Below, piece by piece: positions 1 to 64,000 of a DNA stretch of 64,000 bases. Positions within the stretch are counted from its first letter, which is position 1; every line of letters starts with the position of its first letter. The notes under the pieces were generated by a model. The model was not told the origin of the DNA, searched no databases, and saw nothing but the letters and a program-made list of their open reading frames with translations. This DNA is from Lachnospiraceae bacterium (GTDB lineage Bacteria > Bacillota > Clostridia > Lachnospirales > Lachnospiraceae). The position numbers and the translations under genes were made by a program. Where the stretch lies: the NCBI GenBank assembly GCA_015057025.1, contig SVFD01000006.1, positions 1 to 64,000 on the forward strand, read 5' to 3'.

Positions 1-2
1 CA

Positions 3-629
3 CCCATGGATGTGGTGTGTGACTTCCGGGACATGTGTGCCTATATTACAAAGATATGTAAGGGACAACATAGCTTAGAGAACTATGGAATGGCGTTTGT
101 GTGTTTTGCCTCCATCTTTGTCATCACAGCGGATGCATTCAGCATCTGGAAGAAGGTAAAGAAGCTAAACCAGACGGAAGTAAACATCTTAATGGCGTCC
201 ACAAAGCTTGACGGCATTACGGAAGAGAGTATTGAGACCGGAATTAAGCATGCGGGTGAGGTGCTGGAGGGTGGTTTAGATACTTTATCAACACCGAGTT
301 CAAGAGTGTTACGACAAAATCTGATAGAAGCAGGAGTTGAAGTGCCGGATTATCCTCATGCAGCTCATCATATAGTTGCAGGAAATTCACCGAAAGCAGC
401 AGAAGCAAGGGCAATTCTGCAAAGATATGGTGTGGATATTAATGATGCTGCAAATGGAACATTTTTACCAACTGCTAGAGGTGTAGCAGAGGGAGCGTAT
501 CATCCGAGTTTACATACCGATTCTTATTATCGAAAAGTTACAGAATTGTTATCATCAGCCACGTGCAAAGATGATGTGCGGGACATTTTAGATGATATTG
601 CAGAGCAACTACAGAATGGTACATTTTAA
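3..629 (+). CDS. AHH-type nuclease toxin, C-terminal part (open at left edge)
   Basis: The reading frame is open at the left edge, so this is probably the end of a longer polymorphic toxin; the first Met in the window is at 6. Residues about 25-45 are hydrophobic. From about residue 105 comes an AHH nuclease domain of the HNH/Endo VII superfamily: the motif HAAHHIVAG, then YGVDINDAANGTFLP, a typical AHH continuation, and a conserved H-P-S-L-H. Family knowledge: such tips are exported metal-dependent nucleases used against competitors and are neutralised by an adjacent immunity protein, which follows 24 bp downstream. Base composition falls sharply to AT-rich after about position 290, where the toxin tip begins, as expected for a swapped tip. 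The delivery domain is outside the window. Confidence 0.75.
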   Translation, partial: PMDVVCDFRDMCAYITKICKGQHSLENYGMAFVCFASIFVITADAFSIWKKVKKLNQTEVNILMASTKLDGITEESIETGIKHAGEVLEGGLDTLSTPSSRVLRQNLIEAGVEVPDYPHAAHHIVAGNSPKAAEARAILQRYGVDINDAANGTFLPTARGVAEGAYHPSLHTDSYYRKVTELLSSATCKDDVRDILDDIAEQLQNGTF

Positions 630-653
630 TAGAATAAGTGAAGGGTTAAGTGA

Positions 654-1193
654 ATGAAAATTTGGATTTTAGATTGTGATGTGGATAACTATGAGAATTT
701 AACTTGGAAAAAGGAACTAGATATTGATTATATTCAATCTTTTGATGGGGCAGAAAAAATCAAGGATTGGAATCCTATGCAGGTTAAACGTATGTATGAT
801 AGAGTGTTTAGCAATACTCCAGGACTTTCTCCACATATACCTGTTTTTGACGATAAAGCAATCTGTGTTTTAAGAAATTTGCTAATTGGTAATGCTGAAA
901 TATTGCCACTTGATTGTGAAGATGGTAGTTTTTATGCTATTAATGTCATTAATGTAATAGATTGTATCGATTATGAAAAATCGACCTATAAAACATTTAG
1001 AGACGGAAAACGAATTATGAGATTTACAAAATATGTTTTTAAACATGAAAAAATAAAAGGAGTAAATTTATTTAAAATAAAAGATGAACCGTTAAAGCGG
1101 CCATTTGTTTCAGATGAATTTAAGCAAACTGTAGAAAAAAACAACTTATTAGGTTTTAAGTTTAAATTAGCTTGGGATAGTGAACAGGAATAA
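654..1193 (+). CDS. Imm11-type immunity protein (DUF1629-like)
   Basis: A 179-residue AT-rich gene with GAAGGG eight bases before its ATG. The second half has the pattern I associate with the Imm11 (formerly DUF1629) family: INVINVIDCIDYEKS, then F-x-D-G, FKHEKIKGVNLFKIKD, and a C-terminal VSDEFKQTVEKNNLLGFKF. No signal peptide or membrane segment is seen, so it should act in the cytoplasm, binding and blocking the AHH nuclease encoded just upstream. Pairing with a toxin tip directly in front supports the assignment. The family call is from memory of the pattern, not from a search. Confidence 0.65.
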   Translation: MKIWILDCDVDNYENLTWKKELDIDYIQSFDGAEKIKDWNPMQVKRMYDRVFSNTPGLSPHIPVFDDKAICVLRNLLIGNAEILPLDCEDGSFYAINVINVIDCIDYEKSTYKTFRDGKRIMRFTKYVFKHEKIKGVNLFKIKDEPLKRPFVSDEFKQTVEKNNLLGFKFKLAWDSEQE

Positions 1194-1210
1194 TATAAGA
1201 AATTAGATTT

Positions 1211-1567
1211 TTGTATAGAAGCTGTTGTAATTATGAAGAGGAACTCCCATATGCGGAATCGGTGGATAACGGAAGGAAGTACATGTCCATCCTTATGTCC
1301 ACAAGGATGGCAGAACTTGATGCCATCGAGAACTATGATAAGGTACCGGAAGAGTGTTACCGTATCTTTCTCTATCACTCCCTGTTTAATGACCATACCC
1401 GGTTTGACGGGGTGGCATCGGGAGACGGCTATCTGTCCGTCAGTAACTTACAAAGGGATGCGTACGGGTACTACAGCTATCATATGGATGTGGAACCCAA
1501 GGAACATATCATATACTTCGGGGAAGAGAGGATAAAATATTTGAAATACATTGGGAGGAGTTTTAAA
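1211..1567 (+). pseudogene. in-frame coding remnant upstream of the MBL gene
   Basis: An open stretch of 119 codons that reads straight into the following gene but has only a TTG at its beginning and no ribosome site there. It is clearly more GC-rich than the AT-rich genes on both sides (especially 1230-1540) and has protein-like content (SILMSTRMAELDAIENYDKV, then FRIFLYHSLFND-like and GYYSYHMDVEP segments). The following gene has its own good start at 1568. I read this as the leftover 3' part of another gene, perhaps a displaced core module of the toxin locus. I do not recognise the family. Confidence 0.45.
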
Positions 1568-2695
1568 ATGATTAGAAGTTTTTTGGCGGTTGGGCAAGGT
1601 GCATTTTATTGTGAACAATTTAAAAGTAGTTATTATCCCAATATTAATATTGTTTATGATTGTGGTTCGTCTACTGATGTACGGTTGGTAGAATCACAAA
1701 TTCGGAATAATTTTGAAAAAGGGGAAGTTATACAAGCTGTATTTATTTCACATTTGGACGAAGATCATATTAATGGATTGCCTTTTTTGATGAGATATTG
1801 CAAAGTGGAAAATTTATTTTTTCCATTAATAACACAAAGTGAAATAGATTATATCGTTATAAACAATATTATTAAAGCTGGAGAAGAACATTCTTTTGCC
1901 GCGTTATTTGTAAATAATCCGTATAGAGCATTTGATTACTATGAAATTTCAAGGCGTCCACATTTATATCAAATACAAGAAAGTATTCGTAACGAAGATA
2001 GGTATAATAATATTGATGCTATTTCATTATTATCCGGTGACGACGTAGGAGGACGGATATTTTATAATACTGATGCAAAACATCCTTTAAAAGATAAATG
2101 GTTGTATATCCCATATAATTTTCGTCAAAAAGATCGGATCACACAGTTAGAAAATGAATTAAAAATACAATTTAATCGTAATATTGGCAGTAAAGAAGCT
2201 CTAGATATATGGCGAAATGGAACTGATGAAAAGCGACAAAAAATAAAAAAAGCTTACGAAGCAGTTAAAGGTTCATTCAATACAAATTCCATGATATTAT
2301 ATTCAGGATTAGCAGATGATAATACAAGGCAATCTTATTTTAACAATTCCTGTTATTTTTGTTTTTATCAAAAATGTCATTATAAACCGGCTGGATGTTT
2401 ATATATGGGCGATTATGATGCCTCTGGAAAATATAAATGGAATGAATTGTGCAAGGCATATGAAAAAGTATGGAAATATATAGGATGTGTACAGATTCCT
2501 CATCACGGTTCCAAATATAATTATAATCCAGAATTTGCTAACATGAATGCATTTTTTATTATGTCAGCCGGAAGATGTAATCCATATCAACATCCTCATA
2601 GTATTGTGATAAAGGATTTATTATTCTGTGGACATAGTCCATTGATCGTAACAGAAAATAAGGCTAGTGAAGTGAATTTAGTAATTAATATATAA
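1568..2695 (+). CDS. ComEC-like metallo-beta-lactamase fold protein
   Basis: Predicted 375-residue soluble protein. The start at 1568 is chosen because GGGAGGAG lies just before it and the protein then begins MIRSFLAVGQGAFYCEQF, a normal first strand of this fold. Metal-site motif S-H-L-D-E-D-H-I-N-G-L (about residues 61-71) is the H-x-D-x-D-H form seen in ComEC-type MBL proteins, and PHHGSKYNYNP near the C-terminus is the matching second metal motif; the segment YMGDYDASGK supplies a further Asp. The mid region (about residues 100-270) is an insertion without recognised motifs. Role unknown: a nuclease or phosphodiesterase is possible. Its place after a toxin/immunity pair hints at a conflict-related job. 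A terminator follows immediately. Confidence 0.6.
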   Translation: MIRSFLAVGQGAFYCEQFKSSYYPNINIVYDCGSSTDVRLVESQIRNNFEKGEVIQAVFISHLDEDHINGLPFLMRYCKVENLFFPLITQSEIDYIVINNIIKAGEEHSFAALFVNNPYRAFDYYEISRRPHLYQIQESIRNEDRYNNIDAISLLSGDDVGGRIFYNTDAKHPLKDKWLYIPYNFRQKDRITQLENELKIQFNRNIGSKEALDIWRNGTDEKRQKIKKAYEAVKGSFNTNSMILYSGLADDNTRQSYFNNSCYFCFYQKCHYKPAGCLYMGDYDASGKYKWNELCKAYEKVWKYIGCVQIPHHGSKYNYNPEFANMNAFFIMSAGRCNPYQHPHSIVIKDLLFCGHSPLIVTENKASEVNLVINI

Positions 2696-2718
2696 TGTTA
2701 TACTAAAATATAAAAAAC

Positions 2719-2751
2719 CGGAAATGTTTTGTGAAACATTTCCGATTTTTT
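2719..2751 (+). terminator. intrinsic terminator after MBL gene
   Basis: Perfect 11-bp stem CGGAAATGTTT / AAACATTTCCG with a short loop, followed by ATTTTTTAT. It closes the toxin-locus transcript. Confidence 0.85.
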
Positions 2752-2857
2752 ATATAGTTTTACGATACAACCTTGATACAATTCTGCAACAAAATAATTA
2801 GCAAAATAAAGTTAAAATAACTAAACTATGCTATACTGTATACGTGCTTTGCAAGGA

Positions 2858-2876
2858 TAAGAATCACCGATTCTTA
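2858..2876. promoter_or_regulatory. perfect inverted repeat in two-component leader
   Basis: TAAGAATC-ACC-GATTCTTA is a perfect 8-bp arm palindrome with a 3-base centre. It lies between a possible -10 (TATACT, 2832-2837; no good -35) and the response-regulator start at 2902. It may be an operator for the regulator or a leader hairpin; there is no T-run, so it is not a terminator. Confidence 0.4.
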
Positions 2877-2901
2877 AGGAGCCGTAAGAGAGGAATTCCC
2901 A

Positions 2902-3555
2902 ATGTTAAAAATACTGATCGCAGAAGATGAAGAACCCATTGCAAACTTAATTAAAATGAATCTGTCAAAAGCAGGGTACGAATGTGTGTGGGCACCGGAT
3001 GGTCTTAGGGCTGCAGACCTTATGATGAATGATACTTTTGACCTTGTACTTTTGGATATCATGTTACCGGGTATTGATGGATATGAATTATTGGAATATG
3101 CAAGAAAGCTTGATTTTCCGGTTATTTTTTTAACCGCTCTTGGAACGACAGAACATAAAGTCAAAGGATTGCGATTGGGAGCGGATGATTATCTTACCAA
3201 GCCCTTTGAAATTGTGGAGTTGCTTGCCAGAGTAGAGGCGGTTTTAAGGAGGTTTAATAAGTCTAAAGAGATTATGACTGTGCATGATATTACTATTCAC
3301 GAAGTATCTCGCACCGTGAAAAGAAATGGTGAAGAGATTTCTTTGACTATGAAAGAGTTCGATTTATTGCTTTTGTTTGTAAGAAATCAAAACATAGCAT
3401 TATACAGAGATATTATTTATGAAAATGTTTGGGGCGGAGAATACGGAGAGCAGAGTAGAACAGTGGATTTACATGTGCAACGTTTGAAAAAGAAATTAAA
3501 GTGGGAAGACAAAATTGTTGCGGTATATAAAGTAGGATATCGACTGAATGTGTAA
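2902..3555 (+). CDS. OmpR-family response regulator
   Basis: 217 residues. N-terminal receiver domain with acidic pocket E8-D9-E10, phospho-acceptor D52 in LVLLDIMLPG, switch Thr in VIFLTALG and the conserved Lys in DDYLTKPF. The C-terminal half (about 125-217) is an OmpR/PhoB winged helix ending VAVYKVGYRL. It should be phosphorylated by the kinase encoded 12 bp downstream and bind DNA. Nothing in the sequence shows the target genes; the third gene of the operon is a natural candidate partner in sensing. AGAGAGGA precedes the ATG. Confidence 0.93.
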   Translation: MLKILIAEDEEPIANLIKMNLSKAGYECVWAPDGLRAADLMMNDTFDLVLLDIMLPGIDGYELLEYARKLDFPVIFLTALGTTEHKVKGLRLGADDYLTKPFEIVELLARVEAVLRRFNKSKEIMTVHDITIHEVSRTVKRNGEEISLTMKEFDLLLLFVRNQNIALYRDIIYENVWGGEYGEQSRTVDLHVQRLKKKLKWEDKIVAVYKVGYRLNV

Positions 3556-3567
3556 GTGGAGTAGGGA

Positions 3568-5031
3568 ATGAAATTTGCTAACAAATTATTTTTTATCATG
3601 ACGGCGTTACTGACAGTGATTTTTGCGGTATTTGGTACGTGGATGCTATCTTCATATTTTGGAAAAACAATCGAGCGGGAGATGGAGAGGGCAAGTGCTG
3701 AAAGCGGAATGTTTCAGATGATGTTTGAAAATACATATTATCCTTTGATAGAGTATGGTAATGAATATGCTATCGGGAAAGTTATGGATAATATTTCTTT
3801 CGGAATTGAGAAAAACGGAAATTTCTGTATGGTATGGTCAGACGAGATGGAATATTATCGTAATGCCAATATTGGTATGGGAGAAGCCGGTGAAATGATG
3901 GCGATTGCCAGAGATTTATATTCGTCTTTTTTATACCCTGAGAATGTAGAAGAAGAAAATTATAGAGCTTCAATTCGGGAAGTTGGTGGTAGGTATTATA
4001 TTTTTACTGTTTTTCGGTTTGATGTAACCGGATACGGAATCATCAGTCCGATTTTTCTTGGGATGTGTCATGATATTACAGAATTATACGAAAGCAGAGA
4101 TCACTTAATAAACCGATATTGTATGGTTCTTTTTACCTTAATACTGGTAGGAGGAGCATGCATTTACATTTTGTCACGCTATATTACAAAACCTATCCGG
4201 GATTTGAAAGATGTTGTTAGTGAAATTTCTGAGGGTAATTTTGAGAAACGGTGTTTGGATACCGGGGACGATGAGATTGGAGAACTGGCTAAGAACTTTA
4301 ATGTGATGGCAGACCGTATGGTAGAGCATATGCACGAGAAGGAATTAGAGGCTCTGCAGAAAGAAAGTTTTACCACAGCTTTTGCCCACGAATTAAAAAC
4401 ACCTCTTACATCTATTATCGGTTATGCGGATATGTTGAATTCCGTTGATATGACGGAAGAAGAGAAAAGAGAGGCTTATTATTATATATATTCTCAGGGA
4501 AAAAGACTTGAGAACCTATCTCATAAGCTACTGGAGTTAGAAACGGTGGAAAAGAATCCACTGAAGAAGAAAACCATATCTACAAAGGAACTGGAAACGA
4601 ATTTGCGGACTACCATGCGTCCGATTTTTGCAGAAAAGAAAATAAAAGGTAAAATAATCTTGGAAAAAGCATTGTTAGATGTAGATAAGGAACTGGTTTT
4701 ATCGGTATTCTATAATCTGTTAGATAATGCAATAAAAGCAGTAGAAGAAGGCGGCTTTGTACTTTTAAAAGGAACATGTTTGGCAGATGGCTATGAGGTG
4801 AAGGTTACGGACGACGGAAGAGGCATTCCGGAAAATGAAATACATCGCATTACGGAAGCATTTTATATGGTGGACAAATCCCGTTCGCGCAAAGAGGGAG
4901 GTGCCGGAATCGGAATGGCATTGTGCCAAAAGATTGTTGTATTACACGGAGGAAAAATAGAAATCCACAGCAAATTAGGAGAGGGAACCATTATCCGGAT
5001 TCTGTTTCCCAATGAGGGGGTAAAAGAATGA
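3568..5031 (+). CDS. membrane sensor histidine kinase
   Basis: 487 residues. Membrane helices at about 8-28 and 186-205 enclose an extracytoplasmic sensor of about 155 residues, followed by a HAMP linker (about 206-258). The HisKA motif FAHELKTPLTSIIGY puts the phospho-acceptor at H274. ATP-binding boxes follow: N-box NLLDNAIKAVEE, G1 DDGRGIP, F-box FYMVDKSRSR and G2 GGAGIGMAL. It should autophosphorylate and pass phosphate to the regulator upstream. The stop overlaps the next start by ATGA, so the three genes 2902-5984 form one translationally coupled operon. Confidence 0.93.
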   Translation: MKFANKLFFIMTALLTVIFAVFGTWMLSSYFGKTIEREMERASAESGMFQMMFENTYYPLIEYGNEYAIGKVMDNISFGIEKNGNFCMVWSDEMEYYRNANIGMGEAGEMMAIARDLYSSFLYPENVEEENYRASIREVGGRYYIFTVFRFDVTGYGIISPIFLGMCHDITELYESRDHLINRYCMVLFTLILVGGACIYILSRYITKPIRDLKDVVSEISEGNFEKRCLDTGDDEIGELAKNFNVMADRMVEHMHEKELEALQKESFTTAFAHELKTPLTSIIGYADMLNSVDMTEEEKREAYYYIYSQGKRLENLSHKLLELETVEKNPLKKKTISTKELETNLRTTMRPIFAEKKIKGKIILEKALLDVDKELVLSVFYNLLDNAIKAVEEGGFVLLKGTCLADGYEVKVTDDGRGIPENEIHRITEAFYMVDKSRSRKEGGAGIGMALCQKIVVLHGGKIEIHSKLGEGTIIRILFPNEGVKE

Positions 5032-5984
5032 AGATAGAAAATATAAAATCATATATATTATGTATAGGAGGATTGATTGTGCTCATTATAATTGCACTTT
5101 GTCTTCCCAATATGATTTTTGCGATTCAAGACGGATACCGCTCGGCAACAGTAGAAAGTGAAAATAGGGAATCTTTTGGCGTGTTGGCGGACTCGGAGAC
5201 ATATCCTATGGATATAAAAACGCGTATGCAAAGAGTAGCCCAAACAAGATGGGGGGATATGACGGTTTCTGTAGTGGAGCAGGCTATAGACCAAGAACAA
5301 TTTAATACAGTAATGACCCAAGTGATGAGTCAGGAATATATGACAATTTTGTTATCCTTGGCGGATGTGGAACTATTAGAGGCACTGGAAGGAATCAGCG
5401 TTGAGAACGTTAAAGTTTATGACAGGTATGTAGTATATGGCGCAGATTATACACAAGGGATTCTTTTGGATTTTTGGTATATCAATGTGTATTTGCCGTC
5501 TGTAGAAAGTTATGTTGAGTTTATTGTAGATTCTGAATCATATTCCATATACTATGCTGAATTAGAAGCGGCAGAGATTGTCAGTTATGTTGTTTATTTA
5601 CCTGAGGATAGTGATGCTGAAAACGTAGAGATTAACTTAATTTATGAAGCTGAAACTGCGGAAAAAAAAGAAGCGGATACTATAAAAGAAGAAGAACAGG
5701 CCATGATGATACAAAACATATCAGATGAGATTCCGAATTATTATATTGATTATTATTCGCAATACTATGGAATAAGTCCGGAGGAGATATTATTTGCAAT
5801 GGATTATTACGATGAGCTGGTCACTGTTATAGATGATTTTGTTACGGTAACATATACCTTGCCGTATGGTGAGAACAGCAAGAACAGCAGTCTTCTATTC
5901 CGATTTGATGCGCATTTTGATGTCGGCGAAGTAATTAATGTGTCTATCGGTCTTCCGGTAATCCGGCAATTAATTCGTGAATAA
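5028..5984 (+). CDS. membrane-anchored protein of unknown function in the kinase operon
   Basis: 318 residues with one N-terminal membrane segment (about 9-31) and a long acidic outside part. I recognise no domain. A tract rich in Glu, Ala and Lys around residues 205-225 looks like a linker dividing two halves; the second half has many Tyr and Asp residues. ATGA overlap with the kinase gene means tight co-expression, so a role as accessory sensor or modulator of the kinase is likely by context only. The codon use is like that of its neighbours. Confidence 0.6.
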   Translation: MKIENIKSYILCIGGLIVLIIIALCLPNMIFAIQDGYRSATVESENRESFGVLADSETYPMDIKTRMQRVAQTRWGDMTVSVVEQAIDQEQFNTVMTQVMSQEYMTILLSLADVELLEALEGISVENVKVYDRYVVYGADYTQGILLDFWYINVYLPSVESYVEFIVDSESYSIYYAELEAAEIVSYVVYLPEDSDAENVEINLIYEAETAEKKEADTIKEEEQAMMIQNISDEIPNYYIDYYSQYYGISPEEILFAMDYYDELVTVIDDFVTVTYTLPYGENSKNSSLLFRFDAHFDVGEVINVSIGLPVIRQLIRE

Positions 5985-5992
5985 AAATATAT

Positions 5993-6020
5993 TTTACTTT
6001 TTAATATTATTTGCTATAAT
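5993..6020 (+). promoter_or_regulatory. promoter of receiver/hybrid-kinase operon
   Basis: TTTACT, 16 bp, TATAAT (-10 at 6015-6020). The consensus -10 and its place ahead of the gene at 6081 make it the likely sigma-A-type start. Confidence 0.6.
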
Positions 6021-6022
6021 GG

Positions 6023-6043
6023 GTTGTAGTTGATAACTACAAC
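6023..6043. promoter_or_regulatory. perfect palindrome at transcription start
   Basis: GTTGTAGTT-GAT-AACTACAAC: 9-bp arms, 3-base centre, three bases after the -10. Position fits an operator; the following TCGTTTTATTT would also let it act as a weak terminator for the operon upstream. Which applies cannot be settled from sequence. Confidence 0.5.
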
Positions 6044-6080
6044 TCGTTTTATTTACTAAAAGGATGAGGGTGAAAAAGGA

Positions 6081-6479
6081 ATGAGTAATACAGTAACGTT
6101 TTATAGAACAAACAGTGCAAATATATTGATTATCGATGATAATGCTCTCGTATTACGAAATATGAAGGTTCTTTTAGATGATAAGTATTCCGTATCCGTA
6201 GCTGCTTCGGCAACACAGGCTTATATGGCGATGGAAAAAAGAAAGCCTAATCTTATTCTTTTAGATTATGATATGCCTGAAATTAATGGTAGGGATTTAT
6301 ATATTCAGTTAAAAGCGGATGAAAGATATAAAGATATTCCTATCGTATTTCTGACCAGTGCCGCAGATGCGGATATTGTGCAGAAGCTGTTAAGTTTGCG
6401 TCCGGCCGGATATATTTTGAAACCGGTCAATACCAAAAATGTCCTGGGTGTAATTGAAAAGGCATTAAGAGGTGACTAA
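6081..6479 (+). CDS. stand-alone receiver domain protein
   Basis: 132 residues consisting of one CheY-like receiver and no output domain. Acidic pair D19-D20, acceptor D62 in LILLDYDMPEING, Thr in VFLTSAA and Lys in GYILKPV are all present. Such single receivers act as phosphate relays or by protein contact. It lies directly in front of a hybrid kinase that has an Hpt domain, so it is a plausible end acceptor of that relay. AGGATGAGGG lies upstream of the ATG. Confidence 0.88.
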   Translation: MSNTVTFYRTNSANILIIDDNALVLRNMKVLLDDKYSVSVAASATQAYMAMEKRKPNLILLDYDMPEINGRDLYIQLKADERYKDIPIVFLTSAADADIVQKLLSLRPAGYILKPVNTKNVLGVIEKALRGD

Positions 6480-6480
6480 T

Positions 6481-8946
6481 ATGGCTATGTGCAAAACGCA
6501 GATTATTTGCTGTATTATTGTTTTCTTTATCGGAGTATTTTATTTTGTATCAGCTCGTGAGAAAACCAAATCTCACGTGTGGTATTCTGCGCTTATAATT
6601 CTTTCTCTTTTTCAATTAGTATTTGATACTCTTTCCGTAATCACGGTAAACAATCTCGAAACAATCCCCCAATGGATAAACAGACTGGTACATCAGGCTT
6701 TTATGACTTTGATGTTGGCAATCTTTTTTGTTGTATATAAATATATCGAAACTGTTATTGAAGATGAAATAGGTGAACGTTTTCAAAGTGCAAAGTGGGC
6801 ATACGTGCCCTTGTTCATTTCTTTTTTGGGTGTTTTGTTTTTGCCAATTTATTACAAAGAAACGCCACAGGGAAATTATTCTTATGGTCCCGGCCCGATT
6901 AATATTTATATAAGTATCGCGTTGTATGTAATTTTAATTTTAAGGCTTTTATTTAAGTATGGGCGACTGATAACGCGTAAAAAGAGTAATGCAATTCTTG
7001 TAGCTATGATTAGTGAAGCTGTAATTGCTTCTTATCAGGCAATTGTACCTACTGCGCTGATATCATGTTTGGGTATTACATTATTGAATTTGAGTTTTTA
7101 TCTGATGGTAGAAAATCCGGATGCTGTGCTTGTTGAATTGTTACGTAAAGAGACAAAACGTGCCGATGATGCAAACCGGGCGAAAACAGATTTTCTTGCC
7201 AGTATGTCTCATGAAATCCGCACACCCATTAATTCCATGGTAGGTATGACGGAAATGATTCTTAGGGAAAATAGTATCGATAGAGTCAAAGAGCATGCCA
7301 AAGATGTGCAGAATGCAACCAAGTCTCTGTTAAGTATCATTAATGATATTCTTGATATTACCAGAATTGAAGCCGGAAAAATGGTAACAAATTCCGTTGA
7401 GTACAGTTTTGGCAACATGATAAAAGAAGTCATTGCCATGATGGAATTTAGAACCAATAATAAAGAGATCGAATTTAAGACGGATATTGATAAAAGGATT
7501 CCGGATAAACTTTTGGGCGATGATATACATATTAAACAGGTACTGATAAATCTTTTAAGCAATGCTTTTAAATATACGACAGAAGGTAGTGTCCTTTTGA
7601 AAATAGAATTGATGCCTGAAAGTAATGAAAAGGAAGCTTTTATTTATTTTTTGGTTAAAGATACCGGTATCGGCATTAAAAAAGAAGATATGGATCGAAT
7701 TATGATTCCGTACGAGAGATTCGATGTCAGTAAAAACCGTAATATAGAAGGCATTGGATTGGGAATGCCCATTACCTTTAAGCTTTTGGCGGATATGGGA
7801 AGCAAGATGCATGTAGAAAGCGAATATGGTAAAGGCTCCGAGTTTTCTTTTATATTGAGACAAAATATTATAGAGAATACTCCGATTGAGTATTTAAAAG
7901 AGAAATCGGAACAAAGGCAGGAGGATACTGCTTATGTACCTATGTTCCAAGCACCCAATGCCCGTGTGTTAGTGGTAGACGATAATCAAATGAATCGTAA
8001 GGTTTTTAGGGCGCTTTTAAATAAAACCAAAATACAGGTTGATGAAGCCTCAGGCGGCCGAGAATGTATACAAATGGTGCAGGAGACTGCATATGATATT
8101 ATTTTTATGGATCATATGATGCCGGAAATGGATGGTATTGAAACCTATAACATTCTAAAAGAAATGGAAGACTATCCAAACAAGAAAACACCGGTGGTAG
8201 TAGTTACGGCGAATGCAATACTGGGGGCAAAAGACAGATATATCATAAAAGAAGGTTTTCGGGCATATATATCCAAACCGATCGAATATCAAAAGTTAGA
8301 AAAACTGATAAAGACACTTCTAAAGAAGGATTTGATTCAAGCGGTAGAATCGGAATCGATATTAGAAGAAAAAGAAGAAGAACTTCCAATCATAAATGGT
8401 TTGGATTGGGGATACGCAGAAAGTCATTTTCCCAGCCGGAAGAATATGTTGGAAACTTTAGAGTTCTTCCGTTTGAGTATTGGTCATGATGCAGAAGAAC
8501 TACAGTCCTTATATGAGAAACTGGAAGATGAAGACGGTTTTAAAAATTACTGTACAAAGATACACAGTATGAAAAATTCTGCGGCTACGGTAGGTATTAT
8601 TCCTCTTGCAGGAATGGCAAAGGTAATGGAGGATGCAGCAAGAGGTGAACAGCGCGATGCCATAGATGCGCTTATGCCTGTTTTTATGTCGAAATGGAAT
8701 TCATATAAGGAACTTCTATCCGTTGTTGTAAAAGAAGAAGAAAAAGGACAGGAAGTAAACGAAGAACAATGGCGGCAGATGCTTATAAGAATCCGTCAGG
8801 CAGCAGAGGATATGGATATTACTTCTTTAGACAGGTTGGCGGAAGATATGAAAACATATACTGTTCCGACGCAATATGAGGAGCAATATCAGAATATACA
8901 AGATGCAATTTTAAGATTTGATGTGGAATATTTAATGAAACTATAA
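6481..8946 (+). CDS. 7TM hybrid histidine kinase with receiver and Hpt domains
   Basis: 821 residues. The N-terminal about 210 residues hold roughly seven hydrophobic helices, then HisKA with FLASMSHEIRTPINSM (H244), a HATPase domain (NLLSNAFKYT, DTGIGI, GIGLGM), a receiver with acceptor D544 in IIFMDHMMPEMDG, and a C-terminal Hpt with IHSMKNSAATVG (H695). This is a complete internal phosphorelay, His-Asp-His. I chose the ATG at 6481, which has AGAGGTG six bases upstream; a GTG at 6472 overlapping the previous stop is the alternative. No DNA-binding output is encoded next to it; DegV follows after a terminator. Confidence 0.9.
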   Translation: MAMCKTQIICCIIVFFIGVFYFVSAREKTKSHVWYSALIILSLFQLVFDTLSVITVNNLETIPQWINRLVHQAFMTLMLAIFFVVYKYIETVIEDEIGERFQSAKWAYVPLFISFLGVLFLPIYYKETPQGNYSYGPGPINIYISIALYVILILRLLFKYGRLITRKKSNAILVAMISEAVIASYQAIVPTALISCLGITLLNLSFYLMVENPDAVLVELLRKETKRADDANRAKTDFLASMSHEIRTPINSMVGMTEMILRENSIDRVKEHAKDVQNATKSLLSIINDILDITRIEAGKMVTNSVEYSFGNMIKEVIAMMEFRTNNKEIEFKTDIDKRIPDKLLGDDIHIKQVLINLLSNAFKYTTEGSVLLKIELMPESNEKEAFIYFLVKDTGIGIKKEDMDRIMIPYERFDVSKNRNIEGIGLGMPITFKLLADMGSKMHVESEYGKGSEFSFILRQNIIENTPIEYLKEKSEQRQEDTAYVPMFQAPNARVLVVDDNQMNRKVFRALLNKTKIQVDEASGGRECIQMVQETAYDIIFMDHMMPEMDGIETYNILKEMEDYPNKKTPVVVVTANAILGAKDRYIIKEGFRAYISKPIEYQKLEKLIKTLLKKDLIQAVESESILEEKEEELPIINGLDWGYAESHFPSRKNMLETLEFFRLSIGHDAEELQSLYEKLEDEDGFKNYCTKIHSMKNSAATVGIIPLAGMAKVMEDAARGEQRDAIDALMPVFMSKWNSYKELLSVVVKEEEKGQEVNEEQWRQMLIRIRQAAEDMDITSLDRLAEDMKTYTVPTQYEEQYQNIQDAILRFDVEYLMKL

Positions 8947-8953
8947 AAGGAGT

Positions 8954-8981
8954 ACGCTTCGTGCTGAAGCGTGCTTTTTTT
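8954..8981 (+). terminator. intrinsic terminator after hybrid kinase
   Basis: Stem ACGCTTC / GAAGCGT, 5-base loop, then GCTTTTTTT. Confidence 0.85.
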
Positions 8982-9091
8982 AGAATTATTTAAGAAACTC
9001 ATAATATTGTTTAGAGAAATATAATTTGCATTTACATTTGTAAAACGGTTAAACTGTATAATAGAGAAATAAAGTGCGAGGAGTATATAAT

Positions 9092-9970
9092 ATGACAAAT
9101 TATGAGATCTTCACAGATTCATCCTGTGACCTTCCCAAGGAGATAATTGAGAAGTTTGATTTAAAAGTTATGCAGCTGGAGGTTATCATTGATGACAAGC
9201 CCCCTGTATTGAATCGGGATATTGATATTAAGGATTTTTATGATCAGTTGAGAAATGGTGCAAATGCTAAAACATCAGCAGTGACATTAGGGCATTTTGA
9301 GGAAAATATGAAGGCTGCTTTAGAGGCAGGAAAAGACATTCTCTATCTTGGATTTTCATCAGGTCTTTCTGCAACATACAACAATGGTGTAATGGTAATT
9401 GAAGATTTAATGAAAGAATATCCGGACAGAAAGATTTTATATACCGATACTTTATGTGCATCCATGGGTCAGGGACTTGTAGTATATCATGCTGCAAAGC
9501 TTCGTGAAGAGGGTAAAAGTATTGAAGAAGTTTTGGAAGCAGTTGAGACAATCAAACAGCGTGTGCATCACCAGGTAACTGTAAATGACTTATTTTTCTT
9601 AAAGCGTGGAGGTCGCATTAGTGCGGCAACAGCAGTAGCAGGTACTGTATTGCAGTTTAAACCTATTATTATTGTGGATGAAGCAGGTAAGCTTTCCAAT
9701 ATCGGTAAGGTAAGAGGCCGTAAGGCGTCTATTTCGGAATTATTCAGACGATTGAAGGTAACACAGAAGTTTGATGAGCTGGGATATGTATTTATTTCAC
9801 ACAGCGATTGTCTTGACGATGTGAATATACTGGTAAATATGATTAAAGCAGATTATCCGGATACAGAAGTGGTTATCAGTGATATCGGCCCTGTAATCGG
9901 GGCTCATACCGGTCCCGGAGCCATTGCATTATGTCATTTAGGAAAGACAACAAAGGGTGTTTTGGAATAA
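9092..9970 (+). CDS. DegV family fatty-acid-binding protein
   Basis: 292 residues, full length for DegV proteins. The start YEIFTDSSCDLP and the conserved stretches FLGFSSGLSATYNN-like (YLGFSSGLSATYN), DTLCASMGQG, NDLFFLKRGGRIS and the C-terminal IGPVIGAHTGPGA are diagnostic. Family knowledge: DegV (FakB-like) proteins bind one fatty acid and present it for phosphorylation by FakA; no FakA is seen here. The ATG at 9092 follows GCGAGGAG; an upstream GTG in the same frame is rejected because the ribosome site would lie within the coding part. Confidence 0.9.
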   Translation: MTNYEIFTDSSCDLPKEIIEKFDLKVMQLEVIIDDKPPVLNRDIDIKDFYDQLRNGANAKTSAVTLGHFEENMKAALEAGKDILYLGFSSGLSATYNNGVMVIEDLMKEYPDRKILYTDTLCASMGQGLVVYHAAKLREEGKSIEEVLEAVETIKQRVHHQVTVNDLFFLKRGGRISAATAVAGTVLQFKPIIIVDEAGKLSNIGKVRGRKASISELFRRLKVTQKFDELGYVFISHSDCLDDVNILVNMIKADYPDTEVVISDIGPVIGAHTGPGAIALCHLGKTTKGVLE

Positions 9971-10016
9971 AAACCATGTCTGATAGGAAGTAAATTATAC
10001 AATAATAATACATATA

Positions 10017-10048
10017 AAAACGTCTCAGAGATATTTTCTGAGACGTTT
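10017..10048. terminator. bidirectional terminator between degV and plsY
   Basis: 13-bp stem AAAACGTCTCAGA / TCTGAGACGTTTT with T-tracts possible on both strands, between two convergent genes. Confidence 0.85.
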
Positions 10049-10073
10049 TGCTTTATGTGTAGTTATTGTATTA

Positions 10074-10694
10074 TCAGGATGCTTTTTTCTTTTTAAAAGA
10101 AGCACGCAAACCTAATTCTTCCCTCTTAACCATTCTTTTTATATTTTCAAAATGCTTTACTATAATAATCAGAGAAGCAATAATCGGAATCAAAAATGCC
10201 CATTTGACGGGACACATAAAAAATAACCAAATAGGGAAGGTGGTTACTGTTGTAAAAGTTGCCAGAGCAATGTAATCGGTAATTAAAGTAATCAAAATAA
10301 TACCGATACCCATTATGATAAAGAATCTCCAGTCGAGCCCTAACATAATACCTACATAAGTTGCAAAACCTTTACCCCCTTTTCCTTTTAGATAAAAAGG
10401 AAAGATGTGACCTAATACTGCGGCGGTAGCAACGCAGTAGGGTAAATATGTATAGTCAGGAAAAATCCATTTGGCAAGGAGCACTACAATAGTCCCTTTC
10501 AGGATGTCACAAACACCTACAATCAGTCCGTATTTCCACCCCATAAGAAGTGTTGTATTGGATGCTCCTAAGTTCTTAGAGCCGCCGGCGCGAAGGTCTT
10601 TTTTCTTGATTTTGGAAACGATTAAGGATGTACTGATACTGCCTACCAAATAGGCAATTACAATACTTACAATATAAACAATATATACTTGCAT
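10074..10694 (-). CDS. plsY: glycerol-3-phosphate acyltransferase PlsY
   Basis: 206 residues with about five hydrophobic helices. The family signatures are present: YLVGSISTSLIVSK, then GSKNLGASNTTLLMG, GxxDILKG (GVCDILKGTIVV) and FYLKGKGGKGFATYVG. It transfers acyl from acyl-phosphate to glycerol 3-phosphate at the membrane, the first step of phospholipid synthesis. The usual Arg in the SxN motif region is partly changed (GGSKNLGASN instead of GSGNIGATN), a divergence also seen in other clostridial copies. Divergent from the MFS gene; a ribosome site GGAGG precedes the ATG. Confidence 0.88.
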   Translation of the reverse strand: MQVYIVYIVSIVIAYLVGSISTSLIVSKIKKKDLRAGGSKNLGASNTTLLMGWKYGLIVGVCDILKGTIVVLLAKWIFPDYTYLPYCVATAAVLGHIFPFYLKGKGGKGFATYVGIMLGLDWRFFIIMGIGIILITLITDYIALATFTTVTTFPIWLFFMCPVKWAFLIPIIASLIIIVKHFENIKRMVKREELGLRASFKKKKAS

Positions 10695-10816
10695 ATTACC
10701 TCCGTTTATCTATTTCTTAAAAAAACATAAAATAGACAAAAAAGTTTCTTTTTCTTCTCTTTTATGGTACTCTTTTTTATAGAAAAACGCAAATTTTTTT
10801 TATGCGGAGGTAAGTT

Positions 10817-12115
10817 ATGAAACTGAATTACAGAAGAACTCTGTTAACAGGTCTTGCTTTTATGGCAATTTATTCTTTTTGGCAGACTTATGATAATATT
10901 GTTCCGTTGATATTAAAGAACAGTTTTGGAATGAATGAAATCATAACCGGTGCGGTTATGGCAGCAGATAATGTATTGGCGCTGTTTTTACTTCCTTTAT
11001 TCGGAACGCTTTCTGATAAAGTAAACAGTAAGTGGGGTAAAAGAAAACCCTTTATTGTAGTGGGAAGCTTTTTGAGTGTATTAGCTATTATTTTTATGCC
11101 TATCGGAGATAACACAAGAAATCTGCCTCTGTTTTTAATTTCCACGGGACTTGTATTGCTTTTTATGGCGTTCTTCCGTTCGCCCGCAGTGGCATTGATG
11201 CCGGATGTGACGCCAAGACCTTTGCGTAGTAAGGGTAATGCAATTATTAACTTAACCGGTACGGTAGGTGCCATCTATGCATTGTTAATGACCGGTATTT
11301 TAGTCGGGGATGGTAAAACTCCGGATTATACGGCTTTGTTTTGGTCGGTTATTATTTTTATGGTAGTTAGTATCCTGATTCTGATGTTTACCGTAAATGA
11401 AAAGAAGTGGGGAGAAGAGGCAAGAGAAGCAGAGAAGGCCCATCCCGAGCTGATGGAGGCAGAGGAAGAAGAGCAACCCCAAGAGGGAGCAAAGAGAAAG
11501 CTTAGTAAGCCGAAGAAAAAGAGTCTGATTTTCCTGCTTTTATCCGTAGCATTCTGGTATATGGCGTATAATGCCGTAACCAGTGCATTTTCGCGTTATG
11601 CTACAGAAGTTTGGGAGTTAGAAAGCGGCGGATATGCAGACTGTCTCATGGTTGCTACGGTGGCGGCAATTATCAGCTATATTCCCTTAGGTTTTCTTGC
11701 AAGTAAAATAGGCCGTAAAAAAAGCATTTTAATGGGTGTTGTAGGTTTGTTTATCGGCTTTTTATATGTAGGTTTTTTTACACAATATCATTTTCTGATT
11801 AATGTAGGATTTGTCATCGTAGGTATTTCATGGGGAGCAATTAATGTTAACTCCTTCCCTATGGTAGTGGAGATTGCAAATGATGGGGATGTAGGTAAAT
11901 ATACGGGATATTATTATGTATTTTCCATGGCTGCGCAGATTCTTACGCCGGTATTGTCCGGTGCGCTTTTGCAGTGGGTAAGTTATACGACGCTGTTCCC
12001 TTATTCCTGTGCATTTTCGATTTTTGCGTTTCTTACCATGCTTATGGTAAAACACGGAGATACCAAGCCTATGGCTAAAAAGTCGGTGCTTGAGAATTTT
12101 GATATTGATGATTAA
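10817..12115 (+). CDS. MFS transporter, SLC45/GPH-like sugar carrier
   Basis: 432 residues with about 12 hydrophobic helices and a charged central loop (about 200-235, rich in Glu and Lys). The loop 2-3 motif LFGTLSDKVNSKWGKRKPFI, with its repeat GFLASKIGRKKSIL after the loop, is the MFS signature; the WGKRKPF form is typical of SLC45/GPH-type sugar symporters. It lies 79 bp upstream of a secreted beta-glucanase with no terminator between, so it may import sugars released by that enzyme. Substrate cannot be told from sequence. Confidence 0.85.
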   Translation: MKLNYRRTLLTGLAFMAIYSFWQTYDNIVPLILKNSFGMNEIITGAVMAADNVLALFLLPLFGTLSDKVNSKWGKRKPFIVVGSFLSVLAIIFMPIGDNTRNLPLFLISTGLVLLFMAFFRSPAVALMPDVTPRPLRSKGNAIINLTGTVGAIYALLMTGILVGDGKTPDYTALFWSVIIFMVVSILILMFTVNEKKWGEEAREAEKAHPELMEAEEEEQPQEGAKRKLSKPKKKSLIFLLLSVAFWYMAYNAVTSAFSRYATEVWELESGGYADCLMVATVAAIISYIPLGFLASKIGRKKSILMGVVGLFIGFLYVGFFTQYHFLINVGFVIVGISWGAINVNSFPMVVEIANDGDVGKYTGYYYVFSMAAQILTPVLSGALLQWVSYTTLFPYSCAFSIFAFLTMLMVKHGDTKPMAKKSVLENFDIDD

Positions 12116-12194
12116 GAAGTGTCTTGAGGGTAAGTAAAGAGTGTGATAGACTGTATTTTAGCAGTTAAAAGTTATAGAAACAGAGGATACAAAT

Positions 12195-13829
12195 ATGTCT
12201 AAAAAAAGTAAGTTGTGGATAATAGTGTCCGTATTGGTTGTCATGCTTGTTTTGGCTGCATGTAAGGATGTTACCGGTACAGCAGAAGTGATATCCGGAA
12301 ATGATGCCAATACATCTGAAACCGTCAGCGAAAACACGTCAGAAGAGAATTCCGAAATTGTATCGGAAACAGATTCTGAGGAAGTTGAAGAAGAGAGTGC
12401 AGAAGAGTCTGCAGAAGAGTCTGCAGAAGGGAAAACACCTTTTGAATTGCATGGTGCCTTGAAAGTAGACGGAACCAATATTGTGGATGAAAATGGTGAA
12501 ATTTTTCAGATTGCGGGCGTAAGTACTCATGGTCTTGCGTGGTTTCCTGACTATGTAAATAAAGATGCTTTCCTTTCTATTCGTGATGATTGGGGGGCAA
12601 ATACGGTACGTCTGGCCATGTATACGGCAGAAAACGGCGGTTATTGTGAAGGCGGAAATAAGGAAAACCTTAAAACCCTTGTAAAGAATGGCGTAAACTA
12701 TGCTACTGAGCTTGGTATGTACGCTATCGTAGATTGGCATATTTTACATGATTTAGATCCGAATAAATATAAAAGCGATGCTATTGCATTTTTTGATGAA
12801 ATGTCAAAGGAATTTAAGGATCAGGATAATGTTATTTATGAAATTTGTAATGAGCCCAATGGCGGAACAAGTTGGAGCCAGGTAAAAAGCTATGCGTTGG
12901 AGGTTATTCCCGTAATTCGTGCCAATGATCCCAATGCCATTATCATTGTAGGTACTCCCAATTGGTGTCAGTATGTAGACGATGCGGCTAATGACCCCAT
13001 TACAGAATATGACAATATTGTATACGCTGTACATTTTTATGCAGAAACGCACCGGGATGATATCCGTAACAGAATGGTAACCGCTATAGATAAGGGATTA
13101 CCTGTTATCATTTCAGAATTCAGCATATGTGATGCATCCGGAAACGGAACCAATAATATTGAGCAGGCCAATGTCTGGATTGATCTTTTAGATGACTATA
13201 ATGTAGGTTTTGTAGCGTGGAACTTATCTAATAAGAATGAGTCTTCTTCTCTGATATCCAGCGGAAACAGTAAGACCTCCGGATGGACCTATGATGAATT
13301 GTCTGAGTCCGGTAAATGGTATGTTGGAGTATTGAATGAGCATTCCGATCACGGAGCGGGTCTGTTAAATGGGCAGGCTCCTGCCACATCGGGAAATGAG
13401 GGTTCTGCAGACAATGGCGGAAATGGCAGTAATTCTAATAACAATTCCGGAAATACAAATAATAATAACTCCAATAATAACCAGCAGAGTACACTTCCTT
13501 CCGGTAGCGGAAGCGGTAATAATCTGTATGCAAGCGTGACAGCGTCCAATTCATGGGATACCGGTAGCGGTAAAGGAACACAGTTTAGTGTAAGTATTGA
13601 AAATAAGGGTACATCATCTGTAAGCAGCTGGACAATAGAGATTGATTTGGGGCAGAGTGCAACCATTGACCAGATTTGGTGTGCCAAAGGTGAAGTACAG
13701 GGAAATAAGATTATTATTACTCCTGAGTCTTATAACGGAACCATCGAAGCAGGTAAAACGGTTTCGGATATCGGGTTTATCGTAACAACATCCGGTTCTG
13801 TAAGCTCCACCAGCGTGACGGTAAAATAA
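12195..13829 (+). CDS. secreted GH5_2 endo-beta-glucanase lipoprotein with cellulose-binding-like module
   Basis: 544 residues. Lipoprotein signal with lipobox LAAC (C23), then an acidic Ser/Glu/Thr spacer (about 28-80) that includes three copies of an E-E-S-A unit. The GH5 domain spans about 85-385; acid/base E220 lies in EICNEPNGG and nucleophile E308 in VIISEFSICDASG; the layout matches subfamily 2 endoglucanases such as Bacillus Cel5. A Asn/Gly/Ser-rich linker (about 400-440) leads to a C-terminal beta module (about 445-544) with FSVSIENKGTSSVSSWTI, like CBM2/CBM3-type binding modules. It should sit on the cell surface and cut beta-1,4-glucans. Confidence 0.9.
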   Translation: MSKKSKLWIIVSVLVVMLVLAACKDVTGTAEVISGNDANTSETVSENTSEENSEIVSETDSEEVEEESAEESAEESAEGKTPFELHGALKVDGTNIVDENGEIFQIAGVSTHGLAWFPDYVNKDAFLSIRDDWGANTVRLAMYTAENGGYCEGGNKENLKTLVKNGVNYATELGMYAIVDWHILHDLDPNKYKSDAIAFFDEMSKEFKDQDNVIYEICNEPNGGTSWSQVKSYALEVIPVIRANDPNAIIIVGTPNWCQYVDDAANDPITEYDNIVYAVHFYAETHRDDIRNRMVTAIDKGLPVIISEFSICDASGNGTNNIEQANVWIDLLDDYNVGFVAWNLSNKNESSSLISSGNSKTSGWTYDELSESGKWYVGVLNEHSDHGAGLLNGQAPATSGNEGSADNGGNGSNSNNNSGNTNNNNSNNNQQSTLPSGSGSGNNLYASVTASNSWDTGSGKGTQFSVSIENKGTSSVSSWTIEIDLGQSATIDQIWCAKGEVQGNKIIITPESYNGTIEAGKTVSDIGFIVTTSGSVSSTSVTVK

Positions 13830-13869
13830 CAGAGCGGAAAAAATAAAGAAATTATTTTAGATATAAAAG

Positions 13870-13903
13870 AAGGGCAAGCCGTAGTATGGGTTTGCCCTTT
13901 TGT
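13870..13903. terminator. terminator between GH5 gene and dtxR-type gene
   Basis: GGGCAAGCC / GGTTTGCCC stem (one G-T pair), 8-base loop, TTTT after it; convergent genes on both sides. Confidence 0.8.
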
Positions 13904-13946
13904 ATAGTCTAATAAATGATATAAATAAAAAATATTATATAATATC

Positions 13947-14309
13947 TTACTGCTCAATGAATTTCTTGATTGCTTCCATAGATTCATCACTGATAACATG
14001 TTCAATCTTACATGCGTCATCAACGGCAGTGTTTTCGCTTATGCCAAGTTTTAAAAAGAAATCTGTTAAGATGGTATGTCTGCCATAAATTTTGGCTGCA
14101 ACGTCCATTCCCTTCTGTGTTAAAGTAATGCGTCCGTTGGTTTCCATCTCAATATAGCCGTCGTTTTTCAACAATTTCATGGCTCGGCTTACACTGGGCT
14201 TGGAGAATCCCATTTCTTCGCAAATATCAATGGAGCGTACGAAGTCGCTTCGCTTTGATAAAGTATAGATTGTTTCCAGATACATTTCGCCGGATTCTAA
14301 TAAATTCAT
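13947..14309 (-). CDS. DtxR/MntR-family repressor, Fe(II)-type
   Basis: 120 residues: winged helix (about 1-70) plus a short dimerisation domain, without the SH3-like third domain, so MntR-sized. The metal site is readable: M9 and E12 in EMYLETIY, H78, C100, E103 and H104 in DDACKIEH. Family knowledge: Met at the first position and Cys at C100 are DtxR-type (iron); MntR has Asp and Glu there (manganese). It is divergent from feoAB and the intergenic region holds three copies of a matching inverted repeat. I chose the ATG at 14309; an ATG at 14327 (in frame) is possible. Confidence 0.85.
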   Translation of the reverse strand: MNLLESGEMYLETIYTLSKRSDFVRSIDICEEMGFSKPSVSRAMKLLKNDGYIEMETNGRITLTQKGMDVAAKIYGRHTILTDFFLKLGISENTAVDDACKIEHVISDESMEAIKKFIEQ

Positions 14310-14383
14310 ATTCGTATACACCCCCATACACGTTTGTCCTAGAATATCATAAAAACGAGAAAAATTCAACTACAGCACTGGAG

Positions 14384-14399
14384 GTTAGCAGAAACTAAC
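14384..14399. promoter_or_regulatory. DtxR-type operator, copy 1
   Basis: GTTAG-CAGAAA-CTAAC, a perfect 5-bp arm inverted repeat. It lies 75 bp from the repressor start and could serve autoregulation. Resembles the core of known DtxR/IdeR boxes (TTAGGTTAG-type halves). Confidence 0.65.
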
Positions 14400-14469
14400 T
14401 TTTATAGCATAAATTTGATAAAAACAACATAAATTATATAAAAACAGGGAAAAACAGGTAAAAAAACGC

Positions 14470-14498
14470 TTTACAAACATTTTCTTTTATGGTATTAC
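14470..14498 (+). promoter_or_regulatory. feoAB promoter
   Basis: TTTACA (14470-14475), 17 bp, TATTAC (14493-14498). Expected start near 14505, directly before operator copy 2. Confidence 0.6.
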
Positions 14499-14509
14499 AT
14501 TAGATGAGA

Positions 14510-14525
14510 GTTAGCCCATACTAAC
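14510..14525. promoter_or_regulatory. DtxR-type operator, copy 2
   Basis: AGTTAG-CCCATA-CTAACT (arms six bases with flanks) at the expected feoA transcription start; a bound repressor here would block initiation. Confidence 0.75.
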
Positions 14526-14536
14526 TGGGTGAAGAA

Positions 14537-14552
14537 GTTAGTCAACACTAAC
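14537..14552. promoter_or_regulatory. DtxR-type operator, copy 3
   Basis: AGTTAG-TCAACA-CTAACT, 27 bp centre to centre from copy 2 and ahead of the feoA ribosome site. Confidence 0.75.
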
Positions 14553-14578
14553 TGATTAAGTAAATAGGAGTGCACCTT

Positions 14579-14803
14579 ATGAACTTAAATGAAGTGAACC
14601 TCGAAGAGGAGTATATCGTAAAAGAGATTGTTACGGAGGATGAAGAACTGGACGCATTTCTTTTTTCTCTGGGTTGCTACGCAGGAGAGCCGATTACGGT
14701 GATTGCCCGAAAAAGACGTGGTTGTGTAGTTGCTATAAAAGATGGCAGGTACAACATTGATAATCAGTTGGCAGAAGCGATTATAGTAGAACAATCGGAA
14801 TAA
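14579..14803 (+). CDS. feoA: ferrous iron transport protein FeoA
   Basis: 74 residues, the normal size of FeoA, an SH3-fold cytoplasmic partner of FeoB. Pattern L-x-F-L-F-S-L-G-C-Y-A-G-E-P-I-T-V-I-A-R and a closing Y-N-I-D-x-Q-L-A-E-A-I-I-V match the family (R-L-x-x-x-G-x-x-x-G and I-R-x-x-x-A-x-x-I). The ATG at 14579 is eight bases after TAGGAG; the in-frame GTG at 14570 overlaps that site and is rejected. It is followed by feoB after 75 bp and preceded by two iron-box operators. Confidence 0.88.
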   Translation: MNLNEVNLEEEYIVKEIVTEDEELDAFLFSLGCYAGEPITVIARKRRGCVVAIKDGRYNIDNQLAEAIIVEQSE

Positions 14804-14878
14804 AAAAGAGTTGAAAGAGTTATAGGGATAGATTACATATTGTCTAACCCACAATTGTAGAACAGGAGAATAACCCCC

Positions 14879-16888
14879 ATGAGAATAGCATTAACAGGTA
14901 ATCCGAACAGTGGTAAGACTACCATGTACAATGCGCTTACAGGTCGTAAAGAGCGTGTTGGTAACTGGGCAGGTGTTACCGTAGATAAGAAGGAAAGCCC
15001 TATTAAGAAGAGTTTTTATGAAGGCGCAGAAGAATTAATCGCAGTTGACCTTCCTGGTGCATACTCCATGTCGCCTTTTACATCGGAAGAAAGCATCACC
15101 AGTACATATGTTAAGAATGAAAACCCCGATGTAATCATTAACATCGTAGACGCTACAAATTTAAGCCGTAGCTTATTCTTTACTACACAGCTTATGGAAT
15201 TAGGCGTTCCTGTGGTAGTTGCATTGAATAAGAGCGACGTAAACGATAAGAAGGGTAATGAAATTGATGAAGCAGCTTTGGCTGAGAAGTTAGGTTGCCC
15301 TGTAATCGAGACAGTTTCCGTTTCCGGCGGAGAGCACAATGGTCTCGCAGACGTTGTTAAAGCGGCTGTTGAAAGCGTAGGAAAAGCGCAGAAGGCCCCT
15401 TACGTACAGGCTGATATCGATTTGAACGACAAGAAGCAGGTTATAGAAGCAGATAAGAAGCGTTTTGATTTCGTAAACGGAATTGTAGATTCAGTAGAAA
15501 AACGTAAAACAGAGACAAACAAGAAGAATGCACAGGATAAGTTTGATGCGGTAATCACACATCCCCTTTTAGGTATTCCTATTTTTGCCTTGGTAATGTG
15601 GTTAGTATTCTTCATTTCCCAGTCTACCGTAGGTACATGGATTGCAGACTGGTTGGTTGGCTGGATTGAAGTATTCCAGGAATGGGTAGCGGGTCTTGTA
15701 GAAGGTGCACATCCTTTCCTTCAGGCGTTGCTTGTTGACGGTATTATCGGTGGTGTAGGTGCCGTAGTCGGTTTCCTTCCTTTGGTAATGGTAATGTACT
15801 TCCTTATCGCATTGTTGGAAGACTGCGGTTATATGGCAAGAGCAACCGTTGTACTTGACCCCATCTTTAAGAAGGTTGGTCTTTCCGGTAAATCCGTAAT
15901 CCCTATGGTAATCGGTACCGGTTGTGCAATTCCCGGCGTTATGGCTTGCCGTACCATTCGTAATGAAAGAGAACGTAAGGCTACAGCAATGTTAACACCT
16001 TTTATGCCTTGTGGTGCAAAGCTTCCTGTTATTGCATTGTTCGCAGGTGCATTCTTTGCAGATGCAAAGTGGGTAGGCGTTGTTATGTACTTCGTTGGTA
16101 TCCTTTTAATCCTTCTTGGAGCTTTGCTTGTAAATAAGATTGCAGGACATAAGTACAGAAAGTCCTTCTTTATCATTGAGCTCCCTGAATATAAGCTTCC
16201 CAGCTTAAAGGTTGCATTCCTTTCCATGTGTTCACGTGGTTGGGCATACATTGTAAAAGCAGGTACCATTATCCTTGTTTGTAACGCAGTTGTTCAGATT
16301 ATGCAGAGCTTTAACTGGCAGTTCCAGTTGGTGGAAGAAGGTATGGAAAATACTTCTATCCTTGCAACCATCGCAACTCCTGCAGCATACCTTTTGGTTC
16401 CTATCGTTGGTTTTGCGGCTTGGCAGTTGGCAGCAGCAGCGATTACAGGTTTTATTGCAAAAGAAAACGTTGTTGGTACATTGGCAGTTTGCTATGCATT
16501 AACAAACTTTATCGATACAGAAGAATTGGCATTAACAGGCGGCGCAAACGAAGTTGCGGTTGCCATGGGTCTTACTAAGGTTGCAGCACTTGCTTACCTG
16601 ATGTTTAACCTTTATACACCTCCCTGCTTCGCAGCCATGGGTGCTATGAATTCTGAAATCAAAGATAAGAAGTGGCTCTTTGGCGGTATTATGTTACAGT
16701 TTGCTACAGGTTATACAATTGGTTACCTTGTATACCAGATTGGTACTCTTATTACAACAGGTGCATTGGGAGCAGGTTTCTTCCCCGGCCTTATTGCAGT
16801 AGTTGCAATTATAGCAATCATTGTTATTCTTATCATTAATACAGAGAAGAAGATGAAGAAAGAATACGCATTAAAGAAAGCTGCATAA
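14879..16888 (+). CDS. feoB: ferrous iron transporter FeoB
   Basis: 669 residues. N-terminal G domain with G1 GNPNSGKTT (about 7-15), G3 DLPGAYS and G4 NKSD, a short GDI linker, then about ten membrane helices with two Gate/nucleoside-recognition repeats; the conserved metal-path motifs GCAIPGVMACRTIRN and LYTPPCFAAMGAM each carry a Cys. It imports Fe(II) coupled to GTP hydrolysis. It is shorter than the E. coli protein (773), which is common in Firmicutes. Codon use (few rare codons, high A at third position swaps such as CTT/GTA) suggests strong expression. Regulation: iron repression through the upstream operators. Confidence 0.96.
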   Translation: MRIALTGNPNSGKTTMYNALTGRKERVGNWAGVTVDKKESPIKKSFYEGAEELIAVDLPGAYSMSPFTSEESITSTYVKNENPDVIINIVDATNLSRSLFFTTQLMELGVPVVVALNKSDVNDKKGNEIDEAALAEKLGCPVIETVSVSGGEHNGLADVVKAAVESVGKAQKAPYVQADIDLNDKKQVIEADKKRFDFVNGIVDSVEKRKTETNKKNAQDKFDAVITHPLLGIPIFALVMWLVFFISQSTVGTWIADWLVGWIEVFQEWVAGLVEGAHPFLQALLVDGIIGGVGAVVGFLPLVMVMYFLIALLEDCGYMARATVVLDPIFKKVGLSGKSVIPMVIGTGCAIPGVMACRTIRNERERKATAMLTPFMPCGAKLPVIALFAGAFFADAKWVGVVMYFVGILLILLGALLVNKIAGHKYRKSFFIIELPEYKLPSLKVAFLSMCSRGWAYIVKAGTIILVCNAVVQIMQSFNWQFQLVEEGMENTSILATIATPAAYLLVPIVGFAAWQLAAAAITGFIAKENVVGTLAVCYALTNFIDTEELALTGGANEVAVAMGLTKVAALAYLMFNLYTPPCFAAMGAMNSEIKDKKWLFGGIMLQFATGYTIGYLVYQIGTLITTGALGAGFFPGLIAVVAIIAIIVILIINTEKKMKKEYALKKAA

Positions 16889-16940
16889 TTAAATTGTGTA
16901 AAAGATTGTTATTTTATAGAATTTTTTAATGAGGTAGAGT

Positions 16941-17120
16941 ATGGAGAATTTTATTATTGTTGCGGTTATCCTCCTGATTGTAGGCGGAGCAGTGGCGTAC
17001 ATAATAAAAGAGAAGAAAAAAGGTGCGGTTTGTGTGGGTTGCCCTCACGCCGGCGAGTGCGCGAAGAAGCGTCAGGGCGGTTGCAACTGCGGCACCGATA
17101 TACAGCAAACCAAAGATTAA
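16941..17120 (+). CDS. FeoB-associated Cys-rich membrane protein
   Basis: 59 residues starting MENFIIVAVILLIVGGAVAY (one membrane helix), then a Lys-rich stretch and a Cys-rich tail with CVGCPHAGEC and CNCG. This is the pattern of the small FeoB-associated protein found after feoB in many Firmicutes. It is 52 bp after feoB and a terminator follows, so it is the last gene of the iron operon. Proposed role: helper for Fe(II) passage or FeoB assembly. The start has GAGGTAGAG just upstream. Confidence 0.85.
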   Translation: MENFIIVAVILLIVGGAVAYIIKEKKKGAVCVGCPHAGECAKKRQGGCNCGTDIQQTKD

Positions 17121-17160
17121 TTCGGTTGACCAACATACATAAATCTAATCTCAAAGACAG

Positions 17161-17188
17161 AACCTTCGCCCTAGGGCGGGGGTTTTGT
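17161..17188 (+). terminator. terminator of the feo operon
   Basis: AACCTTCGCCC / GGGCGGGGGTT stem with two T-G pairs, minimal loop and TTTTG after it. Confidence 0.75.
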
Positions 17189-17294
17189 TTGCAAGTAGGA
17201 AATTTTTTTAGAAGAGAATTTATACTCCCAATATAAAAGACAATATGTTATAGTAAAATTCAATAGAGTAATAATTTTGGAGGAAAAACGAATA

Positions 17295-17924
17295 ATGCAT
17301 GAGTGTGATTTTTGTTCCAATGAAATAGATTTTCATGAAATAGTAGAGTGTATTGCGTCGGCGCTGGATGCTAAGGATCCTTATACCGCAGGCCATTCTC
17401 ACAGAGTCAGTGATATGGCGTTGGTGGTATGCCGGCTTATGGGCTTAAAAGATCATGATACTGAAAAAATACATATTGCCGGACACTTACATGATATCGG
17501 TAAAATTGGTGTGCCTGACGCGGTTTTGAATAAAGAAGGAAGGCTTACGGATGAAGAATTTACTTATATAAAAAAACATCCGCAGATTGGAGCGGATATT
17601 TTAAATAAGTCTCATCGTTTAAGCGAGTTATCCAATATTGTATTAATGCATCATGAACGCTTCGACGGCAAAGGTTATCCCACCGGAGCCAAAGGTGCTG
17701 ACATTCCGGTGGGAGCACGTATTCTTGCCATATGTGACAGTATTGATGCTATGACCTCTAATCGATGTTATCGTAAGGCATTGAGCTTTGAATACTGTTA
17801 TAATGAAATTGAGAAAAATTTAGGAACAATGTACGACCCTATCATTGGTCGGTACGTGTTGGATAACTGGGATGAAATCATCAGTGTTGTTCAAACTACC
17901 AAATGCCATAGTCTCCAAAATTAA
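17295..17924 (+). CDS. HD-GYP domain phosphohydrolase
   Basis: 209 residues, almost only an HD-GYP domain. Motifs: HSHRVSDMALVV, the HD pair in GHLHDIGKIGVPDAVL, HH in MHHERFDGKGYP and the GYP signature GYPTGAKGADIPVGARI, all intact. Such proteins cleave cyclic di-GMP or related dinucleotides. The N-terminus has two Cys and a His in a short leader. I chose ATG 17295 (GGAGG eleven bases upstream); a TTG at 17277 is possible. Its 3' end overlaps the end of the opposite-strand gene by 29 bp. Confidence 0.88.
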   Translation: MHECDFCSNEIDFHEIVECIASALDAKDPYTAGHSHRVSDMALVVCRLMGLKDHDTEKIHIAGHLHDIGKIGVPDAVLNKEGRLTDEEFTYIKKHPQIGADILNKSHRLSELSNIVLMHHERFDGKGYPTGAKGADIPVGARILAICDSIDAMTSNRCYRKALSFEYCYNEIEKNLGTMYDPIIGRYVLDNWDEIISVVQTTKCHSLQN

Positions 17925-18501
17925 TATCTGAGTCATATTCATCACCAAATTGAAGACCTTCCTGGCGTTCCTCATATGCGTCAGCCTGATTTTCCTGCAG
18001 CTCTTCTTTGATGTCCTCTTCTTCCTCTTCAGGGATAGGATTTGCCGGCGGTTCCTCCGAAGTATCTTCATCATCAGGGTTAGAAGGCGTAGAAGACTGC
18101 TGTTGTTGCTGTAATTGCTCTAACAGTTTGTCAATCTCTTCTTTAAGCTGCTGGGCAGGTTCGCTGTGTCCATCGCCTTCTTCTGTGGCGCATCCATCCT
18201 CCAATAATATGTCTCTTGCTTCCATTAAAGTAGCAATACTGTTTTCCACATTTTCCGGTGCGGCAAAATCAGGCCCCATATTGTAAATCATAGCCAGTGC
18301 CAGATTGACGCGGATGGAGCATTCTTTAAAATGCGGCGGAAAGGCATCCAGGGCATTTTCATACTGTTCAATAGCACCTACGTAATCAAATCTTTCGTAT
18401 AAACGGTTTCCCTTGTTGTAATAAAATATATATCGTAAAAAAAGAAAGCCGAAAATCGTAATCAGTACTATGAATATTGCTGCCAAAATTTTTCTTTTCA
18501 T
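17896..18501 (-). CDS. TPR-like membrane-anchored protein, last gene of MoxR/VWA operon
   Basis: 201 residues: one N-terminal membrane helix (about 5-27), a tetratricopeptide-like segment (NRLYERFDYVGAIEQYENALDAFP and following helices), a Gln run, then a very acidic Glu/Asp-rich tail with Pro. The place at the end of a MoxR-DUF58-VWA-VWA operon and the TPR unit resemble BatC of Bacteroides-type clusters. Its function is not known. Its last 29 bases overlap the HD-GYP gene on the other strand, so the two transcripts run into each other and no terminator is visible between them. Confidence 0.7.
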   Translation of the reverse strand: MKRKILAAIFIVLITIFGFLFLRYIFYYNKGNRLYERFDYVGAIEQYENALDAFPPHFKECSIRVNLALAMIYNMGPDFAAPENVENSIATLMEARDILLEDGCATEEGDGHSEPAQQLKEEIDKLLEQLQQQQQSSTPSNPDDEDTSEEPPANPIPEEEEEDIKEELQENQADAYEERQEGLQFGDEYDSDINFGDYGIW

Positions 18502-18519
18502 AGCTATTGTGTTCCTTTT

Positions 18520-19476
18520 CTAAAAGTTAATCTTCCTTTTGTAATAAACAAAATCTATCGCAAGCAGAGGAATCAGCGGAATCAAAATGAAATAAAATGT
18601 GTCGGAATATCCCACTGTAGAGGTTTTTTCATCACTGGTGTCCATCTGTGCAATCTGTTTTTGTACGGTTGTAAGGACAGAATCTATTTCAGATTGTTTT
18701 GTCATATGGACGTATTCAATACCCATATCAGAAGCGATGTTCTGCAAATTTTCTTCATCAATTTCAGAAATTGCTGTTCTTCTGTTGAAATCACTGTCGT
18801 AATAATAAAGCTTTTCGGGAGAGCCTTCTTCACCTGCGTATGCATGAGCATGCATGGGGCCGCCTTCTTCCGTGCCGTAACCTAATACGGCACCGCCGTC
18901 AATATAATCCTTTAGGCCGGGATATGAGCCCATATCATTACCGTTGGTAATTTCTCCGTCGCTGATAAAGAAAACAATCTGTAAATGTTCATTCTCTCTA
19001 TTGAGATAATCATTTAAAAATGTTAAAACGTCATCAAATTCCGTTCCCTTAGCATAAAGGGTTGTTTGTCCTTTTAAAGACTGTAGTGCCTGAACGACAT
19101 TAATACTGTCAATGGTATAAGGTAACAGGCTGTTTACCTTATTTCCGAAAGAGACTACGGAAAAAGAAGAACCGGGAAGCTGTTCCATAATATATTCGCA
19201 GTCTTTCTTAACCGCTTCCATTCGTGTTGTACCATCTTCGTCATAATCTTCAGCCAACATACTTATGGTATTGTCTACTACAAAAAGAACATCCACGTTT
19301 TTTTGTATCGTACTTACTTCAGAGTTTGGAATCATAATTCGTAAGTTTATGATAAAGAGAAGTATGATAATAAAAATTTGGCGAATGTAATTAAAAGTTC
19401 CTTTTCGTTTAAAAATAAGAAGGACAATGCAAAGGATTACCATAAGCCAAATAGGGATAATGGGATTTACAATCAT
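18520..19476 (-). CDS. VWA-domain membrane protein (second of two)
   Basis: 318 residues with membrane helices near the N-terminus (two, within about 5-55) and one at the C-terminus (about 290-312). The VWA domain starts VDVLFVVDNTISML; the MIDAS motif reads D-N-T-I-S rather than D-x-S-x-S, so metal binding may be altered but is not excluded. I chose the ATG at 19476 because it overlaps the previous stop as ATGA; an upstream in-frame ATG would overlap 42 bp more. BatB-like position. Confidence 0.8.
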   Translation of the reverse strand: MIVNPIIPIWLMVILCIVLLIFKRKGTFNYIRQIFIIILLFIINLRIMIPNSEVSTIQKNVDVLFVVDNTISMLAEDYDEDGTTRMEAVKKDCEYIMEQLPGSSFSVVSFGNKVNSLLPYTIDSINVVQALQSLKGQTTLYAKGTEFDDVLTFLNDYLNRENEHLQIVFFISDGEITNGNDMGSYPGLKDYIDGGAVLGYGTEEGGPMHAHAYAGEEGSPEKLYYYDSDFNRRTAISEIDEENLQNIASDMGIEYVHMTKQSEIDSVLTTVQKQIAQMDTSDEKTSTVGYSDTFYFILIPLIPLLAIDFVYYKRKINF

Positions 19477-20465
19477 AATCTGACCTTTCTGCTGAATATA
19501 AAATACAGGCTCATACAAATAAGCATGCAGATAAAGAATACTTGCGGCTTATCTGTAATAATCGTTTTAATGTCTTCCATACTGGATGTATCCGTAAGTC
19601 GAATATCATCCGTTAATTTATCAAATACTTTATCGGAAGTTACTTCGTAGAAGCCTCCTCCGGTGCTTATCATTGCGTTACGAAAAGTTTCTCGGTCGGT
19701 AATATCCTCGGGAGTAACGGCAAATACTTTTACATCGTTTTGAAGGCAAAGTGCAGCTGCTTCTTCAACGGTTACAAGAGGTTCGCCATTTAATTCATTA
19801 TCTGTGGTAAAAATGATTAAACGGCTTCTTTCATCATTTTCTTCCAAGTCAGGGAAGTTGTAAAGGCAGGAAGCCAAACCATCACCAATCAATGAACTTC
19901 CAAATTCAATTAAAGTTCCTTCGTATTTATACTGATATAAGTCATAATGCTCGAAATTTAATTTGCCGTCGATACTGTATTCGAAAGCTGTTTCCAGCTT
20001 CTCTAAGGTATCCAGGACATATTCGTAATCGGAGGTTAGAGGTACCAGAAGAACGGATTGACCGTTAAAAATGGTAATACCAAAACGCTCACCATCTAAT
20101 TCTTCAACAATACCTTTTAATTCATTACAAATATCTAAATTTAATTCATCTACGGAATCGGAAATGTCCATACAAATAAAAATATCCCGGTTGTGAAGAT
20201 TTGTTTGAATCACATCAATTTTGACGGGGCGAGCCAACATAATAATGCCGAATAAAAGGCTGAGCCATAAGAAAATCAGAGATAAAATACTGAAGCATTT
20301 ATATTGTCTCATCAGTTTTTTATATAAAGGAGTTTCTTCGACAAAATTTGTATTGGCGACTTTTCTACCCTTATGAAATACATCTTTTCTTTTTAAGGTA
20401 AAAAAAGTTAAAACAATGGCAATGGGGATTCCGATAAACAGTACTTGAGGATACATTAATTCCAT
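19473..20465 (-). CDS. VWA-domain membrane protein (first of two)
   Basis: 330 residues. Two N-terminal membrane helices (about 6-24 and 58-80) with a charged loop, a VWA domain with an intact MIDAS, ICMDISDSVDE, and a C-terminal helix (about 308-326). BatA-like. Probably forms a membrane complex with the second VWA protein and is remodelled by the MoxR ATPase. It overlaps the upstream gene by 10 bp and the downstream gene by 4 bp, so expression is coupled. Confidence 0.82.
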   Translation of the reverse strand: MELMYPQVLFIGIPIAIVLTFFTLKRKDVFHKGRKVANTNFVEETPLYKKLMRQYKCFSILSLIFLWLSLLFGIIMLARPVKIDVIQTNLHNRDIFICMDISDSVDELNLDICNELKGIVEELDGERFGITIFNGQSVLLVPLTSDYEYVLDTLEKLETAFEYSIDGKLNFEHYDLYQYKYEGTLIEFGSSLIGDGLASCLYNFPDLEENDERSRLIIFTTDNELNGEPLVTVEEAAALCLQNDVKVFAVTPEDITDRETFRNAMISTGGGFYEVTSDKVFDKLTDDIRLTDTSSMEDIKTIITDKPQVFFICMLICMSLYFIFSRKVRL

Positions 20466-20917
20466 TCTGCTATTACCGTCCTTGCTTTATTAATCAATTT
20501 GTACACATCTGCATCTGCGTCAACAGCAAATTCAGGGATATAACACTGTGAAATGAGTTCATACAGTTTGGGAAGCTTTGCGGCATGAATTTCCATTAAA
20601 GTGTAATTCTGCACGCGAATGCCCGTGGCATCATATACAAAATTTCTTACTGTCTTACTGAGAGCCTGTAATGCTTGTCTGTCAGAGCATTTACCCTCTC
20701 TGCATTTTTTTTCAAGATCATTTAAGATGCCAATATATTTTTGTTTTAAAACAGTAATATTCTGCGGTGATATTGGTTTGGGTTTCGGCACAGGTTTCTT
20801 CTTTTTGAATTTAGGAAGAAAGAGAATAAGAAGTGTGCCGGCAAGCCCAACGACGATTAATAAAATCACCGGAAAATAAGTAAAATATTTCTGTAACTCA
20901 ACGGTTATTGCTTGCAT
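20456..20917 (-). CDS. single-span protein of the MoxR/VWA operon (DUF4381-like position)
   Basis: 153 residues: one membrane helix (about 14-33), a Lys/Pro-rich stretch (KKKKPVPKPKP) and a helical cytoplasmic domain with a CREGKC motif. I do not recognise a motif firmly; in related operons this slot between DUF58 and the VWA proteins holds a DUF4381 protein with the same layout. It overlaps both neighbours (20 bp and 10 bp). Confidence 0.6.
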   Translation of the reverse strand: MQAITVELQKYFTYFPVILLIVVGLAGTLLILFLPKFKKKKPVPKPKPISPQNITVLKQKYIGILNDLEKKCREGKCSDRQALQALSKTVRNFVYDATGIRVQNYTLMEIHAAKLPKLYELISQCYIPEFAVDADADVYKLINKARTVIAEWN

Positions 20918-21773
20918 ATTTATGCCTTTCTAATAATTCCATACTTTTATCTACAATTTGTTTCTCGCTGTCAATTTGGACACTTACAACCTGATTGCGA
21001 AGAAGCTTGTGTGAATTTTCGTTTGCAATTTGCTCGCGTATCTTCTTTTCAGCGTCTATAAGCTTTTTGTTCTTGGCAATAAAATCAGACACATAGATAG
21101 ACTTGTCTATGTCAAAGGATTGTGAACCGGTCAGGGTTGCATCTGCAATATTGACAAAAAGCAAATCATGCTGGACACATAATTTCTTTAAGGTGCTATC
21201 GCTGATATCATGAATGCCGCCGTTGTCCGTAATGACAAAAATAATCATTTTTTTGGATACATATTTAATGATATATTCCAAGGATTTATTTAGATCACTG
21301 TCATAACCCGTAAAATCTTCTTTTTCATATGAAGTAAGAATGTGTTCCAAATGATTCAAACCGCGTCTGAGGGGAAAATATTGAATCATGCCGCCGCGAT
21401 TGTAAACGGCCCCCACGTTATCTCCGTTTTGGGTTGCAAGATAAGCAAGGGTTCCGCCGGTGTACAGAGCTACATTCTTTTTGCATTCTTTTGTATTGGT
21501 ATCAGCGGTAAAACTGCGGCCTGTATCAAAAACCAACAAAACATTGTGCTTTTTTTCGGCAATATATTGTTTTATCAAAAGGTTTTTATTTCTTGCAGAA
21601 GCCTTCCAGTCAATGTCCCTGATATTATCGCCGGGAATGTATTCCCGTAAATTCTCGAAATCCAAGCCGTTACCGGTATAAATGGATTTGTAAGAACCGT
21701 CAAAGATATTACTGGTTTTTTTCTTGGCATAAACGCTGACTTTTGCCTGAATTTTGATAATATGTTTCATCAT
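20898..21773 (-). CDS. DUF58 domain protein
   Basis: 291 residues, no membrane segment. The DUF58 signature is clear: LREYIPGDNIRDIDWKASAR followed by LLIKQYIAEKKHNVLLVFDTG, which begins a VWA-like fold. DUF58 proteins are constant partners of MoxR ATPases; the biochemical role is unsettled. The start codon overlaps the stop of the MoxR gene as ATGA. Confidence 0.88.
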   Translation of the reverse strand: MMKHIIKIQAKVSVYAKKKTSNIFDGSYKSIYTGNGLDFENLREYIPGDNIRDIDWKASARNKNLLIKQYIAEKKHNVLLVFDTGRSFTADTNTKECKKNVALYTGGTLAYLATQNGDNVGAVYNRGGMIQYFPLRRGLNHLEHILTSYEKEDFTGYDSDLNKSLEYIIKYVSKKMIIFVITDNGGIHDISDSTLKKLCVQHDLLFVNIADATLTGSQSFDIDKSIYVSDFIAKNKKLIDAEKKIREQIANENSHKLLRNQVVSVQIDSEKQIVDKSMELLERHKYASNNR

Positions 21774-22771
21774 GGTGTGGGAATTGCTCCTAAAATCTGG
21801 TTAATAATTTTTTCGGAAATAATATTATCTGCAACAGCAGCGTAGTTAAGGGTAATACGATGTCTTAATACGCTGTAAATCATTTTCTTAACGTCTTCGG
21901 GAATGACAAAGTCTCTTCCGTTTAAAAGGGCGATTGCCTTGGAAACTTCCATCAATGCAATGGCACCACGGGTACTGGAACCTAAGGTGATGTACTGTGC
22001 AAGCTGGGGCCCTATATAAGCGGCAGGCTTTCTTGTAGCATCAATGATTTTGATAATGTACTGCTTAATGGCATCGTCAATATAAACACGCTTGGTAAGA
22101 TTCTGAACAAAAACAATATCCTCTATGGTAGCAACAGATTGTCCGGATGAGAAAACATCCTGTTCAATACGGTTTAAAATTTCGAATTCTTCGTTGGTAT
22201 TGGGATAGAATAATCTTTCTTTTATTAAGAATCTGTCCAATTGTGCTTCCGCAAGCAGATAGGTACCTTCCTGTTCGATAGGGTTCTGGGTTGCAATTAC
22301 GGTAAAGACTTCAGGCATTTCGAAACGCTCACCGCCGATGGTCACCTGACGCTCCTGCATTACTTCCAACATGGCACTCTGTGTTTTTGCACTGGAACGG
22401 TTAATTTCATCCAATAATAAGAAGTTGGCACAAACAGGACCGAGCTTGGTCTCAAATTTATTGGTGGAATAGTTAAAAATCTGGCTACCGATAATATCAC
22501 TGGGTAAAAGGTCCGGTGTACACTGCACACGGGAAAAAGTTCCGTCTACGGCCTCGGTCATAATTTTAGCCGCTGTAGTTTTGGCAAGACCCGGTACGGA
22601 CTCTACCAAAATGTGACCGTTACACATAAGTGTAACCAGAAGTGAGGTGCCAAGCTGCACCTGACCTACCATTTTGGAATAGTAGTAATTACTGATGTTC
22701 TGCAGAATTTTGTCCGCTTTTTGCATTTCCTCTTGACTGATTCTTGTGTAATTGTCCATAGTATTCTCCAT
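21770..22771 (-). CDS. MoxR-family AAA+ ATPase
   Basis: 333 residues, first gene of the minus-strand operon 22771-17896. Walker A is ESVPGLAKTTAAK, Walker B FLLLDEINRSSAKTQ, followed by the sensor 1 TQNPIEQEGTYLLAEAQLDRF typical of MoxR, and a C-terminal lid with VLRHRITL. Works as a chaperone-like ring that remodels VWA-domain partners, here the two membrane VWA proteins. A TATACT box lies close upstream on this strand but no good -35 was found. Confidence 0.93.
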   Translation of the reverse strand: MENTMDNYTRISQEEMQKADKILQNISNYYYSKMVGQVQLGTSLLVTLMCNGHILVESVPGLAKTTAAKIMTEAVDGTFSRVQCTPDLLPSDIIGSQIFNYSTNKFETKLGPVCANFLLLDEINRSSAKTQSAMLEVMQERQVTIGGERFEMPEVFTVIATQNPIEQEGTYLLAEAQLDRFLIKERLFYPNTNEEFEILNRIEQDVFSSGQSVATIEDIVFVQNLTKRVYIDDAIKQYIIKIIDATRKPAAYIGPQLAQYITLGSSTRGAIALMEVSKAIALLNGRDFVIPEDVKKMIYSVLRHRITLNYAAVADNIISEKIINQILGAIPTP

Positions 22772-22872
22772 TCTAAAGTCAGTATAAATATTCGCTTGGT
22801 TGCAAGCTTTTTTAAAATATTTTCTAAATGATTCTATTTATAAGACAGAGTATAAAACAAAAAGAGAAAAAA

Positions 22873-22897
22873 AGAAAGTATTTTTTTAATACTTTCT
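22873..22897. promoter_or_regulatory. AT-rich palindrome between divergent genes
   Basis: AGAAAGTATT-TTTTT-AATACTTTCT, perfect 10-bp arms, just before the -35 of the iron-box promoter and about 100 bp ahead of the MoxR gene. May be an operator or a weak bidirectional terminator. Confidence 0.35.
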
Positions 22898-22909
22898 AAA
22901 AAAGTTATA

Positions 22910-22938
22910 TTGACATCATAAAAAAACAGGAATATACT
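22910..22938 (+). promoter_or_regulatory. strong promoter of the 23020 gene
   Basis: TTGACA (22910-22915), 17 bp, TATACT (22933-22938): one mismatch to the sigma-A consensus. Confidence 0.8.
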
Positions 22939-22945
22939 GGATTTG

Positions 22946-22961
22946 GTTAGCGAAAGCTAAC
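22946..22961. promoter_or_regulatory. DtxR-type operator, copy 4
   Basis: GTTAG-CGAAAG-CTAAC, eight bases after the -10, that is at the transcription start. Same arms and spacing as the three copies before feoA, 8.4 kb away. Confidence 0.75.
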
Positions 22962-23019
22962 TGAATATTTAGTGCAATATATGGATGAAAATATGTAATA
23001 AGAAGGATAAGATAAGAGA

Positions 23020-23337
23020 ATGGAAAACATTATTATTATCGGAATATTGATTGCGGCAATCATTATCGGTGTGATATATACCGTGAAGCATTTTAAGGGA
23101 GAAAGCAGCTGTTGCGGAGGCGGTTCATCCGTAAAAGCGAAGAAAAAGAAATTAAAAAATGTCATCGCCCGTAAAACCATTACGATTGAAGGGATGACCT
23201 GTGACCATTGCAAGAATCGTGTAGAGAGAGTTTTAAATCAAATGGACGGAGTTGCAGGCAAGGTAAATTTGAGTAAGAAGCAGGCGATTTGTTTATGTGC
23301 AGCTTGCGCAGCAAAAAGTGTCACTTATGTTATGTGA
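23020..23337 (+). CDS. membrane-anchored heavy-metal-associated protein, shortened HMA domain
   Basis: 105 residues: membrane helix (about 4-22), a Cys/Gly cluster SSCCGGGSS (about 29-37), a Lys-rich linker and an HMA domain with the metal motif GMTCDHCKNRVE. The first half resembles the FeoB-associated small proteins. The HMA part stops early: after KVNLSKKQAI it continues as CLCAACAAKSVTYVM instead of the usual second strand-helix-strand, so the domain is cut short by roughly 20-25 residues, perhaps by a frameshift. Controlled by a strong promoter with an iron-box operator at its start, so probably made under low iron. Could bind Cu or Fe. Confidence 0.75.
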   Translation: MENIIIIGILIAAIIIGVIYTVKHFKGESSCCGGGSSVKAKKKKLKNVIARKTITIEGMTCDHCKNRVERVLNQMDGVAGKVNLSKKQAICLCAACAAKSVTYVM

Positions 23338-23403
23338 TATTGCAAGATAAATGCGACATTGATAAAATGAAATCGTAAATTTACAAAACAAAGAGGATGT
23401 CCT

Positions 23404-23853
23404 ATGAAATATAAAATTGAGCAGATAAAACAGGGTGATGACGAACTGATCCTCAGATATCAGAATCTAAATCAAGAAGTGGAGCATATCATGAATTTTA
23501 TGAGTTTCTCGGAAAAGAAACTCGTTGGAACCAAAAACGGATATCAAATCGTGGTAGATGTGAAGCAGATTCTTTATATCGAAAGTGTTGACCGAAAGAC
23601 GTTTGTTTATTTGGAAGATGATGTTGTGCGGGTGGAATACACGCTTACCCAGCTTGAAAGGATGTTGAATTCCCTTCGATTTTTCCGATGCAGTAAATCA
23701 ATGATAATGAACATTGATAAGGTAAAAGTGTTGGATAGTCTGGCATCAAATCGCATAGATGCCACGATGTGTAACGGTGAGCATATTATCATTTCACGAA
23801 CCTATGCTTCCGAGTTTCGCAGAAGATTGAAAGGAGAGGCTTTTGATGAGTAA
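23404..23853 (+). CDS. LytTR DNA-binding regulator
   Basis: 149 residues, a stand-alone LytTR domain (about 45-145) after a short N-terminal part. Recognisable: VDVKQILYIESVDRKTFVYLEDD, then LTQLERML and FFRCSKSMIMNIDKVK, ending ISRTYASEFRRRL. No receiver domain. Pairs of such short LytTR regulators with a DUF3021 membrane protein, as here, are frequent in Firmicutes; the membrane protein is thought to control the regulator. The genes overlap by 8 bp. Confidence 0.88.
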   Translation: MKYKIEQIKQGDDELILRYQNLNQEVEHIMNFMSFSEKKLVGTKNGYQIVVDVKQILYIESVDRKTFVYLEDDVVRVEYTLTQLERMLNSLRFFRCSKSMIMNIDKVKVLDSLASNRIDATMCNGEHIIISRTYASEFRRRLKGEAFDE

Positions 23854-24310
23854 GAAAATAAAATACCTATTTGAATGTTATCTGACCAAAAAAATCGGAG
23901 TCGAAATCAAGTGCTGTTTGATGTTCTTTTTAATCCTTTGTTTTTATTGCATTTACAGATGGATTACCAACTTCAACCAGGCAAGTATTTTACATATGTT
24001 GGAAATGGTTCTTTTAGCCTATTTGATTGGTTGGATACAGAATCTGTTGCATTATGATTTTGATGAAGTCGATGCTTTGAGACTTAGGGAATGGGTATCG
24101 GTAATTCTCAGTTCGTTGGTGTATGCCGTTGCAGGTCATTTCGGCGGTTGGTTCGAGGGCAATATAGTTGTTTGCATTTGCTTTGGCTTATATATGGTGT
24201 GCGCGTATTTGTGTTCTTACCTAATTTATAAAATCAAGCGGACCATTGATGCAAAGCATTTAAACGAAGACTTGCAGCGGTTCCAAAATCGGTTAAAAGA
24301 TGAAGTGTAG
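23846..24310 (+). CDS. DUF3021 four-helix membrane protein
   Basis: 154 residues with four hydrophobic helices (about 25-42, 52-70, 86-104, 108-130) and charged ends, the DUF3021 layout. Coupled to the LytTR gene by an 8-bp overlap; an upstream TTG is rejected in favour of ATG 23846, which follows AAGGAGAGG. Probable membrane partner holding or sensing for the regulator. Confidence 0.75.
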   Translation: MSKKIKYLFECYLTKKIGVEIKCCLMFFLILCFYCIYRWITNFNQASILHMLEMVLLAYLIGWIQNLLHYDFDEVDALRLREWVSVILSSLVYAVAGHFGGWFEGNIVVCICFGLYMVCAYLCSYLIYKIKRTIDAKHLNEDLQRFQNRLKDEV

Positions 24311-24331
24311 TCATTGAAAGGCGGATAAAAT

Positions 24332-25000
24332 ATGAAATGTGAAAATGTAAATTCTAAATTATTGTTGTATGGAGCCTTCGGGCATTTGTTATGCTGGCTT
24401 GGCGGCGATTTGTTGTTGTATTTTTTGCCGAATGGCAGATTGGATGTAATGGGGTTATTCGATTATGAAAAAACTGCGACTATGTTGCAGGGAGCATCGT
24501 CTTTACAGTTCACAATTTCCGGCATAGTTGGTGTAATTGCCATGATGCTTATTATGCCCGGATATTTTCAAATTGCGAATATTCTAAAAGCTGAGGCCGG
24601 TAAATCTGCCCGCGTGGTGCAGATTGGTACAGCGCTTACCTGTGTGGCAGGTGCGGTAATGCATTTTACCTGTACAAGCATGTTGTGGCACTTTGTAAAA
24701 GCAGGGGCAACAGAGCAGGCGCACGAAATTATGTTGTCTTACTTCTTTGAAACATCCGTAACATCCGCAATGTGCAATATCGGTGTATTTATGGTGTGTG
24801 TGACGCTTTTCGTTGCGGTTATCCGAAAGAAAACCTGTTTTCCGAAATGGGGCTGCCTAATTAATACGATACCTTTTACAATGGTGGCAGCTATTATTTT
24901 TGCAGGAATGGGTGCAATGAATGTGGGCAGCAGTATGATGTTTTTCGGGCTGTATTTTATGATGAGAAAATATGGTAAGCAAGTTGTAAGTGAAGCGTAA
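24332..25000 (+). CDS. six-helix membrane protein of unknown function (DUF6796-like)
   Basis: 222 residues with about six membrane helices. It resembles proteins labelled DUF6796 in clostridia (ends in a helix with GMGAMNVGSSMMFFGLYFMMRKYG), but I hold this loosely. It lies 21 bp after the DUF3021 gene and before a terminator, so it is probably the effector gene of the LytTR unit. Confidence 0.55.
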   Translation: MKCENVNSKLLLYGAFGHLLCWLGGDLLLYFLPNGRLDVMGLFDYEKTATMLQGASSLQFTISGIVGVIAMMLIMPGYFQIANILKAEAGKSARVVQIGTALTCVAGAVMHFTCTSMLWHFVKAGATEQAHEIMLSYFFETSVTSAMCNIGVFMVCVTLFVAVIRKKTCFPKWGCLINTIPFTMVAAIIFAGMGAMNVGSSMMFFGLYFMMRKYGKQVVSEA

Positions 25001-25031
25001 GTACTTGCAATAGAGTGCCTAAAAGGGAAAT

Positions 25032-25067
25032 AAATTTAAAAGGATGTCGAATCCTTTTAAATTTTTC
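25032..25067 (+). terminator. terminator after LytTR operon
   Basis: AAATTTAAAAGGAT / ATCCTTTTAAATTT, 14-bp perfect stem, 5-base loop, TTTCTTG. Confidence 0.8.
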
Positions 25068-25096
25068 TTGTCACATAACATCTGTTATGTTAAAAT
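25068..25096 (+). promoter_or_regulatory. TetR gene promoter with operator in the spacer
   Basis: TTGTCA (25068-25073), 17 bp, TAAAAT (25091-25096). The spacer holds CATAACA-TC-TGTTATG (25074-25089), a perfect palindrome that fills it almost exactly: classic layout for a self-repressing TetR regulator. Confidence 0.75.
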
Positions 25097-25122
25097 GACT
25101 CTATCTTTGGAGAGTGATAACT

Positions 25123-25728
25123 ATGTACGAAGAAAACAGTGATGTAAAACAACGATTAATTACAATCGGAAGAAAAGAATTCCTTGAGCAGGGTTATGTG
25201 AAAGCGTCTATGAGAAATATCAGTGCGGCTGCTAATGTCACAACCGGTGCAATTTACTTTTTCTTTCATAACAAGGAAGATTTCTTTCGGGCAATATTGG
25301 ATGAGACCGCCACGGATTGGAAGAAGCATTTGCAGGATTATGCGGAAAGTGAAATCAACGGCAGTAAATCCAGCGCAGAGAACGACCGGGAACTGATTGC
25401 ATTTCTTTTTAATCATAAGGAAGAAGTAAGGATTCTTTTCGAAAAGTCGGAAGGTACTGTTTACGAAGGATACCGGGAAGAATTGTGTGAAATTCTGGAG
25501 AATGCTTTTATGGTGTTTTATAAGCGTTTCGGCGGTCGCGAGGAAGACGGCAACATTGTTAAAATCGTAGTTCGAATGAGACTGCAGGGGTATTACGAAT
25601 TGCTTCATGGAGATTATACAATGGAACAGGCAATAAAATATACGGAACTTCTGGCCTTTTATGGGGACAGCGGTTTTGCGGGAATGATGAAAAAATATAA
25701 TGAAATGCTTGGAAGCTCGGTCGGATAG
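25123..25728 (+). CDS. TetR-family regulator
   Basis: 201 residues. N-terminal helix-turn-helix: GRKEFLEQGYVKASMRNISAAANVTTGAIYFFFHNKEDFF is the TetR pattern (YFFFHNKEDL type). The remaining helical part binds an unknown ligand. The ATG at 25123 is eight bases after GGAGAG; a GTG at 25114 overlaps that site and is rejected. Regulates itself through the palindrome in its promoter and perhaps the hydrolase gene, where a half site TGTTATGT lies at 25761-25768. Confidence 0.9.
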   Translation: MYEENSDVKQRLITIGRKEFLEQGYVKASMRNISAAANVTTGAIYFFFHNKEDFFRAILDETATDWKKHLQDYAESEINGSKSSAENDRELIAFLFNHKEEVRILFEKSEGTVYEGYREELCEILENAFMVFYKRFGGREEDGNIVKIVVRMRLQGYYELLHGDYTMEQAIKYTELLAFYGDSGFAGMMKKYNEMLGSSVG

Positions 25729-25784
25729 ACTGGGCTTTTTAAATAACGAAAATCAATAAGTGTTATGTATAAGGAGGAAAGACT

Positions 25785-26531
25785 ATGCTATTTACTGAAT
25801 TTGGTTCCAAGGAAAATCCGCCGATGCTTTTGTTACACGGTATGATGCAGGACTGGCATACGGAGTATGAGATGCTAAAAGGTTTGGAAGAACATTACCG
25901 GCTTATTATTCCTGCGCAGGACGGTTTTTATGACGGAAGCGGTGATTTTACATCCTTTGCGGATCAGGCAAGACAGATCGAAGAGTATGTGCAGGCAAAT
26001 CATGGCGGCAAAGTCATCGGAGCCTATGGTGCTTCCCAGGGAGGGCTTATGCTAACAGAGTTGCTCACCCGAAATAAAATTGATTTGGGGACCGTCATTA
26101 TGGATGGTTGTTATGTGGCGCATCAGGGTAAAATCGCCGGGCGGGTGACCTATAAAATGTTTTGCAAGTTCAAAAATACAGGGAAATTCCCTGCATTGAT
26201 TATGTTAATGATGAAGCTGATGGGATTGAAAGCAGAAGATATGGGTATGATGGATTCTTTGTATATGGGGGCAAGCAATGAAACCGTAAAAAGAAATTTT
26301 ATGGAGAATTACACCTATCGTACACGTCCCGAAATTGCGCAGAATGAAACGATAGTACATATGTGGTGCGGAAGCAAAGAACCTTATGCAATCAAGTCCC
26401 ATAAGGAATTAAAAAAATATCTTAAAAATTACGACGAAGAGATTATGAAAGGATTGGGTCATGGTGAGTTTCTGATGAAGCATTCTGAGGCATGTTGTAA
26501 GAAAATACACGCGACAATTCAGGGGATGTAG
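25785..26531 (+). CDS. alpha/beta hydrolase
   Basis: 248 residues. Strand-loop LLLHGMMQDW gives the oxyanion region, nucleophile elbow G-A-S-Q-G-G (YGASQGGLML), a late Asp/Glu region and the catalytic His in GLGHGEFLM. No signal peptide, so cytoplasmic. 56 bp after the TetR gene with AAGGAGG before the ATG; the substrate is not predictable. Confidence 0.8.
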   Translation: MLFTEFGSKENPPMLLLHGMMQDWHTEYEMLKGLEEHYRLIIPAQDGFYDGSGDFTSFADQARQIEEYVQANHGGKVIGAYGASQGGLMLTELLTRNKIDLGTVIMDGCYVAHQGKIAGRVTYKMFCKFKNTGKFPALIMLMMKLMGLKAEDMGMMDSLYMGASNETVKRNFMENYTYRTRPEIAQNETIVHMWCGSKEPYAIKSHKELKKYLKNYDEEIMKGLGHGEFLMKHSEACCKKIHATIQGM

Positions 26532-26563
26532 AAAAAGTACGGTAATCGTTGGTCAGTATATGC

Positions 26564-26594
26564 AAGAAGGTGCTGTTTTAAATAGCACCTTCTT
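26564..26594 (+). terminator. hairpin terminator after hydrolase
   Basis: AAGAAGGTGCT / AGCACCTTCTT, perfect 11-bp stem; the T-tract is weak, so termination may be partial. Confidence 0.6.
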
Positions 26595-26608
26595 ATCAAA
26601 ACAACATA

Positions 26609-26636
26609 TTGACAGATTTCGATATATCAATATAAT
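26609..26636 (+). promoter_or_regulatory. ArsR-type promoter/operator
   Basis: TTGACA, 16 bp, TATAAT: consensus hexamers. The spacer region contains TTGACA-N10-TATCAA, an imperfect inverted repeat suited to ArsR binding. Confidence 0.7.
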
Positions 26637-26659
26637 AAAAAGAAAAGGAAGGTGATTTT

Positions 26660-26941
26660 ATGGATTACAAAAAAACAGCAAACTTATTCAAGGCGCTTGC
26701 CGATGAGAACAGATTACAGATTATGGAAATCTTAAAAGACGGGGAGAAATGCGCCTGCCAATTATTGGAAGCTTTGCAAATCAGCCAGCCTACATTATCA
26801 CACCATATGAAGATTCTTTGCGATGCGGAACTGGTTAGTGGTCGTAAGGAAGGGAAGTGGATGTATTATTCGATTTCCAAGGCGGGAATCAAGAGTGCCA
26901 AGGCGTATTTAAAAGAACTAAAGATAAGTGAGGGTAAATAA
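26660..26941 (+). CDS. ArsR-family metalloregulator
   Basis: 93 residues, a single winged helix. KALADENRLQIMEIL and the metal-type motif GEKCACQLLEAL (C-x-C in the ELC-x-C position), then QPTLSHHMKILCDAELV, are typical of arsenite-sensing ArsR, with a further Cys in the recognition region. It should repress the cluster and release on As(III). First gene of a cluster whose two last genes are broken. Confidence 0.9.
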   Translation: MDYKKTANLFKALADENRLQIMEILKDGEKCACQLLEALQISQPTLSHHMKILCDAELVSGRKEGKWMYYSISKAGIKSAKAYLKELKISEGK

Positions 26942-26942
26942 T

Positions 26943-27389
26943 ATGAATCGTGAAGAAAAAGCAGTAGCATATTTTGGAAATAATTTTAACTGTTCCCAGT
27001 CGGTTTTTGCTACTTTTGCGGAAGAACTTGGGATGGATGTTGAAACCGCGTTGAAAATTGGTACGCCTTTCGGTAGCGGAGCGCGCAGGGGTGAAATCTG
27101 TGGTGCCGTCTCCGGTGCGTTGATGGTATTGGGTTTAAAATATGGCCATTGCCACAGCGAAAATAAGGAAGAAAAGGCGAGAGCATATCAGGTAGCGGAT
27201 GACTTTTTGAACCGTTTTACAGAGGCTAAAGGAACTGTGGTTTGCAGGGAACTTTTGAACTATGACCTGACCAAAGAAGAGGACATGAAAGAAATTATGA
27301 GTCAGAATTTGTTCAGAACAGTCTGTCCGGAAATGGTTCGCTGCGCAGCTGCAATTGTGGAAGAAATGTTGGCAGAGTACGGCGAGTAA
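26943..27389 (+). CDS. C_GCAxxG_C_C family Cys-rich protein
   Basis: 148 residues. The family pattern is present: NNFNCSQSVFATFAEELG, GARRGEICGAVSGALMVLG, VVCRELL, VCPEMVRCAA; four spaced Cys that may bind a metal or a redox centre. Often next to ArsR or permease genes in clostridia. It starts one base after the ArsR stop (ATG 26943), in the same operon. Confidence 0.85.
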   Translation: MNREEKAVAYFGNNFNCSQSVFATFAEELGMDVETALKIGTPFGSGARRGEICGAVSGALMVLGLKYGHCHSENKEEKARAYQVADDFLNRFTEAKGTVVCRELLNYDLTKEEDMKEIMSQNLFRTVCPEMVRCAAAIVEEMLAEYGE

Positions 27390-27429
27390 CAGCCTAAAAG
27401 TATATTTGCTTTTAAGAGGATGAAAAAAG

Positions 27430-27853
27430 ATGTATGATATTATAAAAGATATATGGACTTTCATTCAGACCGAAGTTCTGGGGATGCAATGGCTAAACCG
27501 CTTGATTGGAAGCGGACTTGAATTGCTTGGCCTTGATATGGAAAGTCCCGTTGGCGGAAGCATTCATTTTTTTATCTATGGCGTGATTAAAATTATGATA
27601 TTGCTTACGTTGCTTATTTATATGATTGGTTTTATCCAAAGTTATTTTCCGCCTGACCGTACTAAAAAGATTATAGGCAGGTACAAGGGCATTGTTGGGC
27701 GTGGTACTTTCTTTTATGATGGCGGTTACAATCCTTTCTTTGCCTTCGGTTATTATGTTAAAAAAGGTGCTGAAAACGAAATTGCTGGCGATTTTTATCG
27801 CAATCTGCGATGTGGACATTGTCGTGGTGGGATATGCGGACAACGCAATATAA
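27430..27853 (+). pseudogene. broken permease (DUF318/ArsP-like), middle deleted
   Basis: The first about 88 codons read as the start of a YraQ/DUF318-type permease: membrane helix, then FIQSYFPPDRTKKIIGRYKGI. At that point the family has its CSC substrate segment; here the frame shifts instead and, from about 27690, the +1 frame reads LSFMMAVTILSLPSVIML, then KKVLKTKLLAIFIAIC and ends with a taa at 27853, which is the family's last part. So about half of the normal 300-350 residues, including the CSC motif, are missing and the frame is broken. In the original frame the text after the junction is nonsense. Confidence 0.75.
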
Positions 27854-28115
27854 TAAACTTTTGGCGGATATACCGGAGCCGGATGTGGTTATTTTAATGG
27901 GATGTAATGTAGGCTGTCCAATTACAAATGCTGAAATTGTGGAAGACTGGGGACTGGAGGACCCCAGTGGTAAAGATGATGAAGCTTTTATCGAAACTAT
28001 ACAGAAAATCGAAAGTAAGATTATAGATTTAAAAGAAAGACTAAAAGTGTGTAAAGCTGAAAAAGATTTAATGCGTAAAATATCCGGGGAACATTATAGA
28101 GAAATAGAGTCATAA
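27810..28115 (+). pseudogene. arsenate reductase (LMW phosphatase type) 3' remnant
   Basis: From about 27854 the frame reads PDVVILMGCNVGCP, then VEDWGLEDPSGKDDEAFIETIQ, the second half of thioredoxin-type arsenate reductase (normally DVVITMGCN-x-CP and EDWGLDDPTGK-D). The N-terminal half with the catalytic C-x5-R loop is absent: it runs straight out of the permease tail. The residues before 27854 are a chance extension in another frame. It cannot be an active reductase. Confidence 0.7.
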
Positions 28116-28174
28116 TTTTCGGATAGAAAACATATACTTTAATTTGCACCAAAAGTTAAACTGCAACATAAGAT

Positions 28175-28204
28175 AAACCATAAAATAGTTTTAAAGGATG
28201 GTTT
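28175..28204 (+). promoter_or_regulatory. possible ribosome-site hairpin before cupin gene
   Basis: AAACCAT (28175-28181) can pair with ATGGTTT (28198-28204), holding the AAAGG ribosome site at the foot of the loop. Weak, 7-bp stem. Confidence 0.3.
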
Positions 28205-28207
28205 GTT

Positions 28208-28705
28208 ATGAGTTGTAATAGTAATAGATGTGCATCATATTTTACCAATCTTGCTGCTGCGGCAAGACAGAATCATAAAGAAAAGTACACTGTGGTGCAG
28301 GGAGATTACTTAAAGGTTAATGTGATTTGTGTGCCTATGTGTGGAGAAATTGGCGTGGAAGTACATCGGGATGAAGACCAGTTAATTACCGTAGTATGCG
28401 GTACTGCCACAGTTAAGCTTGGTAACACAAGAGCTACAGCTGATTGTATCAGGAGATTGAATGCAGGGGATTCTGTTTTGATTCCTGCAGGCACATGGCA
28501 TAATGTATGTAATACAGGTGGCGGTCAGTTAAAGATAATCTCTGTGTATGGTTACGGTAATGCAAATGGCGGTTGCGGATGCATGCAGACAACAGGTGCG
28601 CAGAGTGTAAACTGTACTCACGCATTTAAAGCGGATAATTATGATTGGAATACTACGCAGACTCAGGATAACGGATGTAGCTGTGCAATTGACAGCGGCT
28701 GCTAA
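28208..28705 (+). CDS. cupin-fold protein with Cys-rich ends
   Basis: 165 residues. The cupin core (about 30-115) has G-E-I-G-V-E-V-H-R-D-E-D-Q (metal motif 1, with H and E/D) and PAGTWHNVCNTG (motif 2 with H). Both ends are rich in Cys: MSCNSNRCASYF at the start, and CGCMQ and CSCAIDSGC at the end. Cupin sugar isomerases or unknown binding proteins share the core; the Cys tails are unusual. Its own terminator shows it is a single-gene unit. Confidence 0.75.
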   Translation: MSCNSNRCASYFTNLAAAARQNHKEKYTVVQGDYLKVNVICVPMCGEIGVEVHRDEDQLITVVCGTATVKLGNTRATADCIRRLNAGDSVLIPAGTWHNVCNTGGGQLKIISVYGYGNANGGCGCMQTTGAQSVNCTHAFKADNYDWNTTQTQDNGCSCAIDSGC

Positions 28706-28718
28706 AAAGATATGAGAA

Positions 28719-28748
28719 AACAGGTCACCAAGAGGTGGCCTGTTTTTT
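28719..28748. terminator. terminator between cupin and AraC genes
   Basis: AACAGGTCACC / GGTGGCCTGTT stem (one T-G), 4-base loop, TTTTTT; the other strand also has a T-run. Confidence 0.85.
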
Positions 28749-28767
28749 TACCGGTATATAAATCACC

Positions 28768-30015
28768 TTATTTCTTTTTTGCTCCCCTTAGAAAAATTTC
28801 TCTGTATTCCTTTGGTGTTTTTCCTACTTTCTTTTTAAAAAGCTTTGTAAAATAATTTACATCCGGAATTCCGCAGTAGGAGGCGATGGTCTGAATTTGT
28901 AAGCCTGTAGAATGTAATAATAAGATGCCATGCTGAATTCTTTTTTCATTTACATAGTCTGTTAGTGTGCTTCCGGTTTCTCTTTTAAAAAGAGTAGACA
29001 GGTAGCTGGCATTTACATTCATCTTGGAAGCAAGTGTATTCAGGCTTAAGTCTGCTGTTAAATCCGTATCGATGGTAGTAACAACCTTTTGTACGAGAAG
29101 AGAGTAGCCTTTCATAGAGTGATTTTTCACAAGAAGGCAGTATTTGTGAACCATGTCTTTCTGGAGTTTTCTTGCATTCTCCATAGAGGTAACCTGCTCA
29201 ATTTTGCGGGCAAAATCCGAAGAAAGCTTATCAATATAAAAAGGATGTACCGATCCGTTCTCTACGGCTTTACGTAATAATGTATTCATTATAATACAAT
29301 AATTTTGCATATTTCGAATGGGGTCGGTAGTCCGCTTTTCAAAGCTGGACGAAGACATGTTGGCCATAATCATTTCCACTTTATGACTTAATCCTTGAGA
29401 AATTGCCAGTAACAGTTGATTTTCTACTGCATATCTTTCTTCAATTGCTTTCATGTTAATAGATGCGTCGGTTTGTTCATATGAGAAAGCTTGTGTGATT
29501 TCGGAACTGCGATGTACAGGTGCGATTGCCTGTTCTAAGGATTCAAACCGGAAATTATCTATATTTCCCCAAAGTGCTTCTCCTAATGTATTCATAGTAA
29601 TAAGAACCATTGAATCATTTTCGAGATAAGGAATATTATTAAAATATTTTTCTAAGGTATTAAAAATTTGTGGTGGGAGAGAATATTCTTCAGTAAATTC
29701 CATAATTTCGTTCCGGTTAAATTCGCGAGTGGTATAAGGACCGACAATCATAATGGTATCCGCAACAGTATCCGGAAGGCGAAGAAGAAAATAATTACAG
29801 TAAAATGCATCTGTCAATTTATAAATTATGTTTGCTTTAATATTTTCTTTTATAAATACTTTTGAAAGTTCGTATTCGTCATCTAATTCCAAAAATTTGC
29901 GAAGACCCATATCAAAATCTGAAATTGTGACATTTTCTTCTTCTACAATATAGGTTTTTAAACGAAAATGAGCTAATAATTTTTGAACAAAATCCAATTC
30001 TGTACGATAACTCAT
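28768..30015 (-). CDS. AraC-family regulator of the glucuronide operon
   Basis: 415 residues. The C-terminal about 100 residues hold two helix-turn-helix units (LSLNTLASKMNVNASYLSTLF and IQTIASYCGIPDVNYFTKLFKK, ending GKTPKEYREIF). The long N-terminal part (about 300) has no motif I recognise and may sense a metabolite. It is divergent from the transporter gene and the space between holds a direct repeat fit for it. I chose ATG 30015 (AAAGGAG upstream) instead of a start 22 codons earlier. Confidence 0.85.
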   Translation of the reverse strand: MSYRTELDFVQKLLAHFRLKTYIVEEENVTISDFDMGLRKFLELDDEYELSKVFIKENIKANIIYKLTDAFYCNYFLLRLPDTVADTIMIVGPYTTREFNRNEIMEFTEEYSLPPQIFNTLEKYFNNIPYLENDSMVLITMNTLGEALWGNIDNFRFESLEQAIAPVHRSSEITQAFSYEQTDASINMKAIEERYAVENQLLLAISQGLSHKVEMIMANMSSSSFEKRTTDPIRNMQNYCIIMNTLLRKAVENGSVHPFYIDKLSSDFARKIEQVTSMENARKLQKDMVHKYCLLVKNHSMKGYSLLVQKVVTTIDTDLTADLSLNTLASKMNVNASYLSTLFKRETGSTLTDYVNEKRIQHGILLLHSTGLQIQTIASYCGIPDVNYFTKLFKKKVGKTPKEYREIFLRGAKKK

Positions 30016-30086
30016 AGGCTCTCCTTTCAAAATAGTACTATTTTCGACTTTTATCGTAACATTTTTGGTTAAAAAGTACAACTAGT

Positions 30087-30118
30087 AAAAATTATACGAA
30101 AACAAACAAAAATTATAC
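30087..30118. promoter_or_regulatory. direct repeat, likely AraC binding sites
   Basis: AAAAATTATAC occurs at 30087-30097 and again at 30108-30118, 21 bp apart, two turns of the helix, on the same face. A TAAAAT -10 (30142-30147) follows with a poor -35 next to the second copy, as in activator-dependent promoters. Confidence 0.55.
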
Positions 30119-30237
30119 TCTCTACATTGTTAATCTTTTGTTAAAATGATATCAAAGCTTGCGGATAATCCGGGGGGGATTATATCCGTAAAAGAAAATT
30201 AACCTTTAACTAAATTCATTTCAACAAAGAAAGGGGT

Positions 30238-31695
30238 ATGCAAGTGAAAGAGCAGAAAACAAAAGCCGTTAGACCGTTCGGTTTTGCGGACAAAATGGGA
30301 TATATGTTCGGTGATTTTGGTAACGACTTTACCTTCATTTTATCCACAATGATTTTATCTAAATTTTATTCCGACGTAATGGGAGTGGATCCCGGTGTTA
30401 TCGGAACGATTATGATGGTTGCCCGTTTTGTGGATGCATTTACAGATGTAACCATGGGACGTATTTGTGACCGTAGCAAGGTGACACGTAATGGAAAATT
30501 CAAGCCATGGATTCTTCGTATGTGTATACCGGTTGCAGTTACTTCTTTCTTAATCTATCAAAGTGGATTTGCAACATATTCCATGGGAGCTAAAATTCTT
30601 TATTTGGCGGTTTCCTATATACTTTGGGGTTCGTTCTGCTATACAGGCATTAATATCCCCTATGGTTCCATGGCTTCTGCGATTTCAGCAGATCCCGGAG
30701 ATCGCCAGTCATTATCAACTTTCAGAACTATGGGCGGTATGCTTGCAGGTATGGTAATCGGAGTTCTTCTTCCTGTTATTGCGTATGATAAGATTCCTTT
30801 GGCAGACGGTACATTTAAGGAAGCATTAAACGGACCTAAGGTTACATTGGCAGCAGGTATTTTCTCGGTTCTTGCAGTGATTTGTTATTTGCTTTGCTAT
30901 TTTATGGTTAAGGAACGTGTTGTGGTAGAGCCTTCTGAGGAGAAGGGACCTTCCGTTGGACAGATGCTCAAGAGTGCATTTACAAACCGTGCATTGCTTT
31001 CCATTATTGCCGCTTCCGTAGTTATGTTATTGGCACAGCTCACAATGCAAAATATGGCAGCATATATTTTCCCTGATTATTATAACAATGCAAATGCACA
31101 GTCCGTTTCTACAATTATGATGATGGGTGGTATGGTTGTTGCGGCTGTTTTAGCAAAACCTTTGGCAAAGAAGTTTGGTAAGGCGGAAGTATCCATCGTT
31201 TCAAACCTTTTTGCAGCAGCAGTTATGGTTGTTATTTGGATTATTCGTCCTGATAATGTATGGGTATATTGCGGATTACAGATGCTTTGCTGGTTAGGCC
31301 TTGGTATGTTCTCCATGGTATCATGGGCGCTTATTACAGACGTTATCGACTATTCAGAACTTAAAAACGGTATCCGTGAAGATGGTTCCGTATACGCTAT
31401 GTACTCTTTTGCACGTAAGCTTGGTCAGGCATTGGCAGCAGGTTTGTCAGGCTGGTTATTAAAAGGAATTGGTTATAATTCCCAGGCAGCTACGGAAGGT
31501 TTGCGACAGACTGACAGCGTATTATCAGGTATCTTTAATATTTCAACTTTGGTTCCTGCATTAGGATTCCTTTTATTAGGTCTTGTATTGTGGTTCTGGT
31601 ATCCTCTTCATAAGAAACAGGTTGATGCTAACGTAGCAGCATTAAAGATTAAGCATGGCGAAACAGAAACTGTAGAAGAATCTGCAGAAGAATAA
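30238..31695 (+). CDS. GPH-family sugar:cation symporter (probable glucuronide carrier)
   Basis: 485 residues, about 12 helices. N-terminal KMGYMFGDFGNDFTF and RFVDAFTDVTMGRICDRS are GPH (MelB/UidB) signatures; the loop motif continues KFKPWILR. The GPH family includes UidB, the E. coli glucuronide carrier, and the next genes are GH2, UxuA and UxuB, so glucuronides are the likely cargo. The ribosome site AAGGGG ends only one base before ATG 30238 and seven before the in-frame GTG at 30244, so the true start may be the GTG, with two fewer residues. Confidence 0.88.
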   Translation: MQVKEQKTKAVRPFGFADKMGYMFGDFGNDFTFILSTMILSKFYSDVMGVDPGVIGTIMMVARFVDAFTDVTMGRICDRSKVTRNGKFKPWILRMCIPVAVTSFLIYQSGFATYSMGAKILYLAVSYILWGSFCYTGINIPYGSMASAISADPGDRQSLSTFRTMGGMLAGMVIGVLLPVIAYDKIPLADGTFKEALNGPKVTLAAGIFSVLAVICYLLCYFMVKERVVVEPSEEKGPSVGQMLKSAFTNRALLSIIAASVVMLLAQLTMQNMAAYIFPDYYNNANAQSVSTIMMMGGMVVAAVLAKPLAKKFGKAEVSIVSNLFAAAVMVVIWIIRPDNVWVYCGLQMLCWLGLGMFSMVSWALITDVIDYSELKNGIREDGSVYAMYSFARKLGQALAAGLSGWLLKGIGYNSQAATEGLRQTDSVLSGIFNISTLVPALGFLLLGLVLWFWYPLHKKQVDANVAALKIKHGETETVEESAEE

Positions 31696-31790
31696 TTTAA
31701 AAACAATCTGCTGTCGGAGTAAGGTTCGGCAGCAGAAACAAATTTAGAGATAAAACAGTTAATAATATAAAGTAAAAGGAGATAGTTCAA

Positions 31791-34022
31791 ATGAGAGAAG
31801 TTATAAATTTTAACGTAAAATGGGCTTTTACAAAGAATGCAACAGAAGTACCGGCCACCATGCCTGAAAAGTGGGATTGGGTTACTCTTCCCCACAGCTG
31901 GAATGCAATTGACGGACAGGACGGTGGCGCAGACTACTACCGCGGAACAGCATACTATGCAAAAGAATTAAAGAAATTTGATTTGCCTGAAGCAGACAGG
32001 TATTATATGGAATTCCGTGGTGCAAACTCTTCGGCAGACCTTTATATCAACGGCAAAAAGATTGCAAGTCATGACGGCGGTTATTCAACATGGAGAGCTG
32101 ATATCACAGATGCTTTGGAAATGGACAACTTGATTGTAGTTGCTGTTGACAACGCAGAAAATGACAGAGTATATCCTCAGATGGCAGACTTTACTTTCTA
32201 CGGCGGTCTCTATCGTGACGTAAATATTATCGCAGTAAACAACTCACACTTTGATCTTGATTACTATGGAGGCCCTGGCCTTATGGTAACACCTGAAGTG
32301 AAGGGTGAAGACGCTGACGTTGCAGTAGAAGTATTCTTAACAAACCCTGCAGACGGACAGGAACTTGTTTATAAGATTTATGATTATGAAGAAAATGTAA
32401 TCGCAGAAGTAAAACAGGCAGTTGCTGATACTAAGGCAGTGATTACAATTCCCAAAGTACATTTATGGCATGGCCGTAAGGATCCTTATCTTTACAGAGC
32501 AGAAGTTACACTTGTAAAAGGCGATGATGTCATTGACTGTGTATCTGCACCTTTTGGTTGCCGTACTTTTAAGATTGATCCCGAAAACGGTTTTATCTTA
32601 AACGGCGAAGAATATCCTTTAAGAGGTGTATCACGTCATCAGGACAGATGGGGACTTGGTAACGCATTGTTGCCTGAACATCACAGAGAAGATATGGAAT
32701 ACATCTGTGAAATGGGTGCAACCACAATCCGTCTTGCACACTATCAGCATGATCAGTTCTTCTATGATTTGTGTGATGAAATGGGTATGGTAATCTGGGC
32801 TGAAATTCCTTATATTTCTAAGCATATGCCTAACGGTAGAGAAAATACAATTTCTCAGATGAAGGAACTCATCGTTCAGAATTATAACCATCCTTCCATC
32901 GTGGTTTGGGGTCTCTCTAACGAAATCAGTATGGCCGGTTCCGATGCAGACTTATTAGATAACCACAATGTATTAAACGATATGGTTCATAAGATGGATC
33001 CCACAAGATTAACAACCATTGCTTGCGTATCTATGTGTGACATTCATGATCCGTATGTGCAGATTCCCGACGTAGTTTCTTACAACCACTACTTTGGATG
33101 GTATGGCGGAGATACTTCCATGAACGGACCTTGGTTTGATAACTTCCATAAGACATTCCCGAACATCCCTATCGGTGTCAGCGAATATGGTTGTGAAGCT
33201 CTTAACTGGCATACTTCTAAGCCGACCCAGGGTGATTATACAGAAGAATATCAGGCATACTATCATGAAGAACTCATTAAGCAGTTGTTCACAAGAAAGT
33301 ATCTTTGGGCAACACATGTATGGAATATGTTTGACTTCGGTGCTGACGCAAGAAACGAAGGTGGCGAGAACGGACAGAACCACAAGGGTCTTATGACTTT
33401 TGACCGTAAGTACAAGAAAGATTCTTTCTATGCATACAAGGCATGGTTATCAGACGATCCTTTTGTACACATCTGTGGTAAGAGATATGTAGACAGGGTA
33501 GAAGATGTTACTAAGGTGACCGTATACTCTAACTTACCTGAAGTTGAATTATTCGTAAACGGCAAGAGTCTTGGCAAGCAGGCATCTGCAGAGCACTTCT
33601 TCTACTTCGACGTTCCTAATGAGGGTGTATCTGAATTGGAAGCAGTTGCAGGTGATTGCACAGATTACAGCACAATCCGCAAGGTTGAGAAGTTTAACGA
33701 AGCATACAAGTTAAAAGAAAAGGGTGCAATCCTTAACTGGTTTGACATCACAGAACCTGAAGGATACTTTTCGTTGAATGATACCATGGGCGATATTATG
33801 GCAAATCCTCAAGGAGCACTTTTGATTGGCGGTTTAATGCAGCAGATGAAGAAGAATGCAGGTGGTATGGCAGCGGGATTCGAAGTAAATGAAGGAATGA
33901 TGCAGATGATGAATGGTTTTACCGTTATCCGTTTGGCTAATCTTATGGGAACTGCAGGTATTACCTTCACTAAGGAACAGCTTCTTGGCTTGAATGCACA
34001 GCTTAACCAGATTAAGAAATGA
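31791..34022 (+). CDS. GH2 glycoside hydrolase, probable beta-glucuronidase with C-terminal extension
   Basis: 743 residues, no signal peptide, cytoplasmic. Sugar-binding and Ig-like GH2 domains (about 1-275), then the TIM barrel: acid/base E378 in WGLSNEI, nucleophile E465 in GVSEYG. N530-H531-K532 fits the N-x-K motif that marks beta-glucuronidases, but GH2 galactosidases can share N-x-K-G. Context (UxuA and UxuB next) favours glucuronidase. After an Ig-like DUF4982 domain (about 560-640) there is an extra helical, Met-rich domain (about 640-743) with ITFTKEQLLGLNAQLNQIKK at the end. It releases glucuronic acid for UxaC/UxuBA processing. Third-position and codon bias suggest strong expression. 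Confidence 0.88.
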   Translation: MREVINFNVKWAFTKNATEVPATMPEKWDWVTLPHSWNAIDGQDGGADYYRGTAYYAKELKKFDLPEADRYYMEFRGANSSADLYINGKKIASHDGGYSTWRADITDALEMDNLIVVAVDNAENDRVYPQMADFTFYGGLYRDVNIIAVNNSHFDLDYYGGPGLMVTPEVKGEDADVAVEVFLTNPADGQELVYKIYDYEENVIAEVKQAVADTKAVITIPKVHLWHGRKDPYLYRAEVTLVKGDDVIDCVSAPFGCRTFKIDPENGFILNGEEYPLRGVSRHQDRWGLGNALLPEHHREDMEYICEMGATTIRLAHYQHDQFFYDLCDEMGMVIWAEIPYISKHMPNGRENTISQMKELIVQNYNHPSIVVWGLSNEISMAGSDADLLDNHNVLNDMVHKMDPTRLTTIACVSMCDIHDPYVQIPDVVSYNHYFGWYGGDTSMNGPWFDNFHKTFPNIPIGVSEYGCEALNWHTSKPTQGDYTEEYQAYYHEELIKQLFTRKYLWATHVWNMFDFGADARNEGGENGQNHKGLMTFDRKYKKDSFYAYKAWLSDDPFVHICGKRYVDRVEDVTKVTVYSNLPEVELFVNGKSLGKQASAEHFFYFDVPNEGVSELEAVAGDCTDYSTIRKVEKFNEAYKLKEKGAILNWFDITEPEGYFSLNDTMGDIMANPQGALLIGGLMQQMKKNAGGMAAGFEVNEGMMQMMNGFTVIRLANLMGTAGITFTKEQLLGLNAQLNQIKK

Positions 34023-34110
34023 AGATCACCGTCCATGCAGAAATGTATGATGAAACTTATGAAAGGCATTATAAAACGTAAGTTTTCAAAGAAGAAATAG
34101 GAAAGACAAG

Positions 34111-34163
34111 GACACTAGGCTTATAGGTGAAGAATATTCTTTTATGGGTTTAGTGTCTCTCTT
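34111..34163 (+). terminator. hairpin between GH2 and uxuA
   Basis: GACACTAGGC... pairs with ...GGTTTAGTGTC, followed by TCTCTTTT. Imperfect; probably partial termination setting the ratio between GH2 and uxuAB. Confidence 0.5.
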
Positions 34164-34205
34164 TTAAGAGAAAAATAAAATAAGAGGAAAGGTAGAAACA
34201 AAGAA

Positions 34206-35273
34206 ATGGAAATGACACTCAGATGGTACGGTTCCAAGTTTGATACCGTAACCTTAAAACAAATCAGACAGATTCCCGGTGTGACCGGCGTTATTACAAC
34301 TCTTTATGATACAGAACCCGGCGAAGTATGGAGCAGAGAACGCATCCGTGCCATGAAGGATGAAGTTGCGGCGGCAGGCTTACACATTGCTGGTATTGAA
34401 AGCGTTAATATTCATGATGCGATTAAGACAGGTGCTCCCGAAAGAGACCAATATATTGCAAACTATATTGAAACATTAGAAAATCTCGGACAGGAAGACA
34501 TTCACTTGGTATGCTATAACTTCATGCCTGTTTTTGACTGGACAAGAACCGAGCTTGCAAGAATGCGTCCCGATGGTTCAACAGTACTTGCATATACGCA
34601 GGAAGCGGTTGATGCTCTTGACCCAGAGAAGATGTTTGAATCCATCGCAGGTGATATGAACGGAACCATTATGCCCGGTTGGGAGCCTGAGCGTATGGCT
34701 CGTGTAAAAGAACTGTTCGAAACCTATAAGGATGTGGATGATGAGAAGCTTTTTGCGAACTTAAAGTACTTCCTCGAGAAGATTATGCCTGTATGTGACA
34801 AGTATGATATTAACATGGCAATCCATCCTGATGATCCTGCATGGAGTGTATTCGGTCTTCCCAGAATCATTATTAACAAGAAGAATATTTTAAGAATGAT
34901 GGAAATGGTAGACAATCCTCACAATGGTGTTACTTTCTGTTCAGGTTCATACGGAACTAACTTAGAGAATGATTTGCCTGATATGATTCGTTCTTTGAAG
35001 GGTAGAATCCATTTTGCACATGTTCGTAACTTAAAGTTTATTACACCTACCAATTTTGAAGAAGCTGCTCATCTTTCTTCGGACGGTACTTTTGATATGT
35101 ATGAAATCATGAAGGCTCTTTATGATATCGGATTTACCGGTCCCATCCGTCCTGACCACGGTCGTATGATTTGGGACGAAGTGGCAATGCCCGGATACGG
35201 TTTGTATGACAGAGCTTTAGGTGCAACTTATTTGAACGGTTTATGGGAAGCAATCGAGAAAGGAGCCAAATAA
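34206..35273 (+). CDS. uxuA: mannonate dehydratase UxuA
   Basis: 355 residues, the normal length. Begins MEMTLRWYGSKFDTVTLKQIRQIPGV like other UxuA proteins; His/Cys/Asp metal ligands appear in AIHPDDPAW, VTFCSGSYG and FAHVRN, and RPDHGRMIWDE closes the active site. It removes water from D-mannonate to give 2-keto-3-deoxygluconate. One base separates it from uxuB. No uxaC (isomerase) or kdgK is seen in the window, so those must lie elsewhere. Confidence 0.95.
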   Translation: MEMTLRWYGSKFDTVTLKQIRQIPGVTGVITTLYDTEPGEVWSRERIRAMKDEVAAAGLHIAGIESVNIHDAIKTGAPERDQYIANYIETLENLGQEDIHLVCYNFMPVFDWTRTELARMRPDGSTVLAYTQEAVDALDPEKMFESIAGDMNGTIMPGWEPERMARVKELFETYKDVDDEKLFANLKYFLEKIMPVCDKYDINMAIHPDDPAWSVFGLPRIIINKKNILRMMEMVDNPHNGVTFCSGSYGTNLENDLPDMIRSLKGRIHFAHVRNLKFITPTNFEEAAHLSSDGTFDMYEIMKALYDIGFTGPIRPDHGRMIWDEVAMPGYGLYDRALGATYLNGLWEAIEKGAK

Positions 35274-35274
35274 T

Positions 35275-36915
35275 ATGGAATTAAGTAAAAAAGGTTTGGC
35301 TGACAAAGCCGCTTGGGAACAGGCAGGCTATTCCCTTCCCAAATTTGACAGAGATACAGTAGAAAAGAACACCAAAGAAAACCCGGTATGGATTCACTTC
35401 GGTGCAGGTAATATCTTCCGTGCATTCCAGTGTAATGTAGTACAGAATCTTTTAAATGAAGGTGTCTTAGATAAGGGTTTAATCGTGGCAGAAGGCTATG
35501 ATTATGAAATTATTGAAAAAATGAACCGTCCTCATGATGAGAATACCATTCTTGTTACTTTAAAAGCAGACGGAAGTATTGCAAAGACTGTTGTAAGCAG
35601 TGTGATGGAGTCATGTATTTTAGACTCCGACAACGAAAAAGAATACGGCAGATTAAAAGAAATTTTTGCAAAAGAGTCCCTTCAGATGGCATCTTTTACC
35701 ATCACAGAAAAAGGCTACAGTTTAGTAGATGGTAAGGGTCAGATCCTTGGTGCAGTAGAAGCGGATTTTGCGGCAGGTCCAGAAAAGCCCGCAAGCTACA
35801 TCGGTAAGGTGGCATCTCTTCTGTATCATCGCTTTGCAAGCGGACGAAAGCCTATTGCCATGGTGAGTATGGATAACTGTTCTCATAACGGCGACAAGCT
35901 CTATGCAGCTATGGATGCTTTTGCAAAGAAGTGGGCAGAGAACGGTCTTGTGGACAATGCGTTTGTAGACTACGTAAATGATAAAAATAAGGTTTCCTTC
36001 CCCTGGTCCATGATTGATAAAATAACCCCGAGACCGGATGCCTCTGTAGAAGCAATTCTTAACAAAGACGGTATCGATGGTTTGGAACCCGTAATCACAA
36101 CCAAGAATACCTACGTTGCTCCGTTCGTAAATGCAGAAGAATGCGAATATCTTGTAATTGAAGATGCATTCCCTAACGGTCGTCCCGCTCTTGAAAAAGG
36201 TGGTTTGATGTTTACCGACAGAGAAACTGTTGATAAGGTTGAGAAGATGAAGGTTTGTACCTGCTTAAATCCTCTTCATACCACATTGGCGGTGTATGGA
36301 TGTCTTTTAGGATATACAAAAATTTCTGAAGAAATGAAGGATGCAGAACTTAAAAAACTGGTGGAAATCATCGGATATACCGAGGGACTTCCTGTAGTTG
36401 TAAATCCCGGTGTGCTTGATCCGAAGCAGTTTATTGATACTGTTTTAAATGTAAGAATTCCCAATCCTTTTATGCCGGATACACCTCAGAGAATTGCAAC
36501 AGATACTTCGCAGAAGCTTGCAATCCGTTTCGGTGAAACTATTAAGGCATATGCGGCAGCTGATGATAAGGATGTTGCTGACTTGAAGTTCATTCCTATG
36601 GTTTTCGCAGGATGGCTTCGTTACCTTATGGCAATTGATGATGAGGGTAATGCATTTGAATTAAGTCCTGATCCTTTACTGGATACGGTTTGTCCCTATG
36701 TGGAAGGATTTAAGGCAGGATTGGCAGCAGGAGAGGTTGTGAATCCGGAAGGAATTAAGACAGTATTACAGCCTGTACTTACCAATGAAAAAATCTTTGG
36801 CGTAGACCTTGAAATTGTTGGTATGGCTGATGCAGTTTGCACATACTTTGGAGAAATGTTAGCAGGAAAGGGTGCCGTAAGAGCAACCTTGAAGAAATAC
36901 TTGGCTGACGTGTAA
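35275..36915 (+). CDS. uxuB: fructuronate reductase UxuB (mannitol dehydrogenase family)
   Basis: 546 residues. N-terminal NAD fold: VWIHFGAGNIFRAF, then a C-terminal polyol dehydrogenase domain with CTCLNPLHTTLAVYG (K-x5-N-x2-H type motif: N and H present). Reduces D-fructuronate to D-mannonate, the substrate of the upstream enzyme. Coupled to uxuA (1-bp gap; AAAGGAG in the end of uxuA). A tagaturonate reductase is the only close alternative; UxuA next to it decides for UxuB. Confidence 0.9.
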   Translation: MELSKKGLADKAAWEQAGYSLPKFDRDTVEKNTKENPVWIHFGAGNIFRAFQCNVVQNLLNEGVLDKGLIVAEGYDYEIIEKMNRPHDENTILVTLKADGSIAKTVVSSVMESCILDSDNEKEYGRLKEIFAKESLQMASFTITEKGYSLVDGKGQILGAVEADFAAGPEKPASYIGKVASLLYHRFASGRKPIAMVSMDNCSHNGDKLYAAMDAFAKKWAENGLVDNAFVDYVNDKNKVSFPWSMIDKITPRPDASVEAILNKDGIDGLEPVITTKNTYVAPFVNAEECEYLVIEDAFPNGRPALEKGGLMFTDRETVDKVEKMKVCTCLNPLHTTLAVYGCLLGYTKISEEMKDAELKKLVEIIGYTEGLPVVVNPGVLDPKQFIDTVLNVRIPNPFMPDTPQRIATDTSQKLAIRFGETIKAYAAADDKDVADLKFIPMVFAGWLRYLMAIDDEGNAFELSPDPLLDTVCPYVEGFKAGLAAGEVVNPEGIKTVLQPVLTNEKIFGVDLEIVGMADAVCTYFGEMLAGKGAVRATLKKYLADV

Positions 36916-37011
36916 GACAAAAGGAAGTATCGGCAAAGCTGTTAAATGAAATGTTTCAGTTCTGATATTTCAGACTGTGCATATATAGTTAGAGGGTTAA
37001 AATATAAAAGA

Positions 37012-37042
37012 GAAGCTCGCGGAAGACCGCGGGCTTTTCGTT
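37012..37042. terminator. terminator of the glucuronide operon
   Basis: AAGCTCGCGG / CCGCGGGCTT stem, 4-base loop, TTTCGTTTT; faces a small gene on the other strand that it may also end. Confidence 0.88.
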
Positions 37043-37054
37043 TTAAAGTTTATT

Positions 37055-37222
37055 TTAATTTCCTCCGGGGCCATCCTTCCTTGGTCTTGTAGATTCCGGC
37101 AAGGGTTCTACTTCATAGTACTTGCTACAATCACAGTTTTTCTTTGACTTGTCCTTATCACAAGCACAGTTATTATAGGAATTGGATACTTTATTGGGAT
37201 TATTCTTTTTATCTCCGATCAT
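37055..37222 (-). CDS. small Cys/Asn/Lys-rich protein of unknown function
   Basis: 55 residues from ATG 37222 (GAGGTG five bases before; an ATG at 37240 would extend it by six). Composition: Asn, Lys and Asp rich with NCACDKDKSKKNCDC (four Cys, in two C-x-C pairs) and an ending PRKDGPGGN. No membrane helix or signal peptide. I do not recognise a family; the Gly-rich end after a charged body would suit a small spore, structural or modified peptide, but that is guesswork. It stands alone, convergent to uxuB. Confidence 0.55.
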   Translation of the reverse strand: MIGDKKNNPNKVSNSYNNCACDKDKSKKNCDCSKYYEVEPLPESTRPRKDGPGGN

Positions 37223-37382
37223 AGTGCACCTCACTTTCATTATTAGGATGTGCGATAGAAATAGATTTTATGCTTTTCATTTTCTTATCAAAAAATATTT
37301 TTAAATCAAAAACATAGTTTTTAGCTTTTATTTATGGACAAAAAGTGCTAAAATAAAACAAAAAATGAGGGAGGTTATTACA

Positions 37383-37739
37383 ATGAAAACCTATAAATGT
37401 GAAGTATGCGGTAACGTAGTTGCTAAAATTGTAGATTCCGGAGTTCCGGTAATGTGTTGCGGCAAGCCTATGGTGGAAACAGATGCTTATGCAGAGGAGG
37501 CGGCAAAGGCTTGTGATGCGGGGGCTGTTGTTTCCGGTTCGAAAGAGAACTATAAAGTATGTAACTGCAATAATGTAAGTTATTTTGATATTTTGGATGA
37601 AGTGGAGAAACATGGCGACTTAAATCAGCTTCTTGATGTATTCGAAGAAGTTAAGAATACCACAAAGTGTTCAACCGGTTGCGGCGGATGCTATGATAAG
37701 GTAATTGCAATTATTTCTGATGCTATGGCAGGCGTATAA
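37383..37739 (+). CDS. desulforedoxin-BFD fusion iron-sulfur protein
   Basis: 118 residues with two metal modules. Residues 1-30: Fe(Cys)4 desulforedoxin site C6-x2-C9, C25-C26 (YKCEVCGNVV...VMCCGKPM). Residues 57-118: BFD-like 2Fe-2S site C60-x-C62 with NNVSYFDILDEV, then TKCSTGCGGCYDKV giving C100-x2-C103. Linker is Ala/Glu rich. Probably a small electron carrier or iron-release helper (BFD partners bacterioferritin). ATG 37383 has GGGAGG before it. A single-gene unit with a terminator. Confidence 0.8.
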   Translation: MKTYKCEVCGNVVAKIVDSGVPVMCCGKPMVETDAYAEEAAKACDAGAVVSGSKENYKVCNCNNVSYFDILDEVEKHGDLNQLLDVFEEVKNTTKCSTGCGGCYDKVIAIISDAMAGV

Positions 37740-37760
37740 TGAATTAATATGTGAACGTAC

Positions 37761-37796
37761 AAAATCCCCTTGCGAATAATTCGTAAGGGGATTTTA
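37761..37796. terminator. bidirectional terminator
   Basis: AAAATCCCCTTGCGAA / TTCGTAAGGGGATTTT (one G-T pair), 3-base loop; ends the genes on both sides. Confidence 0.88.
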
Positions 37797-37801
37797 TCTG
37801 T

Positions 37802-38044
37802 TTAAATTGCATCATGAAAAGTTCTGCTGATAACATCTTCCTGCTGTTCCGGAGTTAATTTGGTGAAATTAACCGCGTATCCGGACACTCTTATTGTAAG
37901 CTGAGGATATTTTTCAGGATGTTTCTGAGCATCTCTTAAGGTTTCTCTGTCAAGAACATTCACATTGAGATGGTGCCCGCCTTTTTTAAAATATCCGTCT
38001 AATAAAGTTACGAGATTACCTACCTGGTTATTACTTGGTTCCAT
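37802..38044 (-). CDS. grcA: autonomous glycyl radical cofactor (GrcA/YfiD-like)
   Basis: 80 residues equal to the last part of pyruvate formate-lyase: [20 protein letters not shown], then [11 protein letters not shown] with the radical Gly at residue 55, and a closing [10 protein letters not shown]. Known role: binds oxygen-damaged PFL and supplies a fresh glycyl radical site after activation. The ATG at 38044 follows GAGGAGG by eight bases; an earlier in-frame ATG (38062) overlaps the ribosome site. No PFL gene is near, so it is a free spare part. Two copies of an AT-rich box lie upstream. Confidence 0.9.
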
Positions 38045-38069
38045 ATAAACATACCTCCTCATGTATAAT

Positions 38070-38121
38070 TAATAATAGGAACTATTATTATTATTTGTCT
38101 TTATTATAGTAATAATAGGAA
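38070..38121. promoter_or_regulatory. repeated TAATAATAGGAA boxes upstream of grcA-like gene
   Basis: TAATAATAGGAA occurs at 38070-38081 and 38110-38121 (40 bp apart). The first continues into the perfect palindrome AATAATAG-GAA-CTATTATT (38071-38089). Candidate operator for redox or oxygen control of the spare glycyl-radical protein. Confidence 0.45.
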
Positions 38122-38190
38122 TATTTTGCAAGTACTTTTTTAAAATATATAAAAATTTTAAATAAAAGGAAACAGAATCCTTAAAATAAT

Positions 38191-38222
38191 AAAAACCCGT
38201 GCTTTTTCAAGCACGAGTTTTT
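38191..38222 (-). terminator. terminator of cytoplasmic GH5 gene
   Basis: On the minus strand, CTCGTGCTT / AAGCACGGG stem with a GAAA-type loop then TTTTT. Confidence 0.8.
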
Positions 38223-38230
38223 GAATTTAT

Positions 38231-39238
38231 CTAAAATCCATAATCCGAATCTACAATCCCGAAATCTTTTCCTTTATAGTTCCAAATAGCTCTTCCGATA
38301 CCATATTTATCGAATACAGAGTGGATGTCCGCAAGCCAACGCTTGGTATCCTCTTTGGGTGCTGTTTCAATTACACCGTATTCGCCGCAATACAAAGGAA
38401 CATTATATTTCTCAGCAACTTCAATGGCTTCTTTAAATAATGCCTCAAAGAATTGGGGGCCGATTGAGATTAAACGTTCATTATAGACTGCACCCATCAT
38501 TTCTTTTGGAAATTTCTCACTTTCTTTACGATACAGTTCTAAAGGCGCCGGATAGCTGATTTCAAAATCTGCCGGCATGCCTGCAACCCAGTATGCTTTT
38601 TGATGAGTAAAAATTAAGGGATCATAACAGTGGAAGTTATAAACGATTTTATCATCATAAGGTGCATCCAGAAGCGCGACGCTGGTAACATTGTTATAAT
38701 TCACACCGCCATAAACAATATATGAATCGGGTGCAATAGCTCTAATATGTTGAATTGCTCTTTGTGCTACTTTATTCCAGGCTTCGTATACTTCTTTTAG
38801 TACAACTTCGTTTAAAAGTTCAAAGGCAACGGCTTCGGATTCGTGACCAAAACGGTTTGCAATATTTTCCCAAAGGCGGAAGAAACGTGCCTGTAAAGCC
38901 TCGTCATAGAAGAATTTTTCCCTGTCCATATCTTTAAGAGGGTCAAAAGAGTAGCCGTATACTTCGTGTACGTCTATCAGCATATGAAGACCATATTTTT
39001 TACACCATGTCAAACAGTTGAAAAGATATTGATAGCCACTTTCGATGACTAAGCCCTCTTCTGTTTCCAGTACATTGTAGTCCACCGGAACTCTAACATG
39101 GTCAAAACCCATTTCAGATATTTTTTTAATGTCTGCTTCCTGAATATAAGTATTAAAATGTTCCTCGGAATATTCTGAGAATTGTGATATCCATCCGCCT
39201 AAATTAACACCTTTTAAAAATCCTTCGAATTGTCTCAT
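38231..39238 (-). CDS. cytoplasmic GH5 glycoside hydrolase
   Basis: 335 residues, no signal peptide. GH5 barrel: starts FLKGVNLGGWISQ, HVRVPVDYNVL, acid/base E144 in FELLNEVV, nucleophile in LYCGEYGVIE, and a final RAIWNYKGKDFGI. Likely trims imported beta-gluco- or manno-oligosaccharides. Divergent from an AraC regulator 133 bp away that probably controls it. It ends soon after DFGIVDSDYGF, slightly shorter than many relatives. Confidence 0.88.
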   Translation of the reverse strand: MRQFEGFLKGVNLGGWISQFSEYSEEHFNTYIQEADIKKISEMGFDHVRVPVDYNVLETEEGLVIESGYQYLFNCLTWCKKYGLHMLIDVHEVYGYSFDPLKDMDREKFFYDEALQARFFRLWENIANRFGHESEAVAFELLNEVVLKEVYEAWNKVAQRAIQHIRAIAPDSYIVYGGVNYNNVTSVALLDAPYDDKIVYNFHCYDPLIFTHQKAYWVAGMPADFEISYPAPLELYRKESEKFPKEMMGAVYNERLISIGPQFFEALFKEAIEVAEKYNVPLYCGEYGVIETAPKEDTKRWLADIHSVFDKYGIGRAIWNYKGKDFGIVDSDYGF

Positions 39239-39291
39239 ATTTTGCCCTCCCGTTATTTATGATAAAAATGTTTGTAGATGATAATTTAATG

Positions 39292-39321
39292 TTATACAAA
39301 TTTATAAATATATGATATAAT
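39292..39321 (+). promoter_or_regulatory. promoter of AraC gene 39372
   Basis: TTATAC, 18 bp, TATAAT, within the 133-bp divergent region between GH5 and its regulator. Confidence 0.45.
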
Positions 39322-39371
39322 AAAACGGTCATTTATAAAATAATTCTTTCATAAAATACGGGAGATATAGA

Positions 39372-40127
39372 ATGGAAATGAATTTTGAACAGAAACAATT
39401 AACAGAGCAATTGTTTCTCAATAGGGAGTATAATATCTCTCATCCTACTTACGATACGGAATTGAATTTTTATAATATAATATGTGAAGGTAATATAGAG
39501 CAGTTAAAAGAGATTTATTCGGACAAAACTTTTTTTGACAGTGAAAGAGGTGTTTTATCGGACCATCCGGTAAATAATGCCCGCTATCACCTGATTGTCA
39601 CTATTACAATGATTAGCAGATTCTGCATTGAAAAAGGCTTAAATGAACAGAAGGCGTATGGCTTAAGTGATGTTTATATCCGCAAGGCGGACCGGGCAAC
39701 CACTATTGATGAACTGCGTACAATTCACCGGAAAGTTGTTTTTGAATATGCCAATGAAATGGACCGGTTAAAGACTAAAGAGATAATTCCCAAGAATTTA
39801 CGTCTGGCACTGGATTATATATATAATCATTTAAACGAACACATTAAAATCTTGGAGATTACGGAATATGTAGGAATAAGTGAAAGCCAATTGCGTAGGG
39901 ATTTTCAAACTTATTTATCAACTACTCCGGCGGAGTTTATCAATGAAAAGAAAATTGAATTTGCCGGGAATAAACTTGTTTATACAGATATCTCATATGT
40001 AGATTTGGCGAATGATTTAGGTTTTGCCTCTCACAGCCATTTTATCAAAATATTTAAAAAATATACCGGAATGACACCTGCAGAATACCGGAATAAAAAA
40101 TACCGGAAACATTTTATTGACAGATAA
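39372..40127 (+). CDS. AraC-family regulator next to GH5
   Basis: 251 residues. The N-terminal about 145 residues are a helical YSIRK-type AraC N-domain as seen in clostridial regulators; the C-terminal part has helix-turn-helix units LEITEYVGISESQLRRDFQ and YVDLANDLGFASHSHFIKIFKK, ending GMTPAEYRNK. Divergent gene order points to control of the GH5 gene. Confidence 0.85.
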   Translation: MEMNFEQKQLTEQLFLNREYNISHPTYDTELNFYNIICEGNIEQLKEIYSDKTFFDSERGVLSDHPVNNARYHLIVTITMISRFCIEKGLNEQKAYGLSDVYIRKADRATTIDELRTIHRKVVFEYANEMDRLKTKEIIPKNLRLALDYIYNHLNEHIKILEITEYVGISESQLRRDFQTYLSTTPAEFINEKKIEFAGNKLVYTDISYVDLANDLGFASHSHFIKIFKKYTGMTPAEYRNKKYRKHFIDR

Positions 40128-40194
40128 GCAATATGAGTAAATGATATAAGAGGACGCTATAGCTGAGGTGGCGGTAGGAAATGACGGAGTTTTT

Positions 40195-40839
40195 ATGGAA
40201 AATCAATTAATTTATAATACAATTGAATACATAAAATCAGTTTTTGCTACAGATTTTAGCGGTCATGATTTTTTTCATACAATGCGTGTTTATAAAATGG
40301 CAACAAATCTCGCACGGCAGGAAAATGCAGATTTGCAGATTGTACAGCTGGCAGCACTTTTACATGATGTAGATGACAGAAAACTGTCGCCGGAAACATG
40401 TGAAAATAAGGACAGGGCTGTGGCATATATGAGAGAACAGGGCTTGCCTGAAGAGACGATTGCGTTGATAAAAGAAATTATTGGCGAAGTATCCTTTGCA
40501 GGAAAAGACAGTGTAGTCCCAAAGACGTTGGAGGGAAAATGCGTGCAGGATGCAGACCGATTAGATGCGTTAGGAGCCGTAGGCATTGCCAGGGCCTTTG
40601 CCTATGGAGGAAATCATAATCGTGTCATGTACGACCCGGAAATTAAGCCGGCTTTGAACATGAGTAAGGAAGAATATCAGAACCATATATCCACTACGGT
40701 AAATCATTTCTATGAGAAATTGTTTCTGCTGAAAGATATGATCAATACCCGCAGTGCGAAGGCGATTGCCGAACATAGAGAACAGTATATGAAGGAATAC
40801 ATTAACGAGTTTATGGATGAGTGGGAAGGAATAAAGTAA
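40195..40839 (+). CDS. HD-domain phosphohydrolase
   Basis: 214 residues. HD motif: HDFFHTMRVYKMA, then LLHDVDDRK, a later D in KCVQDADRLDALGAVG; the layout of YedJ/YpgQ-like proteins that hydrolyse nucleotides. ATG 40195 with GGAG five bases upstream is chosen; an in-frame GTG at 40168 is an alternative. It is followed after 26 bp by dCMP deaminase, so a nucleotide-pool role fits. Confidence 0.82.
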   Translation: MENQLIYNTIEYIKSVFATDFSGHDFFHTMRVYKMATNLARQENADLQIVQLAALLHDVDDRKLSPETCENKDRAVAYMREQGLPEETIALIKEIIGEVSFAGKDSVVPKTLEGKCVQDADRLDALGAVGIARAFAYGGNHNRVMYDPEIKPALNMSKEEYQNHISTTVNHFYEKLFLLKDMINTRSAKAIAEHREQYMKEYINEFMDEWEGIK

Positions 40840-40865
40840 GTTTATTTTAAAGAAAGAGGTGTCCT

Positions 40866-41357
40866 ATGGTTACTCCCGAAAACGGAAAACGAATTTCAAA
40901 AATTGATACATATTTAAATTGTGCGGAGGTGTTTGCGTACCGCAGTACCTGCATTAAAAGAAAATATGGCGCCGTCATCGTCAAAGATGATGTGGTAATA
41001 TCCACCGGATATAACGGTGCCCCCAGGGGCTTTGATAACTGTTGTGATTTAGGGGAATGTCCCCGTATGGAAAGAGATATGCATCAAGGTGACGGTTACG
41101 GAATTTGCCGTGCAGTCCATGCAGAGGCCAATGCCCTTTTAAATTGTTCCAGACAACAAACCATCGGCGCGGACTTGTATCTCTCCGGGGTGAATCCGGG
41201 AGATAATTCCATTCATAAAGCAAAGCCTTGTCCGCTGTGTGCCAGAACCATTATTCAAGCCGGAATTCGCAACGTATATCTGCGCGTTGGTGAAGGGGCG
41301 GATAATTATGAGGTAAAGAAGGCAACAGAACTTGAATGGGTACAAAGAGCTGAATGA
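40866..41357 (+). CDS. dCMP deaminase (ComEB-like)
   Basis: 163 residues. Zn/active-site motifs: AVHAEANAL (H-A-E) and PCPLCARTI (P-C-x2-C); substrate-loop TGYNGAPRGFDNC is typical of deoxycytidylate deaminases. Makes dUMP from dCMP for thymidylate synthesis. The last gene of the HD/deaminase pair; a terminator follows after about 100 bp. Confidence 0.9.
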   Translation: MVTPENGKRISKIDTYLNCAEVFAYRSTCIKRKYGAVIVKDDVVISTGYNGAPRGFDNCCDLGECPRMERDMHQGDGYGICRAVHAEANALLNCSRQQTIGADLYLSGVNPGDNSIHKAKPCPLCARTIIQAGIRNVYLRVGEGADNYEVKKATELEWVQRAE

Positions 41358-41452
41358 GCTTTGAGTTCCTACATTAATTTGGATACGAAAAACGGATTGT
41401 CGAAATGAGTCGATGCATATTTGTTGAAAAACGTTATAAAGAATGCTACTAT

Positions 41453-41482
41453 CAAAGCACGCAATTCATATGCGTGCTTTTG
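41453..41482. terminator. terminator after dCMP deaminase
   Basis: CAAAGCACGCA / TGCGTGCTTTTG, 11-bp stem; TTTTG after it. Confidence 0.75.
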
Positions 41483-41591
41483 ATATTGTGAAAGACAATT
41501 TTATAATATCAATCTTATTTTATCATGGGTGTTCACCTATATTTTTCACATTATTTAATTAAGGATTATTATAATAGACTGGAAGGAGTAT

Positions 41592-41966
41592 ATGATGTTT
41601 TTAAGTGAAGAGCAGTACTTACACGCGAAAGATTTGTATAATCAAAGGACAGAACCTTCTCCACTGCTTGCGGATTTGTCCGCGTGGGCAGTAAAAAAAT
41701 ATGGTATACATGTAATTGATTATATCTGTGATGAACGAAAAGACGGGAAATTGCGAATGACACCGGTATTATGGGAAGATAAAGAGGTTGATATGCTTCG
41801 AAAATACTGCAATTACAATCCGAAAATACAAAAGGCTTTTGCATACAAGTTTGCAGGACTTTGCAGAAAATACCGGTCACATCAAGAGTATACTAAGCCA
41901 AGTAATATATTTATTGCTTACGAAACGCTAAAAGAAGAATTCGAGAAGAGGATGATTCCGGCGTAA
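41592..41966 (+). CDS. small protein of unknown function
   Basis: 124 residues, soluble, mixed charge with Tyr and Lys rich C-terminus; no motif recognised. AAGGAG precedes the double ATG at 41592/41595. Standing alone between a terminator and the next small gene. May be a partner of the downstream small acidic protein, but nothing shows it. Confidence 0.6.
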   Translation: MMFLSEEQYLHAKDLYNQRTEPSPLLADLSAWAVKKYGIHVIDYICDERKDGKLRMTPVLWEDKEVDMLRKYCNYNPKIQKAFAYKFAGLCRKYRSHQEYTKPSNIFIAYETLKEEFEKRMIPA

Positions 41967-42056
41967 TTAAAGACGTTTTAGATTAGATTCGGCAATTTAA
42001 CTATGGACAGAAAGGAAACGGAAAGTCTATAATGTCTCTACAGGGGAGGATAGACT

Positions 42057-42209
42057 ATGGAAGATATGGCAGTATTTAAAGGTTATTTAAGAAGTATGAT
42101 GAGACAATTGAAATTACTTAAGAAAGCTTTAGAAGATAACGATAAAGAACTTGCTATGAAACTGATTGATGAATTGATTGAAGATACACAGAATAATATA
42201 GAAGATTAA
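42057..42209 (+). CDS. 50-residue helical protein upstream of NhaC
   Basis: Encodes MEDMAVFKGYLRSMMRQLKL then a Lys/Asp/Glu-rich helical part ending TQNNIED; GGGGAGG is six bases before the ATG, a very good site. It ends 10 bp before the antiporter gene, so both are co-translated. Predicted to be one or two amphipathic helices. Family unknown to me. Confidence 0.6.
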   Translation: MEDMAVFKGYLRSMMRQLKLLKKALEDNDKELAMKLIDELIEDTQNNIED

Positions 42210-42219
42210 GAGGTAATTT

Positions 42220-43524
42220 ATGAGTAGCGAAAATAATAACACAGTCACGAAAGGCCGCGCAATTGCATTGCTTCCCATCGGTATCTTTCTGGCGCTTTTT
42301 TTAGGTATGGGTATTGTAACGGGGGACTTTTATAAAACTCCGGCTATTGTATGCTTTCTGATTGCATTATGCGTTGCATTTTTACAAAACCCCAAGGTGC
42401 CCTTTGGCGAAAAGTTAAAAATTATAGCAAAAGGGGTAGGTGATGAAAATATCATTACCATGTGTTTGATTTTTCTTTCTGCAGGTGCATTTTCCGGCAC
42501 GGTAAGTGCATCCGGCGGTGTGGAAAGTACGGTAAATTTAGGCTTATCTGTGTTGCCGGCTCCTTTTGCGGTAGCGGGGCTTTTTGTTATTGGATGTTTT
42601 ATTTCGGTATCTATGGGTACTTCCGTGGGAACAGTTGCAGCATTAACACCCATTGCTGTAGAAATCAGTAATAAAACAGGTTTTAATTTGGCACTTTGTG
42701 TTGGTGCAGTTATGTGCGGTGCCATGTTTGGTGATAATCTTTCCATGATTTCCGATACCACCATTGCAGCGGTAAAAACGCAGGGGTGCAATATGAAAGA
42801 CAAGTTTAAAGAAAACTTCCTGATTGTACTTCCGGCAGCGTTATTGACTGTGATAATTTTCTTTTTGCTTACCAGAAACGGTAACTTCGAAGTGGCTGAA
42901 GATTTGGCATATAATTTCTGGAAGGTAGTTCCTTATCTGTTTGTATTAATTGGTGCATTAATCGGAATCAATGTATTCATTGTATTAATTGGCGGCACTG
43001 TTTTATCGTTAATTGTAGGTGTGGCTACCGGAGCCTTCCCGCTTTCGGATGTGTTTGTCGTAATGGGAGATGGGGTAACGGGAATGTACGATATTACGGT
43101 TATTTCCATTATTGTTGCATGTATTGTATCGCTGGTAAAAGAGTATGGTGGTATTCAGTTTGTATTAAATGTAATCCGTAAAGGAATTAAGGGGCAAAGA
43201 GGCGCAGAACTTGGTATTGCAGGTCTTGCTTTGGTGGTAGATGCCTGTACTGCAAATAATACAGTTGCCATTGTTATGGCAGGTCCCATTGCCAAGGAAA
43301 TCAGTGATGAAAATGGCGTAGACCCGAAACGTTCAGCTTCTCTTTTGGATATATTCAGTTCCGTGGGTCAGGGTATGATTCCCTACGGAGCACAACTTTT
43401 GACTGCGGCTACACTTGCATCATTATCTCCGGTTGATATTATGCCGTATTTATTCTATCCGGTGTTAATGGCAGTCAGTGCATTTGTGTTTATAATGTTC
43501 CGCAAGCGTTCTGGGGAGGCATAA
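42220..43524 (+). CDS. NhaC-type Na+/H+ antiporter
   Basis: 434 residues with about 11 helices. NhaC-family motifs: SGTVSASGGVESTVNLGLS, SMGTSVGTVAALTPIAVEIS, GAVMCGAMFGDNLSMISDTTIAA (with conserved Asp residues), and VVDACTANNTVAIVMAGPIAKEIS. Expels Na+ in exchange for H+, or the reverse in acid. Preceded by a small co-translated protein. Confidence 0.9.
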   Translation: MSSENNNTVTKGRAIALLPIGIFLALFLGMGIVTGDFYKTPAIVCFLIALCVAFLQNPKVPFGEKLKIIAKGVGDENIITMCLIFLSAGAFSGTVSASGGVESTVNLGLSVLPAPFAVAGLFVIGCFISVSMGTSVGTVAALTPIAVEISNKTGFNLALCVGAVMCGAMFGDNLSMISDTTIAAVKTQGCNMKDKFKENFLIVLPAALLTVIIFFLLTRNGNFEVAEDLAYNFWKVVPYLFVLIGALIGINVFIVLIGGTVLSLIVGVATGAFPLSDVFVVMGDGVTGMYDITVISIIVACIVSLVKEYGGIQFVLNVIRKGIKGQRGAELGIAGLALVVDACTANNTVAIVMAGPIAKEISDENGVDPKRSASLLDIFSSVGQGMIPYGAQLLTAATLASLSPVDIMPYLFYPVLMAVSAFVFIMFRKRSGEA

Positions 43525-43668
43525 TATGTCAGGAAAAAAACTTTTGTTTAAAGAATTATTTCATGCCTTTTTGGAAAAGTTTGTTTGAAACATGAAAAGT
43601 TAATAAAAATTTTATAAAACATGGGTACAATGGGACACTAAGTACAAAGAATGTAACTTAGGAGTAAT

Positions 43669-44460
43669 ATGAAAGAAGATCCAAGAATCGTCTATTACAC
43701 CGACGAACTGAATGATGAGTTTTCGGGAACCTCATTTGTGCCTAGAGTAATTGATGAAGAATACCCTTATGAGGGTGGATTATTAAGAAAGATAGGCCAT
43801 GTGTTCTGGTATCACATTATAGCGATACCCATAGCCTATCTTTTTTTGTATTTTAAATTCAGACACAAAATCGTAAACAGACATTTGCTAAAAGAAGCCA
43901 AAGGAGCATATTTTCTTTATGGAAATCATACCCAGCAGCTTGCAGATGCTCTGATACCTACCATTGTCAGCAGACCAAAGGATATGTTTGTAATCGTACA
44001 TCCGGACAATGTTTCCATGCCTTTTTTGGGTAAGCTTACTCCGAGCCTGGGGGCTGTGCCCTTGCCGGATGATGGTAGGGCTGCCAGAAATTTTATGAAC
44101 TTTATTAAGAAAAAGATAGCGGCAGGTGATCCGGTTACTATTTATCCGGAGGCACATATCTGGCCGTATTATATAGGGATTCGCCCTTTTAAGGATACGT
44201 CCTTTGGCTATCCCATACAATGTGGTGTGCCGGTGTATTGTTTTACAAACACGTACCGGAAACGCAAATACGGAAAGAACCCACAGATTGTGACTTACAT
44301 TGACGGTCCTTTTTATGCGGATGGAGGCCTGTCAAAGAAGGAGCAAAAGGAGAAGCTTCGTAATCAGGTGTATGAGGCAATGGTTGAAAGAAGTAAGAAG
44401 AGTAACGTAGAACTTGTAAGGTATGTAAAAAAAGAAACAGCAGAGGCGGATGATTTATGA
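43669..44460 (+). CDS. PlsC-like acyltransferase
   Basis: 263 residues. Possible N-terminal membrane helix around residues 43-62. The PlsC block I is NHTQQLAD (N-H-x4-x-D form, spacing altered) and block III is IYPEAHIWPY. First of three genes linked by 4-bp and 11-bp overlaps with two GT8 genes, the last of which has its own acyltransferase domain; hence the acyl acceptor may be a glycolipid and not only lysophosphatidate. Confidence 0.8.
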   Translation: MKEDPRIVYYTDELNDEFSGTSFVPRVIDEEYPYEGGLLRKIGHVFWYHIIAIPIAYLFLYFKFRHKIVNRHLLKEAKGAYFLYGNHTQQLADALIPTIVSRPKDMFVIVHPDNVSMPFLGKLTPSLGAVPLPDDGRAARNFMNFIKKKIAAGDPVTIYPEAHIWPYYIGIRPFKDTSFGYPIQCGVPVYCFTNTYRKRKYGKNPQIVTYIDGPFYADGGLSKKEQKEKLRNQVYEAMVERSKKSNVELVRYVKKETAEADDL

Positions 44461-45302
44461 TAAATATTCTATTCTCGGGGAATGATAAAGTATTCGATGG
44501 TGTTTTGACCTGTGCACTCTCAATTCTGAAAAGAACAACAAGCAGTGAGCCCTTTTGTTTTTATGTGATGACTACGGACGTGTCCCACATCAAACCGGAA
44601 TATACGGCGTTCTCCGATGCTCAGATTGGTTTTCTGAATGAAGTGGTAAAAGAATATAACACGGATAATGAAGTAAAGAAAGTAGACGTTACGGACTTTT
44701 ATAAAAGGGAGTTTGCGGACTGTCCCAATGAACTGGCATATTGTTCGCCTTATACCCTGCTTCGCCTGCTGGCAGATTTGATTCCCGGGATTCCCGATAA
44801 AATTCTTTATCTTGATGTGGATATCCTGTTTCAGCACGATATTGGGTTGCTTTATAATCATGATATTTCAGAGTATGAATATGCGGCGGCAAGAGACCAC
44901 TATGGTAAGTTTTTAATTCATCCCAGTTACATCAATGCGGGTGTTCTTTTGCTGAATATGCGTAAGATTCGTGAGACCGGGCTGTTTACCAAGGCACGGG
45001 CACTTCTTCGGAGCAAAAAACTATTGTTTGCGGATCAAAGTGCCATTTACCGTTCAACTACAAAAAAACTTATGCTTCCCCAGAAGTTCAACGACCAGAA
45101 GTTTCTGCATAAACATACTGTAGTAAGACATTTTTCCAAAAGATTGTTTTATCTTCCGTATCCACATACGGCAAACATTAAACAATGGCATTTGAGTGCC
45201 ATGTACAGAGCCTTTGGATATAAGCAGTTTGATGATATTTTATACGAATACATTTACTTGAAAATAAAGTTCGAGAAAGACCGAGAGGTGAATGATGAAT
45301 AA
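44457..45302 (+). CDS. GT8-family glycosyltransferase
   Basis: 281 residues. GT8 pattern: starts INILFSGNDKVFDGVLTCALSIL, the D-x-D metal motif in YLDVDILFQHDI, and INAGVLLLNM. GT8 enzymes use UDP-sugars (galactose, glucose) with retention. The start overlaps the acyltransferase stop (ATGA), the stop overlaps the next start by 11 bp. Confidence 0.88.
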   Translation: MINILFSGNDKVFDGVLTCALSILKRTTSSEPFCFYVMTTDVSHIKPEYTAFSDAQIGFLNEVVKEYNTDNEVKKVDVTDFYKREFADCPNELAYCSPYTLLRLLADLIPGIPDKILYLDVDILFQHDIGLLYNHDISEYEYAAARDHYGKFLIHPSYINAGVLLLNMRKIRETGLFTKARALLRSKKLLFADQSAIYRSTTKKLMLPQKFNDQKFLHKHTVVRHFSKRLFYLPYPHTANIKQWHLSAMYRAFGYKQFDDILYEYIYLKIKFEKDREVNDE

Positions 45303-47079
45303 CAAAAAAGTAATACCTGTTTTTTATGCCTGCGATGACAATTTTATCAATTATGCCGTTGTATCCATAAATTCACTTATTACAAACGCAAGCGAAGAAT
45401 ATGATTATAAAATTCATATTCTGAATACCGGTTTTTTGGAGGAAAGCCGGGAAAAGCTTCTTAATTTACAACGGGAGAATGTAGAAATCTGTTTTGAGGA
45501 CGTAACACTGCGTATGGTGGAGATTCAGGACAGACTTCCTTTGCGCGATTATTATTCCATGACCACGTATTATCGTATTTTTATGGCAGATATGTTTCCG
45601 CAGTATGATAAGGCAGTTTACATTGACAGCGACACGGTTATATTGGGAGATATTTCGGAAATGTATGCCTACGATTTGGGAGATAACCTGGTAGGTGCGG
45701 TTACGGACCAGGTAATTGTGCAGGAGCATGTATTTTCAGAGTATGCAAGAAAAGTTCTGGGCATTCGTCCGGAGAAATATTTTAATGCCGGTGTTCTTTT
45801 GATGAATTGCCGCGTTTTAAGAGAAGAGAAAGTACTGGAGCGTTTCATCGGACTGGTTAATCTGTATACCTTTGTGGTGGCTCAGGATCAGGATTATCTG
45901 AATATCATCTGTAAGGATAAGGTGCTTTGGATGGATCCGAAGTGGAATGCAGAAGCGTTGGAGAAGATTGTCTGCAAAGAGGAAGAGATGGCAATTATTC
46001 ACTATAATTTGGTTTCAAAGCCCTGGCATTATCCGGATTGTCGCTTAAATGAATACTTTTGGAAGTATGCAGCGATGACGCAGGTGTATGACGAAATTCG
46101 TATGGAAGCTGAAAATTATACCGATGAGGAACGTGAGCAGGATGTTTATTCCGGAGAAAGACTTATAGAACTGGCTATTGCGGAAACCACCAATGTAAAT
46201 AATTTTTATAATCTTCAGAAGAAGGATGATATGTCGGAAGACCGTAAAAAAATCCTTCAGCGTATTGCACAGTTTGAGCGTGAAGGCCGTTTTGATGAGG
46301 ACGTGGAAGAGGACCCGCCTGCACCTGTTTTAATGCCGGAGGATATCGATTATCTTCATAAAGGATTCAGCGATAAGTTAAAAACAAAATATGCTTACAA
46401 TGCCGCACATTGGTTTGTAGGTGTTTTATTAATGAAAAAGTTAATGATTGTTAAAGAAATCAAGGGCCTTGATAATTTAAAAAATTTAGATAGCGGTGCA
46501 ATTGTAACCTGCAATCATTTTAATCCGTTTGACAGCTTTGCGGTAGAGATTGCTTTTGAAAAGGCAAAGCAGCACCGTAAGCGAAAAATGTATCGTGTCA
46601 TTCGCGAGGGTAATTATACGGGGTTTCCCGGATTTTATGGTTTTCTTATGCGTAACTGTAATACTTTGCCTTTAAGTTCAAATATGAAGACGATGAAAAA
46701 GTTTATGGAGGCGGTGGATGAATTGCTTGGTCAGGGACATTTTATTTTGGTGTATCCGGAGCAGAGTATGTGGTGGAATTACCGCAAGCCCAAGCCTTTA
46801 AAGTCCGGTGCCTATAAATTTGCTGCTAAGAACAATGTACCGGTACTGCCGTGCTTTATTACTATGAATGACAGTGATGTGATGGGCGAGGATGGTTTTT
46901 ATGTGCAGGAATATACCATACATATTGGTGAACCGATTTATCCGGACGCCGCCTTGTCCAGAGCTGATAATGTAGAAAATATGCGTAAGAAAAATTATGA
47001 GATATGGAAAAACATCTATGAAGAAACTTATCAAATGCAACTTGCGTATACTTATGATATAGAGAAGATGGTTCAATAA
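45292..47079 (+). CDS. bifunctional GT8 glycosyltransferase-acyltransferase
   Basis: 595 residues. Residues about 1-290: a GT8 domain with IPVFYACDDNFINYAVVSI, D-x-D in YIDSDTVILGD and FNAGVLLMNCR. After a helical, charged linker (about 290-385) residues 386-595 are a PlsC domain: N408-H409 with D414 in CNHFNPFDSF, and Y488-P489-E490 in VYPEQSMWW. Both active sites look intact. Sugar transfer and acyl transfer in one chain suggest a glycolipid or acylated glycan product. Coupled to the previous GT8 gene (11-bp overlap), ribosome site GAGAGGTG. Confidence 0.88.
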   Translation: MMNNKKVIPVFYACDDNFINYAVVSINSLITNASEEYDYKIHILNTGFLEESREKLLNLQRENVEICFEDVTLRMVEIQDRLPLRDYYSMTTYYRIFMADMFPQYDKAVYIDSDTVILGDISEMYAYDLGDNLVGAVTDQVIVQEHVFSEYARKVLGIRPEKYFNAGVLLMNCRVLREEKVLERFIGLVNLYTFVVAQDQDYLNIICKDKVLWMDPKWNAEALEKIVCKEEEMAIIHYNLVSKPWHYPDCRLNEYFWKYAAMTQVYDEIRMEAENYTDEEREQDVYSGERLIELAIAETTNVNNFYNLQKKDDMSEDRKKILQRIAQFEREGRFDEDVEEDPPAPVLMPEDIDYLHKGFSDKLKTKYAYNAAHWFVGVLLMKKLMIVKEIKGLDNLKNLDSGAIVTCNHFNPFDSFAVEIAFEKAKQHRKRKMYRVIREGNYTGFPGFYGFLMRNCNTLPLSSNMKTMKKFMEAVDELLGQGHFILVYPEQSMWWNYRKPKPLKSGAYKFAAKNNVPVLPCFITMNDSDVMGEDGFYVQEYTIHIGEPIYPDAALSRADNVENMRKKNYEIWKNIYEETYQMQLAYTYDIEKMVQ

Positions 47080-47086
47080 AATTAAA

Positions 47087-47115
47087 TAGACAATACAGAA
47101 ATAATCGTGTATAAT
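47087..47115 (+). promoter_or_regulatory. promoter of HD-GYP/CBM gene
   Basis: TAGACA, 17 bp, TATAAT. It begins 8 bp after the previous stop. Confidence 0.65.
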
Positions 47116-47186
47116 AATTAAATATATTTTCTGTAGTCACCAGAAAGTTTATCGTTTTTTTATAGTTGAATTATGAGGGGAAATCA

Positions 47187-48383
47187 ATGAACAAAAAAAT
47201 GAAGAAATTGCCTATTAGCGCAATTGTTCTATTGCTAACGCTGGTTTTATTACTTCTTGGGGCCATTTATTTACAGAATAAGGTGGAAAGTGATTCAAAA
47301 AATCCCTTTACCTTGGAATTTAACGGTGGAAGAGATGATTCCAAATATTTGTCAGTGGAATTAATTTCTACGAAGAGTTGGATTAACAATGAGGGTACTG
47401 AGGATGAAAATATCGGGGCCCAGTATGACGGGTTAATTACAAATGAATATGCCAGTGATATTGAGGATTGGGAATTAGTAATCATTATGCCGAGTGAAGG
47501 TGTTTTAGACAGTTCCTGGAATGGTGAGTATGTTTTGGACGGAAACAGGATTACACTAAAGCCCGATGAAAATACCAAATTGATTCCGGCAGGAGAAAGT
47601 AAGCCCTTTGGTTTTATTATGATTTCCGAAGAGTTAATGAATTTTAGTAAGTTTGTATTTACCGGATATCGTCAAACCACATATACACAATATGCGTTGT
47701 TTTGGGTATTGGTAGTTGCAGCGGGGCTTTGGATAGTAGGTTTTCTGACTTATTTAATTGTATCAATCCGTATCAGAGCTTACGAAAGACGATGTGAGAA
47801 TGATGCCAAGATTATTACTCAGACTATGAAGACTTTTGCAGGAATGATTGATGCAAAAGACCCTTACACCAAGGGACATTCAGCCCGCGTATCCCTTTAT
47901 GCTCAGGAAATAGGCAGAAGAATGGGGATGAAGAAGGAAGAGGTCAGAAATCTGGGTTATATAGGACTTATGCATGACTGTGGTAAAATAGGCGTTCCGG
48001 ATAATGTGCTGACAAAACCCAGTAAGTTATCACCGGAAGAACGAAAGGTTATTGAAGAGCATACCACCAGAGGTGGTTCCGTGTTGGAGAACTTTACAGC
48101 TATTGAGGGTATCAGAGATGGTGCCTTGTATCATCATGAGAGATATGACGGACAGGGATATCCGAAAGGATTGAAGGGCGCAGACATTCCTTTATGTGCA
48201 CGTATTATTTGTGTAGTGGATGCATATGATGCAATGAATTCAGACCGTTGTTACAGACCCAGACTTCCAAGAGAGAAGATTGTGAAAGAATTGGATGATA
48301 ATGCCGGCACACAGTTTGATCCGGATGTTGTGGTACATATGATTTCTATGATTAGAGACGGGTTCTGTGATGAATCATCATAA
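47187..48383 (+). CDS. membrane HD-GYP protein with CBM2-like outside domain
   Basis: 398 residues. Membrane helices at about 11-31 and 172-195. The outside part between them (about 35-165) resembles a type 2 cellulose-binding module: IEDWELVIIMP, DSSWNGEYVLDGNRITL and the closing IPAGESKPFGFIMIS match the W-T-x-x-F..., W-N-G..., and G-x-S-x-x-F-G-F positions. Inside is an HD-GYP domain: KGHSARVSLYA, LMHDCGKIGVPDNVL, YHHERYDGQGYPKGLKGADIP. It should cleave c-di-GMP in response to an outside signal. ATG 47187 has GAGGGG before it; an upstream TTG is rejected. Confidence 0.88.
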   Translation: MNKKMKKLPISAIVLLLTLVLLLLGAIYLQNKVESDSKNPFTLEFNGGRDDSKYLSVELISTKSWINNEGTEDENIGAQYDGLITNEYASDIEDWELVIIMPSEGVLDSSWNGEYVLDGNRITLKPDENTKLIPAGESKPFGFIMISEELMNFSKFVFTGYRQTTYTQYALFWVLVVAAGLWIVGFLTYLIVSIRIRAYERRCENDAKIITQTMKTFAGMIDAKDPYTKGHSARVSLYAQEIGRRMGMKKEEVRNLGYIGLMHDCGKIGVPDNVLTKPSKLSPEERKVIEEHTTRGGSVLENFTAIEGIRDGALYHHERYDGQGYPKGLKGADIPLCARIICVVDAYDAMNSDRCYRPRLPREKIVKELDDNAGTQFDPDVVVHMISMIRDGFCDESS

Positions 48384-48463
48384 TGTTTGTAAATGAAAAA
48401 ATGAAATAAAAATTCCCATAAATACCAATATATTTATTGATGATAATTTGATAAAATATTAAA

Positions 48464-48497
48464 GAGCACCCACAGGGACTTCCGGTGGGTGTTTTTT
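48464..48497 (+). terminator. terminator after HD-GYP/CBM gene
   Basis: AGCACCCAC / GTGGGTGTT hairpin followed by TTTTT; about 80 bp after the stop codon. Confidence 0.75.
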
Positions 48498-48519
48498 AGA
48501 AAGAAAGAGGTAATAATAG

Positions 48520-48822
48520 ATGGTAAAACACATAATTTTATGGCAGTTGAAGGATGAACTTTCAGTAGCAGAAAAAGAAGAAGTAAAAAAAGGAATCAAG
48601 GAAGGTTTAGAAGCGCTGGCAGGTAAAATTCCCGGCTTGCTTGATATTCATGTGCAGATTGAAGGCTTAGCATCTTCAAATGCTGACGTAATGCTGGATT
48701 CTTCTTTTGAAGATGAATCGGCTTTAAAGGGCTATGCAGTACATCCCGAGCATGTTGCTGTAGCTGACGGTAAGGTAAGACCGTATACAAAGACCAGAGC
48801 CTGTTTAGATTATGAGGTATAG
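48520..48822 (+). CDS. Dabb-family (stress responsive alpha/beta barrel) protein
   Basis: 100 residues. The family pattern MVKHIILWQLKDE, GLEALAGKIPGLLDIHVQ, DVMLDSSFEDESALKGYAVHPEH and V-R-P-Y is clear. Small dimeric barrel without a fixed reaction; some relatives bind heme or act as cyclases. It is single and precedes FprA. Confidence 0.88.
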   Translation: MVKHIILWQLKDELSVAEKEEVKKGIKEGLEALAGKIPGLLDIHVQIEGLASSNADVMLDSSFEDESALKGYAVHPEHVAVADGKVRPYTKTRACLDYEV

Positions 48823-48898
48823 AATCCTGTTGCAGATAAAGGATAGGGCAGAATGATTTAGATAATTATTTGCCTAAATAATAACGGAGGCAAAATAC

Positions 48899-50065
48899 AT
48901 GAATAAGATTGAAATCAGCGAAAACATTTTATATGTAGGAGTAAATGACAGGGATATTGATTTGTTTGAGGGACAGTATGTTGTTCCCGAGGGAGTATCC
49001 TATAATTCCTACTTGATTATGGATGAAAAAATTGCACTGATGGATACGGTGGATGCACGTAAAAGTGAAGAGTGGCTTGCAAATATCAAAGTGATTTTGG
49101 GCACGAGACAACCGGATTATCTGGTGGTTTCCCATATGGAGCCGGATCATGCAGGAAGTATTGCGGCAGCAACGGAGACCTTTCCTGATATGCAACTTGT
49201 GGGAAATGCCAAGACTTTTGCTTTTATGGGGCAATTCTTTGATATGGATATAGAAAACAGAAAAAAAGTGGTGTCAGAGGGCGATGAACTGTCTTTGGGA
49301 AGCCATAATTTGAAATTTGTTATGGCACCCATGGTACACTGGCCGGAGGTTATGATGAGTTATGAATCTTCTGAAAAGATTCTGTTTTCTGCCGATGGTT
49401 TTGGTAAGTTCGGTGCGCTGGATGCGGATGAAGATTGGGCATGCGAAGCAAGAAGATATTATTTTAATATTGTAGGAAAATATGGTGCACAGGTGCAGAC
49501 GGTTTTAAAGAAACTTTCCGAAGTTGAAGTGAATGCAATCTGCCCGCTTCATGGTCCTGTTTTAAAAGAGAATTTAGATTATTATCTTGGTTTGTATGAT
49601 ACATGGAGTTCTTATCGTCCGGAGGACGAGGGAGTTCTTGTGGCATATGCATCCATCTATGGAAATACTGCAGGTGCAGCCAAGGAAATTGCTGATATGT
49701 TAAAAGAAAAGGGCGTAAAGAAGGTAGCAGTTACCGACCTTGCCAGAGATGATATGGCAGAAGCAATCGAGGATGCATTCCGTTATGATAAAATGGTACT
49801 TGCCTGCTCTACTTATGACGGTGGTATTTTCCCTTGCATGGAAGATTTCCTTTCTCATTTAAAAGGCAAGAATTATCAGAAGAGAACTGTTGCGTTGATT
49901 GAAAACGGAACCTGGGCTCCCATGGCAGGTAAAAAGATGCGCGAAGTGTTGGAAGGAATGAAAGAGGTTAAGGTTTTAGAGAATGTTGTAACCATTCGTT
50001 CCGCAGTAAAGGAAGAAACAATAGCGGCATTAAATGCATTGGCAGATGAAATTGTTAATTCATAA
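48899..50065 (+). CDS. FprA-type A-type flavoprotein (diiron O2/NO reductase)
   Basis: 388 residues. N-terminal MBL-type diiron domain: HMEPDHAGS (H-x-E-x-D-H), PMVHWPEVM, ADGFGKFG and CPLHGPV, then a flavodoxin domain from about 250 (VAYASIYGNTAGAAKEIA). It reduces O2 to water or NO to N2O in anaerobes, so protects against oxygen. Own ribosome site GGAGG; ended by a strong terminator. Confidence 0.93.
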   Translation: MNKIEISENILYVGVNDRDIDLFEGQYVVPEGVSYNSYLIMDEKIALMDTVDARKSEEWLANIKVILGTRQPDYLVVSHMEPDHAGSIAAATETFPDMQLVGNAKTFAFMGQFFDMDIENRKKVVSEGDELSLGSHNLKFVMAPMVHWPEVMMSYESSEKILFSADGFGKFGALDADEDWACEARRYYFNIVGKYGAQVQTVLKKLSEVEVNAICPLHGPVLKENLDYYLGLYDTWSSYRPEDEGVLVAYASIYGNTAGAAKEIADMLKEKGVKKVAVTDLARDDMAEAIEDAFRYDKMVLACSTYDGGIFPCMEDFLSHLKGKNYQKRTVALIENGTWAPMAGKKMREVLEGMKEVKVLENVVTIRSAVKEETIAALNALADEIVNS

Positions 50066-50104
50066 AAGTATATATTAAAGCAATAGTAATATGTTGTATG
50101 TAAT

Positions 50105-50152
50105 GGTACTCCCTGCGGGAAGGAAAAAGGTATTTCCCGTGGGGAGTATTTT
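50105..50152 (+). terminator. terminator after flavoprotein gene
   Basis: TACTCCCTGCGGGAA pairs with TTTCCCGTGGGGAGTA (one T-T bulge-like mismatch), loop of about 11, then TTTT. Confidence 0.8.
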
Positions 50153-50156
50153 AAAC

Positions 50157-50185
50157 TTTACACCGAACATGCGTTTTGATAAAAT
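50157..50185 (+). promoter_or_regulatory. dinB promoter
   Basis: TTTACA (50157-50162), 17 bp, TAAAAT (50180-50185). The spacer is nearly filled by an SOS box. Transcription start about 50192. Confidence 0.75.
50164..50177. promoter_or_regulatory. SOS box (LexA/DinR site)
   Basis: CGAACATGCGTTTT matches the Bacillus-type LexA consensus CGAACRNRYGTTYC at 13 of 14 positions; only the last base differs. It lies between -35 and -10 of the dinB promoter, so LexA would block it until DNA damage. Confidence 0.75.
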
Positions 50186-50208
50186 GGTATGCAGAAAGGC
50201 GGTAGACT

Positions 50209-51426
50209 ATGGAAAGAGTAATATTTCATATAGATGTTAATAATGCATTTCTCTCCTGGGAAGCCGTGTATCGTTTGGAACAGGGAATGGCGGGGCCTGA
50301 TTTACGCACCATTGCATCAGCGGTTGGCGGTGATGTTGAAAAAAGGCACGGTATCATTCTTGCCAAATCCATGGAGGCAAAGAAATATAAGATACAGACC
50401 GGGGAGCCTATTACCGATGCACTAAAGAAGTGTCCGCATCTTGAGATTATTCCGCCTACAAGAGATATTTATCCTAAGTATTCCAAAGCTTTTATAGAAA
50501 TTCTGCATAAATATTCGGATAAGGTGGAGCAGGTCAGTGTAGACGAAGCTTTTATGGATATGACAGGCATGGAGAAATTATTCGGAGAGCCTGTTTTAAT
50601 AGCAGAGAAGATTAAAAGTGAAATATATGATACGTTAGGATTCACGGTTAATGTAGGAATCTCATCTTGTAAAATTCTTGCTAAAATGGCCAGTGATTTT
50701 CAAAAGCCTAACAAAATACATACCTTATTTCCGGAAGAGATACAATCTAAAATGTGGCCTTTGCCGGTAGGGGATTTATTTTCCGTAGGAAAAGCTTCTG
50801 CAAAGAAGTTAAATTCTATGGGAATTCTGACCATAGGGGATTTAGCAAAAACCAATCCGGAAATTTTAAAAAGTCATTTAAAAAAACATGGTGAGAGTAT
50901 CTGGAAATTTTCAAACGGCTTGGATGATTCGCCGGTAGAGCCTGTTCCGGCGGAGAGTAAGGGATATGGTAATTCCACGACTTTGCCTGCGGATGTGACA
51001 GAGAGTGCGGAGGCTAAGAAAATATTGTTGTCTCTTGCTGAAAAGGTGGGACGACGCTTACGGGAGGATGATGCTCGTATCGAAGTGGTTTCCGTGGGAA
51101 TACGATTTTTTGATTTAAGCAACATTTCCCATCAGACTGTATTGAATGCACCAACAAATATAACGGCAGAGATTCATAGCGCGGCGTGTACGCTGTTTGA
51201 TGAAATGTGGGATGGTACGCCGATACGACTTCTGGGAATACAGACCGGAAGGGTTAGCAGAGGTGAAAGTAATCGTCAAATGAGTTTGTTTGATAACACG
51301 GATTATGAGAAATTGGAAAAGCTGGACTCGGCGATTGACAGTATCCGTAAAAAATTTGGCAGTGATGCTATATGTCGCGCTGCATTTATGGAGAGTAATA
51401 CTAAAGGTAAGATGTCTGATGATTAA
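50209..51426 (+). CDS. dinB: DNA polymerase IV (Y family)
   Basis: 405 residues. Y-family catalytic motifs: FHIDVNNAFLSWE (D8 type), YSDKVEQVSVDEAFMD (S-V-D-E-A), then the helix-hairpin-helix and little finger with VSVGIRFFDLSN. A C-terminal clamp-binding-like motif QMSLFD is visible (Q-x-S-L-F). Error-prone translesion polymerase, SOS-induced by the box upstream. The catalytic pocket has NNAF in place of the usual C-F or D-C-F-x-S, a form found in clostridial copies. Confidence 0.93.
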   Translation: MERVIFHIDVNNAFLSWEAVYRLEQGMAGPDLRTIASAVGGDVEKRHGIILAKSMEAKKYKIQTGEPITDALKKCPHLEIIPPTRDIYPKYSKAFIEILHKYSDKVEQVSVDEAFMDMTGMEKLFGEPVLIAEKIKSEIYDTLGFTVNVGISSCKILAKMASDFQKPNKIHTLFPEEIQSKMWPLPVGDLFSVGKASAKKLNSMGILTIGDLAKTNPEILKSHLKKHGESIWKFSNGLDDSPVEPVPAESKGYGNSTTLPADVTESAEAKKILLSLAEKVGRRLREDDARIEVVSVGIRFFDLSNISHQTVLNAPTNITAEIHSAACTLFDEMWDGTPIRLLGIQTGRVSRGESNRQMSLFDNTDYEKLEKLDSAIDSIRKKFGSDAICRAAFMESNTKGKMSDD

Positions 51427-51482
51427 CGGAGTAAATTTTATCCGTTAATAAGAATACAGTAAGTAAAACAGGAGTTATTATA

Positions 51483-52904
51483 ATGAATTTGCCACAGGAT
51501 TTTATCAAACGCATGCAGTTCCTTATGGGTACGGAATATGAGGCTTTTACAGAGGCATATGAAAGGAACGCGTATAAAGCACTAAGAATTAACACATTAA
51601 AAATTGATGTGGAGGCGTTTCGGGAGATTTCACCTTTTGGTTTGGAACCTGTTCCCTGGTGCGAAACAGGGTTTTACTATGGCACATCTGCTGGGTATAT
51701 AGAGAAAAATAAAGGGACGGAAGGTATTACCGAAATAGAAGAACGTCCCGGTAAGCATCCTTATCACGAAATGGGTCTGTATTATATGCAGGAGCCGTCG
51801 GCCATGTCTGTAGCAGAACTGGCAGATGTCCGCCCCGGAGAAAGGGTGCTTGATTTGTGTGCCGCCCCCGGTGGCAAAAGTACTCAGCTTGCGGCAAAAC
51901 TACAGGGACAAGGTTTGCTTATCAGCAATGAAATTCATCCTGCCAGATGTAAAATTTTATCCCAGAATATAGAACGTATGGGGATTCGCAATGCTGTTGT
52001 TACCAATGAAACACCTCAGGGGCTTTCGGCACATTTTATCAATTACTTTGATTGCATTGTAGTGGATGCTCCCTGCTCAGGGGAAGGGATGTTCCGTAAG
52101 GATGAAGAAGCCGTTCGTCAGTGGTCCTTGGAGAATGTTTCCATGTGTGCCCGACGTCAGGATGAGATTTTGGAGGAGGCGGTTAAAATGCTTCGCTCCG
52201 GAGGCAGAATTGTATATTCCACCTGTACTTTTGCACCTGCGGAGGATGAAGAGTGTATAGCTCGTTTTTTAAACAGACATCCTGATTTTAAGGTGGAAAA
52301 AGGTAATGCTTACAGTGGATTTGCTCCCGGAAATCCTGAATGGGCAGAAAATGACGAAAGGGTAAAGGATACCCATCGTTTATGGCCTCATAAAATTAAA
52401 GGTGAGGGACATTTTGCAGCTCTTCTTGTTCATAAGGGGGAGAGTGTCGGCTATAAAGATGACAGTGTAAAAAAGAAGAAGGTAGCCAAGGTTTTGGATA
52501 AAACGAAAGAACAGTTATATAATGAATTTGTGAAAGATGCGTTAAAAGAAGAACCCGCAGGAGAAATGGTTCTTTTCGGGGATGCCTTATATTTATTGCC
52601 GGAGGAAATTAATTTAAAAGGAATAAAAATTCTCCGCCCCGGACTTCATTTAGGTAATTTTGAGAAGAAAAGGTTTGAGCCCTCTCATTCACTGGCGTTG
52701 GCATTAAAGCCCTGTGAGGTAAAAAGAAGTATAAATCTTACTACCCAATGTGATGAACCGGAACGTTATTTAAGAGGCGAAAGCCTGATAACGGAAGGGG
52801 AAAAAGGTTGGACACTGGTATGCGTAGACGGATATTCCCTGGGTTGGGGAAAGGTCAGCAACGGCATGTTAAAGAATCATTATCCTAAAGGATTGCGAAA
52901 ATAG
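51483..52904 (+). CDS. RsmF-like 16S rRNA m5C methyltransferase
   Basis: 473 residues. SAM-binding motif LDLCAAPGGKSTQLA, then NEIHPARCKIL, DCIVVDAPCSGEGMFRKDEEA (catalytic P-C motif) and the second Cys in VYSTCTFAPAEDEE. The C-terminal about 170 residues form the RsmF-type PUA-like RNA-binding extension (ends WGKVSNGMLKNHYPKGLRK). Methylates cytosines of rRNA. Alternative: a tRNA NSUN-type enzyme, less likely. Confidence 0.9.
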   Translation: MNLPQDFIKRMQFLMGTEYEAFTEAYERNAYKALRINTLKIDVEAFREISPFGLEPVPWCETGFYYGTSAGYIEKNKGTEGITEIEERPGKHPYHEMGLYYMQEPSAMSVAELADVRPGERVLDLCAAPGGKSTQLAAKLQGQGLLISNEIHPARCKILSQNIERMGIRNAVVTNETPQGLSAHFINYFDCIVVDAPCSGEGMFRKDEEAVRQWSLENVSMCARRQDEILEEAVKMLRSGGRIVYSTCTFAPAEDEECIARFLNRHPDFKVEKGNAYSGFAPGNPEWAENDERVKDTHRLWPHKIKGEGHFAALLVHKGESVGYKDDSVKKKKVAKVLDKTKEQLYNEFVKDALKEEPAGEMVLFGDALYLLPEEINLKGIKILRPGLHLGNFEKKRFEPSHSLALALKPCEVKRSINLTTQCDEPERYLRGESLITEGEKGWTLVCVDGYSLGWGKVSNGMLKNHYPKGLRK

Positions 52905-52961
52905 AAAAAGGATATTTTACAAAAATTTAGCCGATTAAAGTGGTAATTCAATGATTTTTAC

Positions 52962-52990
52962 TTGCCGAATGACAAGAATAAAGGTATGAT
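52962..52990 (+). promoter_or_regulatory. argC promoter
   Basis: TTGCCG, 17 bp, TATGAT; expected start near 52997, giving a leader of about 100 bases before argC. Confidence 0.55.
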
Positions 52991-53014
52991 ATAAGATAAG
53001 GTTTAAATTGACAA

Positions 53015-53035
53015 TGGGCGTAGTATGCCCTTTTT
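53015..53035 (+). terminator. small hairpin with T-run in argC leader
   Basis: GGGCGTAGTATGCCC then TTTTT, about 20 bases after the expected start. Either a weak attenuator or part of the rsmF terminator. Confidence 0.4.
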
Positions 53036-53097
53036 CCACATGTTTTAGTATAAAACATTAAAATATGTATATTACATAGAGAAAAAATGGAGGAAAG

Positions 53098-54045
53098 ATG
53101 AAAAAGAAAATATATATTGACGGAAGTGAAGGGACGACAGGTCTTCGTATTCATGAAAGATTTCAGGGCAGAGATGATGTTGAAATTTTAACCATCAACC
53201 CCGAACTTCGTAAAGACCCTGCAGAACGTAAAAAGATGATTAATGCTTCGGATATTACTTTCTTGTGTTTGCCTGATGCGGCAAGTATTGAGTCTGTCAG
53301 TCTTGTGGAAAATGAAAATGTAACCATTATCGACACCTCTACCGCTCATCGTACACAGGAAGGGTGGGCATACGGTTTTCCGGAGCTGTCCGTAAATCAT
53401 AGAGATGCGATTAAAAACGGAAAGCGGATTGCGGTTCCGGGATGTTATGCCACAGGTTTTATTTCGTTAGTATATCCTTTAACCGCAGGAGAATTGATTG
53501 CAAAGGACTGCCCCTTATCTTCTTTCGGTATTTCAGGCTACAGCGGAGCCGGTAAAAAGGTAATCGCTGTTTACGAAGATGAAAATCGTGAGAAAATGTA
53601 TGATGCTCCCAGAGAGTATGCACTTTCACAGAGCCATAAACATTTGAAAGAAATGCAGGCAATTACGGGAATTTCCAGAAAACCTTTGTTTTCACCTATT
53701 ATTGCGGACTATTACAGCGGAATGGTGGTATCGGTTCCTTTATATGCAGATTTCTTACAGAAAAAAATGAGCCTTGAAGAATTATGGGGCTATTTTGATG
53801 AGTATTATAAGGGCGAAGCTTTTATTAAAGTAATGCCTTTGGGAAGCGAAGCAGAAACTGCCAATATGCTTCCGGGCAACGAATGTTCCGGCTGGGACGG
53901 ATTGAGAATTTATGTAACAGGAAACGAAGAGCGTTTTGTATTATCAGCGCAGTTTGATAATCTCGGTAAGGGTGCTTCCGGGGCAGCAATCCAGTGTATG
54001 AATATTATTATGGGTTGTGATGAAACAAAGGGATTAAACCTCTAA
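53098..54045 (+). CDS. argC: N-acetyl-gamma-glutamyl-phosphate reductase, type 2
   Basis: 315 residues, the short type 2 length. IDGSEGTTGLRIHERF (nucleotide-binding start), the active-site Cys in VPGCYATGFISL, and HKHLKEMQ (catalytic His) fit ArgC. Reduces acetylglutamyl phosphate in arginine synthesis. No other arg gene is in view; the promoter and leader hairpin point to separate control. GGAGG four to five bases ahead of the ATG. Confidence 0.93.
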   Translation: MKKKIYIDGSEGTTGLRIHERFQGRDDVEILTINPELRKDPAERKKMINASDITFLCLPDAASIESVSLVENENVTIIDTSTAHRTQEGWAYGFPELSVNHRDAIKNGKRIAVPGCYATGFISLVYPLTAGELIAKDCPLSSFGISGYSGAGKKVIAVYEDENREKMYDAPREYALSQSHKHLKEMQAITGISRKPLFSPIIADYYSGMVVSVPLYADFLQKKMSLEELWGYFDEYYKGEAFIKVMPLGSEAETANMLPGNECSGWDGLRIYVTGNEERFVLSAQFDNLGKGASGAAIQCMNIIMGCDETKGLNL

Positions 54046-54062
54046 AGATAAGGAGAAAAAAT

Positions 54063-54869
54063 ATGTTATATATTCTTTTGGCATTGTCATTTTTGTCGGC
54101 GGCGATAATTGTGGCGTTTACAGGATTTTTTACTGCATGGTATTGGATGATACTGATTTTTATCGGTATGTGGGCAGGATGTTTTTTATGCTGGATCATT
54201 ATTTATTTGTTATGGCTGTTTATAGGCTCTCTTTTGCTTAATAAGAAAAAAGAAATTACTAAGCCGAATAAGTTTTATGGTTATTTTGTAAAAGAAACAA
54301 TGAGTCTGCTTCTTTTCTTCTCAAGAAGTAAGGTGCATATGGAGGGAGCGGAGAATATTCCCAGAGATACCAAGTACCTTCTGGTAGCAAATCATTTGTC
54401 CAATTTTGACCCGATTACCTGTATTTCCAAATTTGGTAAAAATGATTTAGTGTTTGTATCAAAACCTGAGAATTTTGATCTTCCCATCGCGGGTAGCTGG
54501 ATGCATCATGCAGGCTTTCTTGCAATTGATAGGGAAAATCCTAAGAATGCCTTGGTTACGATTAATAAAGCGGCAGAATACCTGAAGAATCAGCAGGTAT
54601 CCGTAGGTATTTTTCCGGAAGGAACCAGAAACAAAACTTCAGAACCTTTGTTGGAATTTAAGAATGGTGCGTTTAAAATTGCCACCAAGGCAAAATGCCC
54701 TATTGTAGTGGCGGCTTTGAAAAATACAAGAAAAGTACAGCATAATTTCCCTTGGAAAAAGACCGATATTTATGTGCATATTGAAGTGATTCCGGCAGAA
54801 GAAGTTTCGGTTTCAAATACAGCACATTTGTCAGCACGTGTTTATGATATCTTAAAGGCTAACGTGTAA
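54063..54869 (+). CDS. PlsC-type lysophospholipid acyltransferase
   Basis: 268 residues. Two N-terminal membrane helices (about 3-25 and 30-60), then NHLSNFDPI (N-H-x4-D) and FPEGTRNKT (block III E-G-T-R). Acylates lysophosphatidate to phosphatidate. 17 bp after argC and followed by a lipid-kinase gene, which suits lipid synthesis. Confidence 0.92.
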   Translation: MLYILLALSFLSAAIIVAFTGFFTAWYWMILIFIGMWAGCFLCWIIIYLLWLFIGSLLLNKKKEITKPNKFYGYFVKETMSLLLFFSRSKVHMEGAENIPRDTKYLLVANHLSNFDPITCISKFGKNDLVFVSKPENFDLPIAGSWMHHAGFLAIDRENPKNALVTINKAAEYLKNQQVSVGIFPEGTRNKTSEPLLEFKNGAFKIATKAKCPIVVAALKNTRKVQHNFPWKKTDIYVHIEVIPAEEVSVSNTAHLSARVYDILKANV

Positions 54870-54959
54870 GGCAAATATTTTATTATCAGTTACAGAGGAT
54901 AAATATTGGTAGTTTAAGCATAAACCGACAATATGAAAAACAAAAGAGGGGTACAAACT

Positions 54960-55799
54960 ATGAAATATCTTTTATACAACGGATTGGCAAGCAGCGGCAC
55001 CTGTAAGTCTAAAGCAGAGGAGTACTTGGCAAAAGAAGGAGAAGGCGCCGAGTTGGTTGATTTGGTGGGCCTTGACATAAGAGAATGGATTAAGAAGACT
55101 ACTGCCCAAGATATTATTATTCTGTGCGGTGGTGACGGAACCTTAAACCATTTGGCCAATGATTTGGATGGTGTGGAAATTCCCTGTCCCCTGCTTCACT
55201 ATAAAGCCGGAACCGGTAATGACTTCCTTGTGGATTTGGAAGATATATTGGGAAAAACAGATGTTGGTCCCATTAACGAATACATTAAGAATCTTCCCAC
55301 AGTTAAGGTAAAAGATATTGAGTGTAAGTATATCAACGGCATCGGCTATGGTATTGACGGTATGTGTTGCGAATATGCAGATAAAATGCGTGCGGCAGGC
55401 AAGAATAAGGTAAATTATACAACGCTTGCCATTAGGCTTTGTTTGTTTAAGTATAAAGCACCCAATGCCACTATTACCATTGATGGTGAAGAGTTTAAAT
55501 ACAACAGAGTATGGTTGGCAGCTTCCATGAACGGACAATATTACGGAGGCGGCATGAAGGTGGCACCGGGACAGAAACGTAATTCCGGTAAGCTGTGTCT
55601 TGCTGTGGTACATAATCTTGGAAGACTTAAGTTATTGACTATTTTCCCGAAGATTTTTGACGGAAGCTATGTAAAGCACGAAAAACATGTGGATTTGCAT
55701 TACGGCAATCACATTAAGGTTGCTTTTGATGCACCGATGGCACTTCAGATTGACGGAGAAACAGTGCTTGACGTAACAGAATACGAAGTAACTTTATAA
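54960..55799 (+). CDS. diacylglycerol/lipid kinase family protein
   Basis: 279 residues, DAGK catalytic fold: NGLASSGTCKSKAEE (N-terminal N-G-x-S), IILCGGDGTLNHLAND (G-G-D-G-T-x-N) and the second motif GTGNDFLVDL. Phosphorylates diacylglycerol or a related lipid. ATG 54960 follows GAGGGG; the upstream in-frame ATG has no ribosome site of its own. Next to PlsC: a phosphatidate-supplying pair. Confidence 0.88.
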   Translation: MKYLLYNGLASSGTCKSKAEEYLAKEGEGAELVDLVGLDIREWIKKTTAQDIIILCGGDGTLNHLANDLDGVEIPCPLLHYKAGTGNDFLVDLEDILGKTDVGPINEYIKNLPTVKVKDIECKYINGIGYGIDGMCCEYADKMRAAGKNKVNYTTLAIRLCLFKYKAPNATITIDGEEFKYNRVWLAASMNGQYYGGGMKVAPGQKRNSGKLCLAVVHNLGRLKLLTIFPKIFDGSYVKHEKHVDLHYGNHIKVAFDAPMALQIDGETVLDVTEYEVTL

Positions 55800-55861
55800 A
55801 AGGAATGAATGCTTTCGGAGGAGCCGGCATAGATAAACATAAGAAAATAAGGAGTTAGAGT

Positions 55862-57391
55862 ATGAGTTTTTTCGAGACATTAGCAAATATTAATAGTGCC
55901 ATTAATGATTTTGTATGGGTACAGATTGGCTTGGTAATCTTAATCGGTACCGGTATTTTAATGACTGTTCTGACAGGATTCTTTCAGGTGTCACATATCG
56001 GACATTGGTGGAAAAAAACAATCGGAGGAATGTTTAAGAAGGATTCCTTAAAGAAGAAAGACGAGAAGAGTGTATCTCAGTTTCAGGCTTTATGTACTGC
56101 ATTGGCAGCAACAATCGGAACCGGTAATATTGCCGGTGTGGCAACTGCAATTGTAATTGGTGGTCCGGGAGCTGTATTCTGGATGTGGATTGCGGCATTT
56201 TTAGGTATGATGACTAATTTTTCTGAAAATGTCCTTGGTATTTATTATAGAAGAAGAAATAAGCAGGGTGAATGGTCCGGAGGACCTATGTATTATTTAA
56301 GAGATGGTCTTGGTAAGGCAACAGGCTACGAAAAAATAGGTAAAGTTCTTGCTGTATTATTCAGTTTGTTTGCTATCCTTGCATCATTTGGTATTGGTAA
56401 TATGGGTCAGGTAAATAAAATTACTTTAAACATTAAGTCTGCATTCTTTGCAAATGTAGAGCCGGTGATTGTATTTGGTAATGTGGAACTGATACCTTTG
56501 ATTATTGGTATTTCCCTTGTAATTCTTGGTGGTTTAATTATTCTTGGCGGTTTGCAGAGAATTGCAGCAGTGGCTGAAAAGGTAGTTCCTTTTATGGCTA
56601 TTGCCTATATAGTAGGTGCATTGATTGTTTGCTGCGCAAATATTACACAAATCGGACCAGCTTTTTTAGCTATTTTTAAGTTTGCCTTTGGTATTAAGGC
56701 AGTAGGTGGGGCGGCAGTAGGTATTGCAATTAAAGAAGTAATTACTCAAGGCTGTAAAAGAGGTGTATTTTCAAACGAAGCAGGACTTGGTTCTTCTGTT
56801 ATGGTACATTCCAATTCAGACGTAGTAGAACCTGTTAAGCAGGGTATGTGGGGTATCTTTGAAGTATTTGCGGATACTTTTGTTGTATGTACCATGACTG
56901 CTCTTGTTGTGCTTACTTCCGGTTTTATTAATTTGGAGACTGGTTTGGCTGTAGAAGGTGCAAATGATGCAACTTTGGTTGCACAGGCATTCGGTAATGT
57001 ATTCGGTCAGGCGGGACAGTGGTTTATCGCCATTGCAATGTTGTTATTTGCATTTACAACCGTTCTTGGTTGGTCGCATTATGGTGGTAAGGCAGTGGAA
57101 TATTTATTTGGAAATATCGGTACAAAGATTTATAAGGTAATATTTGTACTTATGATTGTATCCGGTGCACTTATGACTTCTTCGTTGGCATGGGATATTT
57201 CCGATACTTTTAATGGTTTAATGATGGTACCTAACTTGATAGGTGTAGTTGCGCTTTCGCCTGTGGTTGTTAAGATTACACGCAACTATATTAACCGAAA
57301 AATCAAAGGAAAAGATGAAGAACCGGTTTTATCATATGCTCCTGAGATACAGAAAGAGGCAGCTAAGGCTGTGGCTGAAGGCAGAGAGTAA
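55862..57391 (+). CDS. AgcS-type sodium:alanine (glycine) symporter
   Basis: 509 residues, about 10-11 helices. Family signatures: ATIGTGNIAGVATAIVIGGPGAVFWMWIAAFLGM, then EEVITQGCKRGVFSNEAGLGSS and TFTTVLGWSHYGGK-like (FAFTTVLGWSHYG). Takes up alanine or glycine with Na+. Ribosome site AAGGAG before the ATG. Single gene. Confidence 0.93.
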   Translation: MSFFETLANINSAINDFVWVQIGLVILIGTGILMTVLTGFFQVSHIGHWWKKTIGGMFKKDSLKKKDEKSVSQFQALCTALAATIGTGNIAGVATAIVIGGPGAVFWMWIAAFLGMMTNFSENVLGIYYRRRNKQGEWSGGPMYYLRDGLGKATGYEKIGKVLAVLFSLFAILASFGIGNMGQVNKITLNIKSAFFANVEPVIVFGNVELIPLIIGISLVILGGLIILGGLQRIAAVAEKVVPFMAIAYIVGALIVCCANITQIGPAFLAIFKFAFGIKAVGGAAVGIAIKEVITQGCKRGVFSNEAGLGSSVMVHSNSDVVEPVKQGMWGIFEVFADTFVVCTMTALVVLTSGFINLETGLAVEGANDATLVAQAFGNVFGQAGQWFIAIAMLLFAFTTVLGWSHYGGKAVEYLFGNIGTKIYKVIFVLMIVSGALMTSSLAWDISDTFNGLMMVPNLIGVVALSPVVVKITRNYINRKIKGKDEEPVLSYAPEIQKEAAKAVAEGRE

Positions 57392-57412
57392 GTTTTCATG
57401 GAAGAGACAATT

Positions 57413-58303
57413 ATGTCTGATTGCACCCTTTGTCCAAGGAATTGCGCAAGCAACCGGGAGGCCGGCGTAAAAGGTTTTTGTGGAGAAAGTAAGGACATTC
57501 GTATTGCAAGAGCGGCACTTCATTTTTGGGAAGAACCTGTTATTAGTGGACAAAAGGGCTCCGGTGCTGTATTTTTTACGGGATGTAATTTAAAATGTAT
57601 TTTCTGCCAAAATACTTCTGTTGCGTCAAATAAAGTAGGGGCAGTAGTCAGCAAAGAGCGGCTTGCAGATATTTTTATGGAGTTAGAAAAGCAGGGAGCT
57701 GTTAATATTAATTTAGTGACGGCTTCCCATTATGCGCCGCAGGTGGCAGATGTAATTCGTCTGGCAAAGCAAAAAGGTTTGCAACTACCGATTGTCTATA
57801 ATACATCTTCTTACGAGAGAGCGGAGTCACTTAGGCTATTGGAAGGACTTGTGGATGTTTATCTGCCGGATATGAAATATATGGATAGTGGAATGGCCGA
57901 GCGTTATTCAAATGCAGAAGATTATCCACAAATAGCCAAAGAAGCCATTGCAGAAATGTTTCGGCAGGTAGGAGAGCCTGTATTTGATGAGTCCGGCAAT
58001 TTAATGAAGCGTGGGATGATAGTGCGTCATCTTGTAATGCCCGGAGCGGTAAAGAATGCAAAACAGGTAATCGATTATTTGCTGGATACATATGGCGATG
58101 CCATTTATATTAGTCTCATGAACCAGTATACACCTATGAAGGATTTCGAAAAATATCCTGAATTAAATCGGCGTGTAACCCGAAGAGAATACGAGAGAGT
58201 AATATCATATGCACTGGATAAAGGAATAAAAAATGCTTTTATTCAGGAGGGAGAAACTGCAAAAGAAAGTTTTATACCTGAATTTAATCTGACTGGTGTA
58301 TAA
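57413..58303 (+). CDS. PflX-type radical SAM protein
   Basis: 296 residues. An N-terminal Cys motif (CTLCPRNC), then the radical SAM cluster C-N-L-K-C-I-F-C in FTGCNLKCIFCQN. Later LPDMKYMDSGMAERYSNAEDYP is the mark of the COG1313 PflX-like group (putative pyruvate formate-lyase activating-like). True substrate unknown. I chose the ATG at 57413 with GGAAGAG six bases upstream; 57398 (five residues more) is possible. Confidence 0.88.
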   Translation: MSDCTLCPRNCASNREAGVKGFCGESKDIRIARAALHFWEEPVISGQKGSGAVFFTGCNLKCIFCQNTSVASNKVGAVVSKERLADIFMELEKQGAVNINLVTASHYAPQVADVIRLAKQKGLQLPIVYNTSSYERAESLRLLEGLVDVYLPDMKYMDSGMAERYSNAEDYPQIAKEAIAEMFRQVGEPVFDESGNLMKRGMIVRHLVMPGAVKNAKQVIDYLLDTYGDAIYISLMNQYTPMKDFEKYPELNRRVTRREYERVISYALDKGIKNAFIQEGETAKESFIPEFNLTGV

Positions 58304-58331
58304 TATTTAAAAGAAGTGAAAGGAGAACGCA

Positions 58332-58802
58332 ATGTCTGATTTATTAACTTCCGTATATTTGAGAATGGTTAATGGTATTAATTCCGTTACTGATACTTCA
58401 GCGGTTCCGGGTGTAAAAGAAACCGAAAATGCAGGCGAAAACACGGTCTCTTTTCAGGAAATTCTTTCCGAACAGGTGGAAGAATTACAGGAACTGTTGC
58501 AGACTGAAGAGCAATCTCCGTTATCAGAATTAGAAGATACTTTAGATAAAAGTATTCTTGGAGATAACCGCTTGGATTTAAGCAGTTTATCTGAAGAAAT
58601 GCTGTATTCTTCCGGTGGGAGCAGTGTGCTTGCAAGCTTGATGGACGGACATTTTTCATCTATGGTAATGGAAACTTCAGAAGAGGCAGAAGATGAAAGT
58701 CACTTGACGCAAATGTTTGAAGAGCAGGGTGAGAACCGGGAACAACAGATAGAACAGTTGCTTACAAATTTACAGAATACCATTGGTAAAATGGATGAAT
58801 AG
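58332..58802 (+). CDS. acidic coiled protein of unknown function
   Basis: 156 residues, strongly acidic, rich in Glu, Ser, Leu and Gln, with helical EILSEQVEELQELLQ and QQIEQLLTNLQNTIGK parts but no recognised domain. AAAGGAG before the ATG. Between the radical SAM gene (28 bp) and a permease (9 bp), so part of the same transcript. No membrane segment. Confidence 0.6.
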   Translation: MSDLLTSVYLRMVNGINSVTDTSAVPGVKETENAGENTVSFQEILSEQVEELQELLQTEEQSPLSELEDTLDKSILGDNRLDLSSLSEEMLYSSGGSSVLASLMDGHFSSMVMETSEEAEDESHLTQMFEEQGENREQQIEQLLTNLQNTIGKMDE

Positions 58803-58811
58803 AGAACAGTT

Positions 58812-59978
58812 ATGAAGATTATGTTGAATTTTATCAAAAAAGAACCTGTTTTTTGTGCGGCATGCCTGCTGATGCTGGCATCCGCTTTTTTTGTAGTACC
58901 TAACAAAGAATATTTCGGATATATAGATTATAAAGTGTTGGCACTTTTATTTTGCTTAATGGCAGTGGTGGCAGGTTTAAAAGAGATGGGGCTTTTTGAC
59001 AGAATTGCCTCAGCTTTAAGCCGTAAGGTTTCTACAGTACGAAGTCTCACATTATTATTAAGTCTTGTTTGTTTTTTTGTGGCGATGATTATTACCAACG
59101 ATGTGGCATTAATTACTTTTGTCCCGCTGACTGTTCTTATGTTAAAAGGACAAAAAGAAGAAGATGTTATCCGTGCGGTAGTCATTGAAACCATTGCCGC
59201 GAATCTGGGAAGCTGTTTAACGCCTATCGGTAATCCGCAGAATTTGTTTTTGTACGGGTTTGGCGGTTATGAAGTGGGACAGTTTTTGTTGGATATGCTT
59301 CCTGTAGTTGCAGTGTCGTTGGTGGCAGTGGTTTTGCTGGCATTATTCACCCAAAGGAAGCCATTGCAGGTGGGCGGACAAAGTGCAGAAGAAATTGATG
59401 CGGCACAGGGAGAGTTAATCGGACCGGAGGAAGTGAATGTTAAGCCGGAAATCCCTGTGGGAAAGCTTGTAATGTATCTGGTGCTTTTTGTGGTATGTCT
59501 GCTGGAAGTATTTCATGTACTGCATTATTTGATTGTATTGGCAGTGGTAGTAATTGCACTTCTGATTTTTGACCGTAAAATCCTTTTAAAAGTGGATTAT
59601 ATGCTTTTGGCTACATTTATAGCATTTTTTGTTTTTATCGGCAATTTGGGCCAAATAGAAAGGGTGAGAGGGCTGTTGGAAGAATTACTTGCCGGCAGAG
59701 AGATTCTTGTTGGCATTGGGGCATCACAAGTTTTCAGTAACGTACCTGCCGCCATGCTTTTGGCAGAGTTTTCTACAGATATCAAGGGTCTTCTTTGGGG
59801 TGTGAATATCGGCGGCCTGGGAACTTTGATTGCGTCTATGGCGAGCTTGATTTCTTATAAAATCTATGCAAACCGCAAAGAAGCTGAATGTGGCAAATAC
59901 ATGGGATGGTTTTCGTTGTATAATTTTGGATTACTGGCATTGTTTGTGGTGTTGGTGGTGTTCTTTGATTGGAGATAA
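58812..59978 (+). CDS. ArsB/NhaD-type ion transporter (SLC13/CitT superfamily)
   Basis: 388 residues, about 10 helices. MIITNDVALITFVPLTVLML and IETIAANLGSCLTPIGNPQNLFLY are the two conserved re-entrant motifs (N-D-x-A and T-P-x-G-N-P), the second half repeats as QVFSNVPAAMLLAEF. The substrate could be an anion, arsenite or Na+. Overlap or close spacing with the acidic protein suggests co-expression. Confidence 0.85.
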   Translation: MKIMLNFIKKEPVFCAACLLMLASAFFVVPNKEYFGYIDYKVLALLFCLMAVVAGLKEMGLFDRIASALSRKVSTVRSLTLLLSLVCFFVAMIITNDVALITFVPLTVLMLKGQKEEDVIRAVVIETIAANLGSCLTPIGNPQNLFLYGFGGYEVGQFLLDMLPVVAVSLVAVVLLALFTQRKPLQVGGQSAEEIDAAQGELIGPEEVNVKPEIPVGKLVMYLVLFVVCLLEVFHVLHYLIVLAVVVIALLIFDRKILLKVDYMLLATFIAFFVFIGNLGQIERVRGLLEELLAGREILVGIGASQVFSNVPAAMLLAEFSTDIKGLLWGVNIGGLGTLIASMASLISYKIYANRKEAECGKYMGWFSLYNFGLLALFVVLVVFFDWR

Positions 59979-60057
59979 AGTAAGAGCAAATAATATCTTG
60001 AATATAAATTTTTGAAAAATGAATTGATAATACATGCAGGGATGATGAGGAGACGGT

Positions 60058-61260
60058 ATGAACCAAACAACAATTACTTTAAAAAAAGGTGAAGGTAGGC
60101 TTTTAAAGTCCGGCGGGCTTTGGATATTTGATAATGAAATTGCGGACGTAAAAGGAGACTTTGAAAACGGTGATGTGGTATCCGTACAGGATTTTGATGG
60201 TTATTCCATGGGACAGGGTTTTATCAATGTGAATTCCAAGATTCGCGTCCGCATGTTGACAAGGAATCCGCAGACCCTTATTGATGATGAATTCTTTTAT
60301 AAAAGGGCTAAAAATGCCTGGGAGTACCGTAAAAAAACCGTGGATACTTCCAGTTGCCGTTTGATTTTCGGAGAGGCAGATTTTTTACCCGGATTTGTAA
60401 TGGATAAGTTTGAGGATGTGCTTGTGGTGCAGTCCTTGGCTTTGGGAATTGATAAGTGGAAGCTTGCCATCGTGGACGGTATGAAGCGTGCCTTGGCAGA
60501 GGATGGTATTATCATTCGCGGTGTGTATGAGCGAAGCGATGCCAGAGAGCGTATTAAAGAAGGATTGCCTCAGGTAAAAGGTTTTATCGGGGAAGAATTT
60601 GATACTATGGTACAGATTGTTGAAAACGGTGTAAAATATTGGGTGGATGTAAAAGACGGACAAAAGACAGGTTTCTTTTTGGACCAGAAATATAATCGCC
60701 TGGCGATACAGAAGTTATGTAAGGGCGCAAGGGTTCTCGACTGCTGTACCCATACCGGTTCTTTTGCTTTAAACGCCGGTCTGGGCGGAGCAAAAGAAGT
60801 GACGGGTATCGATGTTTCGGAGTTGGCTGTTGAGCAGGCTACGTCGAATGCAAAGCTTAATGGTTTAGAAAATGTAGTACATTTTGAAGTGGATAATGTA
60901 TTTGATTTGCTTCCCAGACTGGAAGCGGAAGGACAAAAGTTTGATGTGGTTATCTTAGATCCGCCTGCTTTTACCAAATCCAGAGCTTCTGTAAAGAACG
61001 CAATGAAAGGTTATCGGGAAATAAATCTTAGGGCTATGAAACTGGTAAAAGACGGTGGCTTCTTGGCAACCTGCTCCTGTTCGCACTTTATGACCTATGA
61101 GTTGTTTACTGCAACGATTCATCAGGCTGCCAATATGGTACATAAACGCTTGCGACAAGTGGAGTTTAAGACACAGTCTCCGGACCATCCGATTCTGTGG
61201 GCTGCGGAAGAGTCATATTACCTGAAGTTTTATGTATTTCAGGTATGCGATGAATTTTAG
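60058..61260 (+). CDS. class I SAM-dependent rRNA methyltransferase (RlmI-like)
   Basis: 400 residues. N-terminal PUA domain (about 1-80; ITLKKGEGRLLKSGGLWIFDNEI), then a middle domain and a Rossmann methyltransferase: KTGFFLDQKYNR, VLDCCTHTGSFALNAG (motif I), VVILDPPAFTKS (motif IV) and the TCSCSHFM Cys motif. Probably m5C on 23S rRNA, as in E. coli RlmI. Stand-alone gene; GAGGAG in the leader. Confidence 0.9.
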   Translation: MNQTTITLKKGEGRLLKSGGLWIFDNEIADVKGDFENGDVVSVQDFDGYSMGQGFINVNSKIRVRMLTRNPQTLIDDEFFYKRAKNAWEYRKKTVDTSSCRLIFGEADFLPGFVMDKFEDVLVVQSLALGIDKWKLAIVDGMKRALAEDGIIIRGVYERSDARERIKEGLPQVKGFIGEEFDTMVQIVENGVKYWVDVKDGQKTGFFLDQKYNRLAIQKLCKGARVLDCCTHTGSFALNAGLGGAKEVTGIDVSELAVEQATSNAKLNGLENVVHFEVDNVFDLLPRLEAEGQKFDVVILDPPAFTKSRASVKNAMKGYREINLRAMKLVKDGGFLATCSCSHFMTYELFTATIHQAANMVHKRLRQVEFKTQSPDHPILWAAEESYYLKFYVFQVCDEF

Positions 61261-61418
61261 GATATAGTAAATTAACGGGATTTGATGTGCGAAGGACTGC
61301 GACAGGGGCGTGGTCCTTTTTGAATTTCAGAGAGGGAGGGAATAGCAACATAAAAAATGATAATAACATGAAAATGCTACTTTTAAATTAAAAGGTTGTC
61401 GAAATTAGTCAATTATAA

Positions 61419-61457
61419 ATTACTCAATCATACTTGACTAAAATATAAATGAGTAAT
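61419..61457. promoter_or_regulatory. inverted repeat around promoter of DUF234 ATPase
   Basis: ATTACTCA (61419-61426) and TGAGTAAT (61450-61457) are perfect inverted arms 23 bp apart that bracket the -35 and spacer of the promoter TTGACT-17-TATGAT (61434-61462). Candidate operator. Confidence 0.5.
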
Positions 61458-61462
61458 ATGAT
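61434..61462 (+). promoter_or_regulatory. promoter of DUF234 ATPase
   Basis: TTGACT, 17 bp, TATGAT; one mismatch in each hexamer. Confidence 0.65.
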
Positions 61463-61487
61463 ATAGATACCAAATGGAGGTGTTTCT

Positions 61488-62885
61488 ATGTTTATAGGCA
61501 GAGACAAAGAGTTAAACACATTAGATAAATTATATCAATCAGATAAGTTCGAGTTTGTAGTAATATACGGACGCCGTCGTGTAGGAAAGACTGCGCTTAT
61601 TAATCATTTTATTGGTGATAAAAAGTCTATTTACTTTATGGGTGTAGAGAGTAACGAGAAGCAGAATCTTGAAAATCTTAGTAAAAGTATTATTGAATTT
61701 AGTAGTGGTATTCAAGCTGAAACATCTTTTGTATCTTTTCAGGCTGCTTTGGAATATGTATTTCAGTTGGCGGAAAAGGAACGGATTATTCTTACCATTG
61801 ATGAGTATCCCTATGTGGCGCGTTCATCTAAGAGTCTGGCTTCTACATTGCAGTTACTGATTGATAAATATAAAGATACATCCAAATTGATTCTCATATT
61901 ATGCGGTTCTTCCATGTCTTATATGGAGGACCATGTACTTGCTTATAAATCTCCTCTTTACGGAAGAAGAACGGCACAGATGAAGATTTTGCCTTTCGAT
62001 TTCGAGGAGAGTTGCCGCTATTTTAATACCCTGCCGGATGAAGAAAAAGCATTGATATATGGTATTGTAGGTGGTACTCCCCAATATCTTTTACAAATGA
62101 GTGATCAGTTAAGTGTGGAAGAAAATATCAGAAACACATATTTGAATCCTATGTCTTTTCTTTATGAGGAGCCTGTTAATCTTTTAAAACAAGAGGTTCG
62201 TGAACCGGGAATTTATAATGCTATTATTACCGCGATTGCAACCGGACATACGCGCATGTCGGAGATCTCTTCCAAGGTAGGTGAGGATACTAATGTATGT
62301 GCCAATTATATTAAGAATTTGATAAATCTGGGCATTGTAAAAAAACAGACACCGTACGGAGAAAAGGAATCCAGAAAGTCTATTTATTCTATTGAAGATA
62401 ATATGTTTTATTTCTGGTATCGTTTTGTGCTGGATAACAGTTCTGTGATTGCCCGAGGTGCTACTGACATAGTATACAAGCGTATTGAGCCTCAATTATC
62501 AGACTATATGGGAAGCGTGTTTGAAGAGATTTGTATTCAGTATCTGTGGAAACAACTTCTTGAAGGTAATGCGCCGATTGAATTTAGTTCGCTTGGCCGC
62601 TGGTGGGGAAATGATCCGATACAGAAATGTCAGGCGGAAATAGACATTATGGGTGAACAAGATAGTGAATCAGCGTTGTTCGCGGAGTGTAAGTGGAGAA
62701 ATGAAAAAGTAGATTTAGACATTCTTGAAACTTTAATTGAACGCAGTGAATTGTTCCACTATAAAAAAGTTCATTATTACTTGTTTTCTAAAACCGGTTT
62801 TACAAAAGGTTGTACGGAAAAGGCTGGGAATATGGGTAATGTAACATTGGTTTGTTATGCGGATATTGTGGGAGCGATGAAGTAG
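61488..62885 (+). CDS. AAA ATPase with DUF234/PD-(D/E)XK C-terminal domain
   Basis: 465 residues. ATPase domain: FIGRDKELNTLDKLY, Walker A YGRRRVGKTALINHF, Walker B ILTIDEYPYVARSS, sensor region LILILCGSSMSYMED; then a winged-helix part (MSEISSKVGEDTNVCANYIKNLINLGIV) and a C-terminal DUF234 nuclease-like domain with E-x-K in FAECKWRNEKVD and IDIMGEQ (D-x-E/K nuclease core). Function unknown; the family has been tied to defence and mobile elements in some genomes. It stands alone with its own promoter and operator-like repeat. Confidence 0.85.
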   Translation: MFIGRDKELNTLDKLYQSDKFEFVVIYGRRRVGKTALINHFIGDKKSIYFMGVESNEKQNLENLSKSIIEFSSGIQAETSFVSFQAALEYVFQLAEKERIILTIDEYPYVARSSKSLASTLQLLIDKYKDTSKLILILCGSSMSYMEDHVLAYKSPLYGRRTAQMKILPFDFEESCRYFNTLPDEEKALIYGIVGGTPQYLLQMSDQLSVEENIRNTYLNPMSFLYEEPVNLLKQEVREPGIYNAIITAIATGHTRMSEISSKVGEDTNVCANYIKNLINLGIVKKQTPYGEKESRKSIYSIEDNMFYFWYRFVLDNSSVIARGATDIVYKRIEPQLSDYMGSVFEEICIQYLWKQLLEGNAPIEFSSLGRWWGNDPIQKCQAEIDIMGEQDSESALFAECKWRNEKVDLDILETLIERSELFHYKKVHYYLFSKTGFTKGCTEKAGNMGNVTLVCYADIVGAMK

Positions 62886-63206
62886 AGCAAATTGACAATT
62901 GTTGAATTTGAATTATGAATTGAGAGGAAATAAGAAGTGAAGATGGACATTGAAATGGCTTTAGCGTACAAAGCGGGAATGACAAAAATAAATTAGATAA
63001 ATGGCTGGATAAAATATCATTATAAATTGAAACCGGGGATTTTGATATGCTATACTATAAAAGTACATCAAATTTTCCGAGATTTGCCACGAAAAGGAGT
63101 AGAGAATGGATAAATCGTTAACCGGGAATGAATCAGGTATAGGTATTACTCAGTGCAAAGATGGACTGTAGCAAGCAAACATCCCATGGCTAAGGAAGGA
63201 GCATAT
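62886..63206. other. gene-free region holding the promoter of the next gene
   Basis: No credible gene in these 321 bp: only two tiny open frames (about 20 codons). A promoter TTGAAA-18-TATACT lies at 63027-63056, giving a leader of about 145 bases before 63207 in which I see no clear riboswitch or terminator. Confidence 0.5.
63027..63056 (+). promoter_or_regulatory. promoter of isochorismatase-family gene
   Basis: TTGAAA, 18 bp, TATACT; long leader follows. Confidence 0.45.
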
Positions 63207-63737
63207 ATGAAAATATTAGTTGTAGTTGACATGCAGAACGATTTTATCGATATGGCATTAGGAACTAAGGAAGCAGTTGCCATTGTTCCTAACGTAGTAA
63301 AAAAGATTACCGATGGTGACTGGGATAAAATATATGTAACCTACGATACCCACGGAGAAGGCTATATGGAAACTTCTGAAGGTAAAAATCTTCCCGTGCC
63401 TCATTGTATTAAAGGAAGCAAGGGTTGGGAGTTAAACGTTGAAGTGGAGAGTGCGTTACAGGCAGTCAATTGTCCTGTTGTAAAAGTTGAAAAGCCTACT
63501 TTTGGTTCCGTGCGTCTGGCTGAACTTGTAGGAGAGGATGTAGCAAAGGAAAAGTGCAGTGTGGAACTGATAGGTCTTTGTACGGATATCTGTGTGGTAT
63601 CCAATGCACTGCTTCTGAAAGCAAATTATCCGGAATTGCCCATTGCTTTGGACTCTGCCTGTGTGGCAGCAGTTACTCCGGAAACCAACGAGGCGGCATT
63701 GGCCACCATGAAGATGTGCCAGATTCAAATTTTGTAA
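63207..63737 (+). CDS. isochorismatase/nicotinamidase family cysteine hydrolase
   Basis: 176 residues. Catalytic triad positions: D in VVDMQNDFID (residue 9), a Lys in the V-E-K-P-T-F-G segment and Cys in LIGLCTDICVVSNAL. Metal-site His appear in TYDTHGEGY and PVPHCIKGS. Best match is nicotinamidase (NAD salvage) or a related amidase; the metal motif D-T-H is as in PncA. ATG 63207 follows AAGGAG. Confidence 0.85.
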   Translation: MKILVVVDMQNDFIDMALGTKEAVAIVPNVVKKITDGDWDKIYVTYDTHGEGYMETSEGKNLPVPHCIKGSKGWELNVEVESALQAVNCPVVKVEKPTFGSVRLAELVGEDVAKEKCSVELIGLCTDICVVSNALLLKANYPELPIALDSACVAAVTPETNEAALATMKMCQIQIL

Positions 63738-63807
63738 GCGATTGCATTTATAAAATAAGAATGCTGATTATAAAACCATAGACAGAGATAAAAGACGGAG
63801 AATTAAT

Positions 63808-63984
63808 ATGCAGGTAAATTGTGAAGAATGTGCTCATTTTTATTATGATGAAGACTATGAAGAATATATGTGCGCGGCAGATATGGATGAAGATGACTAT
63901 GCGCGCCTTATGAATAATCCGCGCAGTACGTGTCCTTTTTATCAGAATGGTGATGAGTACAGGGTTGTGCGTAAACAGATGTAG
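63808..63984 (+). CDS. DUF6472-like small Cys/Asp-rich protein
   Basis: 58 residues: CEECAHFYYDEDYEEYMC, then AADMDEDDYARLM, CPFYQNGDEYRVVRKQM. Two C-x2-C/C ends with acidic centre, the DUF6472 pattern known in Lachnospiraceae. Possible Zn or Fe site. GACGGAG precedes the ATG. It is 70 bp after the previous gene and close to the right edge of the window. Confidence 0.7.
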   Translation: MQVNCEECAHFYYDEDYEEYMCAADMDEDDYARLMNNPRSTCPFYQNGDEYRVVRKQM

Positions 63985-64000
63985 AATGGAATGTGCCGGG

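Follow-up and report, generated by a model that had tools for sequence, protein, structure and literature searches.

Within a 64-kb stretch of DNA from a Lachnospiraceae bacterium, here called the window, the same inverted repeat occurs beside a dtxR-type regulator gene, before feoAB and before a gene for a membrane-anchored HMA protein, which raises the question of whether these genes are under common control. Exact copies of GTTAG-N6-CTAAC were found at 14384-14399, 14510-14525, 14537-14552 and 22946-22961, as reported in the initial annotation. Three of the four lie between the dtxR-type gene and feoAB and the fourth just past the HMA-gene promoter. Shuffling of the window gave an expectation of 0.03 copies in 64 kb and at least four copies in none of 100 shuffles; a first-order Markov simulation restricted to the two intergenic stretches (517 bp) gave an expectation of 0.0005.

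The dtxR-type metalloregulator (120 aa) is encoded at 13947..14309 on the minus strand. The first operator (14384..14399), located between this gene and feoA and a candidate autoregulation site, is aligned in all three same-genus relatives aligned. A promoter-like sequence directed toward the dtxR-type gene (TTTACC-18-TATAAT, 14433..14462, minus strand, 10/12 match) is weak on its own, since the scan returned two matches versus 1.1 in shuffles. On the plus strand, TTTACA-17-TATTAC (14470..14498) was read by eye as the feoA promoter and was not returned by the promoter scan; its TTTACA and TATTA are conserved among same-genus relatives (alignment A2). The second operator (14510..14525) is situated just past this -10 and is present only in the window's genome among the four aligned, and the third (14537..14552), also upstream of feoA, is aligned in 3/3 same-genus relatives aligned. 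The gene products of feoA (14579..14803, plus strand; Pfam FeoA 48.2 bits, cut-off 23) and feoB (14879..16888, plus strand; Pfam FeoB_N, Gate and FeoB_C; TIGR00437 466 bits, cut-off 316) belong to the Feo ferrous iron transport system and are followed by a PF12669 protein (16941..17120, plus strand; 33.7 bits, cut-off 27). The HMA gene (23020..23337, plus strand) is preceded by TTGACA-17-TATACT (22910..22938, plus strand). The near-consensus character previously attributed to this promoter was recovered as an 11/12 match, but the number of promoter-like matches in the upstream region (three) shows no excess over shuffles (2.8). The fourth operator (22946..22961) follows the -10 by seven bases and is found at the equivalent place in two relatives, G001 and G006.

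In the whole genome (2.65 Mb), the exact pattern occurs at five places, four of them in the window; the reversed pattern occurs at three. The fifth copy (C4:38013) is located inside a hairpin that resembles a terminator, at the 3' end of a convergently oriented gene. The relaxed core TTAG-N6-CTAA was detected at 37 places, 33 of them outside the window. As 29 of these 33 overlap mechanically called ORFs of at least 80 aa and four are intergenic (one of the latter, C10:44087, with a single outer mismatch), the genome-wide relaxed-core scan did not point to a larger regulon in the window's genome. The reversed pattern is an imperfect control: its relaxed core is commoner in this genome than the true one (102 versus 37), so that comparisons with it probably understate enrichment, and a spacing control is to be preferred.

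Such a control was applied to a total of 677 kb, made up of 12-kb stretches around members of the HMA family from 58 related genomes; the selection was based on the HMA gene, irrespective of the site. The N6 spacing yielded 59 exact sites, each other spacing from N0 to N20 none or one, and the reversed N6 pattern none; 33 of the 58 loci carry GTTAG-N6-CTAAC. The exact sites are part of 102 relaxed ones, in which the outer base is mostly G/C while inner G and C are nearly absent (2% and 7%). Chance or structural repeats such as terminators and hairpins, which the hairpin position of one of the five genomic copies might suggest, are rejected as the origin of the sites by this spacing specificity, and with the location at promoters the probability left for them is negligible. 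Between -40 and 300 of the gene start, the relaxed core was found before 18 of the 58 HMA genes (reversed control 0), in 21 of 30 loci with feo genes (control 1) and before the DtxR gene in 9 of 14 loci having one (control 1). It was found before none of seven CopA-linked HMA genes and before 29 of 585 other ORFs of at least 150 aa. In the 18 loci where the HMA gene has its own operator, 16 of 22 sites start 1-13 bases past the best promoter-like -10, compared to 3.4 of 22 for random upstream positions (0/500 trials as high). The four window sites look like operators, as had been proposed. Genes right behind sites in the relatives include those for flavodoxin, FeoA and FeoB, and in 24 of the 58 loci the HMA gene has a co-directional feoA or feoB no more than 1.5 kb away. 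Relatives of the 23020 gene are repeatedly found in a feo operon or behind their own operator, and its earlier assignment to feoAB is supported.

Occurrence of the motif was compared with that of the regulator. Ten of 200 family genomes are without a DtxR match (E <=1e-3) and contain 19 sites versus 17 controls, while the other 190 contain 1153 versus 344; the motif outnumbers its control where a DtxR homologue is encoded and not in the few genomes that lack one. After four genomes with weak DtxR matches were moved to the former group, the counts were 26 versus 26 and 1146 versus 335, where the cut for "weak" was set after the scores had been seen and relatedness is ignored in all of these genome-group counts. 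Exceptions exist in both directions: G003 and G021 encode a regulator homologue with 58% identity yet have no site, and in G084 (genome 86% complete) an operator precedes the HMA gene although no DtxR match was obtained. Given the N6-specific spacing, the placement in feo operons or behind own sites and the excess with a DtxR homologue, there is good support for the predicted connection of feoAB with the HMA gene, which extends across the family. That a Fur-family protein instead of the DtxR-type protein reads the sites is very improbable. Two Fur-family matches are encoded in the window's genome, but no Fur-family match exceeded the cut-off in G005, G009 and G011, three genomes of the same genus that still contain 8, 17 and 11 sites; moreover, the spacing fits a DtxR half site and the DtxR genes themselves are frequently preceded by one, as described above.

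The adjacent DtxR-type protein is the likely binder of the four predicted operators. It matches Pfam Fe_dep_repress and Fe_dep_repr_C above cut-off (PF01325, 52.4 bits, cut-off 26; PF02742, 53.7 bits, cut-off 27) and ends with the dimerisation domain; a C-terminal SH3-like domain was not found. Alignments to solved chains in the PDB place M9, C100, E103 and H104 on DtxR M10, C102, E105 and H106, i.e. the primary-site ligands Met, Cys, Glu and His of the DtxR type. The MntR ligands (Asp or Asn at position 8, Glu at position 99) are replaced by M9 and C100, and the initial reading of these two residues holds against both DtxR and MntR chains. The protein also stays below the NCBIfam MntR equivalog cut-offs (92.6 bits versus 153 and 71.2 versus 138).

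The IdeR/DtxR iron regulon of Actinobacteria is similar in repressor fold, Fe-type primary ligands, the one-dimer spacing of TTAG..CTAA and the control of iron uptake, but differs from the system described here, in which the repressor is devoid of an SH3-like domain, the sites are single 14-16-bp palindromes and the hosts are low-GC Lachnospiraceae. None of the four window sites corresponds to the 19-bp two-dimer operator TTAGGTTAGSCTAACCTAA; all are single GTTAG-N6-CTAAC palindromes with the spacing of an IdeR one-dimer half site, a feature overlooked in the initial annotation. For IdeR of Saccharopolyspora erythraea, a 14-bp half site TTAGGNNNNCCTAA has been proposed, and IdeR is reported to bind a half site of such spacing as one dimer (PMC8464063). 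The TTAG/CTAA spacing is common to both, whereas the sites described here mostly carry an outer G/C (GTTAG..CTAAC), nearly lack inner G/C and recur across a bacterial family, and would by analogy be bound by one dimer.

With respect to the metal, Met9/Cys100 and the regulon content make Fe(II) the most likely ligand sensed by the regulator. The same circuit with Mn(II) as co-repressor of an MntR-like sensor, either alone or on a par with Fe(II), and with Feo possibly carrying manganese, is rather unlikely but has an appreciable chance, since the regulator is without an SH3-like domain. In this it resembles MntR of Bacillus subtilis, which is likewise short, consists of two domains and ranks with the nearest solved structures; a difference is that here M9 and C100 stand in place of the Mn-type Asp and Glu, and that the neighbours are feo and HMA genes. 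The best NCBIfam scores, though below cut-off, are likewise to MntR models. Among 52 distinct regulator homologues (found at E <=1e-15 in 168 loci), position 9 is occupied by M (20 homologues), N (18) or D (14), with N or D in 32 of them, and was rejected as a family-wide iron mark. C100, in contrast, is present in all 52, which speaks against manganese, as does the flavodoxin gene behind a site in one relative, flavodoxin being a substitute for ferredoxin under iron starvation. The window protein has both sulphur ligands, M9 and C100, a pair described as Fe-favouring in a review (PMC10317159). On the other hand, MntR of P. gingivalis (Asp and Cys) is reported to bind both metals, with manganese enhancing and high iron weakening DNA binding (PMC4805248), and some Firmicutes Feo systems group with a manganese transporter (PMC8749426). 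TroR of T. denticola has the Mn-type Glu and yet responds to manganese and iron (PMC2628430), so that the ligands do not settle the metal. Members of the family without the SH3-like domain reported so far are, according to a review, not Fe-responsive in vivo (PMC7762939). For feoB of Roseburia intestinalis, 1.8-fold higher levels in low iron and also 3.8-fold higher levels in high iron are given (PMC4659462).

Intact members of the HMA family carry a single membrane helix at the N terminus, a CCG motif next to this helix and a GMxCxxC HMA domain, by inference located in the cytoplasm. The window copy (105 aa) matches PF00403 including GMxCxxC with 35.3 bits (cut-off 24.8), but only at model positions 1-37 of 62, because in the assembled sequence a 256-bp deletion relative to the sibling genome G006 (alignment A1) removes the last 25 positions. 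At the junction (23283..23289, plus strand), GGCGATT is present once, whereas G006 has it twice at a distance of 256 bases. The orthologues in G001 and G006 extend to the end of the domain, and the orthologue L037 covers positions 1-62 of 62. This truncation was missed previously; with the end of the domain lost, the gene is probably impaired in the window's strain. With regard to the proposed combination of a FeoB-associated-like anchor with an HMA site, 10 of 15 aligned members of the family match PF12669 at E <=0.05 (best 4.4e-6); the window copy itself scores 13.9 bits, below the PF12669 cut-off of 27, which the 16941 protein reaches. PF12669 (FeoB-associated) proteins are alike in small size, one N-terminal membrane helix, a Cys motif and Feo context, and unlike in that the HMA family carries a whole HMA domain.

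The HMA protein might instead handle copper or zinc, being induced in iron starvation and either binding wrong metals that enter via Feo or feeding a P-type exporter; this is quite conceivable, if short of an even chance. The nearest curated models are copper chaperones, although the NCBIfam CopZ cut-offs were missed (40.0, 39.6 and 38.0 bits versus 95, 91 and 85). One clade lies directly beside CPC-type CopA, and P-type ATPases without CPC occur in 11 further loci. PacL1/CtpC of mycobacteria and the CopZ chaperones are comparable in that a carrier of metals, tethered to the membrane or soluble, is found next to metal transporters; CopZ is not known to have a membrane anchor. Membrane-tethered PacL1 assists the CtpC exporter but, unlike the HMA family, has no ferredoxin-like fold, and FeoB does not occur in the PacL1 paper (PMC9374683). 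Against copper or zinc, the copper-linked members form a single branch of the HMA tree without operators (0/7), while feo linkage is spread over the remaining tree; a two-state view of the gene (iron versus copper) was rejected, since a copper set confined to one branch does not explain the window. Both the own-operator and the feo-operon state are scattered over the tree, with 13 and 15 changes, respectively, at least 7 and 8 of which are required by the starred branches, as if the gene had moved yet retained its operator. The same scatter is seen for the 15 of 51 non-CopA loci in which neither the HMA gene nor any feo gene in the stretch has an operator. The regulatory finding is left unchanged by a copper or zinc function.

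For the circuit as a whole we estimate a probability of about 0.68. A short DtxR-type repressor without SH3-like domain, carrying a divalent metal ion that is most likely Fe(II), would bind TTAG-N6-CTAA as a single dimer. As the operators begin just past the -10 box, it would keep feoA-feoB-PF12669 and the anchored HMA gene, and probably the regulator gene itself, from being transcribed; with scarce metal, all three units would be switched on. The intact HMA protein would most likely handle metal as a partner of the Feo importer, tethered to the membrane. The sites with their spacing, linkage and conservation, as well as the truncation, are read directly from the sequence, whereas binding, the metal, repression and the role of the protein are deduced. 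The more specific proposal of a dedicated membrane-tethered Fe(II) metallochaperone family (CCG-HMA) taking iron from FeoB, under a Fur-independent Lachnospiraceae regulon of one-dimer DtxR half sites, is unlikely in this full form.

No prior description of the motif or the HMA family in Lachnospiraceae was found in titles and abstract openings among the matches listed (open-licence PMC), which is not proof of absence. According to a review, most low-GC Gram-positives regulate iron via Fur and use DtxR proteins for manganese, and one-dimer half sites in other IdeR-using species remain to be investigated (PMC10317159). An apparent DtxR-type iron switch in gut Lachnospiraceae is of note, as iron sensing in this group is commonly attributed to another regulator. 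The half-site-spaced operator recurs beside feo genes across a major gut family, also in same-genus genomes where no Fur-family match exceeds the cut-off. In this bacterium, a DtxR-type repressor appears to switch iron-uptake genes together with a small membrane-anchored metal-binding protein, and related gut bacteria appear to use the site widely. A poorly described family with membrane anchor, CCG motif and HMA domain thereby gains a testable place in iron uptake.

All four inverted repeats that the initial annotation had placed in the window were recovered, at 14384-14399, 14510-14525 and 14537-14552 between the dtxR-type gene (13947..14309, minus strand) and feoA (14579..14803, plus strand), and at 22946-22961 before the HMA gene (23020..23337, plus strand); 0.03 are expected in the shuffled window. 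The genome-wide scan proposed there for GTTAG-N6-CTAAC returned five places in the organism's own genome compared to three for the reversed control pattern. Four of these are the window sites; the fifth copy lies inside a hairpin resembling a terminator, where a convergent gene ends. The relaxed core TTAG-N6-CTAA is found at 37 places, 33 of them outside the window; 29 of these overlap a mechanically called ORF and 4 are intergenic, one of the latter with a single outer mismatch. Since the relaxed-core places elsewhere mostly overlap ORFs, the regulon in this genome is, judged from sequence, probably limited to the dtxR-type gene, feoA-feoB-PF12669 (feoB at 14879..16888, the PF12669 protein at 16941..17120, both plus strand) and the HMA gene.

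A promoter scan recovered the near-consensus TTGACA-17-TATACT claimed for the HMA gene, and the operator starts 7 bases further on. The promoter-like TTTACA-17-TATTAC of feoA was recognized by eye, is missing from the scan and is conserved in an alignment (A2). The scan also returned TTTACC-18-TATAAT oriented toward the dtxR-type gene; therefore, operator 14384 may act in autoregulation of this gene. Operators 14384 and 14537 are retained in the three same-genus dtxR-feo regions aligned (genomes G001, G006 and G020), from all of which operator 14510 is absent. Upstream of the dtxR-type gene (12195-13829), a secreted lipoprotein, apparently a glycoside hydrolase with a carbohydrate-binding tail, was recognized by eye.

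Across 31 genomes of the genus, the exact motif summed to 188 copies versus 48 of the reversed control, and across 200 genomes of the family to 1172 versus 361. One genome (G210) harbors 43 copies and 2 controls; the next highest among the 200 has 19. The motifs CCG and GMxCxxC are invariant in 15 anchored HMA proteins (alignment A3), and a search with this alignment gave nearly full-length matches in at least 58 of the 200 family genomes besides the window's (small ORFs counted by eye among the matches listed, three second copies left out). Around each of these 58 genes, selected by the HMA gene and not by the site, 3.0 to 12.4 kb were taken. The resulting 677,337 bases hold 59 copies of the exact motif at N6, whereas each of the remaining spacings between N0 and N20 gives one copy or none and the reversed control at N6 gives none; 33 of the 58 loci contain a site.

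The link between feoAB and the HMA gene through a common operator, as put forward for the window, is well supported among relatives: the operator precedes the HMA gene or a feo gene in the surrounding sequence in 36 of 58 loci (36 of 51 once the CopA-linked loci are set aside), and was found before neither in the other 15 non-CopA loci. For 24 of the 58 HMA genes, feoA or feoB lies in the same orientation no more than 1.5 kb away, proximity being the score for such putative operons. The relaxed core is present at -40..300 of the start in 18/58 HMA genes (reversed control 0/58), 21/30 loci with a feo gene (control 1/30) and 9/14 loci with a DtxR gene (control 1/14), compared to 29/585 among other ORFs with a length of 150 aa or more and 0/7 among HMA genes adjoining a CPC-type CopA; the distances are approximate because the first start codon was taken as ORF start. 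In the 18 loci with their own operator, 16 of 22 sites begin 1-13 bases past the -10 hexamer of the best promoter-like match; randomly placed upstream positions gave 3.4 on average, and none of 500 trials was as high. The same contexts were found in a second, partly overlapping contig set, which includes Butyrivibrio sp. CB08 (L117), Gemmiger formicilis (L145), Evtepia gabavorous (L106), Anaerotignum lactatifermentans (L125) and Roseburia hominis (L154), the last with no relaxed-core site before its HMA gene.

The dtxR-type regulator, 120 aa long, comprises the two domains of the DtxR family and lacks the SH3-like domain. Alignment to solved chains confirmed M9 and C100 at the iron-selecting positions of DtxR: M9 aligns with Met10 of DtxR and with the Met of the 1on2 chain, the MntR D8M mutant, and C100 with Cys102, while E103 and H104 are the common ligands. 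C100, E103 and H104 do not vary among the 52 distinct homologues compared (168 loci, E up to 1e-15); position 9 is occupied by M, N or D. A divergent DtxR-like protein (L049:1557-1940), by eye seemingly without the Cys and His ligands, is encoded in a locus where an anchored HMA gene and an operator are also present. The window FeoA weakly matches (E 1.5e-4) the C-terminal part of the DtxR-family model NF047407 (positions 156-225 of 227), the part absent from the neighboring regulator.

The ten of the 200 family genomes in which no DtxR homologue matched (threshold E 1e-3) have 19 motifs versus 17 controls, and the remaining 190 have 1153 versus 344 (Mann-Whitney p = 0.0015 for the motif and 0.70 for the control, uncorrected for relatedness and completeness). 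With four weak matches moved to the DtxR-less set, by a cut picked after the scores were known, the counts are 26 versus 26 and 1146 versus 335 (p = 1e-4 and 0.98, likewise uncorrected). Against a DtxR-type reader, two genomes (G003 and G021) have a homologue but no site, and G084, without a DtxR match, carries an operator before its HMA gene. A Fur-family match over the cut-off was absent in six of 13 same-genus genomes searched (G003, G005, G007, G008, G009 and G011), among which G005, G009 and G011 are operator-rich (8, 17 and 11 sites).

At least 42 genes lie behind sites in 46 loci of the own and related genomes. Among the 18 scanned with Pfam are flavodoxin, FeoA, FeoB, a ZIP transporter, a NifH-family protein, an HMA protein, two DUF3793, one DUF2325 and an AraC-type regulator; a Na/Ca exchanger, methyltransferases, an ABC ATPase, a solute-binding protein and others may be there by chance. 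In relatives, the operator stands directly before DUF2325, DUF3793, flavodoxin, NifH-family, ZIP transporter and AraC-type genes (L008, L013, L264, L027, L030, L275 and L279 by Pfam, L011 and L033 by eye). Flavodoxin and Feo speak for iron as the metal sensed. Passages in the literature that count against iron concern the missing SH3-like domain (PMC7762939), low-GC bacteria in general (PMC10317159) and the mixed response of feoB in Roseburia intestinalis (PMC4659462). TroR of T. denticola carries the Mn-type Glu; according to a further study, it responds to both metals and reportedly retains its metal specificity when SH3-truncated (PMC2628430); therefore, neither the ligands nor the missing SH3-like domain would decide the metal.

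DtxR/IdeR boxes are described in PMC8464063 as 19-bp sites with four repeats, of which each of two dimers occupies two; a designed half site and the natural nuo-promoter site bind a single dimer. TTAG-N6-CTAA shares the spacing of the 14-bp half-site consensus proposed there, TTAGGNNNNCCTAA, but the inner G/C of the latter is nearly absent in the sites described here. In its size, membrane anchor and gene context, the HMA protein is similar to PF12669 proteins, from which it differs by the whole HMA domain; a term search of a paper on Feo evolution that treats PF12669 found no occurrence of HMA (PMC8749426).

The protein encoded at 23020 was described as combining an anchor with an HMA site. 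Anchor, CCG motif and CxxC are indeed present, whereas the domain end is lost and replaced by an unrelated tail: the gene lacks 256 bases found between two GGCGATT repeats in G006 (junction 23283-23289), which may be a true deletion or an assembly error. In G001 and G006, the operator is still present before the orthologues, whose HMA domains are complete. The truncated protein may be left with neither an iron-chaperone role nor that of a metal guard or exporter partner.

In a tree built from 128 alignment columns of 61 HMA proteins, with good support for 23 of its 58 inner branches, the CopA-linked proteins fall on one supported branch; these genes (L228, L247, L248, L249, L251, L252 and L260) lie directly beside a CPC-type CopA without an operator. 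Eleven further anchored-HMA loci (L216, L217, L218, L227, L229, L232, L234, L241, L243, L245 and L261), several of them also with feo, encode P-type ATPases of approximately 670-750 aa without CPC, which have D[FY]SCA before DKTGT and in which GMxCxxC was looked for and not found. The own-operator state needs 13 changes on the tree and the putative feo-operon state 15; well supported branches force at least seven and eight of these, respectively. From this pattern, we read the HMA gene as apparently relocated repeatedly with its operator retained. Loci that lack the operator or feo are likewise spread over the tree (9 and 6 changes); therefore, the link was also lost, or overlooked by the strict pattern, several times.

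In the proposed mechanism, metal-loaded repressor dimers at the transcription starts would keep feoAB and the HMA gene switched off, perhaps together with the repressor's own gene, and would be released from the sites upon metal shortage. By the positive-inside rule, the HMA domain is expected to face the cytoplasm, where it would lie near the FeoB exit. An iron chaperone is an unlikely role for the HMA protein; it might, tentatively, serve as a guard against copper or zinc slipping in or as the partner of an exporter.
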